Shown here piece by piece: positions 1 to 43,661 of a stretch of DNA of 43,661 nt (its first letter is position 1; each line of letters begins with the position of its first letter). The stretch comes from a virus. The notes under the pieces were generated by a model, which saw only the letters and a list, made by a program, of their open reading frames with translations, ran no database searches and was not told the DNA's origin. The translations under genes were made by a program, and so were the position numbers. The stretch is taken from the IMG/VR virus record IMGVR_UViG_3300003323_000989, positions 1 to 43,661 of that record. The stretch is one strand, 5' to 3'.

Positions 1-130
1 GTGAGCCGTCCCACTTCTTGGTGTTGCCGAGAATCTTTCCGAAGAAGTAGTTATCACGAAGAATCTGGTCAACCCAAAAAGGAGCCAGATACTGGTTCGT
101 GGTAGTGGTCACGTTTACATTTGGTGGCAT
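1..130 (-). CDS. Major capsid protein, N-terminal part (gene wraps across the window ends)
   Basis: The ATG at 130 opens a frame of 43 full codons plus one base. Joined to position 43661 the next codon is CAA and the frame continues without a stop to 42757, giving 344 residues. AAAGG lies about 9 nt upstream of the ATG. This part ends in NTKKWDGS, which runs on into QMLFPIKYQ. The gene forms the shell of the virion. Position just downstream of the scaffold gene and upstream of decoration genes is typical for MCP. Seen: frame continuity. Inferred: circular molecule and MCP identity. Confidence 0.85.
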   Translation of the reverse strand, partial: MPPNVNVTTTTNQYLAPFWVDQILRDNYFFGKILGNTKKWDGS

Positions 131-152
131 ATTTTTGCCTTTGTAATGTAGA

Positions 153-962
153 TTAGATAATTCCCGCGTCTCTTAGTGCTCGTTCGGTTGCCTTGTCCTC
201 AGCTTTAATCTGAGTCGAGCCACCGCTTTGAACCTGACCGCGAGAAGCGAGGTTCTTTTGTCGAGCTACGGTGTCGCTTTTGCGAGATTGAGAGAAGACA
301 TCGTACACTTCACTGAAATCTGCGTATTCTGTAATATTGCCGTCCGCATCCTTTGGGGAGAAACGTTCAACCATCGTCAGAAATTCGTCGCGCGCTTTTC
401 GCGCAGCGGGAGCATTTGATGTGAGGTCTATGCCGTGCAAGTCCTCCAAATCCTCCAACGCGGTATCAATGAACTGCTGATTTTCTTGGATTTCTCGCTC
501 CGCCTGCCGCTGCTGCTCTCGGAAATCTTCGAGCGCTTCAGCACGCGCGCGCTTGGCGGTGTCTTCGAGAAGGCTTTGCGTAATACGCGCAGCTTTCTGT
601 CCCGCGTCATCGTTTCCGTACAGAGTGAGTAGTCTTTCGTCTACGCTCTGACTTCCCAACGTTCCAAGATGCTCGCGTTCCTCTTTTAACTTACGAAGCC
701 TTTCAGCCTCTTCGATATTGAGTCGGCGCACTTCCTGCAACGCCCGCTTTTCTTCAAGCAATTTCTTGCTCGTGCGGCGATGCTCACGATTCGGAACACC
801 TCCATCCTGAGTATCGTCTTGCTGTTGGCCTGCGTCATCCTGCTGTTGACCGTTTTGGTCGTCGGCATTTTGCTGCTGACCGTTCAAGACATCCTCCTGG
901 GCCTGTTCTTCAGGAGCAAACTCATCTTCAAACTCATCAAGAACACCTTTACTGCCTGGCAT
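153..962 (-). CDS. Capsid scaffolding protein
   Basis: This 269-residue protein is very acidic at its N-terminus, has a Gln/Asp-rich linker (residues about 25-60), then a long charged helical or coiled-coil region (about 70-180). It sits directly before the MCP gene. Composition and place fit an internal scaffold that guides procapsid assembly and is later removed. A frame-compatible TTG start exists at 1001, but the ATG at 962 has AAAAGGG about 8 nt upstream, whereas the TTG has only a weak site, so I chose 962. No sequence family is recognised beyond this. Confidence 0.8.
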   Translation of the reverse strand: MPGSKGVLDEFEDEFAPEEQAQEDVLNGQQQNADDQNGQQQDDAGQQQDDTQDGGVPNREHRRTSKKLLEEKRALQEVRRLNIEEAERLRKLKEEREHLGTLGSQSVDERLLTLYGNDDAGQKAARITQSLLEDTAKRARAEALEDFREQQRQAEREIQENQQFIDTALEDLEDLHGIDLTSNAPAARKARDEFLTMVERFSPKDADGNITEYADFSEVYDVFSQSRKSDTVARQKNLASRGQVQSGGSTQIKAEDKATERALRDAGII

Positions 963-1142
963 GTTTTTCGCCCTTTTCAGGGAATAGTTTTGATAATTCA
1001 AGCCTGATTTTGTGCCGACGGCTTTACGAACGGCAAAAGCTCCCTCTCGGGAGCTTAGGACACGCCATGAAGAGCAACGACGAACTTCACAGCGCTTCCT
1101 AAGCTACCGCGTTTCGTTGCTTCTTTTTTCTTCGCCAAAGAA

Positions 1143-1208
1143 CTACTCTTCCGATTCCTCTTCCGTATCTTCCTCTGCCTCCAAGCCTTCCAAATCCTCT
1201 ACGTCCAT
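1143..1208 (-). CDS. Possible 21-residue acidic microprotein or +1-frame tail of the upstream gene
   Basis: The ATG lies two bases after the TGA of the upstream gene. The product MDVEDLEGLEAEEDTEEESE ends in a further Glu, and 12 of 21 residues are Asp or Glu. The same frame is open back into the upstream gene to about 1250, so a +1 shift there would attach this acidic tail to that basic protein. Strong residue bias suggests selection, but the length makes it uncertain. Confidence 0.3.
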   Translation of the reverse strand: MDVEDLEGLEAEEDTEEESEE

Positions 1209-1209
1209 A

Positions 1210-1452
1210 TCAGCATTTTGCTCGACTGAGCGCAGAGACTTTTGGATTCTTCTTGTGGTATTTGATTGATTGCATATGCTCTGGGGTCGTGTGGATACCT
1301 TGCTTCGAGTAGTGCGCAATATGTGCCTTCAATCGCTTCTCCGCAGTATCCAATTCTTCGCGGCTCATCTTCCCGTAGTGCTTGAAGATATTTTTCTTGT
1401 CTCTGTTGTGTAGATGCCGTGCGGCCGCTCCACTAAGAAAGTGTTTTCCCAT
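1210..1452 (-). CDS. Hypothetical small basic protein
   Basis: 80 residues, rich in His, Lys and Arg (HLHNRDKK, KRLKAHIAHYSKQG), predicted helical, ending SALSRAKC. It starts directly after the TAA of the gene upstream (TAAATG arrangement), so it is translationally coupled in the head gene block between portal and scaffold. No family recognised; a minor head or DNA-binding protein is possible. An acidic frame continues beyond its stop. Confidence 0.6.
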   Translation of the reverse strand: MGKHFLSGAAARHLHNRDKKNIFKHYGKMSREELDTAEKRLKAHIAHYSKQGIHTTPEHMQSIKYHKKNPKVSALSRAKC

Positions 1453-1788
1453 TTAGCGTTTGATTGTCATGAGGTGTTCATGACCCTTTTTGCCTGCGTG
1501 CGCAATTTTCTTTCCATTCTCATACGCAGTCAGTGTTCCTTTCGCGCGTGAGATTGCAATTCCTTTGCGGCCACCGTGCTCGCGTGCGAATGTTTCCATG
1601 CGTCGCACCGTTGTATTCGTGAGCCATCCGCCAGTGCGAAAATGCAGATTTCCTTTCTTGTCTTTTGAAGCGACATTGGTGCCGTGATAATAACCGCGAA
1701 GCGCGCCTTTCTTTCCTTTCTCTGTGTGTGTACCAACACCCATGAAGTGAGTGCGAGTAGATTTCTTGTGTGCGAGGTCGTGGCTCAT
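1453..1788 (-). CDS. Hypothetical basic protein in the head gene block
   Basis: 111 residues from an ATG that overlaps the previous stop as ATGA; a longer 128-residue reading is possible but would overlap the zinc-finger gene by 55 nt. The protein is basic and Gly/Lys-rich, with the stretches GGWLTNTTVRRMETFAREHGG and RKGIAISRAKGTLTAYENGK. I do not recognise a family. Position between portal and scaffold suggests a small virion or head-assembly protein. Confidence 0.65.
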   Translation of the reverse strand: MSHDLAHKKSTRTHFMGVGTHTEKGKKGALRGYYHGTNVASKDKKGNLHFRTGGWLTNTTVRRMETFAREHGGRKGIAISRAKGTLTAYENGKKIAHAGKKGHEHLMTIKR

Positions 1789-2027
1789 AGATGGAATTTT
1801 GGTTCGATAACTTTTCCAGTACCTTTGCATGATGGGCACAAATCTTTTTCAACGAGTCCTGTGCGTGCGCAGTAGTCGCAATCTTTGCCGATAGAATCAA
1901 ACGTGGTGCGCTCGATTCCTGCTACTTCGACTGGATGAGCAACATTATTTTCATCAACTACATTAATCGTCGTCGGGCCTGAAACGATTTCTTTTTCTTT
2001 TTTGGAGGATGTCTTTTTGGTTGTCAT
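1785..2027 (-). CDS. Small zinc-finger protein with DnaJ-like CxxCxG motifs
   Basis: 80 residues. The Lys-rich N-terminus is followed by a C-terminal module with CDYCARTG and CPSCKGTG, the CxxCxGxG type of half-site used by DnaJ zinc fingers. It probably binds one zinc ion and could contact a protein or nucleic acid; function is not known. It lies just after the portal gene, with a candidate promoter in the 49-nt gap upstream, and overlaps the next gene by ATGA. Confidence 0.7.
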   Translation of the reverse strand: MTTKKTSSKKEKEIVSGPTTINVVDENNVAHPVEVAGIERTTFDSIGKDCDYCARTGLVEKDLCPSCKGTGKVIEPKFHL

Positions 2028-2033
2028 ATTTTT

Positions 2034-2059
2034 ATTATATACCGTTGCGCATCAGTCAA
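2034..2059 (-). promoter_or_regulatory. Candidate leftward promoter after the portal gene
   Basis: On the minus strand TTGACT (2059-2054) is followed after 14 bases by a perfect TATAAT (2039-2034). The spacer is shorter than usual, so this is tentative. The DnaA-box-like 9-mer TAATCCACA lies 11 nt upstream of the -35. Confidence 0.35.
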
Positions 2060-2070
2060 GTTTATATCGT

Positions 2071-2079
2071 TGTGGATTA
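2071..2079 (-). promoter_or_regulatory. DnaA-box-like 9-mer TAATCCACA
   Basis: TAATCCACA on the minus strand, overlapping the portal stop codon. It differs at one position from the DnaA box TTATCCACA and belongs to a set of near-identical copies in this genome's intergenic regions. Confidence 0.45.
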
Positions 2080-3960
2080 CTTGGGGAGTGGTACTTGCGA
2101 CAGCGATGGATTTGAAGGGACGCCACCGACTGATTCACCGCCAGGCGCATTTTGTGCAAATGGCTGACCCTGACCAGGCTGACCAGGAACTGCTTCAGAT
2201 GGCGGTGTGCCAGGCGTTGTTTGCGGTGCAATCTGCTGCATCAAAGGCGCGAGCAATTGCTGCAAATCTGGGAAGTTCAATTGGCCATACAGCATCGGAT
2301 TCGTGCGCCATAGCCATACTTGTGCAGCGGTCTGTTGTGGGTCTGGGAAGTCCAAAATCGTGAGAAGCGTTTTGATGTCGAGCGCGCCTTCCTGCCAGAG
2401 CGTAAGCGCTTGATTCATCTTCGTTATATCGTCCTTCGGGCGCATCGAATCAGGCACGACGGTGACAATCAATTTCTTATTCAGATTTGCCGCGCGCAAT
2501 GTGACGTATTCAGTCGCCTTCAGCGTACCGAGCACTGCACCGAAGTGAATTTCATCGTAGAAGACTGCGTACAACTGCACGAGCCAGTTGAAGTCTGCTT
2601 TTGCAACACGCTCAATTGCTTCACCAATGCCGCCACCGATGCGGGAATTATCATGCTGCGTATTCAAAATCATTCCGCGCGCGGTCTGGTCTTCATCAGG
2701 TGGTGTCGCGGTGATGCCCTGTACGCCCCACGAATTGCGAAGCGTCTCTTTATCAATCTCAAGCTCTTTGAATGCAGCATCAGGGAATCCAGGTGCTTGC
2801 AATCGCACGATAGCTTCACCAATTGGGCCACCTGACGGAATCAAAACAGGATTGCCTTTCTTGAGTGCATCCGCTGCCTGCTTCGCGGTCTCCTGATTGA
2901 AATTGTTTTCAGAGAAAATGTCTGAGTTATTGCCTTTGGAAATGTTCGAATCAATCTGGTTTGTGCGCTTCGTGATGCGGTTTTGATTCGGGATGTTTTG
3001 CTCGATGAGGCCCGTAATATCGTGCGGCTGCTCACCAAGCGAGTACACAGAAAGAAACGTGTACGGCTTCAGCGGCTTTGCAAAATGATTCTGCCCTGGC
3101 AATTCCACAGGCAATCCGTATTCGTCTTCAGTATCCTGACCGTAATTGAAGAACTCGTTTTTGTGCTTATCGAGCACTTTTTCTTTGTAGGTAATGAAGC
3201 AAAATTCATCAGTCCACCACTCGGTGTAGACGACTGGCGTGCCCATCTGACCGCCAACGGAATCAGAAATGTACTGCTTGTGCTCAGGGAAAAGGTCAGC
3301 AAGGCGCTCTGCGCTCACTTCGATGCGCTCACCCAAATAGCCGACGAAATGGCCCTTGGTATCAACGTATCCTTTCGTGTCGAAAATAAAGTTTTGGATG
3401 CGGCGCACTGAGCATGTTACTTCATTGATTTCAGCGTCCCATCCCCATTTCTTTACGCCCAAGTAGTAGATAGACCACTGGCGAGTTTGGAGCGTCAAAA
3501 GTGCACGCAAATCGAGATAGTCAGCGTGATATGCGAGCATCGTTTTTACATCAGATGCAAGTGCATTTCCTTCAGGCGAATTATCGCAGTACACGACAGG
3601 CTCAGGATTTTTCGAAAGCGCAGCGGGATAAAACGTTTCAGCCGCTTCCCATTGTAGGTTTGCGGCAATCACATCATCGCTCACATACGGCGTGCCCTCG
3701 TTTTGCTTGCCGAGATAGTATTGCTTGTTCTTCTGCTGCTTCGCTTTGATGCGTGCTTCGTATCCAACATACTGCGATTCCCAGTCGTCACGCAACTCGA
3801 GCAATTGTTCATCGCTCATCGAAAGAGCGAGCACGTCAACACGCTCGCCCGATTCTCCTTCGAGATTACCGTCCTTTCCTGTGTGCACTTTGTTCAGGTC
3901 GCTTCCTACAAGCTGTGTGACTCCTTGAACGTTCAGTGCTACGGGGTCTAGGTCTGCCAT
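2077..3960 (-). CDS. Portal protein (P22-like)
   Basis: 627 residues. It begins the head block after the terminase genes. The order of blocks matches P22-type portals: an N-terminal helical region with EARIKAKQQKNKQYYLGKQ, a central region with Trp/Tyr-rich clip or wing segments (QWSIYYLGVKKWGWD), a helical stem or crown region, and a Pro/Gln/Gly-rich C-terminus (residues about 565-627). Portals form a dodecameric ring at one capsid vertex through which the terminase pumps DNA and to which the tail binds. Length is in the family range. Family call comes from pattern and context, not a search. Confidence 0.85.
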   Translation of the reverse strand: MADLDPVALNVQGVTQLVGSDLNKVHTGKDGNLEGESGERVDVLALSMSDEQLLELRDDWESQYVGYEARIKAKQQKNKQYYLGKQNEGTPYVSDDVIAANLQWEAAETFYPAALSKNPEPVVYCDNSPEGNALASDVKTMLAYHADYLDLRALLTLQTRQWSIYYLGVKKWGWDAEINEVTCSVRRIQNFIFDTKGYVDTKGHFVGYLGERIEVSAERLADLFPEHKQYISDSVGGQMGTPVVYTEWWTDEFCFITYKEKVLDKHKNEFFNYGQDTEDEYGLPVELPGQNHFAKPLKPYTFLSVYSLGEQPHDITGLIEQNIPNQNRITKRTNQIDSNISKGNNSDIFSENNFNQETAKQAADALKKGNPVLIPSGGPIGEAIVRLQAPGFPDAAFKELEIDKETLRNSWGVQGITATPPDEDQTARGMILNTQHDNSRIGGGIGEAIERVAKADFNWLVQLYAVFYDEIHFGAVLGTLKATEYVTLRAANLNKKLIVTVVPDSMRPKDDITKMNQALTLWQEGALDIKTLLTILDFPDPQQTAAQVWLWRTNPMLYGQLNFPDLQQLLAPLMQQIAPQTTPGTPPSEAVPGQPGQGQPFAQNAPGGESVGGVPSNPSLSQVPLPK

Positions 3961-4012
3961 TTAGTATTTAAATTCAGGTGTGCCCTGATATGTGAGGTTG
4001 AAGACTCGTAAA

Positions 4013-4468
4013 TTAGAACGTTTTCACATCCGTAAATGAACTGTCTGTGTCCATATTGGATGAATAGGTAACGCTCAAGCCCCCAGTCGTTGCTTGGGAC
4101 GACAAATACGCAGTATTGAGACCAGTAGTTGTCTGATACAAAGCGCTGTTTGCATTCAGTTGGCCGTCACTACCAGTAGAACAATACATTTGGTAGGGTT
4201 GCCACCAATCGTATTTGCGATACGGCTTTTCGATGTATTCAATCGTGCGAATAATTTCGCTGCGTGAATTGTTCGAAAGCTTTTGGACAAGCTCGCGAAG
4301 GAATTTGATTTCTTCCTTCAGGCTCTGCTTGTCGCGGTCTTCGTCATTCTCTTCGGTGAATAAAATCTCTCGTGCTTCATCTTTTGTAAGCAAGCCTCCT
4401 TTTACAAGGTCAGCAAGCTCTAGCGGGTCAGGCAATTTGCTCAGACGCCACTTAATTTTCTTCGTCAT
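4013..4468 (-). CDS. Hypothetical protein between terminase and portal
   Basis: 151 residues with two parts: a charged helical N-terminal half (about 1-85, with LADLVKGGLLTKDEAREIL and a coiled coil KEEIKFLRELVQKL) and a C-terminal low-complexity half rich in Ser/Thr/Tyr/Gln/Asn (about 95-151) that may be exposed or disordered. No family recognised. Genes here are often minor head proteins. Confidence 0.7.
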   Translation of the reverse strand: MTKKIKWRLSKLPDPLELADLVKGGLLTKDEAREILFTEENDEDRDKQSLKEEIKFLRELVQKLSNNSRSEIIRTIEYIEKPYRKYDWWQPYQMYCSTGSDGQLNANSALYQTTTGLNTAYLSSQATTGGLSVTYSSNMDTDSSFTDVKTF

Positions 4469-4512
4469 CGTGTTTTTTTATTCAACCTCACGTATCAAAG
4501 AACAGTGCATTC

Positions 4513-4543
4513 ACTGTAGCATGCTAAAAAGAACTTTTGTCAA
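4513..4543 (-). promoter_or_regulatory. Weak candidate promoter and hairpin between terL and the next gene
   Basis: TTGACA (4543-4538, minus strand) is perfect, but the best -10 (TACAGT, 4518-4513) is 19 bases away. The -10 overlaps a perfect hairpin ACAGTG-AATG-CACTGT. A DnaA-box-like TTATGCACG lies upstream at 4560-4552. Confidence 0.25.
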
Positions 4544-4560
4544 ATGACAGGCGTGCATAA

Positions 4561-6345
4561 CTAGAGTTCCACGCCGCCGCCTTGAAAATCGCTGGCACTG
4601 AATCCCGTTTGAATCACGGTCGCAGGCTTGATGGTCTTCGGGTCTGATTGCGGCGAAACGACGTTCACGATGTGGCCTGTTGGAATGCCCTCCAATCCCG
4701 TTGATGCACCAACGACGGTCGCCATTGATTGCCCGTATTTGTCGAGACCCACCAAGCAGTAGAGGCCTGTGTGCACATAATGGTCTGGGCCTTTGCGCTT
4801 CCACACGTACTCATTCGCATAGAGCGTTTTGTCGTCGCGTCCAGGCTGTGACTGGTTGTAGGTGTCTTCAACGCCTGCTTTCAGTACCACTTTCTCGCGG
4901 TAGATGTTATCGAAATGCGCTGCCCATGGTTGCCATTCTTCTGTCGTGCCATTGAGCACAATCAGGCCAGGGTCACGCAAATGCTCCACAAATAGCTGAA
5001 TCATGTTATTGCGGTCAACGACAACGGTGCCGTATTCCTCGCCCTCGCCCCACTCGATGATAGTGCTCTTCTTCTTCGGCTTTCGGTAGTACACCAAGAA
5101 CACACGGCCAGGAAATTCTTTCTGCAGCTTTCGAATACCAATCAAATCGCCGCCCTGGTCAGCAATGAGTTTTGCGCGCGGCCATCGAATGAGGAATGAA
5201 CGCAAGCGGTCGTATGGGTCATAGAGTCCTTGTGCATCCGCAAGCTTCTCTGCTGTCGTCTCAGGCTCGCAGGTTCCGTAGTAAAAGAAGCCGTCCTTGT
5301 TGGCCAGTGAAAAGTGAATCGGCAGGCCTGTATCAACGCCAATGATGATGTCTGACGTTTGCTCATTGACCACATCCAAGCAATTTTTAAGCACCTGTTC
5401 TGAAGTGATTTTGTCGGCGCTCCCGATGAATGGAAGGCCCAACACATAGTTCCAAAAATATTGCTTGGTCTTCTTCGGGTCACGCCATGCTTCGATGATT
5501 TTCTTTGCAGTAATCCAGGCGCACATCATTTGAGAAATATGATAGCCACGGAAGATGCCTTGAGCCGTTGGAAGCCAACGCCCTTTGCGGCGCACATCAT
5601 CAGAGAGTTCACCCTTGCAGCGCTTGCATATATAAATCTGGCGCTCAATGTCGATGCTCATTTTCGAAGGGTCTTTCTCGTCCCATTCAAGCACCTGCTC
5701 CATTTGGCAATGCGGGCACACAATGAACCATTCACGCTTGTCCGATTGCTCCCAATACACGCTGACGCCATGACCCACCAATGAAGGGTGCGAGAAATAC
5801 CAGCGCCAGCCATCGGCAACGGCTTGTTGGCGCGTCTCGTATTGCGTAATGACATCGGGGTCAGATGCATCCACTTCGTCGTGAATGTTCAATTGCGAGG
5901 ACACCATCATTGCTTGCTTGGCCGCAAACGTTCCACGGTAGTGGATGATGTTATTGCCAACGCTCTTTTGTTCTACTGTGTCGTGGTCACGCACCATTTC
6001 TTGCAGGATAGGATTTTGCGCAATCAAACGATTCACCTTTGAACCAACCATGTCGTCGCGGTCAGTCGCAGTGGGCAGTGTGTAGATGATGTCCTTTTTC
6101 TTTTTCTTGGCCACATAAAAGCTCTTCACAATCTCCGTCTCTGATGCACCGATTTGCGGTGGCTTCAGCCATACCTGCAGCGGTGACATATCGTTCAGAG
6201 GGTCTTTCATGAATGCATGGTCAGTAAATTCAAAAGGCAGACCATTGGAGGTTTTCATTTGGTGCTGCTTCACCCACGTATAGGGATACAATTCAGCAGC
6301 TTCGAGCACTTGCGCGTTTGTGTACTCTTTACCGTCTATCAGCAT
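4561..6345 (-). CDS. terL: Terminase large subunit (GpA-like)
   Basis: 594 residues from the ATG at 6345. An N-terminal ATPase has a Walker A-like PPQIGASE at about 62-69 and a Walker B-like LNIHDEVD at about 152-159. A zinc ribbon follows (CPHC at 210-213, CKRC at 240-243), as in the lambda GpA group. The C-terminal RNase H-like nuclease begins at IIIGVDTG (about 334-341) with further acidic positions such as AKLIADQGGD. It cuts concatemers and pumps DNA into the procapsid. The frame is open further upstream (to 6429), but that extension reads through a tRNA-Leu gene and is not real. The start has no Shine-Dalgarno site; it lies one base after the tRNA discriminator base. Confidence 0.93.
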   Translation of the reverse strand: MLIDGKEYTNAQVLEAAELYPYTWVKQHQMKTSNGLPFEFTDHAFMKDPLNDMSPLQVWLKPPQIGASETEIVKSFYVAKKKKKDIIYTLPTATDRDDMVGSKVNRLIAQNPILQEMVRDHDTVEQKSVGNNIIHYRGTFAAKQAMMVSSQLNIHDEVDASDPDVITQYETRQQAVADGWRWYFSHPSLVGHGVSVYWEQSDKREWFIVCPHCQMEQVLEWDEKDPSKMSIDIERQIYICKRCKGELSDDVRRKGRWLPTAQGIFRGYHISQMMCAWITAKKIIEAWRDPKKTKQYFWNYVLGLPFIGSADKITSEQVLKNCLDVVNEQTSDIIIGVDTGLPIHFSLANKDGFFYYGTCEPETTAEKLADAQGLYDPYDRLRSFLIRWPRAKLIADQGGDLIGIRKLQKEFPGRVFLVYYRKPKKKSTIIEWGEGEEYGTVVVDRNNMIQLFVEHLRDPGLIVLNGTTEEWQPWAAHFDNIYREKVVLKAGVEDTYNQSQPGRDDKTLYANEYVWKRKGPDHYVHTGLYCLVGLDKYGQSMATVVGASTGLEGIPTGHIVNVVSPQSDPKTIKPATVIQTGFSASDFQGGGVEL

Positions 6346-6346
6346 G

Positions 6347-6435
6347 TCCGTAGGGGGAGACTCGAACTCCCAGGTAGGGATTAGACCCTTACTGCTCTTG
6401 AGGCAGGCGCGTGTATACCATTCCACCACCTACGG
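6347..6435 (-). tRNA. tRNA-Leu (CAA)
   Basis: The acceptor stem is seven perfect pairs, CCGTAGG with CCTACGG, and A73 follows at 6347. Anticodon loop CTCAAGA, a long class II variable arm (GGG with CCC) and T arm GGGAG-TTCGAGT-CTCCC are present. CCA is not encoded. This is the only tRNA on the leftward strand, and it is squeezed between overlapping coding regions: an upstream ORF ends inside it and the terL ATG follows one base after the discriminator. Confidence 0.93.
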
Positions 6436-6589
6436 TTTTCATTTGTTTGATTGCTTTCTTCTCTGCAATCCATCGGCGTTTCACGATGAGATATATCGCA
6501 TGCACATCGAGTCGCCTGTCATACGAGCGGACTTTGATTCGTTCGGCTTCCCGCCAAAACTTCTTGTCCTGCTCGTTGGTAATAATCAT
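6389..6589 (-). CDS. Hypothetical small basic protein whose 3' end overlaps tRNA-Leu
   Basis: 66 residues starting with an ATGA overlap on the gene upstream. The body (KKFWREAERIKVRSYDRRLD, then KRRWIAEKKAIKQM) is basic and helical. The last 16 residues are encoded by the 5' half of tRNA-Leu, and the stop lies just 3' of the tRNA anticodon. Either the two genes truly share sequence or the tRNA was inserted and replaced the original end. No family recognised. Confidence 0.55.
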   Translation of the reverse strand: MIITNEQDKKFWREAERIKVRSYDRRLDVHAIYLIVKRRWIAEKKAIKQMKTVGGGMVYTRLPQEQ

Positions 6590-6849
6590 ACGGCCTCTTC
6601 GGTCATTTCGTTATAGACCTCCTGTGAATGCGGCTCCGTGATTTCTCCTTCGACAAACTTGATGCGTGAGCCGCTTTTAATCAATCGCACCTGTCCTGTC
6701 TCTGCATCTACCACTTCGATAGCGTGCGGGGCGCGTGTGCCGTTCTTTTTATTCGCTTCCCACATACAGCTATCGGTAAGAATAAACGTGCGTTGTGTGT
6801 CGTCCATGGTGTCTCGATTAGGTGAATATGTATAAATTTTCTCGCTCAT
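6586..6849 (-). CDS. Hypothetical protein
   Basis: 87 residues, mixed alpha/beta character with no membrane segment. ATGA overlaps on both sides put it in a tightly coupled run of small genes between small and large terminase. Motifs such as AIEVVDAETGQVRLIKSGSRIKFV suggest a small beta-rich domain. Function unknown. Confidence 0.65.
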   Translation of the reverse strand: MSEKIYTYSPNRDTMDDTQRTFILTDSCMWEANKKNGTRAPHAIEVVDAETGQVRLIKSGSRIKFVEGEITEPHSQEVYNEMTEEAV

Positions 6850-7031
6850 ATAAGCTCGAACTCGTATAAATCATCCGCTATCTTCCGCATGCGCACCAAT
6901 TCAGGATTGAAGCCAAAGACGTATTTATTATGCTGATAACCGCGCCCTTTGCCCTCAATGAAGTAGTGACGCTCTTCGTGATTCATCGTGCTCGTCCATC
7001 GTTCGAGTTTGAGCTTTGGTCTCTTTTTCAT
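6846..7031 (-). CDS. Hypothetical small protein
   Basis: 61 residues with a basic N-terminus (MKKRPKLKLERW) and an aromatic middle (EERHYFIEGKGRGYQHNKYVFGF). It overlaps the next gene by ATGA, and the upstream hydrolase gene overlaps its start. No family recognised. Confidence 0.65.
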   Translation of the reverse strand: MKKRPKLKLERWTSTMNHEERHYFIEGKGRGYQHNKYVFGFNPELVRMRKIADDLYEFELI

Positions 7032-7423
7032 ACTACTAGGTCTGTGATCGCCTTTGCACTCTTGATGATGGCGTTCTTCGATGGCGTATCGCTGAGGTTG
7101 TCTGCTATATCCGCTATTTTTACTGCGACGGCATCTGAGTTTGTGCGTACGCGCTTAATATAGTCCTCATATGTCTCACCTTCTTCCCGTGTGAGGACAA
7201 GGACTGTGTGGGCAATTTCTATACCAAAAAGTTCTTTGAGTTCAGTATATGTCGCGTCTGTATCTTCGAGCACATCGTGGAGGAGAGCGATAATCTTTTG
7301 CGTCTCAGTTTTAACCTCTTGCGAGACTCTTATGGGATGAATGATAAAATTATCTCCATTTTTACGTTTCTTGCCTGCATGCTTTGAGGCAGCATATTCG
7401 AGTGCTTTCTTATAAAGATTCAT
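7028..7423 (-). CDS. HD-domain (p)ppGpp hydrolase-like protein (small alarmone hydrolase type)
   Basis: 131 residues that follow the SpoT/MESH1 hydrolase pattern: KHAGKKRKNGDNFIIHPIRV near the N-terminus, the HD pair in IALLHDVLEDT (about 46-56), and VKIADIADNLSD near the C-terminus, all parts of the metal and nucleotide site. Enzymes of this family remove the 3' pyrophosphate from (p)ppGpp. It is a stand-alone hydrolase without synthetase or TGS/ACT domains. Lying next to the terminase genes, it may lower alarmone levels during infection (inference). Other HD substrates are possible. Confidence 0.8.
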   Translation of the reverse strand: MNLYKKALEYAASKHAGKKRKNGDNFIIHPIRVSQEVKTETQKIIALLHDVLEDTDATYTELKELFGIEIAHTVLVLTREEGETYEDYIKRVRTNSDAVAVKIADIADNLSDTPSKNAIIKSAKAITDLVV

Positions 7424-8025
7424 ACGCCATTGAGCTTATCTGCGAGTGCTTTGATTTCGGGAGACGGTTCTACGTCCACATTCACGTTGAATGTCTTTTC
7501 AGGCGCATAGCTGCCACGCAATTTGTAAGCCATATCGAGCGCATCCTTTCGAGCGCGTGCATCCATTGACCAGAAATATACGTGACGCCCCGTTTGACCG
7601 TGCACAATCTTTCGCACAGTGCAATTCACGCTCGCGAGCAAATCTTTTATATCGTCATCGGTGAGCGGCGTCATTTGCATTGCCTGTTCAGCATCGAGCA
7701 TCGTTTTTATTTCTGGCTGCATTTTGCTCAAATCTAATGCTTCAGCGCGCGATTCAGGCCCGAGTGGAAATACCATATGGTCGAGACGTTTTGCATGCAT
7801 CAATTCCTTGTGCGCTTTCGCCAATGATTCTTCGCTCAGAAATTCTTCCATCAGTTGCGGCCACGCCTTTGATTCCGTCAATTTCTGCGGGTTGTGCGCC
7901 ATTGCATCAGAGTAGCCAGCTTGCTTCATTGCCTTAGAAACGTTTCCACCATTTTCAACCGTGAATTTTGCAGCACGTTTTTGCTTAATTGTGGCTTTAA
8001 CTGGGGGCTTTTTAGTTCTAGCCAT
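7420..8025 (-). CDS. terS: Terminase small subunit (probable)
   Basis: 201 residues from the ATG at 8025; an upstream TTG would add 15. The N-terminal region (about 10-60) has the terminase-small-subunit look: KQKRAAKFTVENGGNVSKAMKQAGYSD, a helix-turn-helix that recognises phage DNA, then a long helical middle for oligomer contacts and a C-terminal segment. It lies five genes upstream of terL in the same unit. The start has no obvious Shine-Dalgarno site. A different HTH protein is possible, but place and pattern agree. Confidence 0.75.
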   Translation of the reverse strand: MARTKKPPVKATIKQKRAAKFTVENGGNVSKAMKQAGYSDAMAHNPQKLTESKAWPQLMEEFLSEESLAKAHKELMHAKRLDHMVFPLGPESRAEALDLSKMQPEIKTMLDAEQAMQMTPLTDDDIKDLLASVNCTVRKIVHGQTGRHVYFWSMDARARKDALDMAYKLRGSYAPEKTFNVNVDVEPSPEIKALADKLNGV

Positions 8026-8032
8026 ATAAATA

Positions 8033-8329
8033 TTATGCCACGTCTTTCTGTTGACGCGAGAGCCATTCAACTACTTTGCTTCTTGCTTGCTCTTCGTCGC
8101 TCTGAATAGCGATAGCATTGTGCTCAAATTCCATTGCAGTACCACGCATGAGGGGGAGTAATACAAAGCGTAACGGGGACGTGCGTGTGGCCACCGCCAC
8201 AAAGCACTTCCCTCTCCAAAATGCCCATATATGCTTGAACTCACATTCCTGATTGATGCTCTTCTTCCACTCACTCTCGTGAATGACTCCCTCTGTGGTT
8301 TGCTCTGGCGCTGGTACAACGAGAATCAT
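8033..8329 (-). CDS. Hypothetical protein
   Basis: 98 residues ending 7 bp before the small terminase start. Another frame is open over much of the same stretch, but this frame has balanced composition (ESEWKKSINQECEFKHIWAFWRGKCFVAVATR). The C-terminal SDEEQARSKVVEWLSRQQKD is helical. No family recognised. Confidence 0.55.
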   Translation of the reverse strand: MILVVPAPEQTTEGVIHESEWKKSINQECEFKHIWAFWRGKCFVAVATRTSPLRFVLLPLMRGTAMEFEHNAIAIQSDEEQARSKVVEWLSRQQKDVA

Positions 8330-8332
8330 GGT

Positions 8333-8473
8333 TCAAAAGAATATTCCAATAGCTACTGTCGCCCAAATAGCTGCATACAGAGAGTCGCCTAGATGCGCAG
8401 GTGCACAGTATGCGATAACTGCGACCGCGCCCCACACAGATGCTATTGCTGCTCCTTTACTAATATTTTCCAT
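8333..8473 (-). CDS. Small membrane protein
   Basis: 46 residues starting MENISKGAAIASVWG, nearly all hydrophobic, with two likely short membrane segments around a polar HLGDSL turn and ending at GIFF. The start overlaps the end of the zinc-binding gene upstream by 14 nt in another frame. A longer reading to 8560 is less likely because it would run through that gene. Confidence 0.5.
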   Translation of the reverse strand: MENISKGAAIASVWGAVAVIAYCAPAHLGDSLYAAIWATVAIGIFF

Positions 8474-8633
8474 GGTTGGTATTTTTCTTCGTAAGATGCC
8501 ATCCCCAACACTTCGGGCACTGATACACGCGCACGTCCTTTCCTCTGGCTCGACCGACATTATGTTTCATGTGCTCAGCTTCATTCTTGCTATAGATATT
8601 TTTGCCGCCACATGTGCCATTGAACGGTTTCAT
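8460..8633 (-). CDS. Small zinc-binding protein
   Basis: 57 residues. C8 and CPKC (39-42) with nearby His residues (GWHLTK) suggest one zinc site; CPKCWGWHLT is the type of knuckle seen in many small phage proteins. The start is 6 nt after the upstream stop. Function unknown. Confidence 0.6.
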   Translation of the reverse strand: MKPFNGTCGGKNIYSKNEAEHMKHNVGRARGKDVRVYQCPKCWGWHLTKKNTNHGKY

Positions 8634-8639
8634 GACGTT

Positions 8640-8957
8640 TCACAGGTTGAATGATTCGAGATTGAGTTTTATCGGATTGCCGAGAGGCTTTGCACTCTCC
8701 TGCTGCTCTAAACGCTTGCTGAGTGTTTGCACCGCCCTCATAGATTCCGCTCGTAAATCACACTGCGCGCATTTTGAAGGGGCCACAGTCATGTTTGCCT
8801 TTCGCAATTGCTGCACTTGGATTTGCAGATTCTTAATTTCCCGCGATAAATCGCGAATCATCTGCTTGTAATATTCCGACGACTGGTTCACTGAGCGCCA
8901 CGTTTCATCGGCTATGGGGTATATCGTTGCGCTGTCACTGTAATAGCCTGGACTCAT
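8640..8957 (-). CDS. Hypothetical coiled-coil protein
   Basis: 105 residues. A central coiled coil (about 28-58, YYKQMIRDLSREIKNLQIQV and on) is followed by a CAQC pair and a second helix. The start overlaps the previous stop by ATGA. No family recognised; an oligomeric adaptor is plausible. Confidence 0.6.
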   Translation of the reverse strand: MSPGYYSDSATIYPIADETWRSVNQSSEYYKQMIRDLSREIKNLQIQVQQLRKANMTVAPSKCAQCDLRAESMRAVQTLSKRLEQQESAKPLGNPIKLNLESFNL

Positions 8958-9115
8958 ACAACGTGGTCTGGCTTCTTGCCGTCATGCGTAAGGAATCCCT
9001 CTAATACAGCATGGGGCGCTCCACCGCGTATACGCACTTTTTTGCCGAAGCGCAAGCCTTCCGCAGTCCAGTTGCCATCTTCTTGCTGTGTGATTGTGAT
9101 TACAGGTCTCTCCAT
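8954..9115 (-). CDS. Hypothetical 53-residue protein
   Basis: Begins MERPVITITQQEDGNWTAEG and ends DGKKPDHVV. The pattern of short beta strands suggests a small barrel. ATGA overlap downstream; start 1 nt after the upstream TAG. No family recognised. Confidence 0.55.
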   Translation of the reverse strand: MERPVITITQQEDGNWTAEGLRFGKKVRIRGGAPHAVLEGFLTHDGKKPDHVV

Positions 9116-9116
9116 A

Positions 9117-9305
9117 CTAGGTTATTTTATCGAGTTCGCGCTGCAGCTTTTGTATGCATGAGGCACATACTTCTACCTGCGACATCGCGCGCATTCGCAT
9201 CGGCGAGATAAATACATCGCGTCTTTTAACAAAGAACTTCTGCCTATTGCACCCCCTGCACTGTTTCCTGCGCAGAAAGGAAGGCCATGGTATTTTTAAG
9301 CGCAT
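9117..9305 (-). CDS. Small zinc-ribbon protein
   Basis: 62 residues with CRGC at 16-19 and CASC at 47-50, a treble-clef or ribbon type four-Cys zinc site in a very basic protein. Its start lies 62 nt inside the upstream gene in another frame; no closer start codon keeps both Cys pairs. Function unknown. Confidence 0.55.
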   Translation of the reverse strand: MRLKIPWPSFLRRKQCRGCNRQKFFVKRRDVFISPMRMRAMSQVEVCASCIQKLQRELDKIT

Positions 9306-9429
9306 ACTTTTTTCGTTTCTTTTTGCGGCGCGCCAATTCTAATTCTATCTCCCTTCGACCCTTGGGAGACCAATCCTCATTCAGGAATACTTTCAGCTTT
9401 TTTGTTGAGAAATAGCGTAAAACTCGCAT
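9244..9429 (-). CDS. Hypothetical small basic protein
   Basis: 61 residues, Lys/Arg-rich (GRREIELELARRKKKRKKYA), directly downstream of the chaperonin gene. The first part, LRYFSTKKLKVFLNEDWSP, reads as a folded segment. It overlaps the next gene by 62 nt. No family recognised. Confidence 0.5.
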   Translation of the reverse strand: MRVLRYFSTKKLKVFLNEDWSPKGRREIELELARRKKKRKKYALKNTMAFLSAQETVQGVQ

Positions 9430-9431
9430 AG

Positions 9432-10991
9432 TTACATTACTTGGGATGGCCCCATTTGGGCAGGCACTGCCACCTTTTCCATTTCGATACCGACGCGCGC
9501 CGTGAGAATCGTTGCCGCTACAGAGATTGCATTGCGCACGGAACTCATGGTCACTGATGCAGGGTCAACGATTTGAGCCGCCCACATATCAGTGTACTTC
9601 CCGCTGCGAACATCATAACCGTAAAAGTCACCTGACTTCACATTCGCAATGAATGCATCGCCGTCTTCTGCACCCGCATTCTTGATGATTTGCCACATAG
9701 GAACTTTCAGAGCGCGACGCAAGATATTGCCGCCAAGTGTGTCTGGCATTTTGAGTGACGCTTGCAGCAAAGCGACACCGCCGCCCGCTACAACACCTCC
9801 ATGCAATGCCTGATATGCAGCATTGCGAGCGTCTTCTACCTTGAGGCGCTTATACGAAAGCGCTGCATCTGTAGGTGCGCCAACGAAGAGGCGCGCAGTC
9901 TTTGTATTCAGTCGCGCCGCGCGTATTTTCGACTCATCGTCATCGGATTCGCTCAGTGTTTTGATGTAGTCAGAGATGTCGAGCGTGCCATCCAAGAAGG
10001 AGTTATTTTTATCCGCCAAGAAGCTGCCTACCTTTCCGAGGTGTTGAATGCGCAATTGCTGGAAGTTGAGGCCCGCTGCAGGGTCAATCACTGTCGCGCC
10101 TGTGAGCTTTGCCAAATCTTCGAACCATTGGTCTTTCCATACCGTCGGAAGTTTCACAGCGATAACACGGAAGCCATTTTTGAAGCGCGTGGTTACAAGG
10201 TCAGGAATGACTGTCGGCTCCATTTCATCGCAAAACATTACGAGGTCGCGCACGTTTTTATTCACCAATTGCCCAATGATGGTTTCCAAATCGCGGCGCG
10301 CATTCGTCAGCTTCTGCTTGGTGATAAGCACGGTTGCGTCACGCGCAGTCGCTGCATTCATTGGCTGCATGGTCTTCTCATCCACATCAGCGAGATACGG
10401 TGAAACGAGTCCCGCGTCATCCACTTTCACACCGCTGCCGATGCTGTAGTGGTCGTCGAATGTCTTTGAAACGTCAGGGTATAGAATGCCGTCCTTCCCT
10501 ATCTGCTGATAGATTTCCTGAATGAGCGCGCCAATCTTTGGGTCTTCGGCGCTCACTGATGCGACGGTGCCTACATCGTCCACCGTGATTTCTTTCGTTT
10601 GGTCTTTCAGCGCCGCTTCGATAATCGGAATGCACTCTTCAAGCGAGCGCTTCATATCCATTGCGGTTGCGTTGTATGTCGCGCCTTCTTTGATGATTGC
10701 CTGCGCGAGCGTCACTGCCGTCGTCGTGCCATCGCCACCGTGCTTGTCTGAACGTGTGGCAATTTCTTTCATGACATTTGCCCCCATCATTTCCACAGGG
10801 TCTTCCAGGTTAATTTCACGCGCTATCGACACCCCGTCATTCGTGACGATGTAGAAGGGATATTCAAATTTCTCGATAATGGCGTTATAGCCTGCCGCGC
10901 CAAGCGTCCCCTTCACTGCGTCTGCTACTTTGTTTGCGCCCGCAATGAGCTTCGCGCGCGCTTCATCCCCTGTGTGTAGATTCTCTTTCAT
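9432..10991 (-). CDS. groEL: Phage-encoded chaperonin GroEL (Hsp60)
   Basis: 519 residues against about 548 for the E. coli protein. Equatorial ATP site: VTNDGVSIAREIN gives Asp52, and GGDGTTT at 85-91 gives Asp87, the same numbers as in E. coli. The later catalytic Asp sits in KVEDAR (about 387, E. coli 398), followed by GVVAGGGVAL. GYDVRSGKYTDMWAAQIVDP matches the nucleotide-contact segment near the C-terminus. Apical domain present (about 185-365). The Gly-Gly-Met tail is missing; the protein ends AQMGPSQVM. It should form an ATP-driven folding ring for capsid or other phage proteins. A GroES-like gene lies four genes upstream. Confidence 0.96.
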   Translation of the reverse strand: MKENLHTGDEARAKLIAGANKVADAVKGTLGAAGYNAIIEKFEYPFYIVTNDGVSIAREINLEDPVEMMGANVMKEIATRSDKHGGDGTTTAVTLAQAIIKEGATYNATAMDMKRSLEECIPIIEAALKDQTKEITVDDVGTVASVSAEDPKIGALIQEIYQQIGKDGILYPDVSKTFDDHYSIGSGVKVDDAGLVSPYLADVDEKTMQPMNAATARDATVLITKQKLTNARRDLETIIGQLVNKNVRDLVMFCDEMEPTVIPDLVTTRFKNGFRVIAVKLPTVWKDQWFEDLAKLTGATVIDPAAGLNFQQLRIQHLGKVGSFLADKNNSFLDGTLDISDYIKTLSESDDDESKIRAARLNTKTARLFVGAPTDAALSYKRLKVEDARNAAYQALHGGVVAGGGVALLQASLKMPDTLGGNILRRALKVPMWQIIKNAGAEDGDAFIANVKSGDFYGYDVRSGKYTDMWAAQIVDPASVTMSSVRNAISVAATILTARVGIEMEKVAVPAQMGPSQVM

Positions 10992-11170
10992 GACTTGTTT
11001 TCAATTACTGCCATTTTAATTTTGGTAAATTCCTCCTGTGTCAGCATGACCTGGAGCACGCGGCGCGCAGGTGGCATTTCGTCATAGCGAGGGTACTTCC
11101 GCCTATCCTGCTCTTCAGGCGTAAGCTCCACAATCTCGTCGATGTACATGGTGAACTTGAGAGGGTTCAT
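10988..11170 (-). CDS. Hypothetical protein coupled to groEL
   Basis: 60 residues, acidic with a helical C-terminus (LQVMLTQEEFTKIKMAVIE). It overlaps the groEL start. Too short for a GroES fold and lacking its beta pattern. No family recognised. Confidence 0.6.
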   Translation of the reverse strand: MNPLKFTMYIDEIVELTPEEQDRRKYPRYDEMPPARRVLQVMLTQEEFTKIKMAVIENKS

Positions 11171-11376
11171 GATTTTTTGTAATGAATTACTTTGCCAATA
11201 AAGCCAAGAAGAAAAACGATACCCGCCGCCTGCCAGAATGTGATTATCGGCAGCTTAAAGACCGCAGGCATAACGAAATTCCATACGACTTCGAAGAGAA
11301 ACGCGCTCAATGCAAACGCGCCGCATACGAGCGCCGTAATGCCTACTATTGCGATGACGATTGCGAAGAATTTCAT
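11167..11376 (-). CDS. Small membrane protein
   Basis: 69 residues with two strong membrane segments (about 3-33 and 45-63) joined by a short loop, ending in a basic tail (GKVIHYKKS). Overlaps on both sides. No family recognised. Confidence 0.65.
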   Translation of the reverse strand: MKFFAIVIAIVGITALVCGAFALSAFLFEVVWNFVMPAVFKLPIITFWQAAGIVFLLGFIGKVIHYKKS

Positions 11377-11603
11377 AGTTTTACTTCAGGATATTCATGA
11401 GCAAAATATGGGTCAGAGGGCTGGAGAGCAAGACGTATGTGATAAGACAAATAGACATCATTAGGCACGTTGTAAGGAAAAAACTTGCAATCCGCACACC
11501 GAGCGCAACGCTCTTCGATTCCGTTTGACCATTCTTTGACGATTCTGTAGTCATGGAGCCAGTTTCCGATGCATTCACTATTCTGATAATGCGGGTTGTT
11601 CAT
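11373..11603 (-). CDS. Hypothetical Cys-rich protein
   Basis: 76 residues. A cluster CARCADC with an earlier Cys suggests a metal site; otherwise aromatic-rich (WLHDYRIVKEW, YLSYHIRLA). It overlaps the GroES-like gene by 26 nt and the next gene by ATGA. Another frame over the same bases is shorter. No family recognised. Confidence 0.55.
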   Translation of the reverse strand: MNNPHYQNSECIGNWLHDYRIVKEWSNGIEERCARCADCKFFPYNVPNDVYLSYHIRLALQPSDPYFAHEYPEVKL

Positions 11604-11847
11604 ATGCGCAGATGGCTGTTTCTTTTACGACCCAACGCTCCGAGCCGTCTTCCGAAACGTACTTCTTCGCAAGCCACGCATCGAAGTACACAACGTCACC
11701 GATTTCCCAATCCATTTCGTAATCTCCAGTGTCCGACAATCCAACGATTTTACCCTTCTCTTCATATGTGGTTTTTTGGGAAGCAACTATCGCCTTTTCT
11801 TCGAGCGGCGCTATCTCTATAAAGTCTTTGATAACTTGAAAGCTCAT
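11578..11847 (-). CDS. GroES-like co-chaperonin (probable)
   Basis: 89 residues; E. coli GroES has 97. By eye it follows the GroES strand order: a first strand (FIEIAPLEE), a shortened mobile-loop stretch with KAIVAS where GroES has GGIVLT, then KGKIVGLSDTG against RGEVLAVGNG, WEIGDVVYFDAWLAKKY against VKVGDIVIFNDGYGVKS, and WVVKETAICAYE against LIMSESDILAIVE. GroES caps GroEL and forms the folding chamber; phage T4 gp31 is a diverged example. It lies in the same unit as groEL. The call is from manual alignment and needs a structure prediction. Confidence 0.62.
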   Translation of the reverse strand: MSFQVIKDFIEIAPLEEKAIVASQKTTYEEKGKIVGLSDTGDYEMDWEIGDVVYFDAWLAKKYVSEDGSERWVVKETAICAYEQPALSE

Positions 11848-12035
11848 GCGGGTTGTTCCTGATTAAAGTCGCGGTCTAATGTTTCGTCCGCGCTCATGTC
11901 TACTACCTTCGCCATGCCGACAGGTGCTTTCGGCTGCACATCCAAATGAATTTTTTCCTCCCCTTTCGGCGTCACTGTTGTTTCAACGTGACCCGCCAAT
12001 TTCCACAGATTCTTCAAGCGTTCCCAAGCGTTCAT
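11844..12035 (-). CDS. Hypothetical small protein
   Basis: 63 residues. A basic Trp-rich helix (AWERLKNLWKLAG) is followed by an acidic extended part (VVDMSADETLDRDFNQEQ). ATGA overlap with the GroES-like gene. No family recognised. Confidence 0.6.
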   Translation of the reverse strand: MNAWERLKNLWKLAGHVETTVTPKGEEKIHLDVQPKAPVGMAKVVDMSADETLDRDFNQEQPA

Positions 12036-12244
12036 ATCTGTATTGGGCTGCGCACTGGCACCTCCGTGGTGTCAGCCAATTCCGTGCGCACGACAAGCTC
12101 CCATGTTCCCCTATCATTGGGCACAAACATGGGCTGCGAGACAAAATCTATGTGAAATTCGTCGATGAGTTGCTTGTAACGAATGAGAAATTCTTCGCGA
12201 CGTTTTTCAAAATCGGTGGGCTGCACTGCAGAGTTTTCAGGCAT
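12032..12244 (-). CDS. Hypothetical small protein
   Basis: 70 residues from the ATG at 12244 (two more upstream ATGs are in frame at 12253 and 12271). N-terminal helix FEKRREEFLIRYKQLIDEF, then beta strands (FVPNDRGTWELVVRTEL). It is the first gene after a 50-nt gap that holds a hairpin and a perfect TATAAT. No family recognised. Confidence 0.6.
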   Translation of the reverse strand: MPENSAVQPTDFEKRREEFLIRYKQLIDEFHIDFVSQPMFVPNDRGTWELVVRTELADTTEVPVRSPIQI

Positions 12245-12256
12245 GCATAGCATTAT

Positions 12257-12278
12257 ACCCCTGCCAAGCAACAGGGGT
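12257..12278. repeat. Perfect 7-bp inverted repeat
   Basis: ACCCCTG and CAGGGGT are separated by 8 bases in the gap between 12244 and 12295. On the minus strand a TATAAT follows at once (12257-12252), about 8 nt from the next ATG, but no -35 is visible. On the plus strand four T residues follow. It could be an operator or a hairpin in the leader of the chaperonin gene group. Confidence 0.4.
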
Positions 12279-12288
12279 TTTATGCAAC

Positions 12289-12297
12289 TGTGGATTA
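12289..12297 (-). promoter_or_regulatory. DnaA-box-like 9-mer TAATCCACA
   Basis: Exact copy of the 9-mer at 2071-2079 and 24210-24218, overlapping the TAA stop of the zinc-ribbon gene and leading into the hairpin region. Confidence 0.45.
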
Positions 12298-12438
12298 CTT
12301 GTGCTTACGTGGTTTGTCCCAGTAGGGGCTTTTGCACTCTTTGTTGGCGCAGACCTTCGGGTGCTCTACGCGGGCCACCCACTCATGGCCGCATCGCTTG
12401 CACTTCAGTTTGAGCAGTGACATGTGCTTGATTCCCAT
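12295..12438 (-). CDS. Small zinc-ribbon protein
   Basis: 47 residues. CKRC (13-16) and a second pair C30/C35 (VCANKEC) with LKCKRCGHEWVARVEHPKVC between make a compact four-Cys ribbon; a basic tail follows (DKPRKHK). Such ribbons are common in phage regulators and nuclease accessory proteins. Overlaps the upstream gene by 34 nt. Confidence 0.65.
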   Translation of the reverse strand: MGIKHMSLLKLKCKRCGHEWVARVEHPKVCANKECKSPYWDKPRKHK

Positions 12439-12539
12439 AGTCGTTCTAGCAATCTATCACGATACTCTTGGATGCAGCGGCGAGAATCGGCTGCGTATCG
12501 CTGAAGCTCATCGCCATCAATTTCGTATTCGTCATTCAT
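12405..12539 (-). CDS. Hypothetical 44-residue protein
   Basis: Helical and charged (DELQRYAADSRRCIQEYRDR), ending STCHCSN. The ATG follows the stop of the upstream gene by one base. Weakly supported because of its length. Confidence 0.45.
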   Translation of the reverse strand: MNDEYEIDGDELQRYAADSRRCIQEYRDRLLERLWESSTCHCSN

Positions 12540-12540
12540 A

Positions 12541-12954
12541 TTATTGAATCTCTCGAAGCTCTTCTAATTCCTCTTCCGACGACCAGATAGAAGAGACGCC
12601 TTCCCATTCCTCATTGACCGCTTTGAACATGCGCAATGCAATGCTTGGCTTTTCGTACCCGTAGTTTGCGGCGAACTCGTCAATGTCTTCCTCCACGGGG
12701 TATTTGGTGAGGCACGAGAGCACGTCATATGCAGTCGGGCCTCTGCGCGTAGCGCGATTGCGATTCTCGTCAGTATTGTTTATGGAATCGCCGTAACGGA
12801 AGGTGTATGCCTTGTCGCCGCGCGTAAGTGAAATGCTGTACACATCGCGCTTCTCTTTGTCGTCATCAAAGTGCTTCATGCACCCAAGGTACGTTTTGTG
12901 CATTGTCACACCCGTCTTCTCAAGAAAGTCTCTTGCTTGTTTTTCGTAATCCAT
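12541..12954 (-). CDS. Hypothetical protein
   Basis: 137 residues from MDYEKQARDFLEKTG; the frame is open upstream, but that would overlap the previous gene, whose stop is one base before this ATG. Mixed beta and helical character with DVYSISLTRGDKAYTFRYGD and an acidic end SSEEELEELREIQ. The next gene upstream has a similar opening (KQMEKFIKAVNEKYNIHL), but I see no clear homology. No family recognised. Confidence 0.7.
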   Translation of the reverse strand: MDYEKQARDFLEKTGVTMHKTYLGCMKHFDDDKEKRDVYSISLTRGDKAYTFRYGDSINNTDENRNRATRRGPTAYDVLSCLTKYPVEEDIDEFAANYGYEKPSIALRMFKAVNEEWEGVSSIWSSEEELEELREIQ

Positions 12955-12955
12955 A

Positions 12956-13219
12956 TTAGCGAAGGTAGACCGCGCCGTATTGATTGACTCCACTAAGGCC
13001 AAGGTCATCAGCAAAGATATTGCTGCGCGCATGCTTGGCAGGCTTGCGCCACGTCTCAGCTTTGAGCACATCGCCATTGGTCATATCAATGAAGCAAAAC
13101 GACGAGCGACCGTCAGTCAGGCGGCAATATTTGCGAGCTGGTTCGCCAAAGAGGTGGATGTTGTATTTCTCATTCACGGCTTTGATGAATTTCTCCATTT
13201 GCTTAGTAATGTCTTTCAT
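12956..13219 (-). CDS. Hypothetical protein, first gene after the 13.3 kb promoter
   Basis: 87 residues from MKDITKQMEKF. The frame extends upstream to 13372, but that part covers a strong promoter and terminator and is not coding. The -10 ends at 13267, so the message starts near 13260 with about 40 nt of leader. The middle, GRSSFCFIDMTNGDVLKAETW, is beta-rich. No family recognised. Confidence 0.7.
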   Translation of the reverse strand: MKDITKQMEKFIKAVNEKYNIHLFGEPARKYCRLTDGRSSFCFIDMTNGDVLKAETWRKPAKHARSNIFADDLGLSGVNQYGAVYLR

Positions 13220-13266
13220 ACGAGGCTCAGGCGAGTGTCTTAAATGTTTCTCTCTGATTACCCATG

Positions 13267-13294
13267 AGTATATACCCATAAGTAATAATGTCAA
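13267..13294 (-). promoter_or_regulatory. Strong sigma70-type leftward promoter
   Basis: Minus strand TTGACA (13294-13289), 16-base spacer, TATACT (13272-13267). It lies right after a terminator and 6 nt downstream of the DnaA-box-like CTATCCACA. It should drive the chaperonin and packaging genes. Confidence 0.85.
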
Positions 13295-13300
13295 GCGCCC

Positions 13301-13309
13301 TGTGGATAG
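13301..13309 (-). promoter_or_regulatory. DnaA-box-like 9-mer CTATCCACA
   Basis: Eight of nine bases match the DnaA box TTATCCACA. It ends 6 nt upstream of the -35 of the 13.3 kb promoter. Confidence 0.5.
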
Positions 13310-13311
13310 TG

Positions 13312-13352
13312 AAAAAAGCTCCCCCGTGTGACCACTGCGGTCGAGGGGGAGC
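13312..13352 (-). terminator. Rho-independent terminator of the SPFH gene group
   Basis: Perfect 8-bp stem GCTCCCCC with GGGGGAGC, a 19-nt loop, then six T residues on the minus strand. It ends the message from 16.8 kb just before the 13.3 kb promoter. Confidence 0.92.
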
Positions 13353-13368
13353 AAGTCAGGGAGGAAAC

Positions 13369-13554
13369 TCACTTATTATACAGCATGCGGACGGCACGCT
13401 GACGCGCACGTTCCTGCTGGCGCTGTGCTTTCCATTCGCGTTTGCAGTTGCGGTGGTGAAAGACGAGCCATCGAAAGACGGCCCAATCCCAGACGCGCGG
13501 GAGCGCGCGAGCATTGAGGCCAATCGGTTTGTGACAGTTGGCGCAACACTTCAT
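13369..13554 (-). CDS. Small zinc-binding protein
   Basis: 61 residues: CCANC (3-7) and HHRNC (about 38-42) form a Cys/His zinc site, followed by a very basic helical tail (QRQQERARQRAVRM). Starts with an ATGA overlap and is the last gene before the terminator. Could bind nucleic acid. No family recognised. Confidence 0.65.
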   Translation of the reverse strand: MKCCANCHKPIGLNARALPRVWDWAVFRWLVFHHRNCKREWKAQRQQERARQRAVRMLYNK

Positions 13555-13736
13555 CGTAACCCCTCCGCGCGTGCTTGTTGGTCGAGCGATGACCGATAGA
13601 GCTTCGAGTGAGAGCGCATGAAGCGCGCTCTGCACAGTTCGCAATCGAAGACGTGTATCACGCCTTGGTCGTCCCGCCAGAAATACTTCTGAGTGACGAT
13701 GCGTTCACAATCTTCGCAGTATTCCACACAGTCCAT
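13551..13736 (-). CDS. Small zinc-binding protein
   Basis: 61 residues with CEDC (7-10) and CELC (32-35) around a beta stretch (KYFWRDDQGVIHVFD), a ribbon-type four-Cys site, then a basic tail. Coupled to the next gene. No family recognised. Confidence 0.65.
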   Translation of the reverse strand: MDCVEYCEDCERIVTQKYFWRDDQGVIHVFDCELCRARFMRSHSKLYRSSLDQQARAEGLR

Positions 13737-13739
13737 GTC

Positions 13740-14108
13740 TCACCCCTTTGGAATCCCCATGAAGCACAGCAAGCGGTCGCACGGATTCGCGAACGTTGCA
13801 TTGGGGTTCTTGTTCACGCACGCATGCGCGCGCGTCCAGTCGGGCGATTTGCCCTTCACGACATAGTGCTCCTGATTCACGGGGCACCATGCGCCGAGAA
13901 TTTCAATCTCGACTCTGCCATCTTTCTCGCGCCATTCGTTATCCGCGAGGTCGCCGCAATCTTGATTGTTGCAGCAGTTGCCCGTCTTCAATGACGACCA
14001 GCCGCTGTATTCGTTGTGGCCCTGCGCGTGGTTGTGCTGCGCCTGCGCTCCGCACGCCAGAAAGCTGATGAGGATGCACCAAAGCAAAAGTTTGCAGATG
14101 ATGTTCAC
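13740..14108 (-). CDS. Secreted Cys-rich protein
   Basis: 122 residues from a GTG at 14108 with an excellent AAAGGAGG about 6 nt upstream, the best ribosome site in the genome. A signal peptide (about 1-23, ending ACGAQAQ) precedes a mature part with about eight Cys residues, including GNCCNNQDCG, GAWCPVNQEHY and CDRLLCF. I recognise this layout from uncharacterised secreted alphaproteobacterial proteins. Likely exported and disulfide-bonded. A lipoprotein is less likely because the Cys lies before AQAQ. Role unknown; a host-surface or exclusion protein is possible. Confidence 0.75.
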   Translation of the reverse strand: MNIICKLLLWCILISFLACGAQAQHNHAQGHNEYSGWSSLKTGNCCNNQDCGDLADNEWREKDGRVEIEILGAWCPVNQEHYVVKGKSPDWTRAHACVNKNPNATFANPCDRLLCFMGIPKG

Positions 14109-14132
14109 TGCTGCCTCCTTTCTTTCCTCTTT

Positions 14133-14285
14133 TTAGTATGACACCTTCTCGCGGCGCGTAGGGAAGTTATACCCCTCTGCATTCATGCCAAAAACAAGCG
14201 CGTATTCTTTGAAATAACAGGCCGCACACATATCTTCAATGCCCTCTGCGAGAGAGCGTTCACACGCACATATATGGGAACTCAT
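14133..14285 (-). CDS. Small Cys-rich protein
   Basis: 50 residues with HICAC near the start and CAAC (20-23), suggesting a zinc site. ATGA overlap with the KGG-type gene upstream. No family recognised. Confidence 0.55.
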   Translation of the reverse strand: MSSHICACERSLAEGIEDMCAACYFKEYALVFGMNAEGYNFPTRREKVSY

Positions 14286-14464
14286 GCCGTTGCTTTTTCT
14301 TTTTGACCCCAGCGTTTAAGTGCTCCGAGCTTACCCGCCTTTTTGTAGTGCTCGACTCCGTGCACTTTCTTGGTGGCATTACCACCCTTGCGTCCCGCTT
14401 TCGATAGGTGGACGGTTCCGTGACGCTTTAGGGTGGTCTTGCCGCCTTTCTTGTGAAAATTCAT
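14282..14464 (-). CDS. Small KGG-repeat protein
   Basis: 60 residues made of two similar units, each with Lys-Gly-Gly or Ala-Gly-Arg-Lys-Gly-Gly blocks and a conserved HG-x-x-H (HGTVHLSKAGRKGG and HGVEHYKKAGKLGA). This resembles the KGG/GsiB-type stress-protein repeats and small basic phage proteins. Very basic; may bind nucleic acid. Confidence 0.6.
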   Translation of the reverse strand: MNFHKKGGKTTLKRHGTVHLSKAGRKGGNATKKVHGVEHYKKAGKLGALKRWGQKEKATA

Positions 14465-14466
14465 GC

Positions 14467-14494
14467 TATTAACAGTAGCACGTTCACAAGGCAA
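14467..14494 (-). promoter_or_regulatory. Weak candidate promoter
   Basis: Minus strand TTGCCT (14494-14489), 16 bases, TTAATA (14472-14467). The DnaA-box-like TAGTCCACA is at 14517-14509. The -10 is only 2 nt from the ATG at 14464, so this promoter would not give a full message for that gene unless the real start is elsewhere. Confidence 0.25.
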
Positions 14495-14517
14495 GCTAGT
14501 CTCGAATCTGTGGACTA

Positions 14518-15084
14518 CTACTTGATTTCTCGAACGAGTTCAGGCTGCGTCGTGAGCTTCAATGGTTGGTCGGCAAGCATGTACTCGCCATTCCATTGCA
14601 CGTATACGCCATCAGTCGTCCAAAAGAAAATGTAGTCGCTTGAATGACCGTATGTACCGTCAAGCTCTGGCGCTTCAGTCGAATAGAGCGTTGCAGTGCC
14701 GTCACCACTCGGGTCAACGAATCGCTCTGAAGCTGTCAGGCGTTTCGAACCCGACGTGATTTTTCCTTTTACGGTGTAAAACGCCATCACCTTGCCGAAT
14801 GAAATCAGGTAGATGTAACTGATTTTGTTTTCATCCGAGAAGAGCGTCAGACGCTTACTGATGTTGATTCGCTCAAGTGACGTATCGAGATGAGGGATAC
14901 TCACGGAACTTTCGAGACGATTCTGCTGCTCAGCGACCGTTTCCTGTTCCTGCTGTTGCTGGTAACTCGCATCGCTCGTGCATGGAGTGAAGAACCCGCA
15001 TGCATATGCTCTCGTCGTAATCGCCGCAAATCCCGCCATCGTGAGCATCACGAGAAGCGAAACGATTGTAACTCTGCGTGCCAT
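14518..15084 (-). CDS. Exported protein of the SPFH gene group
   Basis: 188 residues. Signal peptide (about 1-28: basic start, hydrophobic core, AYA-C) then GFFTPCTSD and a Gln/Glu-rich coiled stretch (YQQQQEQETVAEQQNRLESS). The rest is a beta-rich domain with KISYIYLISFGKVMAFYTVKG and DGVYVQWNGEYML. Probably periplasmic or membrane-attached. It lies two genes downstream of the SPFH gene with gaps of 1 nt, so the three form one unit. Confidence 0.7.
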   Translation of the reverse strand: MARRVTIVSLLVMLTMAGFAAITTRAYACGFFTPCTSDASYQQQQEQETVAEQQNRLESSVSIPHLDTSLERINISKRLTLFSDENKISYIYLISFGKVMAFYTVKGKITSGSKRLTASERFVDPSGDGTATLYSTEAPELDGTYGHSSDYIFFWTTDGVYVQWNGEYMLADQPLKLTTQPELVREIK

Positions 15085-15085
15085 A

Positions 15086-15535
15086 TTAGAAGGGCATCAG
15101 ATTAAAGAATAATGGTAGGTCTTCCTCAAAGAGGGAGCGGTCAGCTTCTTTCATGCGCGCGTTGTACTCGCCTACCAGCGAATTGTATTGCGCCTTCTGA
15201 CCCTGAGCGACCGCGCGCAATCGCGCGTCCTCATTTTTGTCTTCGAACGTCCAGTCCTTTCGCGGGCCAGCCGATGCTTCGAACGACGTGACCGCTGTAT
15301 CTGACTGGTCAATCGTCACTTTCAGCATCAGGATTGCCTGCTCGCGCTCTTTGAACCAGTGATAGTTGTAGAGCACGTTATTTGCGTCGTATGTCTTTTG
15401 GATGATGTCGCGGTTCGCTTGAATCTGCGAATCGAGCTTCAACCACGGAAGCGTAATGATTCCCAACGCTGTGCCCAATAGCGAGAGTCCGAAGAGTCCC
15501 GCGAGAATCAGCACGAAATAGCCGAATGCTTTCAT
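15086..15535 (-). CDS. Membrane-anchored protein of the SPFH gene group
   Basis: 149 residues: one N-terminal membrane segment (about 4-30), then a soluble helical part with KTYDANNVLYNYHWFKEREQ and GQKAQYNSLVGEYNARMKEA. The helical periplasmic part behind one anchor is reminiscent of LemA-type proteins, but I cannot claim homology. It starts 1 nt after the SPFH stop, suggesting a partner of that ring. Confidence 0.65.
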   Translation of the reverse strand: MKAFGYFVLILAGLFGLSLLGTALGIITLPWLKLDSQIQANRDIIQKTYDANNVLYNYHWFKEREQAILMLKVTIDQSDTAVTSFEASAGPRKDWTFEDKNEDARLRAVAQGQKAQYNSLVGEYNARMKEADRSLFEEDLPLFFNLMPF

Positions 15536-15536
15536 A

Positions 15537-16805
15537 CTACTTCGATGTCTTTAACGCCTCTGGCAGCTTGGTGAGGTCGATACCGAGACCTTCAAACATC
15601 TGCCCCAGGTCAGCACCTGTTTTGGCGTTCATCGGAAGGCCCAAGATGTTGCCACCTTCGCCGCCCGTGACGATTTTAATGTTTGCGTTCTTCGCAATCT
15701 CCGCATACGCCTGCGCAAATGCAGCCTGGATTTCCACGGATGCTTTGATTTGCTCAAGCGAGATACCAGCGTCATTGAATTTCTTCAATGCCTCTGCCAT
15801 CGCGTCTTTCGCCTTTGCTTCCGCGAGACCTTGCGCTTCGATTGCTTCCGCTTTCGCTTTACCCGTGAGAGAGACAACGTTCGCTTCTTTCTCTCCCTTG
15901 ATGCGGATTGCCTCTCCTTCTCCTTCCGCTTGCGTAATCGCGGCCTCTTTATTCACGGTCGCCTGTCCGACTGTCATGACCTTGAGCGCTGCAACTTTCT
16001 GCTCGTTTGTTTTCGCAGTAGCGACAGCAATTTGCTGCTCCTTCTCCTGCTCTTTGATTCCGAGCGCAGTATCACGGTCAATTTGACTCGACTGGAAAAC
16101 CTTTTCGGCATCAGCCTTTGCGACTTCAGCTTTCTGACGGTTTTGTTGTTCCGCCTCCACTGCTTCACGGTCACGCTGCGCTACAGCGATGCGCGCCTTC
16201 GACTGCACTTCCGCTTTGCGCATGGCCTCATAGTTGTGAATGACCTGCGAGCCTTCTTGGTCGCGAATATCATTCACTTCGAGATTCACCAATTGCACAC
16301 CCCACGATTGCAACACAGGGTCTACTTCGCCCGTGACGCTCTGTGAGAATGTTTTGCGGTCGCGCATGATGTCGAGAATTTCCTGCTTCATCGCAGCAGC
16401 ACGCGCGATTGCCTGCACGATTGCAATAAGGTCTTGATGAAGCGAACCGAATACGTCTCCACTATTGAAATCGAGACGTTCCGCTGCTTTCACAGGGTCT
16501 TCAATGTGCAACCATGTAACCACATCGCAGAGAAACGGCGCGAGAAGGTTGTCATTTAAAGGAATGTCTTTAATGTCGAGCTTCACGTTGGTGAGTGGCA
16601 TGACATACCGCTTCATTAGAAACGGCACATAGAAATACGATGTCTTGCCATCCACGCCGTCTTTTTTGACTGGCGATTTTATCTTTCGACCGCGACCCAT
16701 GAACACGATGACGTGAGCCTCGTTAGGGCCGACCACTCGATAGCACGAGAGGAAGAAAATAATGAACGCACCTATTAATAGAGCACCTGCACCAATCAGC
16801 AACAT
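15537..16805 (-). CDS. SPFH/flotillin-like membrane protein
   Basis: 422 residues. N-terminal membrane anchor (about 1-22), SPFH/band-7 domain (about 25-185, starting YRVVGPNEAHVIVFMGRG), then a long Glu/Ala/Lys coiled coil (about 190-335) with the flotillin EA pattern (KEAAITQAEGEGEAIRIKGE), and a Gly-rich C-terminal part. Flotillins and their HflKC/prohibitin relatives form large membrane cages that control proteases and local membrane order. First gene of the leftward unit, so expressed early. Phage copies are rare; a role in protecting or remodelling the host membrane is inference. Confidence 0.9.
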   Translation of the reverse strand: MLLIGAGALLIGAFIIFFLSCYRVVGPNEAHVIVFMGRGRKIKSPVKKDGVDGKTSYFYVPFLMKRYVMPLTNVKLDIKDIPLNDNLLAPFLCDVVTWLHIEDPVKAAERLDFNSGDVFGSLHQDLIAIVQAIARAAAMKQEILDIMRDRKTFSQSVTGEVDPVLQSWGVQLVNLEVNDIRDQEGSQVIHNYEAMRKAEVQSKARIAVAQRDREAVEAEQQNRQKAEVAKADAEKVFQSSQIDRDTALGIKEQEKEQQIAVATAKTNEQKVAALKVMTVGQATVNKEAAITQAEGEGEAIRIKGEKEANVVSLTGKAKAEAIEAQGLAEAKAKDAMAEALKKFNDAGISLEQIKASVEIQAAFAQAYAEIAKNANIKIVTGGEGGNILGLPMNAKTGADLGQMFEGLGIDLTKLPEALKTSK

Positions 16806-16842
16806 ATGTGCTAGTTGTTTAATCCACTATACTAATGAGTGA

Positions 16843-16870
16843 ATGATACGGCATCAGAGTTGCTTGGCAA
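16843..16870 (-). promoter_or_regulatory. Leftward promoter of the SPFH unit
   Basis: Minus strand TTGCCA (16870-16865), 16-base spacer, TATCAT (16848-16843), five of six consensus bases at each site. The SPFH ATG is 38 nt downstream of the -10. The same 16-base spacing is found in the other promoters here. Confidence 0.6.
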
Positions 16871-16902
16871 TGCAAAGGTGTGGAAAAGTCCACTTTAGTT
16901 GC

Positions 16903-16930
16903 TTGACATGATTTACCTGCTTGCTATACT
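16903..16930 (+). promoter_or_regulatory. Strong rightward early promoter
   Basis: TTGACA (16903-16908), 16-base spacer ending CTGCTTGC, TATACT (16925-16930). The DnaA-box-like AGTCCACT lies 8 nt upstream. It drives recT and the rightward unit. The eight bases before the -10 are identical in the promoter at 23420. Confidence 0.87.
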
Positions 16931-17112
16931 TTTCGTCAGACAAGAGTAACGCCTACTTGGTTCGGTCTAAAACCGAACTGGGTTCAGCGTCAACAAAAAA
17001 ACTTGTCTAGCACTTTTGCAAAATAGAGTGCGAGTCTCGTATCCTTTGCTCCCCCGCTTCTTACGAGGCGGCGGGGCAGAGGAGCGGTTTAACCGCTACT
17101 TAGAAATTAATT
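16931..17112 (+). promoter_or_regulatory. Long structured leader of the rightward unit
   Basis: About 175 nt between promoter and recT start without a gene. Three inverted repeats: GTTCGGT/ACCGAAC (16960-16978, 5-nt loop), CCCCGC/GCGGGG (17052-17076), and AGCGGTT/AACCGCT (17083-17097). No T-run follows them, so they look like leader-RNA structure or operators rather than terminators. No Shine-Dalgarno site before the ATG at 17113. Confidence 0.5.
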
Positions 17113-17994
17113 ATGTCCAAAACTTCTCAGATTGAGGTAATCAATCAGGAGATAAACAGACAGCTTGCCAACGCCGAAGTCGGGCGTGCGCTCCTGGCGA
17201 CGACCTTCAAAGGTCTGACCGCTGTGACGATGAAGCAAGCAATCATGGAGGGAATGATTCGCGGCTTTCGCTTCGAAGACTTCCTGAAAAAGAATGTGTA
17301 CGCCATCCCGTTCAGGGATAGGCAGAACAACAGGGATTCATACTCTCTCATCACATCCATCGACTACGCGCGCAAAATTGGCGCGAAGAGTGGCATTGTG
17401 GGGAAAGATGCGCCCAAATACGAAATGGATGGAAAGCACATCGTTTCGTGCTCTGTGACCGTGCACAAGAAGACGGGCAACTACATCGGTGACTTCACTG
17501 CTGAAGTCTACTTTGATGAGTTCGACACGGGCAAAAACCTGTGGGTCTCAAAGCCGCGCGTCATGATTGCAAAGGTCGCAGAGATGCACGCGCTTCGCAG
17601 CGCCTGCCCTGAAGAGCTTTCGCAGCTTTATGCTGAAGAAGAGCTTGAATCAGAGAAGGTAGAGCCGATGAAACCGTACACGGTCGCGCGCGTGATTCCT
17701 GCTGAAGATGATGAAGCAGGCGGATACCACGCCGACCCTGAAGTACCGAAGGCAGACGAGCCAGTGAATGAACCAGTGGCTGAAGTCGTGCCCGAAGAGC
17801 CAGCGGTCGAAGAAAAGCCGCGCGACGTGAAGGTCATGAAAAAAGAGATTGCCGACCTTCTCTACAAAAAGGCCAAGTTCACATCGCTTGGAAAGACGCA
17901 GGACAAAATCAGTGACAAGATATTTGACCTCGTAGGCATCGCCTACAGGGAAGAAAATTATCCAGCGATAATCGAAGAGCTTCAAAGCCTATGA
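17113..17994 (+). CDS. recT: RecT/Bet-family single-strand annealing protein
   Basis: 293 residues. The N-terminal two thirds match the RecT pattern: AIMEGMIRGFRFEDFLKKNV, AIPFRDRQNNRDSYSLITSI, a beta core with SVTVHKKTGNYIGDFTAEVYF, and the family signature KPRVMIAKVAEMHALRSACPEELSQLYAEEE (about 148-178). The C-terminal third is an acidic Pro/Glu/Val-rich linker (about 185-235) and a basic helical end. Such proteins anneal complementary strands during phage recombination. No partner exonuclease is visible; RusA at the end of the unit would resolve the junctions. Confidence 0.9.
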   Translation: MSKTSQIEVINQEINRQLANAEVGRALLATTFKGLTAVTMKQAIMEGMIRGFRFEDFLKKNVYAIPFRDRQNNRDSYSLITSIDYARKIGAKSGIVGKDAPKYEMDGKHIVSCSVTVHKKTGNYIGDFTAEVYFDEFDTGKNLWVSKPRVMIAKVAEMHALRSACPEELSQLYAEEELESEKVEPMKPYTVARVIPAEDDEAGGYHADPEVPKADEPVNEPVAEVVPEEPAVEEKPRDVKVMKKEIADLLYKKAKFTSLGKTQDKISDKIFDLVGIAYREENYPAIIEELQSL

Positions 17995-18140
17995 TGAAAA
18001 CACCTGACCAAATCACGGTGGCGTACTTGGAATGCCTCGTAATGCCAAACGGAGAGGTCATCTGCCTCGGAAAGACTCTGGGGTGGACAGATAAACTCGG
18101 TGAATATCTGACCCCAAAAACCGAGCTTCAACACGTATGA
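17991..18140 (+). CDS. Hypothetical 49-residue protein
   Basis: ATG overlaps the recT stop (ATGATG), and the end overlaps the next gene by ATGA. Small beta-rich sequence with LVMPNGEVICLGKTLGW, which reads as a hairpin. No family recognised. Confidence 0.6.
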   Translation: MMKTPDQITVAYLECLVMPNGEVICLGKTLGWTDKLGEYLTPKTELQHV

Positions 18141-18457
18141 CCAAAAAGGCACTCGCAAATCTTCAGAAGCAAATGCATGAGTATCACCAAAAGATTCTTC
18201 AGAATGGTGGCGCACTCACGTATTACTTCTGCCATCATTGCGGTGAAATGATTCCGACGGTTCAGCCAACTGAAGACCTCGTATCGAGCAAAGGTTACTG
18301 GGACTCGGCAACGACATGCATCAACTGCGGTGAAATGAATTTCGTAGCGACATACCCGAACGGAAATACTGATTCTCAGCCAATGCCATTCCCGAAGAAA
18401 AGAATTATCCACGTCTATAAACCAAATGTGGCGCGCAAGCCCGCATTCTCAAAATAG
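18137..18457 (+). CDS. Zinc-ribbon protein
   Basis: 106 residues. Helical start, then CHHC (32-35) and CINC (about 61-64) as a four-ligand ribbon, then a basic C-terminus (PFPKKRIIHVYKPNVARK). Coupled to the gene before. Could bind DNA in the recombination block. Confidence 0.65.
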   Translation: MTKKALANLQKQMHEYHQKILQNGGALTYYFCHHCGEMIPTVQPTEDLVSSKGYWDSATTCINCGEMNFVATYPNGNTDSQPMPFPKKRIIHVYKPNVARKPAFSK

Positions 18458-18459
18458 CT

Positions 18460-18876
18460 ATGGCCAAAAAAGCAACGAAAAAAGCAAAGGCACCCGAGAA
18501 GTCGGCATACGAAATCGCCAGTGAACTTCTCGAAGTGCGGTCAGAAATGAATGTGCTCAAGCAGGCAGAAAAAGGTCTCGCAGATGAGCTTCGCAAACGA
18601 ATGAAATCGGGCGAGCAGCAAGACATCTTCTACTTTATGCCTGTGACCTCTCTGAAAGTGCTCAATGGCGAAAAAGCCATGGCATGGGCACAAAAATACG
18701 CTCCCAAAGCCATTACCATAAACACCACGACGGCGCGCAAAATCTTCATTCAAGACGCCCTGACTGGTTCGATGGGAACGCCTGAAAGCAACGGCTTCGC
18801 GCTGACAACAACCGAGCAATTGCGGGAGGTGAAGGCTAAAGGCGATGAGCCTGAAGCTGGATACGACATTGGTTAA
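18460..18876 (+). CDS. Hypothetical protein
   Basis: 138 residues: Lys/Ala-rich start, a coiled-coil stretch (YEIASELLEVRSEMNVLKQA), then a folded part with AMAWAQKYAPKAITINTTTARKI. The pattern is reminiscent of phage proteins found beside recombination functions, but I do not recognise the family. Confidence 0.65.
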   Translation: MAKKATKKAKAPEKSAYEIASELLEVRSEMNVLKQAEKGLADELRKRMKSGEQQDIFYFMPVTSLKVLNGEKAMAWAQKYAPKAITINTTTARKIFIQDALTGSMGTPESNGFALTTTEQLREVKAKGDEPEAGYDIG

Positions 18877-18893
18877 TAGTTAAGAAATACCGC

Positions 18894-18989
18894 ATGGATG
18901 AGGAAGACGAGGACGAAACTCTAGTAGACGATTCCGAAGAGGAAGAGTCGGTCGAAGAGATATTAGAAGAATTAGAGGACTTGGAATAA
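18894..18989 (+). CDS. Acidic microprotein
   Basis: 31 residues, of which 21 are Asp or Glu (MDEEDEDETLVDDSEEEESV and on). It fits exactly in the gap between two genes, with a start after a 17-nt gap and a stop 2 nt before the next ATG. Such acidic peptides can mimic DNA, but length limits confidence. Confidence 0.45.
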   Translation: MDEEDEDETLVDDSEEEESVEEILEELEDLE

Positions 18990-18991
18990 AT

Positions 18992-19291
18992 ATGGCAAAG
19001 CAAATAAATTTGACCATTGGTGACGAACGAATCCCGAGCAATTGGCACGTAAGCATCTTGGCTCGCGCCTTCGACTCGAAAGAGTTGAAAAAGATTTGGG
19101 AAGCGTACAAAGCGGCTCGTTTCCGCGATGGATACGCGGCAAAGCCGCCAACTGATGTGCAGAAAAAGATGGCGGAAATGAGAAAGAAAGGGATTCGCAC
19201 TTCTGAAATCGCACGACAGTACAAGGTGCCAACGCATGTTGTAGATGTCGCAGTTCGAAAGGTCGCAATCTGGCAATACCTTCACGCCTAA
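18992..19291 (+). CDS. Small helix-turn-helix protein
   Basis: 99 residues. The C-terminal half has a helix-turn-helix look: MRKKGIRTSEIARQYKVPTH then VVDVAVRKVAIWQYL. The N-terminal half is basic and helical. May be a regulator. An inverted repeat follows its stop. Confidence 0.6.
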   Translation: MAKQINLTIGDERIPSNWHVSILARAFDSKELKKIWEAYKAARFRDGYAAKPPTDVQKKMAEMRKKGIRTSEIARQYKVPTHVVDVAVRKVAIWQYLHA

Positions 19292-19297
19292 TTGCCT

Positions 19298-19339
19298 CCA
19301 TATTCTGTCCCTCACGCCCTGCGGGGGACAGAAATATGG
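19298..19339 (+). promoter_or_regulatory. Hairpin that covers the ribosome site and start codon of the next gene
   Basis: Left arm 19298-19311 (CCATATTCTGTCCC) pairs with right arm 19325-19339 with a single bulge. The right arm contains the GGGGGA ribosome site region and the ATG at 19336, so translation of that gene should be shut while the hairpin is closed. No T-run, so not a terminator. Confidence 0.6.
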
Positions 19340-19569
19340 AAAAGAAAATAAAAGATTTGCGTTTATACGATTTGCCACGCATGACACCCTTGCGATTGCA
19401 AGATGCTGAAGGCGAATGGTTCAATGCGATGTTCCACAATCTCGATGGAATGTATTCCTATATCGAAGTCACTGACGGGCCACACAAAGGAAAGGCGGTG
19501 CATTTGGCAACCTGGACACCAATGAAAAAGGTTAAAGACCATTACGAGATAGATTACAAGCGTGCATGA
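19336..19569 (+). CDS. Hypothetical protein with hairpin-sequestered start
   Basis: 77 residues, beta-rich (EWFNAMFHNLDGMYSYIEVT, GPHKGKAVHLATWTPM), probably a small barrel. GGGGGA precedes the ATG. The start lies inside a stable hairpin. Overlaps the next gene by 4 nt. No family recognised. Confidence 0.6.
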   Translation: MEKKIKDLRLYDLPRMTPLRLQDAEGEWFNAMFHNLDGMYSYIEVTDGPHKGKAVHLATWTPMKKVKDHYEIDYKRA

Positions 19570-19850
19570 AAACAACGAAAGGCACTGTCGAAGACATGCT
19601 TAGGAAATTCCCGAAATTCCGCGAGCGCAAACATAAAGATGCGGGTATCACGTATTTTTTGGTAGAAGAATCGCCCGAATTGAAAAAGGTGCCTCGCGAG
19701 CTTCTTGTGAAATTCGCCCAGGATTACGCTTCCGCTGACCGCGCATGGCGTCAGTCGCTAGAAAAGCACCCCGAGCTACGCGGCAGTGACTACAACCAGA
19801 AATTCGACCTTACCAGGCAGCATAGGTTAAAATTAGGCTATCGCTCATGA
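19566..19850 (+). CDS. Hypothetical protein
   Basis: 94 residues, basic and helical (RKFPKFRERKHKDAG, VKFAQDYASADRAWRQSLEK). ATGA overlap on both sides. No family recognised. Confidence 0.65.
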   Translation: MKTTKGTVEDMLRKFPKFRERKHKDAGITYFLVEESPELKKVPRELLVKFAQDYASADRAWRQSLEKHPELRGSDYNQKFDLTRQHRLKLGYRS

Positions 19851-20158
19851 GAGACCGCATCAAAAAAGCATACGATTGGTATAGAGAAAACTACCTTTTC
19901 GTGTGCGGCTTTGCTGCATGGATTATGTACCTCTATGTGACCCCATGGATTTTCACCTTTCACTGGTTCGGCGATGGCTTTGTGGGAATGCTGGCTTTCA
20001 TAACGGTGTGGCTTCCGCTCACCTACGTCGTCGGCGATTTGGTCATGCATGGAGTATTTCGAAAGATGATGCGAGAGCGCATCGAAAAGGAAGCAGCTAT
20101 CGAAAAAGCGATGGTAGATGGATACAACGAAGTGCTCAAGGAAATGCGCAAATCATGA
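19847..20158 (+). CDS. Small membrane protein
   Basis: 103 residues with two aromatic-rich membrane segments (about 15-36 and 44-68), short N-terminal basic end and a charged helical C-terminus (RERIEKEAAIEKAMVDGYNE). Coupled to the gene upstream. No family recognised. Confidence 0.65.
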   Translation: MRDRIKKAYDWYRENYLFVCGFAAWIMYLYVTPWIFTFHWFGDGFVGMLAFITVWLPLTYVVGDLVMHGVFRKMMRERIEKEAAIEKAMVDGYNEVLKEMRKS

Positions 20159-20159
20159 T

Positions 20160-20435
20160 ATGCAAGGCGTCAAACGGGGTGCTCATGTTGGTGGTAAAGA
20201 TTATCGCAAGAATGATTTTTATTGGGCTGTCGTGTATGGCAATCACATTACTGCAATTTATCCACGCCAAGCAGATGCGCGTACTAGCGTGGTTCACAAC
20301 AACGTTCGGTGGGAACAGCACGGGTGGGGTCGGCCCTGGCGAATCGTCCGCTTCCGCTACCGCTTCAAGGGCACGGAGATAGATTCCTACTTACATAGCT
20401 TCGAACGTAAGGAAAAACCAAAAAAGCGCGTATGA
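20160..20435 (+). CDS. Hypothetical protein
   Basis: 91 residues from the ATG at 20160, 1 nt after the upstream stop; a longer start at 20118 would overlap. Beta-rich (FYWAVVYGNHITAIYP, PWRIVRFRYRFKGTEID) with a basic end. No family recognised. Confidence 0.6.
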   Translation: MQGVKRGAHVGGKDYRKNDFYWAVVYGNHITAIYPRQADARTSVVHNNVRWEQHGWGRPWRIVRFRYRFKGTEIDSYLHSFERKEKPKKRV

Positions 20436-20596
20436 GTTGTTGTTCATGGTGCGAAGCGTCAGATGGCAAAGGGGGACTGGATGAATGCTCAAATCCTGAT
20501 TGCGAATGCCACAAAGACGATGGGCAGGAAAATGAAATCACGTTGGGCGCAGATTCTTTCTTGGGAAAAATCATGAGGTTTTTTGGAGGTGTATGA
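20432..20596 (+). CDS. Small Cys-rich protein
   Basis: 54 residues with seven Cys residues in the first half (MSCCSWCEAS, ECSNPDCECH), likely one or two zinc sites, then a short amphipathic end (FLGKIMRFFGG). Overlaps both neighbours by ATGA. No family recognised. Confidence 0.6.
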   Translation: MSCCSWCEASDGKGGLDECSNPDCECHKDDGQENEITLGADSFLGKIMRFFGGV

Positions 20597-20838
20597 AGAA
20601 TCCGTTTGATGCATTAAAAGCAATAGAGCGACTTGTCGGGTCGGACTTCGGCATGGATATGGAATTTTATCTGGTAGACAAGCCGAAAAAGAATAAAATT
20701 TGGCTCAAGAAAAATTTGCGCCAGGCAGCAAAAATAATCACTGACATATATGTCATCGCGCATGCTGAAGGCCCGTGCGGGGGTCATCCAAATTGGGAAA
20801 ATAAGAAGTACGAAATCCTTAAAAAATATGAAGCGTAA
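20593..20838 (+). CDS. Hypothetical protein
   Basis: 81 residues, basic, mixed structure (IERLVGSDFGMDMEFYLVD, IWLKKNLRQAAKIITDIYVI). Good TTTGGAGGTGT ribosome site before the ATG. No family recognised. Confidence 0.6.
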   Translation: MKNPFDALKAIERLVGSDFGMDMEFYLVDKPKKNKIWLKKNLRQAAKIITDIYVIAHAEGPCGGHPNWENKKYEILKKYEA

Positions 20839-21052
20839 TACGATGCAGGAGGAAGTAGAGAAAATGGTCTATGTACTCTGGTCATTTCGAATGGGCCACG
20901 GGTATTCTCAAAAGGAAACTGCGGAAAAGTTGGGGTGCGAACAAACCTATATTTCGATGGTGGAAAATGGCAAGCGAGTACCCAGTATTGACTTCCTGAA
21001 TCGTTGGGCACGTTTGTATGATATGAAGATTCATCTTAAAATTGGCGCATGA
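20828..21052 (+). CDS. XRE-family transcriptional regulator (Cro/CI type)
   Basis: 75 residues from MKRNTMQEEVEKM; a second ATG at 20843 is also possible. Helix-turn-helix: GYSQKETAEKLGCEQTYISM VENGKRVPSIDFLNRWARLY, the classic XRE pattern with the recognition helix at EQTYISMVE. It is a single-domain DNA-binding protein, Cro-like, probably regulating the divergent promoters or the rightward unit (inference). Overlaps both neighbours. Confidence 0.85.
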   Translation: MKRNTMQEEVEKMVYVLWSFRMGHGYSQKETAEKLGCEQTYISMVENGKRVPSIDFLNRWARLYDMKIHLKIGA

Positions 21053-21345
21053 TGGCAGTCTTCTCTGTAGAAACGGTGGTGCATGAGAAAGACATCGCAA
21101 AGCTGTGTTTCGATTTGGAATTGAAAGCAAGCAAGATAGCGGGCATTGATGTGGTCGCATCGGATTACAACCTCGTGAATCTCTCGGATTGGCTCGATGT
21201 CGATACACAAATGCCTGAAATGGTCGCCTGGATGCAGGGAGAATACAAGCTCGATAAAGATTCCGCGCTCTACCTTTCATGCCTGCCTGTGAAGCTCATC
21301 GCTCTGAATATTTTATTAGGGGATTATAAAGTCACGGAAATATGA
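21049..21345 (+). CDS. Hypothetical protein
   Basis: 98 residues, acidic (pattern HEKDIAKLCFDLELKASKIA, LSDWLDVDTQMPEMVAWMQG). ATGATG start overlapping the regulator stop. No family recognised. Confidence 0.6.
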   Translation: MMAVFSVETVVHEKDIAKLCFDLELKASKIAGIDVVASDYNLVNLSDWLDVDTQMPEMVAWMQGEYKLDKDSALYLSCLPVKLIALNILLGDYKVTEI

Positions 21346-21695
21346 GCGACCAAATCAACAAACTCGACAACAAAATGATGCTGGAGTTCAACCGCCCGCA
21401 GAAGAAATATCGCGTGACGCTTGAAGACGTTGAGACTGGTGAAGTGCTCTACCGCTGGCTCTCCTATGGCGGTCTCGGATGTTCTGTTGAGCAAGTGCGC
21501 AGCTTTGGCGCAGAGATAGAAGGGCAGCACCAAATCTTTGCATGGGGCCACCCAATGATTCAGTGGTACGGTCTCGACCAGCAGCAAAAATGGTTCCAGG
21601 CGCATGGCGCGAATTTCGTGGACGTGCTCGAAAAGTGCGGCATCGTGCAAGGCGGCGGTGACTTTTTAAAAGAAATGTTCAGCAAAACAAAATGA
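21342..21695 (+). CDS. Hypothetical protein
   Basis: 117 residues, begins with helical charged segment, then beta strands (KYRVTLEDVETGEVLYRWLS) and a Gly-rich aromatic core (IFAWGHPMIQWYGLDQQQKW). Coupled to both neighbours by ATGA. No family recognised. Confidence 0.65.
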   Translation: MSDQINKLDNKMMLEFNRPQKKYRVTLEDVETGEVLYRWLSYGGLGCSVEQVRSFGAEIEGQHQIFAWGHPMIQWYGLDQQQKWFQAHGANFVDVLEKCGIVQGGGDFLKEMFSKTK

Positions 21696-22063
21696 AACTT
21701 TGGGTAGACGATATTCGCAATGCACCAGATGACACATGGACAGTCGCGCGCACCGTACTCTCGGCAATCCGTGCGATTTCTAAATTCGATTTTGCTGAAA
21801 TATCACTTGACCACGACATCTCGCATCAGGTCGCTGTTGGCGCACTCTCACGTCCCTACCCGTGTGAAGAAACTTTTGAGAGCGTGGCTCACTATATCGT
21901 CGCAGTCTACGGATATGCCCCAGGCGCAAAAAGGCCAAAAATAATCGTGCACTCATCGAACGTGGTAGGTTCAGAAAAAATCATGGACATCCTGAAGCAC
22001 GCTGACCTGGAAATAGAATACAAACCAATGGGTCTCGCCAACCGCTTGGAAATGGAGGTATGA
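21692..22063 (+). CDS. Receiver-like cyclic-phosphate processing protein
   Basis: 123 residues matching the cyclic-phosphate processing receiver domain: MKLWVDDIRNAPDDTWTVAR with an acidic pair at 6-7, then AEISLDHDIS (about 35-44) and later KIIVHSSN. The family is predicted, from association with nucleotide-signalling defence systems, to act on cyclic or linear nucleotide phosphates; function is not proven. In a phage it could counter cyclic-oligonucleotide defence (inference). Confidence 0.7.
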   Translation: MKLWVDDIRNAPDDTWTVARTVLSAIRAISKFDFAEISLDHDISHQVAVGALSRPYPCEETFESVAHYIVAVYGYAPGAKRPKIIVHSSNVVGSEKIMDILKHADLEIEYKPMGLANRLEMEV

Positions 22064-22224
22064 AATTTGTACGCCTCATTTTTGCAAGCCCGCTCTTTAT
22101 TCTTGGAGGAATTTTCATGACCATCGGCTGCATTCTCACGCTTTCGAGCGCCATCATCATGGGCACACAATACAGAGATATGCTCAATGACGCATTGCGC
22201 AAAATACTGCCCCCAGTAGAATAA
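22060..22224 (+). CDS. Small membrane protein
   Basis: 54 residues; one or two hydrophobic segments (about 4-36), then a helical tail with LNDALRKILPPVE. Last gene before the tRNA-Met. AATGGAGGT ribosome site upstream. Might be a small holin-like or inner-membrane protein. No family recognised. Confidence 0.55.
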   Translation: MKFVRLIFASPLFILGGIFMTIGCILTLSSAIIMGTQYRDMLNDALRKILPPVE

Positions 22225-22228
22225 AGGC

Positions 22229-22303
22229 TGCGGGTGGTAGGTCAGTTATCTTGATGGTCTCATAAGCCGTCGCAAATTGGTGCAACTCCAATATCCGCTA
22301 CCA
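22229..22303 (+). tRNA. tRNA-Met (CAT), initiator-like
   Basis: Acceptor TGCGGGT with ATCCGCT gives six pairs and a T1-T72 mismatch, the position that is also unpaired in bacterial initiator tRNA. Anticodon loop CTCATAA, T arm ATTGG-TGCAACT-CCAAT with a non-TTC loop, CCA encoded. Only two of three anticodon-stem pairs typical of initiators are G-C. Confidence 0.8.
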
Positions 22304-22377
22304 GGGGATGTAAAGGCATAGAACTGCCCAAAGCGAAAGCTCCAGCAGTGACGAGGGTTCGATTCCCTCCGTCTCCA
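22304..22377 (+). ncRNA. Alanine-type tRNA-like RNA resembling a tmRNA tRNA-like domain without message
   Basis: 74 nt starting directly after the Met tRNA CCA. Acceptor GGGGATG with CGTCTCC (G3-T70 wobble, A73: the AlaRS identity elements), T arm GAGGG-TTCGATT-CCCTC. The normal anticodon arm is missing: ACTGC (22323-22327) pairs with GCAGT (22345-22349) and encloses 17 nt with an inner AGC-GAAA-GCT hairpin. The D region (about 12 nt) has no stem in this fold; an alternative GGCA/TGCC pairing exists. The layout resembles the tRNA-like domain of tmRNA, with a short hairpin in place of the coding part. No tag ORF is present. A decayed tRNA is the alternative. Confidence 0.6.
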
Positions 22378-22447
22378 CAAATCAGGTTGCCGAAAAACGG
22401 GTGGCCTCACCAGCCACGGTTTCCCTCAAAAGGCGTTGGGTGTAGGA

Positions 22448-22630
22448 ATGAAAAACAAAGATGAAATAAAAATACGATTCGGCGGATGGAATTATCCTGC
22501 ACCATATAAATATTTTAGAGAAAGGTTGCGTAGATTTTGGATATATGAATTTCAAGAGGAAGCACTATCGCTCGAAGACGATGAAGAAGTGCTCGATTTG
22601 CGGCTCTCAGCGAAGAATATTCGGCGATAA
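22448..22630 (+). CDS. Hypothetical small protein
   Basis: 60 residues from MKNKDEIKIRFGGWNYPAPY with a helical basic middle and an acidic end (SLEDDEEVLDL). GTAGGA lies before the ATG. Its 3' 79 nt overlap the antisense HNH gene, which in that part codes only a Ser-rich tail, so the HNH tail may be the by-product. No family recognised. Confidence 0.5.
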   Translation: MKNKDEIKIRFGGWNYPAPYKYFRERLRRFWIYEFQEEALSLEDDEEVLDLRLSAKNIRR

Positions 22631-23130
22631 ACAGCACCCAAAAAAGAAGTATCGTCAGGTTGCTCAAGAAAATAAAATTCGCCTTCTTCGCGAGGCTCAG
22701 TACGCTTAACCATTCCGTCCTTCACGTCATGGCAATCGCGGCATAGAAGCTGCCAGTTCGATAGCTCGTCTTTTCCTCCTTTGCCGACAGGTATTACGTG
22801 GTCGAGCGTCAGGCGCGGCGTTTTCCATTTGAGAATGTTGTATGCGGCATGCGGGCAATTTGGATTATTGCATTTCCAGCCATCGCGCTTTGCGACCAAA
22901 AATTTTGCGTGCTTTTTATTTCTAAGTGAATTTGGGCGGCGCTTCGTCCATCGCAATCGCGCCATTCGTCGGCGATAGTCTTTGTCCCAATTCCAACGGA
23001 ACCCGTACAGCCAGGTGTATTTAGTGCGGACGAAAACCGCAAATAGAATTTCGTATTTGATGCGTCCCCAGTATCCGAGCTTTCGTATATGCGCCCAGTG
23101 CGCCTCTCTCTGTTTTTTCTTGCTGCGCAT
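22552..23130 (-). CDS. HNH endonuclease
   Basis: 192 residues. Basic N-terminal part, then an HNH module with CNNPNC (about 88-93), LTLDHVIPVGKGGKDELSNW and LLCRDCH (about 108-135): the first His-Asp pair, the Asn and the last His plus two Cys pairs for zinc are all present. It resembles free-standing homing or packaging-linked HNH nucleases. It is the only leftward gene in the rightward unit, lies near tRNA genes and has a low-complexity Ser tail, so it looks like a mobile insertion. Confidence 0.87.
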   Translation of the reverse strand: MRSKKKQREAHWAHIRKLGYWGRIKYEILFAVFVRTKYTWLYGFRWNWDKDYRRRMARLRWTKRRPNSLRNKKHAKFLVAKRDGWKCNNPNCPHAAYNILKWKTPRLTLDHVIPVGKGGKDELSNWQLLCRDCHDVKDGMVKRTEPREEGEFYFLEQPDDTSFLGAVYRRIFFAESRKSSTSSSSSSDSASS

Positions 23131-23405
23131 TTTTAAATAAATTTCGCCGAAATATTTTCATTTCTTGTATTGGAAGGTTTTATTTATTCTTCATAGATTG
23201 TTGTATGCGCCCCCCTCCCCCAAAAAAGCGAAAGCTTTTCTGAGTTTGGGCGGCGCAGGTTCATTCATTCCCCATGAGTCGTCGGCTGTTTTATCGGCAC
23301 ACCGAGCCTGCGCGAGAACAGGTATATTTTCGTGCTCCTGTTATACCCCCCAGCACGTTGAATCATTAAAACATGATGAAGGGAAGGGTGCTGCCTGCTA
23401 CTACC
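23131..23405. other. Intergenic stretch without a supported gene
   Basis: 275 nt between the HNH gene and the 23.4 kb promoter. It holds a perfect hairpin AAAAGC-GAAA-GCTTTT (23224-23239), possibly a weak terminator without a clean T-run, and a GGTATA/TATACC inverted repeat (about 23320-23346). Open frames here have poor composition and no ribosome site. Confidence 0.5.
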
Positions 23406-23414
23406 TGTGGATAT
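23406..23414 (-). promoter_or_regulatory. DnaA-box-like 9-mer ATATCCACA
   Basis: On the minus strand, 5 nt upstream of the -35 of the rightward 23.4 kb promoter; eight of nine bases match TTATCCACA. Confidence 0.45.
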
Positions 23415-23419
23415 GTGAA

Positions 23420-23447
23420 TTGCATTAATTTTGCTGCTTGCTATTGT
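23420..23447 (+). promoter_or_regulatory. Rightward promoter of the structured RNA at 23.45 kb
   Basis: TTGCAT (23420-23425), 16 bases ending CTGCTTGC, TATTGT (23442-23447). The eight bases before the -10 are identical to those of the early promoter at 16903. Confidence 0.65.
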
Positions 23448-23453
23448 AGCGCG

Positions 23454-23636
23454 TAGGGCGTGTGGGTGAATATGCTGCTATGCACGGCAAAACCACTTCG
23501 TTTCATTGAAAACCCGAAAGGGTGAGTAGGACGTACAGGGGCGACCGCTGAGTACGGTATGAAGGTTCCGTGGCCAACTAAAAATCAAAAGACGTTGAAA
23601 TCTTCTAGATTAAATTAGTGCAGAGGCCACCACGTT
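23454..23636 (+). ncRNA. Candidate structured RNA or leader, family unknown
   Basis: About 180 nt without coding potential after its own promoter. Visible helices: ACCC-GAAA-GGGT (23512-23523), CGTAC/GTACG (23532-23556) and a long interrupted hairpin GTGGCC / ACTAA / AATC (23570-23586) with GATT / TTAGT / GGCCAC (23608-23630). It may be a stable RNA or a leader of the gene at 23754. I do not recognise a known class. Confidence 0.5.
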
Positions 23637-23753
23637 GGGGAGTAATTCATTGTGTTTGCTTGACCTTTCGAGAGCGTTTGGGGGAAACCTTGGACGAAGC
23701 AGACTGGAATGGCGGCATCTTGAAGTCCTTTCTCGCGCCCTATTCTAAATACT

Positions 23754-24212
23754 ATGAAACAGCCAGGGTGGATAAAAAATGCATACAGAGGCACGGATGT
23801 GCCTTGGGCGCGTACACAGTCTCAGATATACAAATTGCTGGGCGAACTTGGCATTTACCAGATTCGATTCACGAATCTGAAGAACAAATTTTCACTTGAA
23901 TTTCTAATCGAAATGGAACGCGAGCAAAAGCCGCGTGCAGTGCGTGTAGTTGTGCCGATTCGATATGAGGGCGACGACGAAAGAAAACGTGATAAGGAAC
24001 TGAATATAGTGCACCGCATCCTTTACAGTCATCTAAAGGCCAAATTTATCGCAATAGGCACGGGTCTGACCGAAATCGAGCAAGAATTTATGGCCCACCT
24101 AATAATCACCGACAGGGATGGAAATTCAACGACCGTAGGAGAAGCGCTTTTGCCCCAATACCAAAAGCACATAGAGAGTGGAGAAACAAAAGATTTCAAA
24201 TTGCTGAACTAA
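23754..24212 (+). CDS. Hypothetical protein
   Basis: 152 residues. N-terminal WIKNAYRGTDVPWARTQSQI, then beta strands with PRAVRVVVPIRYEGDD, a helical middle (DKELNIVHRILYSHLKAKFI) and an acidic end. A second frame open from 23618 has poor composition and is rejected. It is the last protein gene before the tRNA array. No family recognised. Confidence 0.65.
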   Translation: MKQPGWIKNAYRGTDVPWARTQSQIYKLLGELGIYQIRFTNLKNKFSLEFLIEMEREQKPRAVRVVVPIRYEGDDERKRDKELNIVHRILYSHLKAKFIAIGTGLTEIEQEFMAHLIITDRDGNSTTVGEALLPQYQKHIESGETKDFKLLN

Positions 24213-24218
24213 TCCACA
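24210..24218 (+). promoter_or_regulatory. DnaA-box-like 9-mer TAATCCACA
   Basis: Exact copy of the motif, overlapping the TAA stop of the gene before and lying 19 nt upstream of the -35 of the array promoter. Confidence 0.45.
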
Positions 24219-24237
24219 GCACGACACAAAAAAGGGA

Positions 24238-24265
24238 TTGACTGCAATAGCAAAGATGCTATATA
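24238..24265 (+). promoter_or_regulatory. Promoter of the tRNA array
   Basis: TTGACT (24238-24243), 16-base spacer, TATATA (24260-24265). The first tRNA begins 57 nt downstream. It gives the array and the RNase P RNA their own transcription. Confidence 0.75.
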
Positions 24266-24321
24266 GGAAGAGAACGCACATTGAAAACGGGTGTGCATGC
24301 GACGCCCCACATAGTTTTTAC

Positions 24322-24396
24322 GCAATCGTAACTCGATGGAAGAGTGTCCCGTTGTCTGCGGGAGGGGTGCGGGTTCGAGTCCCGTCGATTGCGCCA
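24322..24396 (+). tRNA. tRNA-Asp (GTC)
   Basis: Acceptor GCAATCG/CGATTGC perfect, D stem ACTC/GAGT, anticodon arm TCCCG-TTGTCTG-CGGGA, T arm GCGGG-TTCGAGT-CCCGT, CCA encoded. First tRNA of the array. Confidence 0.95.
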
Positions 24397-24397
24397 A

Positions 24398-24471
24398 GTC
24401 AGATTTGTTTCAGGTGAAACATTGCCTCTCATAAGGGCGATTCGACCGTTCGATTCGGTAGTCTGACACCA
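24398..24471 (+). tRNA. tRNA-Met or tRNA-Ile2 (CAT)
   Basis: Acceptor GTCAGAT/GTCTGAC, D stem GTTT/AAAC, anticodon loop CTCATAA, T arm ACCG-stem with TTCGATT loop, CCA encoded. If C34 is changed to lysidine it would read AUA, but a TAT-anticodon Ile tRNA is also present, so elongator Met is more likely. Confidence 0.88.
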
Positions 24472-24544
24472 AGCCTTGAAATTCTGCGGTGGAATGCCCG
24501 CCTGTTAAGCGGAGATGACGCTGGTTCGAATCCAGCCGAGGCTG
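24472..24544 (+). tRNA. tRNA-Asn (GTT)
   Basis: Acceptor AGCCTTG/CGAGGCT with G73, anticodon loop CTGTTAA, T arm GCTGG-TTCGAAT-CCAGC. CCA not encoded (GCA follows). One C-A mismatch at the base of the anticodon stem. Confidence 0.92.
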
Positions 24545-24560
24545 CAAGTTGTGTATCAAC
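24545..24560 (+). repeat. 16-bp repeat with hairpin, copy 1
   Basis: CAAGTTGTGTATCAAC, which folds GTTG-TGTAT-CAAC. An identical copy lies at 26165-26180. Both separate two tRNAs. Confidence 0.8.
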
Positions 24561-24643
24561 GCATCAGATGTCGCTACGGTTAGCGAAGCTGCCTGTAAAG
24601 CAGATGCCTTCGGGTCAGCCTGGTTCGACTCCAGGGTGGTGCA
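24561..24643 (+). tRNA. tRNA-Tyr (GTA)
   Basis: Anticodon loop CTGTAAA, long variable arm with GCC-TTCG-GG as in bacterial Tyr tRNA, T arm CCTGG-TTCGACT-CCAGG. Acceptor GCATCAG/GTGGTGC with one G-G mismatch at 7-66. No full CCA. Confidence 0.88.
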
Positions 24644-24645
24644 CC

Positions 24646-24719
24646 GTCAGATTCGTCTAAAAGTAGGACGCGGCTCTTTCAAAGCCGTAACGCGGGGGCA
24701 GTACCCGTATCTGATACCA
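24646..24719 (+). tRNA. tRNA-Glu (TTC)
   Basis: Acceptor GTCAGAT/ATCTGAT, anticodon arm CGGCT-CTTTCAA-AGCCG, CCA encoded. The T loop reads GGCAGTA instead of the usual TTC type. Confidence 0.88.
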
Positions 24720-24793
24720 GACCTTTTCTTCTAGATGGTTCAGGAAGCGCGCTTCTCAAGCGTGAAACACGGGTTCGACTCCCGTAGAGGTCG
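24720..24793 (+). tRNA. tRNA-Glu (CTC)
   Basis: Begins at the base after the preceding CCA. Acceptor GACCTTT/AGAGGTC, anticodon arm CGCGC-TTCTCAA-GCGTG, T arm ACGGG-TTCGACT-CCCGT, G73, no complete CCA. Confidence 0.9.
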
Positions 24794-24846
24794 CCCATTT
24801 CCTCAATGGCGTAGCGGCAGGCTACGTATCGGCCAACCTGCCAAAC
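24794..24846 (+). other. Inter-tRNA spacer with hairpins
   Basis: 53 nt with CCATT-TCCTC-AATGG (24795-24809) and CGTAGC-GGCAG-GCTACG (24810-24826); GGCAGG also matches CCTGCC at 24837-24842. Possibly the remnant of a tRNA D arm. No complete tRNA can be drawn. Confidence 0.4.
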
Positions 24847-24919
24847 ACACTGTTAGCTCATGGGGCAGAGCGGCTATCTTACAAATAGCGGGCGGAAGGT
24901 TCGAGTCCTTCACGGTGTA
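24847..24919 (+). tRNA. tRNA-Val (TAC)
   Basis: Acceptor ACACTGT/ACGGTGT, anticodon arm GCTAT-CTTACAA-ATAGC, T arm GAAGG-TTCGAGT-CCTTC. CCA not encoded. Confidence 0.93.
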
Positions 24920-24920
24920 C

Positions 24921-24991
24921 ACGGAATTGGTCTACCAGAATGACATCTGCCTTCCAAGCAGAGAGAGCGAGTGCAATTCTCGCATTCCGTA
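24921..24991 (+). tRNA. tRNA-Gly (TCC)
   Basis: Acceptor ACGGAAT/ATTCCGT perfect, anticodon arm TCTGC-CTTCCAA-GCAGA, T arm GCGAG-TGCAATT-CTCGC with a non-TTC loop. CCA not encoded; the next tRNA starts 2 nt later. Confidence 0.92.
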
Positions 24992-24992
24992 C

Positions 24993-25068
24993 ACGCAATT
25001 AGCCAAGCGGTAAGGCGCTCAGCTTATACCTGAGAGATTCGTTGGTTCGAGTCCAACATTGCGTACCA
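24993..25068 (+). tRNA. tRNA-Ile (TAT)
   Basis: Acceptor ACGCAAT/ATTGCGT, anticodon arm CTCAG-CTTATAC-CTGAG, T arm GTTGG-TTCGAGT-CCAAC, CCA encoded. An unmodified TAT anticodon for AUA is unusual in bacteria, which mostly use lysidine-modified CAT. Confidence 0.92.
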
Positions 25069-25194
25069 GCATTCAGTATCGTAAGTCCCTCACCGTTATC
25101 ATGGCCGCGCAGAGGTAGTGGGGTAGACGCTCCCGAAGACCACGAGCATGACTTGAGGCATAAGGGAAGGCAACAACGCGGAAATACTGAATGT
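25069..25194 (+). ncRNA. Unassigned structured RNA inside the tRNA array
   Basis: About 125 nt between tRNA-Ile and tRNA-Arg closed by a perfect 10-bp helix CATTCAGTAT (25070-25079) with ATACTGAATG (25184-25193). Inside is a long interrupted arm: CCTCA/TGAGG, TCATG/CATGA, GTGG/CCAC and GGG/CCC nested in order, then a 25-nt 3' stretch with AAGGGAAGGCAACAACG. CCGCG also matches CGCGG near the closing helix. It is not a tRNA, 5S, SRP or tmRNA pattern that I know. The regular spacing from both tRNAs suggests it is released with them. Confidence 0.65.
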
Positions 25195-25200
25195 GTTGAG

Positions 25201-25270
25201 TTCCCATAGTTCAACAGACAGAATGCTTGTGTTCTAAACAAGCGATTGGGGTGCAAATCCTCATGGGAAT
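25201..25270 (+). tRNA. tRNA-Arg (TCT)
   Basis: Acceptor TTCCCAT/ATGGGAA perfect, anticodon arm CTTGT-GTTCTAA-ACAAG, T arm TGGGG-TGCAAAT-CCTCA with a non-TTC loop. Discriminator T, no CCA. Confidence 0.9.
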
Positions 25271-25272
25271 AC

Positions 25273-25346
25273 GCGAATGTCGTATATTGGCAGTACGACT
25301 GCTTGCCAAGCAGTAAGGGAGGGGTCAGTACCCTCCATTCGCACCA
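25273..25346 (+). tRNA. tRNA-Gly (GCC)
   Basis: Acceptor GCGAATG/CATTCGC, anticodon arm ACTGC-TTGCCAA-GCAGT, T arm GAGGG-GTCAGTA-CCCTC with an odd loop, CCA encoded. Confidence 0.92.
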
Positions 25347-25417
25347 GCTTCGATAGCTCAGTGGTAGAGCAACCGCCTGAAGAGCGGTGGATAGTGGTTC
25401 GATTCCACTTCAAAGCA
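25347..25417 (+). tRNA. tRNA-Phe (GAA)
   Basis: Starts at the base after the preceding CCA. Anticodon arm ACCGC-CTGAAGA-GCGGT, T arm AGTGG-TTCGATT-CCACT, acceptor GCTTCGA/TCAAAGC with one C-A mismatch. CCA incomplete (ACCT). The RNase P RNA begins about 4 nt later. Confidence 0.9.
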
Positions 25418-25420
25418 CCT

Positions 25421-25767
25421 GTCAGGAATGGAAGACGACAGCTCTAGCTCTAATCAAGCGGAGAGGAAATTCGGGACTGCTTCTCCTACTCGGGAGAAAC
25501 GGTGGCGGGTAACGCCCGCACGCAGTAATGCGCGACCTGCGAACAGTGACGAATCGTTTTGAGTGAAACACTGGGCGAAAGCCCCGTTCGGCTATGCTGC
25601 AGCAAAAGCTGAAGGGTGTTTCACGCGAAACGGGTGAAACGGCTAAATGGACACTGGGCAGCGATGAGCGAGCCGTAAAATCGGAGCCTCAGCAAAGAGT
25701 TTCACAGCAATGTGAGACCAAGGCAGATTGTCGTCCTAGACAGAATCCCGATTACGAAATTCCTGGT
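25421..25767 (+). ncRNA. rnpB: RNase P RNA (catalytic RNA subunit)
   Basis: About 347 nt. P1: TCAGGAAT (25422-25429) with ATTCCTGG (25759-25766). P2: GACGACA (25434-25440) with TGTCGTC (25729-25735). P4: AATTCGGGA (25468-25476) pairs with TCCCGATT (25746-25753) and leaves one T bulged at the place of the universal U69, with compensatory changes against E. coli. Core blocks in order: GAGAGGAAATTCGGG (CR-I), GGCGGGTAACGCCCGC (CR-II), GACCTGCGAACAGTGA (CR-III), ACGGCTAAATGG (CR-IV region), GACAGAATCCCGATTACG (CR-V). It cleaves 5' leaders of pre-tRNA and lies in the middle of a tRNA array, so it probably matures its own neighbours. The L15 region shows GGA or TGG rather than a clear GGU for the tRNA CCA; many tRNAs here do not encode CCA. 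No RnpA protein gene was seen, so host protein is likely used. Confidence 0.94.
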
Positions 25768-25773
25768 AGATTC

Positions 25774-25845
25774 ACGTTTATAGCTCAATGGACAGAGCAC
25801 CGCTCTTCGAAAGCGGGGATTGAGGTTCGATTCCTCATAGGCGTA
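25774..25845 (+). tRNA. tRNA-Arg (TCG)
   Basis: Acceptor ACGTTTA/TAGGCGT, anticodon arm CCGCT-CTTCGAA-AGCGG, T arm TGAGG-TTCGATT-CCTCA. CCA not encoded. Starts 7 nt after the P1 helix of the RNase P RNA. Confidence 0.93.
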
Positions 25846-25846
25846 C

Positions 25847-25932
25847 ATGTGTGTGGTGGAATGGCAGACACAACTGTCTTAGAAACAGTCGAGCTTTGCT
25901 CAATGGAGGTTCGAGTCCTCTCACACATACCA
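25847..25932 (+). tRNA. tRNA-Leu (TAG)
   Basis: Acceptor ATGTGTG/CACACAT perfect, anticodon arm ACTGT-CTTAGAA-ACAGT, long variable arm with GAGC-TTT-GCTC, T arm GGAGG-TTCGAGT-CCTCT, CCA encoded. The permuted tRNA candidate starts at the next base. Confidence 0.94.
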
Positions 25933-26004
25933 GCCGAAGATACGGGTTCGACTCCCGTTGGGTAGCCCCGTGCTGCACATCGTCTAATTGGTAGGACATC
26001 GGTG
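25933..26004 (+). tRNA. Candidate circularly permuted tRNA (3' half before 5' half)
   Basis: 3' half: GCCGA (25933-25937), AGAT, T arm ACGGG-TTCGACT-CCCGT (25942-25958), acceptor strand TGGGTAG (25959-25965). Seven bases later the 5' half: acceptor CTGCACA (25973-25979), D arm with GTCT-AATTGGTA-GGAC (25982-25997), then TCGGT (25999-26003). The two halves fit together: acceptor strands pair in six of seven positions (with a G3-T70 wobble), and TCGGT pairs with GCCGA in all five to form the anticodon stem. The anticodon cannot be read without knowing the join. An alternative is two tRNA remnants, but chance fit of both stems is unlikely. Confidence 0.6.
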
Positions 26005-26093
26005 TAAAGAAGATAAAGCAACAAGGCGTTGCCCGTCCCCGCTAAGGATAGGGAGCGAGAAATCGCTTGTGCTTCAAGTGCACTGTCTTCTGC
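26005..26093 (+). other. Structured spacer after the permuted tRNA candidate
   Basis: 89 nt with AGAAGA (near 26008-26013) matching TCTTCT (26086-26091), GCAAC-AAGGC-GTTGC (26019-26033), AGCG-AGAAAT-CGCT (about 26054-26067) and GTGC-TTCAAGT-GCAC, the last with a canonical T-loop sequence. It may hold the 3' trailer of the permuted tRNA or a tRNA T-arm remnant. Confidence 0.4.
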
Positions 26094-26164
26094 TGCCCGT
26101 TCGTCTAGCGGTAGGACGCTAAGCTCTGAACTTAGAAAGTGGGGTTCGAATCCCTGATGGGCAA
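26094..26164 (+). tRNA. tRNA-Gln (CTG)
   Basis: Acceptor TGCCCGT/ATGGGCA, D arm like Glu/Gln (GTCT/GGAC), anticodon arm CTAAG-CTCTGAA-CTTAG, T arm TGGGG-TTCGAAT-CCCTG. CCA not encoded. Confidence 0.93.
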
Positions 26165-26180
26165 CAAGTTGTGTATCAAC
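26165..26180 (+). repeat. 16-bp repeat with hairpin, copy 2
   Basis: Identical to 24545-24560 and again placed between two tRNAs. Confidence 0.8.
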
Positions 26181-26184
26181 AAAA

Positions 26185-26255
26185 TCCAGAGTCTTCTAAT
26201 GGTAGGAAGACGAGCTTTGAACTCGGAAATCGTGGTTCGATTCCATGCTCTGGAA
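26185..26255 (+). tRNA. tRNA-Gln (TTG)
   Basis: Acceptor TCCAGAG/CTCTGGA perfect, anticodon loop CTTTGAA, T arm CGTGG-TTCGATT-CCATG. CCA not encoded. One A-G mismatch at the base of the anticodon stem. Confidence 0.93.
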
Positions 26256-26256
26256 C

Positions 26257-26341
26257 GGAAGGTTAACCGTAATGGTAACGGCCCCGTCTTGAAAACGGGT
26301 TAGGCTTCACGGCCCTGCGAGTTCGAGTCCCGCACCTTCCT
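26257..26341 (+). tRNA. tRNA-Ser (TGA)
   Basis: Acceptor GGAAGGT/ACCTTCC perfect, anticodon arm CCCGT-CTTGAAA-ACGGG, long variable arm, T arm with TTCGAGT loop. No full CCA. It is the only Ser tRNA; none for AGC/AGU codons was found. Confidence 0.93.
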
Positions 26342-26343
26342 CC

Positions 26344-26416
26344 GCCCCCATAACTCAGTTGGTAGAGTAGCCGTCTTTTAAACGGAAGCGCCCTGGTTCG
26401 AACCCAGGTGAGGGCA
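26344..26416 (+). tRNA. tRNA-Lys (TTT)
   Basis: Acceptor GCCCCCA/TGAGGGC with one C-A mismatch, anticodon arm CCGT-CTTTTAA-ACGG, T arm CCTGG-TTCGAAC-CCAGG. CCA not encoded. Confidence 0.92.
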
Positions 26417-26417
26417 C

Positions 26418-26489
26418 AGGTAATTAATTCAGTGGCAGAATGCTGAACTGATACTTCAGTCGTCGCTGGTTCGATTCCAGCATTACCTA
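26418..26489 (+). tRNA. tRNA-Ile (GAT)
   Basis: Acceptor AGGTAAT/ATTACCT perfect, anticodon arm CTGAA-CTGATAC-TTCAG, T arm GCTGG-TTCGATT-CCAGC. CCA not encoded. Confidence 0.93.
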
Positions 26490-26490
26490 C

Positions 26491-26561
26491 GCTTTGATAG
26501 GTCAGTGGTAGACCGCCTTCTTGGTATGAAGGGAACGCGCGTTCGATTCGCGCTCGAAGCT
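26491..26561 (+). tRNA. tRNA-Thr (GGT)
   Basis: Acceptor GCTTTGA/TCGAAGC, anticodon arm CCTTC-TTGGTAT-GAAGG, T arm GCGCG-TTCGATT-CGCGC. No full CCA. Confidence 0.93.
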
Positions 26562-26563
26562 CC

Positions 26564-26639
26564 GCCGAAAAAGCACATGAGGATGTGTGACGCTTTCGTA
26601 AAGCGTAGGCAGTCGGTTCGAATCCGACTTTCGGCTCCA
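26564..26639 (+). tRNA. tRNA-Thr (CGT)
   Basis: Acceptor GCCGAAA/TTTCGGC perfect, D arm CACAT/ATGTG, anticodon arm ACGCT-TTCGTAA-AGCGT, T arm GTCGG-TTCGAAT-CCGAC, T73 and CCA encoded. Confidence 0.93.
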
Positions 26640-26713
26640 GCCGTGCTAACTCAATTGGTCAGAGTAGCGCTCTCTTAAAGCGAAGGTTGCTGGTTCGACT
26701 CCAGCGCGCGGCA
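26640..26713 (+). tRNA. tRNA-Lys (CTT)
   Basis: Acceptor GCCGTGC/GCGCGGC, anticodon loop CTCTTAA with CGCT/AGCG, T arm GCTGG-TTCGACT-CCAGC. ACCC instead of ACCA follows. Starts at the base after the preceding CCA. Confidence 0.93.
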
Positions 26714-26715
26714 CC

Positions 26716-26790
26716 CGTCTCGTCGTTCAATAGAAAGGATGCATCCCCGCGAAGGATGCGATGTTGGTGCAATTCCAGCCGAGATGACCA
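26716..26790 (+). tRNA. tRNA-Arg (GCG)
   Basis: Acceptor CGTCTCG/CGAGATG, anticodon arm CATCC-CCGCGAA-GGATG, T arm GTTGG-TGCAATT-CCAGC, CCA encoded. Base 33 is C instead of the near-universal U, and a G34 Arg anticodon is unusual, so this tRNA is atypical. Confidence 0.75.
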
Positions 26791-26865
26791 GGGGATTTAG
26801 TGCTAATGGCAACATGGGTCACTTGCAATGACTCGTCACGGGTTCGATTCCCGTAATCTCCACCA
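26791..26865 (+). tRNA. tRNA-Ala (TGC)
   Basis: Acceptor GGGGATT/AATCTCC with the G3-T70 pair read by AlaRS, anticodon arm GGTCA-CTTGCAA-TGACT, T arm ACGGG-TTCGATT-CCCGT, CCA encoded. Confidence 0.94.
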
Positions 26866-26939
26866 CAGGATAAAGCGTTACGGTAGCGTTCATGGCCTGG
26901 AACCATGCGGCGTAGGTTCGACTCCTACTATCCTGACCA
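26866..26939 (+). tRNA. tRNA-Pro (TGG)
   Basis: Acceptor CAGGATA/TATCCTG perfect, anticodon arm CATGG-CCTGGAA-CCATG, T arm GTAGG-TTCGACT-CCTAC, CCA encoded. Base 33 is C. Confidence 0.9.
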
Positions 26940-27016
26940 GATTTGATGGTGAAGCGGTTTAACACGGGAGCCTGCAAAGCTCTTATTCGTCGGTTCGAAT
27001 CCGACTCAAATCTCCA
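26940..27016 (+). tRNA. tRNA-Cys (GCA)
   Basis: Acceptor GATTTGA/TCAAATC perfect, anticodon loop CTGCAAA with GAGC/GCTC, T arm GTCGG-TTCGAAT-CCGAC, T73 and CCA encoded. Confidence 0.94.
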
Positions 27017-27088
27017 GGGTGATAGCAGATGGTCTGCACGCGGCCTCCAAAACCGCTTTTGAGGGTTCGATTCCTTCATTGCCCGCCA
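27017..27088 (+). tRNA. tRNA-Trp (CCA)
   Basis: Acceptor GGGTGAT/ATTGCCC, anticodon loop CTCCAAA, T arm GAGGG-TTCGATT-CCTTC, G73 and CCA encoded. Confidence 0.92.
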
Positions 27089-27089
27089 A

Positions 27090-27166
27090 GGTGTTCGTAG
27101 TGTAGTGGTCTGCACCTCTGACTGTGAATCAGAAAGTGTCGGGTTCGATTCCCGCCATACACCCCA
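27090..27166 (+). tRNA. tRNA-His (GTG)
   Basis: Anticodon arm TCTGA-CTGTGAA-TCAGA, T arm TCGGG-TTCGATT-CCCGC, CCA encoded. The extra G at -1 opposite C73, a His identity feature, fits. Two mismatches lie near the base of the acceptor stem. Confidence 0.88.
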
Positions 27167-27241
27167 GCCATCAAAGCGTAGATAGCGACGCAGCGGCTTT
27201 GTAATCCGCAGAGCGAGGTGCATGCCCTCGTGGTGGCCCCA
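27167..27241 (+). tRNA. tRNA-Thr (TGT)
   Basis: Acceptor GCCATCA/TGGTGGC, D stem GCGT/ACGC, anticodon loop TTTGTAA, T arm CGAGG-TGCATGC-CCTCG with a non-TTC loop, C73 and CCA encoded. Last tRNA of the array. Confidence 0.9.
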
Positions 27242-27263
27242 AAATAAACGGTAGAATGTATAC

Positions 27264-27617
27264 ATGCTGGTTCTGAAACCTGCACCACTATCTACCAACA
27301 ATATCTATAAAGTCGTCCGCTTCGGTAATCGCGGCGGCATCATGATGTCTGCAGAAGGGAAATCGCTCAAAGAGCTATACCAATGGCAGGCAAAATCGCA
27401 ATGGAAATCACCCCTTTTGAAGGGAGATTTGCGTGTGGAAGCGCACATTTTTTACAGGGACAAGCGAAAGCGCGACATTGATAACGGCAATAAAATTCTT
27501 TTCGATTCGCTCACAGGAATCGTGTTTGATGACGACTCGCAGATTCAGCAACTTTACTTAGTAAAGTCATACGATAAGCAAGACCCCCGTGTGGAAATCT
27601 CAGTGTACGAAATTTGA
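27264..27617 (+). CDS. rusA: RusA-family Holliday junction resolvase
   Basis: 117 residues. RusA signature: KRKRDIDNGNKILFDSLTGI then VFDDDSQIQQLYLVKSYDKQDPRVEI, including the three acidic residues of the active site (the Asp pair in RDID and the DDD block) and the conserved Lys. The N-terminal part is the usual beta strand set. It resolves branched recombination intermediates and would act with the RecT protein at the other end of this unit. It starts 23 nt after the last tRNA, so it is probably on the array transcript. Confidence 0.9.
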   Translation: MLVLKPAPLSTNNIYKVVRFGNRGGIMMSAEGKSLKELYQWQAKSQWKSPLLKGDLRVEAHIFYRDKRKRDIDNGNKILFDSLTGIVFDDDSQIQQLYLVKSYDKQDPRVEISVYEI

Positions 27618-27765
27618 GGGGGGTCTATACTGAGTGCAGCTAGGAAGATGTGGACGCCTCTACCGTGCTCAATCCACGGCTCCTGCGTAGCCAACACCAA
27701 ATAAATAATCCACTTGAAATATAGGCGACCCAGATGATGAGCGAAGAGAATCACTCCAAAACCTT
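27618..27765. other. Convergent gap between the two main transcription units
   Basis: 148 nt where rightward and leftward units meet. Two motif copies (CAATCCACG at about 27670 and TAATCCACT at 27707-27715) and a CCGTG-CTCAATC-CACGG hairpin are present. I see no clean terminator with a T-run. Confidence 0.5.
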
Positions 27766-28140
27766 CTACGCACCTGGGGCGTCCGCATGTTCCTGGCTAT
27801 AGTGAATCCTCCAGCACGTCCATGCGCGCTGATTTCCTTTGAGCCATTCTTGCGCCATCCATGAAATAGACCAGTACGGGTCTTCCATTTGCTCGAACGT
27901 AATATCAGGATGTGCCTTTGGGTATATCTGCACAACGCCACGCTCCCCGAGCGCGCCGCGTGCTTTGTAATAAAAACCGCTCTCGCACTGTATAGTGCCC
28001 AAAAATTCATCAACGGGAAGTTGATATGCGATAGCAGTGCTTTTTGCGTACTGCTCGATTACTGACGGCGCGTAGTAGTCGGTCATCGAGGCCAACGCTA
28101 TTTGCGCCATCAGTAATGAGGCAATGAGTTGTTGAATCAC
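27766..28140 (-). CDS. Lytic transglycosylase (SLT-like endolysin)
   Basis: 124 residues from a GTG at 28140 overlapping the previous stop (GTGA). N-terminal hydrophobic segment (about 1-19) is a signal or anchor. Catalytic region: LGTIQCESGFYYKARGALGERGVVQIYPKAHPDI, the SLT signature with the catalytic Glu in CES and the GxxG-x-x-QI block. It cleaves the glycan strands of peptidoglycan. It ends the lysis cassette and the leftward unit. Confidence 0.88.
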   Translation of the reverse strand: MIQQLIASLLMAQIALASMTDYYAPSVIEQYAKSTAIAYQLPVDEFLGTIQCESGFYYKARGALGERGVVQIYPKAHPDITFEQMEDPYWSISWMAQEWLKGNQRAWTCWRIHYSQEHADAPGA

Positions 28141-28307
28141 TCTTGTGGTGTTGACATTCCGTGACGAATGCCAGCAGCAGCAAGCGAGGTGATTATGATT
28201 TCCATTGCAGCGTTCGCGTCAACGTGCCCCGTGAAATAGCCAGAAATGGCATATACGACGCCGAGAGCCGCCACAATGTAGGTCTTGTACCCGTTCAATG
28301 CGGTCAT
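28137..28307 (-). CDS. Holin-like small membrane protein
   Basis: 56 residues, one strong membrane segment (about 8-28, TYIVAALGVVYAISGYF) and a helical tail AAMEIIITSLAAAGIRHGMS. The tail pattern with RHG is typical of small phage proteins annotated as holins. It lies between the M23 peptidase and the transglycosylase, which supports a role in lysis timing. Confidence 0.75.
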   Translation of the reverse strand: MTALNGYKTYIVAALGVVYAISGYFTGHVDANAAMEIIITSLAAAGIRHGMSTPQE

Positions 28308-28308
28308 G

Positions 28309-28989
28309 TTAAGAAGTGAAGAGTTTTTTAAAGATGTCAGCGATACCCTTTACGACCCGCGAAAGAAGGTCAATCTGTTCCGCGTTTTTAGGGTCTACTT
28401 TCTCGATTGCTACTTGAGTCTGAGAAATAACCTTCTCAAGCGCATCCACCTGTGAAGCGTAGTGGCCATTGAAGAACGGCTGCGGGTCTATAGCGCCCGC
28501 AAACCCGTTATTTTGCTCAGTGTTGTACCAGACTCCATTATCCTCGTTCATTGCTTGCGGCTTCAGTCCGAAGTGCAAGTGGTCGCCCGTTGAAAATCCA
28601 GTGTTATCGGCAAAGCCGATTATATCTCCCGTCTTCACAGGCAACGGCGCGCCATGGTGGTCGCGTCCGAACATGAAAACAGGTGATACGAATGCTGGCT
28701 CCATATTTGATGCGCAGAGGTGCCAGTAGATTGTTTTAAAGTGCGTCTGCTCGCCGTTGTAATCGTAGGTTTTATCACTGCGGATGACTACTCCACAGCC
28801 CTGGTTGTCGTCTACTTCCCAGTACGCCATGCCGTCGTGCGCCGCGCGCACTGGCTGACCGTGTACTGCTCGAAAATCAATGCCGTTGTGCCCTTTGATG
28901 TTGAATTGCGCATACGTCGCAGGATTCACGCCAAACGGCTGATTGATTCCGAGCGGTTCAACTGGGTAAAAGAGAAATTTTTCCAACAT
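28309..28989 (-). CDS. M23 (LytM-type) endopeptidase
   Basis: 226 residues. M23 motifs: GHNGIDFRAVHGQPVRA (His-x3-Asp), the Gly-rich strands, IYWHL, and GDHLHFG (about 135-141) with the HxH metal ligand. The C-terminal part (about 180-226) is a coiled coil that may attach it to membrane or virion. It cuts peptide cross-links in the cell wall. It could be an endolysin or a tail-associated enzyme; position with holin and transglycosylase favours lysis. Confidence 0.88.
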   Translation of the reverse strand: MLEKFLFYPVEPLGINQPFGVNPATYAQFNIKGHNGIDFRAVHGQPVRAAHDGMAYWEVDDNQGCGVVIRSDKTYDYNGEQTHFKTIYWHLCASNMEPAFVSPVFMFGRDHHGAPLPVKTGDIIGFADNTGFSTGDHLHFGLKPQAMNEDNGVWYNTEQNNGFAGAIDPQPFFNGHYASQVDALEKVISQTQVAIEKVDPKNAEQIDLLSRVVKGIADIFKKLFTS

Positions 28990-28991
28990 AA

Positions 28992-29741
28992 TTAGAAGCC
29001 AAAGCTAATAAAATTCGGGTACTGAGTTGAACCACCTGCGGCCCCCGCAGGAATCAGAATATCTATTGCGTAACCTTGGTCAGCAGTCGTGCCCGTCCAT
29101 GTGATTGCCGTGCTCGCAGTGGTTGAGGTAGCGTCCGAGTATGCAGAGCGAACTCCGCGAAGAAATCCACTATCATTTACCCCCACTGTCTGGCGGAGAA
29201 CGCCTGCAGAATTTGTCGGAGCGCCAGGGGCTGAAGAGCTTTCTTCGTAAAGGGAGCCAATTACCTCATCGCCAGATACCGTCGTGACGGTGGCACCAAT
29301 AGGGTCAGCAGAGTTGCCAGTACCGTTTACGGTGCCAGGATTGCGGAACGGTGTTGATTGGCTGACACCGCAGTACGATGCAGCCGTAATGATGGAGGCG
29401 CGCGGAGCCAAGAATGTATAGTTCACGGTCGCAGTGTTTGAGCCAGCAGGCGGATTCAGGTAGTAGAAGGTCGAGACGTTACCGCTGGAATTTTGCGCAG
29501 AGTTCAACGATGTCATGGTGTTGCCCGCGTAGGTCGCACCAGAAGGGCCACCAGGCACTGAGTAGAAGAATGAGACGATTACGATGCCATCAGAATTGGG
29601 GCATGACTTCATCGTGTGCGTCACTGAGACGCTTGATGCGCTTTGCGTGGAATTGCTCGCGTAGGAGTCAATTGATATTGCTGCCAGGGCTAAATTCGGG
29701 ATGAGAAGTAGCGGTAGCAGGAGCTTGAGTGCTCGCAACAT
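28992..29741 (-). CDS. Probable tail or surface protein with signal peptide
   Basis: 249 residues: N-terminal signal-like segment (about 1-20, LLLPLLLIPNLALA), then a Ser/Thr/Gly-rich beta protein (ISIDSYASNSTQSASSVSVT, TVNYTFLAPRASIITAASYC) with few charged residues, ending NFISFGF. It follows the fibre-like gene and precedes the lysis cassette. A signal peptide on a virion protein is unusual. Receptor-binding or decoration role is inference. Confidence 0.6.
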   Translation of the reverse strand: MLRALKLLLPLLLIPNLALAAISIDSYASNSTQSASSVSVTHTMKSCPNSDGIVIVSFFYSVPGGPSGATYAGNTMTSLNSAQNSSGNVSTFYYLNPPAGSNTATVNYTFLAPRASIITAASYCGVSQSTPFRNPGTVNGTGNSADPIGATVTTVSGDEVIGSLYEESSSAPGAPTNSAGVLRQTVGVNDSGFLRGVRSAYSDATSTTASTAITWTGTTADQGYAIDILIPAGAAGGSTQYPNFISFGF

Positions 29742-30973
29742 TAGATGGTGATTTTATAGGTGCAGTTCAGATACAAAGGTGGTGTGACCGTGATTGCAGT
29801 CGTTGTGCCGATATCCACTGAAACGTTTGCGCCTGCGCCAGGCGTATTGTTTGCAGAGAAGTTGATTGTGCCCACTGTCGAAGAGGCGATAATCATGGAC
29901 GTTGAGGCTGTGCCGTATCCAAGCTGAACGTTCAAGAATGTCGGGCTTGCTCCGTTGTATGCGCGGCATGAGACGCGGTTGATGGTCTCAGCAAGCGGTA
30001 AGTTCACCTGCAGCGGAATCGTGGTCGTACCGATGAATGAGGTCGAGGTCGCGAACCATGTGAATGATGGTTGAATCACACTCGACAGTGTGCCAGAAGT
30101 ACCCCCAACAAAGTTTCCAACCGTGCCCGTTGTGCTGAATGCAGACGAAAGTGTTTGCGATGACGTAGCGACATACGCAACTTTTGCAGGCCAGCCGTTC
30201 GTGCTGCCCGAGTACATGATTGAGCCGATGGTGTCAGCGGTCGAAGTCGCGAAATACGATTTGAGGTTCACGTTGCCAGAGGTCGTGATAGTGCCGCCGT
30301 TCAATCCGTCGCCAAATGCAATCTGTGTGACTGTACCGTTACCAGTACCGCATGTCGGGCATGAAACCGTGATTGGCGAAGCGCCGAGCACTGAAGCACC
30401 TGCAGTTACCGTAATTACTCCAGAGCCTGAAAGGGTTGTGGTTGCTGAGGTGAACAGAGTCTTTTGGTTCGCGCCGAGTGTCACAACACCGCCCTGAGTC
30501 CATGGAGTCGAAGAAGCGAAGCCGTCCCACACAAGTGTGCCTGTGTTGGTGATTGGGCCTCCCGTAATCGGCCAGGTCGTTGCGATGTTCGTGACTGTAC
30601 CAGCGCCGCCCTGCGTCAAGCAGGAGCCGTTCGGCATCTGAAAGCATCCTTTTGAAAGCTGAATACCATTCGCAAAGGTGCTTGATGCAGTCGTTGAAGT
30701 GATATTGAGGCGAGTCGCCTGCACACCTGCAGCAAAAGATGACGTTGCGGTGGTTGAGGTCGCATATACATGGTCAATGGTGAGGCCAGAAGAGGTCGCC
30801 TGAAGCGCGCTCGTGCCACCTGGAGAATAGATAAGGCCTTGCAAGAAAGTCGTAGCGCCCGTACCGCCCTGTGGCACCAAAAAGGCCGCTGCCAATGCAA
30901 TGAGCGGAACGCCAAAAAGAAATCCGATGGCCGCTACTATAAGTGTCTGAAGAAATTTTGACATTTTTTTCAT
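29741..30973 (-). CDS. Fibre-like Ser/Thr-rich repeat protein with N-terminal anchor
   Basis: 410 residues. N-terminal hydrophobic segment (about 8-30). The rest is made of low-complexity units with ATSTTATSSFAAGVQATRLN, ITSTTASSTFANGIQL, GTVTNIATTWPITGGPIT and GTVTQIAFGDGLNGGTITTS, typical of trimeric fibre shafts in uncultured phages and of Patescibacteria surface proteins. The C-terminal 130 residues are a globular beta domain ending CTYKITI. Probably the receptor-binding fibre. ATG at 30964 is an alternative start. Confidence 0.7.
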   Translation of the reverse strand: MKKMSKFLQTLIVAAIGFLFGVPLIALAAAFLVPQGGTGATTFLQGLIYSPGGTSALQATSSGLTIDHVYATSTTATSSFAAGVQATRLNITSTTASSTFANGIQLSKGCFQMPNGSCLTQGGAGTVTNIATTWPITGGPITNTGTLVWDGFASSTPWTQGGVVTLGANQKTLFTSATTTLSGSGVITVTAGASVLGASPITVSCPTCGTGNGTVTQIAFGDGLNGGTITTSGNVNLKSYFATSTADTIGSIMYSGSTNGWPAKVAYVATSSQTLSSAFSTTGTVGNFVGGTSGTLSSVIQPSFTWFATSTSFIGTTTIPLQVNLPLAETINRVSCRAYNGASPTFLNVQLGYGTASTSMIIASSTVGTINFSANNTPGAGANVSVDIGTTTAITVTPPLYLNCTYKITI

Positions 30974-31028
30974 TGTAACGTGGATTATTTAGTAAATTTT
31001 CCCTCACTGTGTATAAGTGAGTTGCTTG

Positions 31029-31057
31029 TTGACAAAACAAACTGTCCCGTGTATACT
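31029..31057 (+). promoter_or_regulatory. Strong rightward promoter inside the leftward late region
   Basis: TTGACA (31029-31034), 17-base spacer, TATACT (31052-31057). The expected transcript start is about 1-2 nt before the ATG at 31066, so the message should be leaderless. It drives two tiny genes against the flow of late transcription. Confidence 0.87.
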
Positions 31058-31065
31058 AGGTTGGT

Positions 31066-31245
31066 ATGGTTCCCATATTGGTAGCGCTCGCAATGAACGC
31101 AACGTCCACTCCCGCCAAGGCAAAGGTGGTTTTTGCTGTGCAGCCACACCCAAGTTTCACCCTGCTGCCGAATAGCCCAACGCTTGGTAAAGGTATTTGC
31201 AATACTTCGAAACACAAATTCGAATCCCCTGCGTGCAAAAAGTAA
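31066..31245 (+). CDS. Small protein of a moron-like cassette
   Basis: 59 residues, begins MVPILVALAMNATSTPAKAK (short hydrophobic start that may be a signal or anchor), basic C-terminus with two Cys (GICNTSKHKFESPACKK). Transcribed by its own promoter, opposite to all neighbours. No family recognised. Confidence 0.6.
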   Translation: MVPILVALAMNATSTPAKAKVVFAVQPHPSFTLLPNSPTLGKGICNTSKHKFESPACKK

Positions 31246-31246
31246 T

Positions 31247-31375
31247 ATGGCTTTTACGGTGCTATTCATAGGTACTATTTGGGCAATTGCGATTGGGTCA
31301 CTCCTGGGGACGCTGTGCGTAGGAGGCCTCCTTTTATGTTACGTAGCAAACCACCTGGATTTCCTGCTCGATTGA
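31247..31375 (+). CDS. Small membrane protein of a moron-like cassette
   Basis: 42 residues, almost entirely membrane segment (FTVLFIGTIWAIAIGSLLGT then GGLLLCYVANHLDFLLD). Starts 1 nt after the stop of the gene before. Its last 101 nt overlap the 3' end of the ejection-protein gene on the other strand. Could be an exclusion or immunity peptide (inference). Confidence 0.6.
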   Translation: MAFTVLFIGTIWAIAIGSLLGTLCVGGLLLCYVANHLDFLLD

Positions 31376-33074
31376 GCATTTGAAGAGACGTTCCAGGTGC
31401 CTTTTTCAATAGCATTTTTGCGCCCGAGCGCCCGATAAGTGCGCCTGCAAACGGTACGCCGAGCATATTTCCTGCAGCTTCACCGCCGCCTGTTGCGAGG
31501 TCGGCTCCAATTTCACGCACAAGACCACCCCGCTTTGTAGAGCGGAGCGCTTTTCCATTGATGCTCTTCAGCACCTTCATGGCGTTAATCTTCGAAGCCA
31601 TGACTTTGTTCAATTCGCGCACTCCCTTCACGCCATTCTTCGCGGCGGTCTCTTCGACTTTTTTCATCATCGCCTGACCAATGAGGTAGCGCGCATCCTC
31701 GTCGAGCTTGTCCGATTTGAAGTTCACTGATGAGCGCACCTGGCGCTTGATGTCGTTGAGTCCTTTCGTGTCCGTCCATGTGCGGTCGCCGAGCGACTTC
31801 TTTATGCCTTCGAAATCAGATTCAATCTTTGCCACTACCTTTGAGAAATCAGGATGGCCTGCAAGCTCCTGCTTCGCCATTGAAATCGTCTCGCGCTTCA
31901 CAACGTCGAGCGAGATACCCATGTCGTCATGAGCGGCCTTCAGCATGCGGTCAAGATGCTCTTCATCGCCCGCGAGAGAATCTTTAAGCTGTGACCATGC
32001 ATTGCCGCTGCTATAAATCGCGCGGCCGTCTTCAGTGATAGAAACATCAGGAATGTATCGCGCGCCTGGGCGTCCGATGATGGTGCGAATCGGGTCAAGG
32101 CCACGTCGCTTTGCATCTTCGAGCATTGTGCGTCCCGCAATCGTGCGACCTGTAAATTCAGTGAGTTCATTAGTTGCAGCACCCGCGAGTCGGCTTTCAA
32201 GCGCGGTTGCGACAGTGCTTTTTGCAGCGCCCTGCAGCAAACTGATGCCTTTGAAAAGAGGGAAGACTGAAGCGATATTGATTGCCGCGCCAATGTCACC
32301 CGCCATTTCGGGGTGTTCCTGTGAGAACTCCTGCACGCCTGCGATGATTGACTGACCTGTTGATGTCTTCGCGAGCGAGCCAAGCGCATCTGAAAGTTTG
32401 TCCTCCAAAAATCCGACGCCAGGCACGAGTCGAAGACCCGCATTTACTACGTCACCAACGCCGCCAGCGACAGCGCCAACACCCTGCAAGATTGCAGAAG
32501 GCGTACTGATTTGACCCATTTGCTGCTGAGAAAGCACGTTCGAAATATCATGCAGACGCGATGCAAGCTGGTCTCCAAGATTCTCTTTCGGCTGCTGCAT
32601 TTGACCCATTTGCGTATCAGGAAGGGCAGAAGAAGGATTTGGTTTTACCGATGGGGAGATGACGCCGTTCTTCAAATCATGATAGTAGCTCGCGACTGAT
32701 TCCGCGTATTGCGGCACGTTAAATTCAACGCCGTATTTATTCTTTCCGACTGACGGCTGACCGTTTGAAAATTTGCCCGTGTATGCATCTGGCTCGCCTT
32801 CGCCTGCATTCCACATCGAAGCAATCTGACCTGGGTTATAGCCCTGGTCTTTCCATTGCTTCAGCTTCGTGTACGTCACTTTGTTTTGGTCTTCGGGTGT
32901 TGCATCGCGCAATGAAGAAGTCACGCCTGCTTCAGTGGCATATTTTTGCCATGTCGGTTCCGTGTACTGGTACGCTCCATATTCACCCGACTTCCCTTCG
33001 GCTTGAAAATTTCCCCTACTTTCAGTATTGCGAATTGCTTTCGCAAGATTGATTACGTCTTGGTCAAGTGGCAT
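31275..33074 (-). CDS. Large ejection protein with N-terminal transglycosylase domain
   Basis: 599 residues. N-terminal SLT-like domain: IRNTESRGNFQAEGKSGEYG, AYQYTEPTWQKYA and SMWNAGEGEPDAY (about 12-100), with the catalytic Glu in TES. Then a Gln-rich linker, hydrophobic Ala/Gly-rich stretches (ILQGVGAVAGGVGDVV, GAALIGRSGAK-like) and long helices with many Lys/Arg. This layout matches internal virion or ejection proteins of short-tailed phages that bore through peptidoglycan and enter the host membrane. Confidence 0.8.
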   Translation of the reverse strand: MPLDQDVINLAKAIRNTESRGNFQAEGKSGEYGAYQYTEPTWQKYATEAGVTSSLRDATPEDQNKVTYTKLKQWKDQGYNPGQIASMWNAGEGEPDAYTGKFSNGQPSVGKNKYGVEFNVPQYAESVASYYHDLKNGVISPSVKPNPSSALPDTQMGQMQQPKENLGDQLASRLHDISNVLSQQQMGQISTPSAILQGVGAVAGGVGDVVNAGLRLVPGVGFLEDKLSDALGSLAKTSTGQSIIAGVQEFSQEHPEMAGDIGAAINIASVFPLFKGISLLQGAAKSTVATALESRLAGAATNELTEFTGRTIAGRTMLEDAKRRGLDPIRTIIGRPGARYIPDVSITEDGRAIYSSGNAWSQLKDSLAGDEEHLDRMLKAAHDDMGISLDVVKRETISMAKQELAGHPDFSKVVAKIESDFEGIKKSLGDRTWTDTKGLNDIKRQVRSSVNFKSDKLDEDARYLIGQAMMKKVEETAAKNGVKGVRELNKVMASKINAMKVLKSINGKALRSTKRGGLVREIGADLATGGGEAAGNMLGVPFAGALIGRSGAKMLLKKAPGTSLQMLNRAGNPGGLLRNIKGGLLRTASPGVTQSQLPK

Positions 33075-33075
33075 G

Positions 33076-34416
33076 TTACCAACTCCATATTGAACCGCCT
33101 GAAGAACTCATGCTGCCGCCAGCAACCTGTCCGCCGCCTGTTGCAGCAGATTTGATATTCGCGGTCTTTGCATCGGCAATCTGTCCGATAGCATTGAGCA
33201 CTTCAGAAATGCTCTGACCACTCGCGCGGCCGTTAATAAAGCTCTGCGCAATCTGCGTCTTGAGGTTCGTCGTATCGCCGCCGACACCCAACACAGGAGC
33301 GAGTGTAGAAACGTACTCATTGAGCAAGTTTGCCAATGTCTGATATTTCGGGTCGCCCAATTGCTGACCCTGCGCCCACTGCAAAACAGCGTTGCCCATA
33401 GCAACATCGGACGGGTTCAATGTCGGGTTATCCTGCAAATACGAAACGATTTGAGACTGGATTCCCTTTGCTGCAGTGTTTGCGGCATTCATCGTCGCGT
33501 ACTGACTGCCAAGGTCGAGATTGCCTTGCACTACACCTGCGCCAAATGCGCCTGTGCCACCTCCAGGCATCGTGCCAAATGTTCCTTCAACAGGATTGTA
33601 AGGCGTATTCGTAATGCCGTATGACTGAGGCTGCGCAAGACCAGCAGCAGAAGTAAGACCAGCAATGCGCTGCGCCTGACCTGTGTTTGCAAGTCCCCCC
33701 GCTTGGTTGAATGCATTCTGCACCAGACCCTGCGCCGCCAATTCTTTATCAATACCCTGCAATGCAGCCTGCTCACCTTCCGCGAGCGCGGACTGTTGCT
33801 TTGCGATGTTTTGTCCCGTGACTGCCGCTGCGCCTGTTGCAATCGGGCTGGTTCCTGTCGTCAACTGACCCGCCTGGAATTGCGAACCCATTTGGCCCAC
33901 GTCGGCAATCTGCTTGCCGTACTGATTTGCAATGTCTTCAGCGCGCTGGCCCAATTGCTGAGCTTGAATGTTTGTATCAGAAAGGCGCTGCACGAGGTTG
34001 TTCACGACAGGGGAACCCTGAAGAGATACACCGCTCAGCGTGTTCTCGAGATTCGAGAAGTTTGGAGTCTGACCAATGAGGCCCGAGTAAGAAGGGTACT
34101 GCTGTTGCTGCGTTTGAATCGGCTGCATGCCGCCCATGGTGTTGAAACTCTGGTTCGGATTCACGAGCGGAAGATTTTGAGTCGTGCCAGAAGTTTGCGC
34201 AGGCTGCTTTGAGGTGACAGTCGTTGGCTGAACCAAGCCCGTCTTCACTGTTGCAGTCGGCTGAATTTTTGTTCCGAGTGGAGTGGTGCCGCTCGTCTGC
34301 AAATTGTTCACCATGACAGGCTTCGGCAAAACAGAGACCGTCCCCGTTTGCGTGAGTCGCGTCAACGGAGTGGAGAACGGATTCGAAAGTGTGTTTACTG
34401 TGCCTGGTTTTGGCAT
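33076..34416 (-). CDS. Gln/Ala/Gly-rich virion (ejection) protein
   Basis: 446 residues. N-terminal Thr/Pro/Gln-rich disordered part (about 1-110), a helical middle (AQQLGQRAEDIANQYGKQIA, KQQSALAEGEQAALQGIDKE), Gly-rich stretch, and a helical C-terminal region ending GGSIWSW. Low in charge. It lies between neck genes and the transglycosylase protein, the usual place of internal ejection proteins. No family recognised. Confidence 0.65.
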   Translation of the reverse strand: MPKPGTVNTLSNPFSTPLTRLTQTGTVSVLPKPVMVNNLQTSGTTPLGTKIQPTATVKTGLVQPTTVTSKQPAQTSGTTQNLPLVNPNQSFNTMGGMQPIQTQQQQYPSYSGLIGQTPNFSNLENTLSGVSLQGSPVVNNLVQRLSDTNIQAQQLGQRAEDIANQYGKQIADVGQMGSQFQAGQLTTGTSPIATGAAAVTGQNIAKQQSALAEGEQAALQGIDKELAAQGLVQNAFNQAGGLANTGQAQRIAGLTSAAGLAQPQSYGITNTPYNPVEGTFGTMPGGGTGAFGAGVVQGNLDLGSQYATMNAANTAAKGIQSQIVSYLQDNPTLNPSDVAMGNAVLQWAQGQQLGDPKYQTLANLLNEYVSTLAPVLGVGGDTTNLKTQIAQSFINGRASGQSISEVLNAIGQIADAKTANIKSAATGGGQVAGGSMSSSGGSIWSW

Positions 34417-34430
34417 ACTACAATTATAGC

Positions 34431-35600
34431 TTATTGTCCATTACCGTAATAAAAGAGGTTGGGGTTAACCATGTTAGGGGTCGCTCCCAAGTCCACGTTC
34501 ACGGATTTGGTTCCTGCGTAATCTTCGAGAAGTTCAAGACGCTCTTTGTAGAGCGCATCAAACATCTTGAATTTATTGGTGTCTTTCACGAGCGACGTGA
34601 AGTAAATTTTCAGCGCGCCGTGGATAATCATGTCGTGAAAATCTTCCTGCAAAAGCGGCATCTGCGCGATAGTGTATGAAGCACCCGCCGCAGTTGTCGG
34701 CTGATTCACTATCGGCGTCGCGAGCGTGAGCGTCGTGTCGCTATTGAATTGGTAGATGGGATACCAGAATCCGTCGCCTTTCGGAGGCGTGATACGAAGG
34801 AAGAGATTGAAGTAGGAGACATCAACGTTGAGCGGGAATCCGCCTGTCGTGTTCCACGCAGTGCTTGCACCCGTGACGGCAGTTGCACCAATTGATGGAG
34901 GCGTGATGGTTCCTTTTTGATAGTCGTATGCAGTACCACCTGCTGTCCATGCGCCCCCTGATGTGTCGCCGTAGATGAATGAGAAGTCGGGGACTCGGGC
35001 TTTATAGTTGAATTGGATAAGGTTGCCCGTGGTTGACGGGATGGGGAAGAACTCGACATAGCCGTTATAAATAAAGAAATAATTAACGATGTCCGATGTG
35101 TACGGCAGGAAGTTGAGGTTGTCCCAGTCCTGGCGGCTTTGAATCGGCGCAGGAACGTACTTCAACTGCCCTACCTGAATGAAATTGTCTTTCACTTTTG
35201 AAATCATCGCAGGGATTGCGTACTTCTGAACGCCCACGGAAGAAATCGCAGTCGTTGCAGAATCAGACAGACCGCCCGTCCATGAGATAGAGGTAGAGCC
35301 GTTCGTGAAAAGCACATTGCGCTGGTCGCTGTTTGAGAAATTCACAAGCTGCGTCACGGTCGGATAGCTCCATGCAGCGGTGAGCGTTGCAGATGTAGCA
35401 CCTGCAGCCATCGTCGCAGTCGTCGTCAAATCCATTCCTCCTACCGTAGTCGTTTGGAACGAACGCTCGTTGTCGAAATATTTCTGAATTAAATAGCGAT
35501 GCTGGTCATTCGCCAACTGCTGAACAAGCTGCTGGTTCGAAGCTGCCTGGTTTTGAATCAAGGACGTGCCGAGATTTGTCAGTGTGGGGTATGATTTCAT
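34431..35600 (-). CDS. Neck or tail-tube adaptor protein
   Basis: 389 residues. Helical start (LTNLGTSLIQNQAASNQQLV) then a beta-rich body with an inserted module TSATLTAAW...TNGSTSISWTGGLSDSA (about 70-118), which is similar to part of the next gene upstream. The segment NGYVEFFPIPSTTGNLIQFN and late helix YKERLELLEDYAG resemble phage head-tail connector proteins (P22 gp4 or T7 gp11 level of function). Identity is inference from place. Confidence 0.6.
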   Translation of the reverse strand: MKSYPTLTNLGTSLIQNQAASNQQLVQQLANDQHRYLIQKYFDNERSFQTTTVGGMDLTTTATMAAGATSATLTAAWSYPTVTQLVNFSNSDQRNVLFTNGSTSISWTGGLSDSATTAISSVGVQKYAIPAMISKVKDNFIQVGQLKYVPAPIQSRQDWDNLNFLPYTSDIVNYFFIYNGYVEFFPIPSTTGNLIQFNYKARVPDFSFIYGDTSGGAWTAGGTAYDYQKGTITPPSIGATAVTGASTAWNTTGGFPLNVDVSYFNLFLRITPPKGDGFWYPIYQFNSDTTLTLATPIVNQPTTAAGASYTIAQMPLLQEDFHDMIIHGALKIYFTSLVKDTNKFKMFDALYKERLELLEDYAGTKSVNVDLGATPNMVNPNLFYYGNGQ

Positions 35601-35612
35601 ATATTCACAGTA

Positions 35613-36305
35613 TCACGTTACATTGCTCACGTAAGTGGGGATTTGCGCTTTCCTGTTATTAATTTGCGTGAGAATCAAATAGAAAGAAGTGTCCGCCAAG
35701 CCGCCCAAATCGGCATTCTCCCATTGCACGTAGACTCCATCGGTGAACGGTGATACGACTGCGTTTGCATAAATGTTGGTTGACTGCGTTGGAATCACGA
35801 CGGCGCTATAGAGCAAAGTGCCCAGATTGTGGTTGACCTGATACTGACCGACTGCTTCCACATCAACGTCTGCGCTTGCTGCTCCCGAGAGCGCGCCTGT
35901 CCAAGTGACGCTGGTAGAGCCGAGGCTGAAATTTCCCAGGCGCACATCGCCGTTCGAGAATCCGATGTAGAGATTATATCCACTGGCAACTTTGTCATTG
36001 AAAGCGGCCGTGAGCGTTCCTGATGTTTCGCCGCCAACGAATGCGGCAGTGAATGAAAGGCTCAACACGGGATGCTCAATGCTCCACCCTGTCGGCAAAA
36101 TGTATTCGAGTCCGCTGGTGAGTGAACCGTCATATGGAATGAATGCGATGTAGGTAAGAATCGGTTGAAATACGAAAGGCGAGTCCACGTTGTTGTGAAT
36201 GTGTTGCGGCACGGAAGTTACATTGAACTTGCTTGCTACCTGATTGCGCTTAATCTCTTCCTGAATTATTTGGCGGATTCGCGCTTCTGAAATTTCTTTT
36301 GCCAT
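35613..36305 (-). CDS. Tail or neck protein with inserted beta module
   Basis: 230 residues. N-terminal helix (ISEARIRQIIQEEIKRNQ), then beta-rich body. TSGTLTAAFN followed by LGSTSVTWTGALSGAASADV (about 90-145) resembles a stretch in the 389-residue neighbour. The C-terminal part has VYVQWENADLGGLADTSFYL. Predicted structural protein. Confidence 0.6.
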   Translation of the reverse strand: MAKEISEARIRQIIQEEIKRNQVASKFNVTSVPQHIHNNVDSPFVFQPILTYIAFIPYDGSLTSGLEYILPTGWSIEHPVLSLSFTAAFVGGETSGTLTAAFNDKVASGYNLYIGFSNGDVRLGNFSLGSTSVTWTGALSGAASADVDVEAVGQYQVNHNLGTLLYSAVVIPTQSTNIYANAVVSPFTDGVYVQWENADLGGLADTSFYLILTQINNRKAQIPTYVSNVT

Positions 36306-36306
36306 A

Positions 36307-38505
36307 TTATCGAAGACGCAGTTGCGCCAAGCGCCCGAATGTTGAAGAGCTATTCGTGAGCGCGTTAATAGTCACTTGGAATTGTACCCACTGAGAATTG
36401 CCGAAGTTTGCTACGAAGTAGCCTGCTAGATTCTCGTCGCTTTCGGTATTTGCAGCGCCGCTGTTCGGGAAATCTGCAAATGCAGATGTGAGATTCGTGC
36501 GCCATTTTGCGGTGACAGTTTCGCCATCTGCGAGTGGTTCAGAGAGCTTGTATTCAAGCTGCATGCTCGTGAGTTTGTCCAAAAAGGTTCCCGTTGGCAC
36601 GAAGTCAGTCTCAATGACAGCAGCGCCCGTCACCGTTGAAGCAGTGAAATCAATACCGTATGTTGCCGACGAAACGCTTGAGTACCACGCTGCCCAATAC
36701 TGTGGAGATATAGCGTTTTGGTCTACAGCAGGAATGATGACAGTCGCCACACCGTTGTATGTTGCATATGAGTTTTGATTCTCAAGGCGCAATGCGAGGC
36801 CTGTATCCTCTCCAACGAAGAAGTTTTCAGCGGGCACAAATGACCAGATGCCGCCGCAATTCCCTGCTTTGGTAGAAGTCTGGTCGAGAATCGAGAAGTA
36901 TACGCGGCCGCGAATGAATGCAACGCCGCCCCATGTGAAGCGAGGCTCGATATATGAGCCAGGCGTGCCTTCGATACCTGCGCAGTAGTCAGGTACTTTC
37001 AAGCAGTGCGATGCGACAGAGCCATTCGTGATATAGATATTGCCTTTATTGCCCGTGAATGCATACGCCATTTTGTTGACGTTAATGAGTTGTGTCGTAT
37101 TTGCTTCAGGCAATGGGATGAGGTCAGAAGGTGTCGGGTCAATCTGGTTCCATGGGTAGAGCACGTTCCCTGCGCCGCCCAAAACGAGCGTGTTGCCGAT
37201 TTCAGTCATGCACTTAATGATGTCTGGCTCTTCGATTTTCATTGCTTGCGGTTCCCATGTCATCGTTGGCGTTGTGCCGAAAAGACCGCCATTTGAGATT
37301 GGCCAAAATGTATTGAAATACTGGTTGCCTGCTGCGCCCGTTTGAATGTTGATAGCCGAGCCGCCCGTTGGCGCTGCGAATACCTGGAATGTTCCTGCAT
37401 CAGCATTCCACTCGATGTAATACACGGTATTGGCGGTAAGATTTGTTGGCTGCGTGCCTGATTGGAGCGTGAAAAAGACTGCAGGAACGCGGTATACCGT
37501 TCCCGATGTGCTCTTTTGCCATGGAATCGTACCCGAAATCAATGTAAGGAGTGTGCCCGTCGTTGTGCTTGCTGAATAGCGGCAATAGGATTGCACGTTT
37601 GAGTTCGCGAGGCCTGCAGTTGCAATGGTAGATGTCGGGAAAAGCGAGCCAAGGTATTGACCCGATGCGACATACATTTTTCCTTGGCGTCCTACAAAGC
37701 AGCGGTGCGGACTCTGCGAGTTTGGAATATCCTGAAGATTGATATTCGTAAGCTGCTGCCACAATGTCGCGGTTGAAGTCGTGCCCGCGAGATTCACCGT
37801 TTGCTTTCCCCAGAGCTTATTTCCTGACGCGACAATGAGCCATCCGTTGAGCACGGCAATGCCGCTTGGCGCGGTATCAGCGCTGAAATATGTGATTGAA
37901 ATGTCGGGCAAGAACCAGCGCACAAAGGTTGAGGGACTTGCAGTCTGTGTGTCATACACCCACACGAGACCTTGGCTGTCTAGTACGTAGTAGCGATAAT
38001 AAGTTGTCTGACCGCTGCCGCCGTAAGTCTCAACTGCGTAATCAACGGGTGTGCTCATTTCGCGCGTGAGCGATATATCTGCGGTGCATGAGCCAGCATA
38101 TGTAAAGGTAGAACCGTTGTATCGAGTCGAGAGCGTCACGACGTTCGAATTGAGGCCTGAACTGCTGAGCACGTAGTAGTTGCCATTTGGCAATACGCCC
38201 GTGTCGGTGCTATTGGCCACTGTGACCCACATGCCTACGAGCACATCCACGCCGAGCGTTCCGCCTGCTGAAGCAGTGATAGTGAAGTTTGGAGAAAGCG
38301 TCGTTGAAATCTTCGCTGCCACTGGAAATGATGTCTGCGACTGCTTGGTGCGGCCGTAGCTGCACATGACTTCGCCCGTTTCGGTAGAAATATTGGCATT
38401 CTTAATGTTCGCCACGCCTTTGTGCGGCGATACTGCAATTCCTTTTTCGAAGCCTTCAAAGACAATCTCTTTGCCAACTTCTGTCTCTTCTACGCGAAAG
38501 GACAT
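36307..38505 (-). CDS. Large tail hub or stabilisation protein (beta-propeller-like)
   Basis: 732 residues, beta-rich, with repeated strand pairs of propeller type: GWLIVASGNKLWGK, RCFVGRQGKMYVASG, GNTLVLGGAGNVLYPW, NKMAYAFTGNKGNIYITNG, GVAFIRGRVYFSI. The N-terminal FEGFEKGIAVSPHKGVANIK and the last 120 residues form separate domains. It resembles the propeller-bearing DNA-stabilisation proteins (P22 gp10 level) or tail tubular B of podoviruses. Function by context. Confidence 0.65.
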   Translation of the reverse strand: MSFRVEETEVGKEIVFEGFEKGIAVSPHKGVANIKNANISTETGEVMCSYGRTKQSQTSFPVAAKISTTLSPNFTITASAGGTLGVDVLVGMWVTVANSTDTGVLPNGNYYVLSSSGLNSNVVTLSTRYNGSTFTYAGSCTADISLTREMSTPVDYAVETYGGSGQTTYYRYYVLDSQGLVWVYDTQTASPSTFVRWFLPDISITYFSADTAPSGIAVLNGWLIVASGNKLWGKQTVNLAGTTSTATLWQQLTNINLQDIPNSQSPHRCFVGRQGKMYVASGQYLGSLFPTSTIATAGLANSNVQSYCRYSASTTTGTLLTLISGTIPWQKSTSGTVYRVPAVFFTLQSGTQPTNLTANTVYYIEWNADAGTFQVFAAPTGGSAINIQTGAAGNQYFNTFWPISNGGLFGTTPTMTWEPQAMKIEEPDIIKCMTEIGNTLVLGGAGNVLYPWNQIDPTPSDLIPLPEANTTQLINVNKMAYAFTGNKGNIYITNGSVASHCLKVPDYCAGIEGTPGSYIEPRFTWGGVAFIRGRVYFSILDQTSTKAGNCGGIWSFVPAENFFVGEDTGLALRLENQNSYATYNGVATVIIPAVDQNAISPQYWAAWYSSVSSATYGIDFTASTVTGAAVIETDFVPTGTFLDKLTSMQLEYKLSEPLADGETVTAKWRTNLTSAFADFPNSGAANTESDENLAGYFVANFGNSQWVQFQVTINALTNSSSTFGRLAQLRLR

Positions 38506-38748
38506 TTATTTTGTGAGTAAAATCACTGCAAGCCCGCAGATACCTGCAACGCCTCCCATGACGAGCCATTTTATCCATTCCTGGTTCGTTTTCAGTGTAA
38601 GGAGCGCATTCTTAATCTCGAGAATGTCATTGCAAATAATCGGGATTCGTTTGATGAGAATGGCGCGGTTGCTTTCGTCCCCCGCCTCTCCCTCGCTCAG
38701 CACTTTGCGAAATGCCGATGCGATTTGGTCTACTGTCTTATCTTCCAT
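38506..38748 (-). CDS. XhlA-like coiled-coil membrane protein
   Basis: 80 residues: acidic helical start, coiled coil (RIPIICNDILEIKNALLTLK), then WIKWLVMGGVAGICGLAVIL as a C-terminal membrane segment. This is the layout of hemolysin XhlA-type phage proteins that assist holin. It lies among tail genes rather than in the lysis cassette. Confidence 0.65.
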   Translation of the reverse strand: MEDKTVDQIASAFRKVLSEGEAGDESNRAILIKRIPIICNDILEIKNALLTLKTNQEWIKWLVMGGVAGICGLAVILLTK

Positions 38749-38749
38749 A

Positions 38750-39133
38750 TTAAGAAACTACAAATGCTTGGTGCGGCAAGCCAGAAAGCGCCGCATCAGG
38801 AGCCGTGTGATAAGTAATGGTTGTCGTCCCCGCTGCTGCGACATAGGAATAATCCCATGTGTCGGCTCCAACATCTTGAGCTTGTGGTTGTCGTCCGAGT
38901 ACCAAAAGAAAGTCTGATGCTACTGCAGTTGAAATCGTGAATGTTACATTGCTGCCATCAATCGTGCCATTGACCTTGTACCATGTGCCCGTTCCCCCGC
39001 CGCCCGCATTTTGCACGAGCAAGCGTCCGTTTGAAGGGTTGATTTTGAGTGGCAAAACTACGTTCGAATCAGCGCTTGAAACGCCGCCCGATACAGGATA
39101 GTCATTGTCATCCTTTTTGAGTGTTCCGCTCAT
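38750..39133 (-). CDS. Structural protein with one short repeat module
   Basis: 127 residues. N-terminal unit KKDDNDYPVSGGVSSADSNV VLPLKINPSNGRLLV is one copy of a module that occurs twice in the next gene. The C-terminal part (about 50-127) is beta-rich (KVNGTIDGSNVTFTISTAVA). Probably a tail or decoration protein. Confidence 0.65.
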   Translation of the reverse strand: MSGTLKKDDNDYPVSGGVSSADSNVVLPLKINPSNGRLLVQNAGGGGTGTWYKVNGTIDGSNVTFTISTAVASDFLLVLGRQPQAQDVGADTWDYSYVAAAGTTTITYHTAPDAALSGLPHQAFVVS

Positions 39134-39405
39134 ATCAAGTCTACAAGCACCGCGCCTGTTGAAGGGTTAACGAAAACGGGAATGATGGTCGTGCCATCGA
39201 CTGAAGAGATTCCAGTGCGTGTCGGCACATCGTTTTCGTCCATCTTTGAACAATTGCGGGGCGTAAAGCCAATAGTGGTTGTGGTGTCTATCATCAAGCC
39301 GCCACTCGATGCATTCAGTTTGATGCGCACAGGTGTGACGCCATCGGTTGAGGATAGCCCTATCATTGTTGGGTATCCGTTGTCGTCGTGCATCGCGTTG
39401 GACAT
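39130..39405 (-). CDS. Structural protein with two repeat modules
   Basis: 91 residues made of two units of about 40: HDDNGYPTMIGLSSTDGVTP (then VRIKLNASSGGLMID) and MDENDVPTRTGISSVDGTTI (then IPVFVNPSTGAVLVD). Same module as in the gene downstream. ATGA overlap. Probably a small virion surface protein. Confidence 0.65.
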   Translation of the reverse strand: MSNAMHDDNGYPTMIGLSSTDGVTPVRIKLNASSGGLMIDTTTTIGFTPRNCSKMDENDVPTRTGISSVDGTTIIPVFVNPSTGAVLVDLI

Positions 39406-39408
39406 AGC

Positions 39409-39735
39409 TTAAATGTAGGCAATCGTAATATCTTCGTCTGCAACTCCCGTAACGACTGTAAGTCCCGTTGAGAAAGCAACATCATAGACCAGCGTGACTG
39501 GCATAGGGCTTGCAGGTACGGTGACTTTTCCGATGACGGGCGTTGTATTCGTGAGCGCATCATCCAATTCAACCGTGGCGGTTGCCACTGGCTTATTGAA
39601 TATGACCGCATGCAGAATGCCTGGACTCGATTTCACCACGGTCGTAGCCTGGCCCGTGATATTTTTGTACTTCCAGCCAGCAGAAGCGCCGTTGTCATCC
39701 TTTGCGAGCGCTCCCCTTTGTGTCATGTCTGCCAT
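39409..39735 (-). CDS. Small structural protein
   Basis: 108 residues starting MADMTQRGALAKDDNG, which resembles the opening of the repeat modules in the two genes downstream. Beta-rich (VVKSSPGILHAVIFNKPVAT, GKVTVPASPMPVTLVYDVAF). Its first 41 nt overlap the end of the upstream gene. No named family. Confidence 0.65.
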   Translation of the reverse strand: MADMTQRGALAKDDNGASAGWKYKNITGQATTVVKSSPGILHAVIFNKPVATATVELDDALTNTTPVIGKVTVPASPMPVTLVYDVAFSTGLTVVTGVADEDITIAYI

Positions 39736-40441
39736 GATGTTCTTTTTGACTCTCTAATAATACCTTCCAACTGTCTTTAAGATTTTGTTCCCACAAGAAG
39801 AGCCGATTTTCGTAAGCATCGAGGCGCTTTTCACGGTCAATGAAAGATTTTTCCTTTTCCGTTGTAGCATCCTCGCGCTTTTGAACGCGGTTTTCTCGCA
39901 GGGTCAAAGCTTTACTTAGTATCTCATCTTTTTCGACAGCTTCTTTCATGATGCGCTTGGCATCTGTGTGTAACTGCTCGCTTTCAATGAGATTTCGTGA
40001 CGCCGTGGCGCGCTCGTCGGCAATTCTGCCGCGCTCGACCTCGTTATCACGCTCGCGCTGGATATTCGCGGCAACAGAAAGCTTCAATTGAGCATCCTTT
40101 TGCGCGATTTCTTCCGCCCGCTCATTCAATTCAGCCTCACGCTTATCAAGTGCGGCTTTTTTCTCATCAAGCGGTCGCTCTAATTCCTCGCGTTCCTGCC
40201 GTTTGATGCGCAGTTCACGCTCCAATGCATCTTTTTCGGCGGTTTTGTCGGCAATTTCTTTACCGATAACCTCCAAAGACTCATGGCGGAATTTATCAAG
40301 CTTCGTTTCTTCAGTGGCCGCAATCTCTCGCAATGTATCCACACGGGATGCGAGCTTTTTGCCCTCGTCTAATTCGCGCTTGCGTTCTTGTGCTTTGCGA
40401 GCATCAATCTCGCGGCGATTGAGTAGACGAAATTTGGCCAT
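39695..40441 (-). CDS. Long coiled-coil protein
   Basis: 248 residues, almost entirely Glu/Arg/Lys/Ala coiled coil (about 10-225: TAEKDALERELRIKRQEREE, LDKREAELNERAEEIAQKDA). It lies at the start of the tail gene block. May be a chaperone, scaffold or tail-associated factor. No family can be assigned from coiled coil alone. Confidence 0.7.
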   Translation of the reverse strand: MAKFRLLNRREIDARKAQERKRELDEGKKLASRVDTLREIAATEETKLDKFRHESLEVIGKEIADKTAEKDALERELRIKRQEREELERPLDEKKAALDKREAELNERAEEIAQKDAQLKLSVAANIQRERDNEVERGRIADERATASRNLIESEQLHTDAKRIMKEAVEKDEILSKALTLRENRVQKREDATTEKEKSFIDREKRLDAYENRLFLWEQNLKDSWKVLLESQKEHHGRHDTKGSARKG

Positions 40442-40443
40442 GA

Positions 40444-40938
40444 TTACTTTGCTTCAAGCGCCTTCTTGCGAAGCGATTGTTTGTCAGTGACCACTTGTGT
40501 CACTGGCTCTCCGTCATTATCGCGCACAAGCTTCTGCTCCGTGTCCATTTTCGGTGCATCTTTCACTTGCGGGCGAGCTTCAGGAAGCGGTGTGAGGCAC
40601 TTTTGAATGTGCTCAGTCAAATCGCTGTCGCTGTACTGCGCTGCTTGATGAATGGAATTGAAGCGCGGTGTGCCGTCGGAATTTTTTTCCTGGCTCTCCA
40701 GTGCTTTTCCCCTTTGACTCTTAAAGAACTCACGAACTGCGAGGTCTTTTGCAAACTTCTTTCGAATGTTTTGCACTTCGAGCGGCGTTGCGTTCACAAT
40801 CACCATCGGCGTTGTCTTCATTGCGGGATACAAATACTCCTTGCTATCCCATTTTCCAATAAAGTCTTCTTCCGTGGGATTGGTGAAGCGAAACACTCCA
40901 TCGAAATCCTCTGGCAGAATCGTATCGAACTGCTCCAT
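40444..40938 (-). CDS. Hypothetical protein
   Basis: 164 residues. N-terminal part FDGVFRFTNPTEEDFIGKWD and LYPAMKTTPMVIVNATPLEV reads as a folded domain; the C-terminal third is charged and helical. It follows a hairpin-rich gap after the decoration genes. No family recognised. Confidence 0.65.
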   Translation of the reverse strand: MEQFDTILPEDFDGVFRFTNPTEEDFIGKWDSKEYLYPAMKTTPMVIVNATPLEVQNIRKKFAKDLAVREFFKSQRGKALESQEKNSDGTPRFNSIHQAAQYSDSDLTEHIQKCLTPLPEARPQVKDAPKMDTEQKLVRDNDGEPVTQVVTDKQSLRKKALEAK

Positions 40939-40945
40939 GATATTG

Positions 40946-41041
40946 GCCTTTGTCAGGCATTTAAACCCCTTTTCAGGGACGATTAACGGGCAGTTAAAGT
41001 GCCCGCCTGTCCCCCCGAAAGGTCAATTCAAACAGGGGGAC
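40946..41041 (-). terminator. Cluster of four hairpins between decoration and tail genes
   Basis: In this 115-nt gap the minus strand meets GTCCCCC/GGGGGAC (41041-41009), CGGGCA/TGCCCG (41005-40987), CCCT-GAAA-AGGG followed by GTTT (40978-40967) and GCCT-GACAA-AGGC (40958-40946). T-runs are short, so they may be weak terminators or mRNA stabilisers that lower tail gene expression relative to capsid. Confidence 0.5.
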
Positions 41042-41053
41042 GAGGCCGAAACT

Positions 41054-41842
41054 TTATACGTTTACGAAGATTGCTACCGACTTCGCGTCAACGCCAGTTT
41101 GAATGGCGGTTCCGACAAAGCCCTGTGCAATCACACCGTTTTCCACGGCACCGTCAACCGCGTTTGAAGGCGATACGGCAGAGCCAGTGGTAAGTGCGCC
41201 ATCGTTCAAGCAAGAAACGACGCCCTTGCTGACGATGTATCCGTAGTTGGCCGCTGTAATCGGATACAGCGTTACACCAACGGGCTGCTGAAGAGCAGCG
41301 TTAGCGTTGATGATGACTCCGTTGCAGGGGTTAGCTACAAGGTCGCACTTCGAGTCCGAAGTAGAAAGCGCTGTGTTCGGTGCATCAGCAAGTGTTACCA
41401 CAAGTGATGTCGAAAGCGCTGCTGCTGGGTGAGATGCGATTTGCAGAGTCTGACCTTGACCAGTTCCACCGCGAACTACGAGGTAGCCGCCAGCGTACTG
41501 GTTGGCAGTGACTGCGGTTGCTCCAAGCGTGACCGTTACGGTTGCAGGAACGTTGCCGTTCGCTGAATACGCCTGAGTTGCAGTGACTGACATGTTTGCA
41601 TGGTCTGAGATTGGTGCAGGTGCAGCCATGAGCTTGCCAACGGCAAGGTTTGAAGCACCAGCAAGAATCAATCTGACCTCGCGGCCGTCTTCCAAGTCCC
41701 AGCGTGAGCCAAGGAGCGTTGAAAGAGATGTGTCAGTAGCCGTTCCGCCGTAAAGCGTAATGGTCTTCGACTGCTGTTGAAACAAGCCGTTTGCTGTAAG
41801 GGCAAGTGGGCCTGTTGCACCGCGCTGTGTAATGCGTGACAT
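41054..41842 (-). CDS. Capsid decoration or structural protein (probable)
   Basis: 262 residues from MSRITQRGATGPLALTANGL; the frame is open further upstream but would overlap the previous gene. Ala/Thr/Gly-rich beta protein (ATVTVTLGATAVTANQYAGG, SLVVTLADAPNTAL) ending AIQTGVDAKSVAIFVNV. This resembles small decoration or head-fibre proteins encoded just after MCP. A hairpin cluster follows its stop. Confidence 0.65.
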   Translation of the reverse strand: MSRITQRGATGPLALTANGLFQQQSKTITLYGGTATDTSLSTLLGSRWDLEDGREVRLILAGASNLAVGKLMAAPAPISDHANMSVTATQAYSANGNVPATVTVTLGATAVTANQYAGGYLVVRGGTGQGQTLQIASHPAAALSTSLVVTLADAPNTALSTSDSKCDLVANPCNGVIINANAALQQPVGVTLYPITAANYGYIVSKGVVSCLNDGALTTGSAVSPSNAVDGAVENGVIAQGFVGTAIQTGVDAKSVAIFVNV

Positions 41843-41861
41843 TGTTATTGTCTTTAGCCGA

Positions 41862-42425
41862 TTAAATACCGAAGTAAGAAACTCCGATAGTGCAGGCCGC
41901 AGTGTTCGTTGCGTTTGAGGCAAAGGTCAAGTAAGACCCTGAAGCCCAGCGGCGAACGAATGCTGAACCAGTGAGACCAGGCGTCGTCGTAGAGACATAT
42001 AGCTCTGTCGAAGACGTTGATACTGAAGTGCTGAGAACGACGTTTGCGTTTGTAATCGCAGCAGGTGCTGACGATGAAGTCGTAGCTGCTGTGAAAATCA
42101 AGTTCGCAAGACCTGCGCCTGTGTAAGCCGTTTTTGACGTACCTACGCTTGCGCAGTCGAACTGCACTGACTGGATGATGCGGTCTGATGAATCGCCGTT
42201 GTACAGAGACGTTGTGGTTGCTGACCCGTTAGAGCCAGAGACAGCCGCAATCGTCCAGTTAATCATGGCGATTTTTGCAGTGTTGAAGGTTGAGCCTGTC
42301 GGCGAACCAACTTGCTGCACCTGCGCTGCTGGCGCAGGAGTGAGTTCATGCACGGTCAAGCCGCTGAAAAAGCCTGCGAGCACGGCAATGCACACACTCA
42401 GGAGAATGGGATGATTGGTGGTCAT
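41862..42425 (-). CDS. Ser/Thr/Ala-rich structural protein with N-terminal hydrophobic segment
   Basis: 187 residues. Hydrophobic start (about 6-25, ILLSVCIAVLAGFFSGLTV) like a signal or anchor, then low-complexity beta (SVSTSSTELYVSTTTPGLTG). Similar composition to the fibre-like gene at 29.7-31.0 kb. Coupled to the gene upstream by ATGA. Possibly an exposed capsid protein. Confidence 0.6.
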   Translation of the reverse strand: MTTNHPILLSVCIAVLAGFFSGLTVHELTPAPAAQVQQVGSPTGSTFNTAKIAMINWTIAAVSGSNGSATTTSLYNGDSSDRIIQSVQFDCASVGTSKTAYTGAGLANLIFTAATTSSSAPAAITNANVVLSTSVSTSSTELYVSTTTPGLTGSAFVRRWASGSYLTFASNATNTAACTIGVSYFGI

Positions 42426-42688
42426 AGGACAATGTAAGCGATTGGTAGTGTTGAACTCTCAGCGTCGGTCGAAGTAATAACGACCTGACCCTGTGTGACT
42501 GTCTGCGACCAGCTTGTGCCATTCGCAGGAGTCGAACCCGTTACGGCGATAAGGACGAACGAGTTTGGGTGGATATATGCATCCGTAATGGTGCATGTAT
42601 TACCACCGCTTCCCCATGTTGTGGTGTTCACCTCTTTTACTGCAAGGGGTGGCAGTGAGCTTTGAGGTGATTGGTGTCCTGTAGACAT
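42422..42688 (-). CDS. Small structural protein
   Basis: 88 residues, beta-rich (TCTITDAYIHPNSFVLIAVT, WSQTVTQGQVVITSTDAESS). First gene after MCP. Size and place fit a capsid decoration protein. No named family. The 68-nt gap before it holds no clear promoter. Confidence 0.6.
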   Translation of the reverse strand: MSTGHQSPQSSLPPLAVKEVNTTTWGSGGNTCTITDAYIHPNSFVLIAVTGSTPANGTSWSQTVTQGQVVITSTDAESSTLPIAYIVL

Positions 42689-42756
42689 GATAGTTGTTTA
42701 GGTGCCGTGCTTTGTCGCTTTTTAGGGCTTAGGTTTTACGGTCAACTAATCAGTTA

Positions 42757-43661
42757 TTAAACACCAGTAACGCCTGTGAGCACTCCGTTGCGGAATGGGG
42801 CGAGGCAGATAAGCTGACCGCCAAGAATCATGAATCCGTTGACAGTAGCCTGGTTGTAAGCGCGAATCATGCCCGTCCAAGTGAATGCATCGCCTGGAGC
42901 GTAAAGGCGGTTTTCATACACGTTGCCGTGGATGTCTTTTGCCTTTGGTGATACGCGGTCTCCTTCCCACCACTTGAGCGCGTACCAAGACAAAATGTCG
43001 AGGTTGAGCATGTAGAAGTAGCCAGTCGTGATTTTCTTGTCACGCTGAATCTCCATACCGTCCCAAATCTGCGCTGAGTAGCCAGAAGTTGATGCAGTCT
43101 GATTTCCCTGGCCCGCACCCTTGAAGTCGGATGTGTTGCGCTGGAAAGGAGTCTGCAACTGTTCGAAGTAACCCCATGTGGTGTAGTCGGTGATGATGAA
43201 GTTTGGCTTCACTGGGCCATCAGAGATTGCATTCCACAAGGTTCGAACTTTGACGAGTGAAATGGTTCCACCCGAGGCTGTCACGGTCGCGTTGAGACCC
43301 GTGTAGGTCGCGCGAGCAAGACCGCCGTAGTTTGCAGCGACGGTTCCATTGTCAACAGTGTTGGCAAGGCCGTTCGGTGCCTTTCCTCCGAAAGTCGTAC
43401 CATCGCCCTGAAGGAAGTTACCGATGTCGTCTGCCGCGTCCTGCGCGCGAGACTCCATGATGACCTTCATAAGCTTGATGCGCTGCATCGGGGTGTCGTT
43501 CACAGAGAGGTCTGACCCAGCAAGCGCAACGTTGGTTGCGATGAATGATGGGTAGAACACCATGCTTACGGACACAGGCTGCTGCGTAATCGGCAAGAGG
43601 TCGAAGCCATTGAAGGCTACCGACGCTACACCCTTCTGATATTTAATCGGGAAGAGCATTT
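42757..43661 (-). CDS. Major capsid protein, main part (continues at position 130)
   Basis: 301 codons including the one split by the window edge; together with 1-130 the protein has 344 residues. It continues in frame from the N-terminal part at QMLFPIKYQKGV. The middle (KVIMESRAQDAADDIGNFLQ, GLANTVDNGT, YGGLARATYTGLNA, SLVKVRTLWNAISDG) and the late part (YALKWWEGDRVSPKAKDIHG, FTWTGMIRAYNQATVNGFMI) match the pattern of HK97-fold coat proteins of uncultured podoviruses. It forms the icosahedral shell with the portal at one vertex. Confidence 0.88.
   Translation of the reverse strand, partial: MLFPIKYQKGVASVAFNGFDLLPITQQPVSVSMVFYPSFIATNVALAGSDLSVNDTPMQRIKLMKVIMESRAQDAADDIGNFLQGDGTTFGGKAPNGLANTVDNGTVAANYGGLARATYTGLNATVTASGGTISLVKVRTLWNAISDGPVKPNFIITDYTTWGYFEQLQTPFQRNTSDFKGAGQGNQTASTSGYSAQIWDGMEIQRDKKITTGYFYMLNLDILSWYALKWWEGDRVSPKAKDIHGNVYENRLYAPGDAFTWTGMIRAYNQATVNGFMILGGQLICLAPFRNGVLTGVTGV

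Follow-up and report, generated by a model that had tools for sequence, protein, structure and literature searches.

An RNase P RNA gene inside the tRNA array of a 43.7-kb phage, and its recurrence in tRNA arrays of other viral sequences

An RNase P RNA gene lies within a tRNA array in a virus record of 43,661 nucleotides (IMG/VR record IMGVR_UViG_3300003323_000989; "the window" denotes this entire stretch), and comparable genes occur in the tRNA arrays of many other virus records. RNase P RNA is the RNA enzyme with which cells trim their tRNAs, a nearly universal ribozyme that is viewed as a housekeeping component. Our preferred reading, to which we assign a probability of roughly three in four, is that the window encodes a working RNase P RNA of Elusimicrobiota-like origin, which joins the RnpA protein of the host and cuts phage pre-tRNAs transcribed together with it. 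The locus is a real RNase P RNA of an already known family; its setting in tRNA arrays and its recurrence across phages are apparently unreported. The open full-text literature, from which most subscription papers and preprints are missing, yielded no description of RNase P RNA in a phage, such that priority is not established.

The window RNA matches the Rfam model for bacterial class A RNase P RNA (RF00010, RNaseP_bact_a) over model positions 1-367, the full length of the model. The cmscan match falls at the same location whether 391 bases (E = 4.1e-22), 3.7 kb including the array (E = 3.9e-21) or the entire virus record (E = 1.0e-23) are searched. The preliminary description had proposed scoring against the class A covariance model as a check, and the outcome is significant at 72.1 bits, albeit under the curated gathering cut-off of 100 bits. 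At that default threshold an Rfam search reports only tRNAs here and no RNase P RNA; the most diverged phage RNase P RNAs escape default Rfam thresholds. The folding energy of the RNA has a z of -4.5 in a shuffle test, and none of 100 shuffles equals it. The identification as RNase P RNA made in the preliminary description is supported by the full-length match, by covariation in P4 and by Elusimicrobiota RNAs of related structure.

Table 1. Positions of the RNase P RNA gene, its structural elements and neighboring genes in the window.
Feature	Position	Strand	Basis or remark
Terminase large subunit	4561..6429	-	phrog_675, E 4e-77; used for finding phage relatives
RecT-family protein	17113..17994	+	PF03837, E 7e-12; upstream of array, same strand
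Upstream tRNA array	24322..25419	+	ARAGORN, Rfam; last is tRNA-Phe, 25347-25419
RNase P RNA gene, class A-like, without P13/P14	25422..25770	+	RF00010 full-length match, 72.1 bits
P1 5' strand	25422..25429	+	pairs with 25759-25766; 8 standard pairs
P2 5' strand	25434..25441	+	pairs with 25728-25735; 8 standard pairs
CR-I	25463..25478	+	GAGGAAAUUCGGGACU; includes P4 5' strand, 25468-25476, with bulged U25471
Hairpin between P5 and P7	25481..25498	+	7 bp; common to divergent Elusimicrobiota RNAs
CR-II	25543..25552	+	ACAGUGACGA; cmscan alignment
P12 with branched extension	25554..25633	+	6 + 9 bp, two hairpins; local fold z = -2.46
CR-III region	25634..25645	+	GGUGAAACGGCU; ends approximate; also in Elusimicrobiota
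J5/15 residue equivalent to E. coli A248	25663	+	G in window; hand-assigned, GGGCAGCGA against GGAGCAAGG
P15 and short L15	25665..25691	+	4 bp; GGU motif for tRNA 3' RCC not seen
P18 hairpin	25699..25718	+	8 bp, GCAA loop
CR-V	25740..25754	+	ACAGAAUCCCGAUUA; includes P4 3' strand, 25746-25753
Downstream tRNA array	25774..27238	+	ARAGORN, Rfam; first is tRNA-Arg, 25774-25846; last is Rfam tRNA, 27167-27238
RusA-family endodeoxyribonuclease	27264..27617	+	PF05866, E 2.5e-18; directly downstream of array

Helices of the window RNA were read by eye and then checked by script. P1, P2 and P4 form 8 base pairs each, in agreement with the pairing initially described, and standard pairs are present in each of P1, P2, P5, P7, P8, P9, P15 and P18. 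P3 comprises 6 bp, P5 and P9 4 bp each, and P7 and P8 5 bp each. CR-II is retained, and P10 consists of only 2-3 bp with one A.A mismatch. The P13/P14 and clear P16/P17 helices of canonical class A were not found in the window RNA, nor was GGU in its L15, which reads CGAGCCGUAAAAUCGGAGC; in known enzymes this GGU pairs with the 3' RCC of the tRNA (PMC10731613). These absences do not exclude membership in the family. The helices are optional, as their absence is not unusual among RNAs of the CPR and P13/P14 are lacking in divergent Elusimicrobiota RNAs, and the L15 GGU is not a required feature, given that it is absent from many cellular RNAs (PMC8172020).

Covariation in P4 is observed directly. 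The window helix keeps 8 of 8 pairs despite three double substitutions relative to E. coli, and U25471 corresponds to the bulged E. coli U69, which bears out the earlier statement that P4 retains its bulged U with covarying pairs. Its 5' strand, AAU[U]CGGGA, forms 8 of 8 pairs with its own 3' strand only. The pattern scans used to collect phage RNAs fixed the P4 5' strand in part (first scan) or neither strand (second scan); 16 of 17 distinct readable phage P4 helices retain all 8 pairs, compared with a mean of 2.6 and a maximum of 10 when the 3' strands of these 17 are shuffled. The phages show compensatory changes in a helix that varied little in the bacterial sample of the present analysis. 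Nonetheless, loss of function cannot be excluded for the window RNA, considering its score under the Rfam cut-off, weak P10, changed GGU and A248, and long branch. The same features (long branch, weak P10, altered A248, missing GGU) would also fit a passenger without present function, namely an RNase P RNA gene of host origin that came in with captured tRNA genes and may be decaying. A P4 that remains fully paired (8 of 8) despite three double changes argues against such decay, as does the pairing of P1, P2, P5, P7, P8, P9, P12, P15 and P18, and the RNA is probably functional, although its activity is inferred.

The gene fits closely between its tRNA neighbors, with 2 bases separating the end of tRNA-Phe (25419) from the start of P1 and 7 bases separating the end of P1 from tRNA-Arg (25774). 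The array contains at least 28 tRNAs, of which 26 are called by ARAGORN and two by Rfam (24646-24716 and 27167-27238). A probable tRNA-Tyr(GTA) with a long variable arm was recognized by eye at ~24571-24645 and is uncalled by either program; including it, the initial count of about 29 tRNAs is supported. With this tRNA-Tyr, the array (24322-27238) seems to serve all 20 amino acids, in a phage of 43.7 kb. Spacers are absent from 17 of the 25 junctions between neighboring tRNAs, tRNA tails end in NC, NCC or NCCA, and the nucleotide preceding the tRNA, N(-1), is C in 14 cases, A in 11, G in one and U in none. At 25933-26016 in the array, a tRNA 3' half (ACGGGUUCGACUCCCGU... GGGUAGC) lies upstream of a seemingly matching 5' half (GCUGCACAUCGUCUAAUUGGUAGGACAUCGGUGUAAAG), possibly a permuted or broken tRNA gene. 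A 131-nt spacer (25069-25199) is closed by CAUUCAGUAU/AUACUGAAUG; it matches no Rfam family and folds no better than its shuffles (z -0.55).

Beyond the genes of Table 1, the phage record carries genes for a Band 7 protein, an HNH protein and peptidase/endolysin-like proteins. A divergent GroEL-like chaperonin (phrog_5725; 9432-10991) is ~33% identical to known GroELs. Relatives identified through the terminase are 44-61% identical and include records of 38-43 kb. The large, near-complete ones hold 0-1 tRNAs, and RNase P RNA was not detected in any of the 49 terminase relatives, in a loose first look that a very diverged copy could escape. Because near-complete relatives have neither, array and RNA were seemingly acquired together as a single cassette. 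That these relatives manage without the RNA is also compatible with a passenger. No useful relative emerged from BLASTN searches of INPHARED phages in which the RNA, the tRNA array or 15 kb of genome served as query.

The arrangement is not confined to the window. A CR-I/CR-II pattern matched 53 viral contigs in IMG/VR, and 39 of 46 records searched (including four terminase relatives) exceed the RF00010 cut-off. A second pattern, designed for RNAs lacking P13/P14, matched 26 viral contigs, 22 of them new, and RF00010 was present in all 29 records checked. Clustered at 80% identity, the phage sequences form 48 distinct RNase P RNA clusters in IMG/VR, window RNA counted. Thirty-five of these reside in same-strand tRNA arrays, defined by three or more tRNAs on the same strand within 2.5 kb, and tRNAs flank 32 of the clusters on both sides. 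The view that rnpB in a phage is very unusual, put forward at the outset, therefore fails for tRNA-rich phages. Among bacterial loci collected with a similar pattern, only 3 of 119 have at least three tRNAs nearby. Two of these are from Mesorhizobium, in genomes that each also possess a 308-310-bit RNase P RNA; the third, from a Cytophagales bin that has a 219-bit copy as well, is identical to the copy in a phage contig. All three look like extra copies of phage or element type. The Mesorhizobium genomes (L169, L163; L378, L379) thus harbor, besides the normal RNA, a reduced second copy adjoining tRNA genes; one of them is Mesorhizobium temperatum (L169, L379). The recurrence of one arrangement in 35 separate clusters speaks against a passenger, and since bacterial rnpB rarely adjoins tRNA genes, simple joint capture is an unlikely explanation. 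We therefore consider it unlikely that the window RNA is a functionless remnant.

Genes for a portal protein, a tail fibre or a ribonucleotide reductase are located close to several of the arrays, and no 16S gene was found in 39 virus records. The phage nature of the contigs was judged from such neighboring genes (in some records) and the missing 16S, because terminase Pfam models proved a poor test (PF17289 in 0 of 39 records, PF03237 in 10 of 39). Host DNA may account for some of the 13 array-less clusters, a possibility that, together with the Elusimicrobiota type of the window RNA, leaves room for the objection that the window itself is a misassembled or misclassified bacterial fragment with a host rnpB. 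We give this very little credence. The window is classed as viral in IMG/VR and encodes terminase, RecT, RusA and endolysin-like proteins, phage genes flank the array on both sides, there are terminase relatives of 38-43 kb, and among the 119 bacterial loci no rnpB was seen in a comparable tRNA array except the phage- or element-like copies.

Other searches were less productive. Scanning for CR-I alone produced two chance matches, neither with RNase P RNA, and a class B pattern scan gave zero matches. When five phage RNase P RNAs were used as the query, 8 INPHARED records matched. Two that are filed as phages were rejected, CAKLQF020000022.1 as an Acinetobacter contig with host genes and AGRM01000002.1 as a Salmonella genome by its title; two unannotated faecal contigs contain a class A RNA and no tRNA arrays. 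No cultured phage example was found among the INPHARED matches inspected. Some viral records have further features of translation. tmRNA genes occur near RNase P RNA in seven phages (L340, L036, L054, L333, L334, L337, L341), and for L340 the predicted tag is unusually long. A tRNA with a CUA anticodon (L326:1816-1889), located in a phage array of 45 tRNAs together with an RNase P RNA, resembles an amber suppressor and might point to stop-codon recoding.

RnpA (PF00825) was not found in 40 virus records (the window and 39 others, some of them fragments), with 10 of 14 control genomes positive. With no rnpA found in the window, a complete phage-encoded RNase P holoenzyme is not supported. In the absence of an RnpA gene, the simplest reading is that the phage RNA works with host RnpA, an inference for which there are no binding data. 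The RNA and its flanking tRNAs would be transcribed as a single polycistron, and the RNA, joined to host RnpA, would cleave 5' of every phage tRNA. Most tRNAs abut directly and end in a complete or shortened CCA; a single RNase P cleavage would therefore release the 3' end of one tRNA together with the 5' end of the next, and truncated tails could be completed by CCA-adding enzyme. Cleavage at tRNA-Arg would also leave the ribozyme itself with only a few bases of 3' trailer. This role in maturing neighboring tRNAs is still an inference, without transcript, cleavage or RnpA-binding data. It is backed by the recurrence of arrays in 35 clusters, the absence of the RNA from array-less relatives, the zero-spacer junctions and a hint of enzyme-substrate tuning. 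Of the two motives suggested initially, a limiting or a mismatched host RNase P, neither is favored over the other by these data. It is also conceivable, if distinctly improbable, that the RNA acts mainly as a decoy, one that sequesters host RnpA and halts tRNA maturation in the host instead of serving the phage's own tRNAs. In favor of a decoy, any function in phages without an RnpA gene needs the host protein, and the RNA core is retained. However, a decoy would not need a position in the array, absence where the array is absent, or a catalytic P4 with bulged U, and loss of host RNase P would block phage tRNAs too unless the phage RNA were active.

The hint of tuning comes from residue 248. 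In known enzymes A248 in J5/15 contacts N(-1) and favors U (PMC10731613). This A is otherwise near-invariant and is altered to G in the window. Automatic assignment of residue 248 was unreliable; alignment and reading by eye were used, with positions partly hand-assigned. By this approach, only two array phages, the window and L085, have G248. These two have the lowest share of U(-1) among 35 arrays (0/26 and 1/9, or 1/35 combined, vs 349/568 in the remaining arrays). An early idea that G248 and substrates are not linked was abandoned once N(-1) had been counted in all 35 arrays. The chance of this outcome would be 1 in 595 had the G248 pair been named beforehand; the pair was noticed post hoc and consists of two phages only, and the absence of a spacer would by itself be enough to eliminate U(-1). 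In L338 and L332, whose arrays are dense but have A248, a short spacer with U at its end is kept instead. Tuning of enzyme to substrate through G248 is thus no more than a hint. The broader proposal, that phages commonly carry an array-built RNase P RNA that forms a hybrid with host RnpA and that here A248 changed to G in co-evolution with abutting tRNAs bearing C or A at N(-1), is tentative, and we are inclined to doubt it. If it were true, G248 and an array with C/A(-1) would constitute a phage-specific enzyme-substrate pair.

In a tree computed with P12 removed, the window RNA groups with 31 Elusimicrobiota RNAs (support 100/99) on a long branch. The motifs UGCGAACAG and GUGAAACGGCUAAA are common to the window and Elusimicrobiota RNAs and absent from every other phage RNA sampled. 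The two sequence motifs UGCGAACAG and GUGAAACGGCUAAAU are present in 31-32 of 40 Elusimicrobiota RNAs, in no other of 67 phage RNAs and in one of 119 bacterial loci, itself from Elusimicrobiota. The Elusimicrobiota genomes (loci L380-L449) are split between ordinary class A RNAs (~147-271 bits) and a divergent type (mostly ~80-132 bits) that is partly missed at Rfam cut-offs. The phage RNA may derive from an Elusimicrobiota-like host and have diverged since, possibly suiting substrates without U(-1). Terminase relatives in Elusimicrobiota genomes are few and distant (3/341), so only the RNA itself speaks for an Elusimicrobiota host; no survey for this RNA type covered other phyla, and the inferred host is a lead only. 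Other phage RNAs sit elsewhere in the trees than the window RNA, and on this basis phages have probably gained an RNase P RNA gene several times.

That dozens of unrelated phages carry RNase P RNA in this way suggests that it is common for phages to supply the tRNA-processing ribozyme themselves and to depend on the host for its protein partner. Such array RNAs extend the known phage translation toolkit by 5' processing. The dozens of diverged RNAs also constitute a natural collection for structure-function work, and offer a test of joint evolution between the N(-1) pocket of the enzyme and its substrates.

Huge phages encode tRNAs, synthetases, a CCA-adding enzyme and factors that act at many stages of translation, and RNase P is unmentioned in the survey describing them (PMC7162821). 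Compared with these, the window adds the 5'-end processing step, within a phage of only 43.7 kb. Bacterial class A RNAs (RF00010) share with the window RNA helices P1-P5, P7-P9, P12, P15 and P18, the order of CR-I to CR-V and the bulged U69. The window RNA differs from them in its score of only 72 bits, its lack of P13/P14 and of clear P16/P17, its extra hairpin between P5 and P7, its G248, its L15 without GGU and its encoding by a phage amid tRNA genes. The RNase P RNAs of the CPR were detected only under model thresholds, and many are without P13, P14, P16, P17 and the UGG/GGU motif (PMC8172020). They resemble the window RNA in their sub-threshold scores, missing helices and absence of UGG/GGU, but are cellular housekeeping genes for which no phage tRNA-array setting has been reported (PMC8172020). 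Closest in form are the divergent Elusimicrobiota RNAs, which have the P5-P7 hairpin, UGCGAACAG, GUGAAACGGCUAAAU and a branched P12 and likewise lack P13/P14. Unlike the window RNA, they are cellular genes, nearly always one per genome, with a stronger P10 and with A248 retained wherever it could be read.
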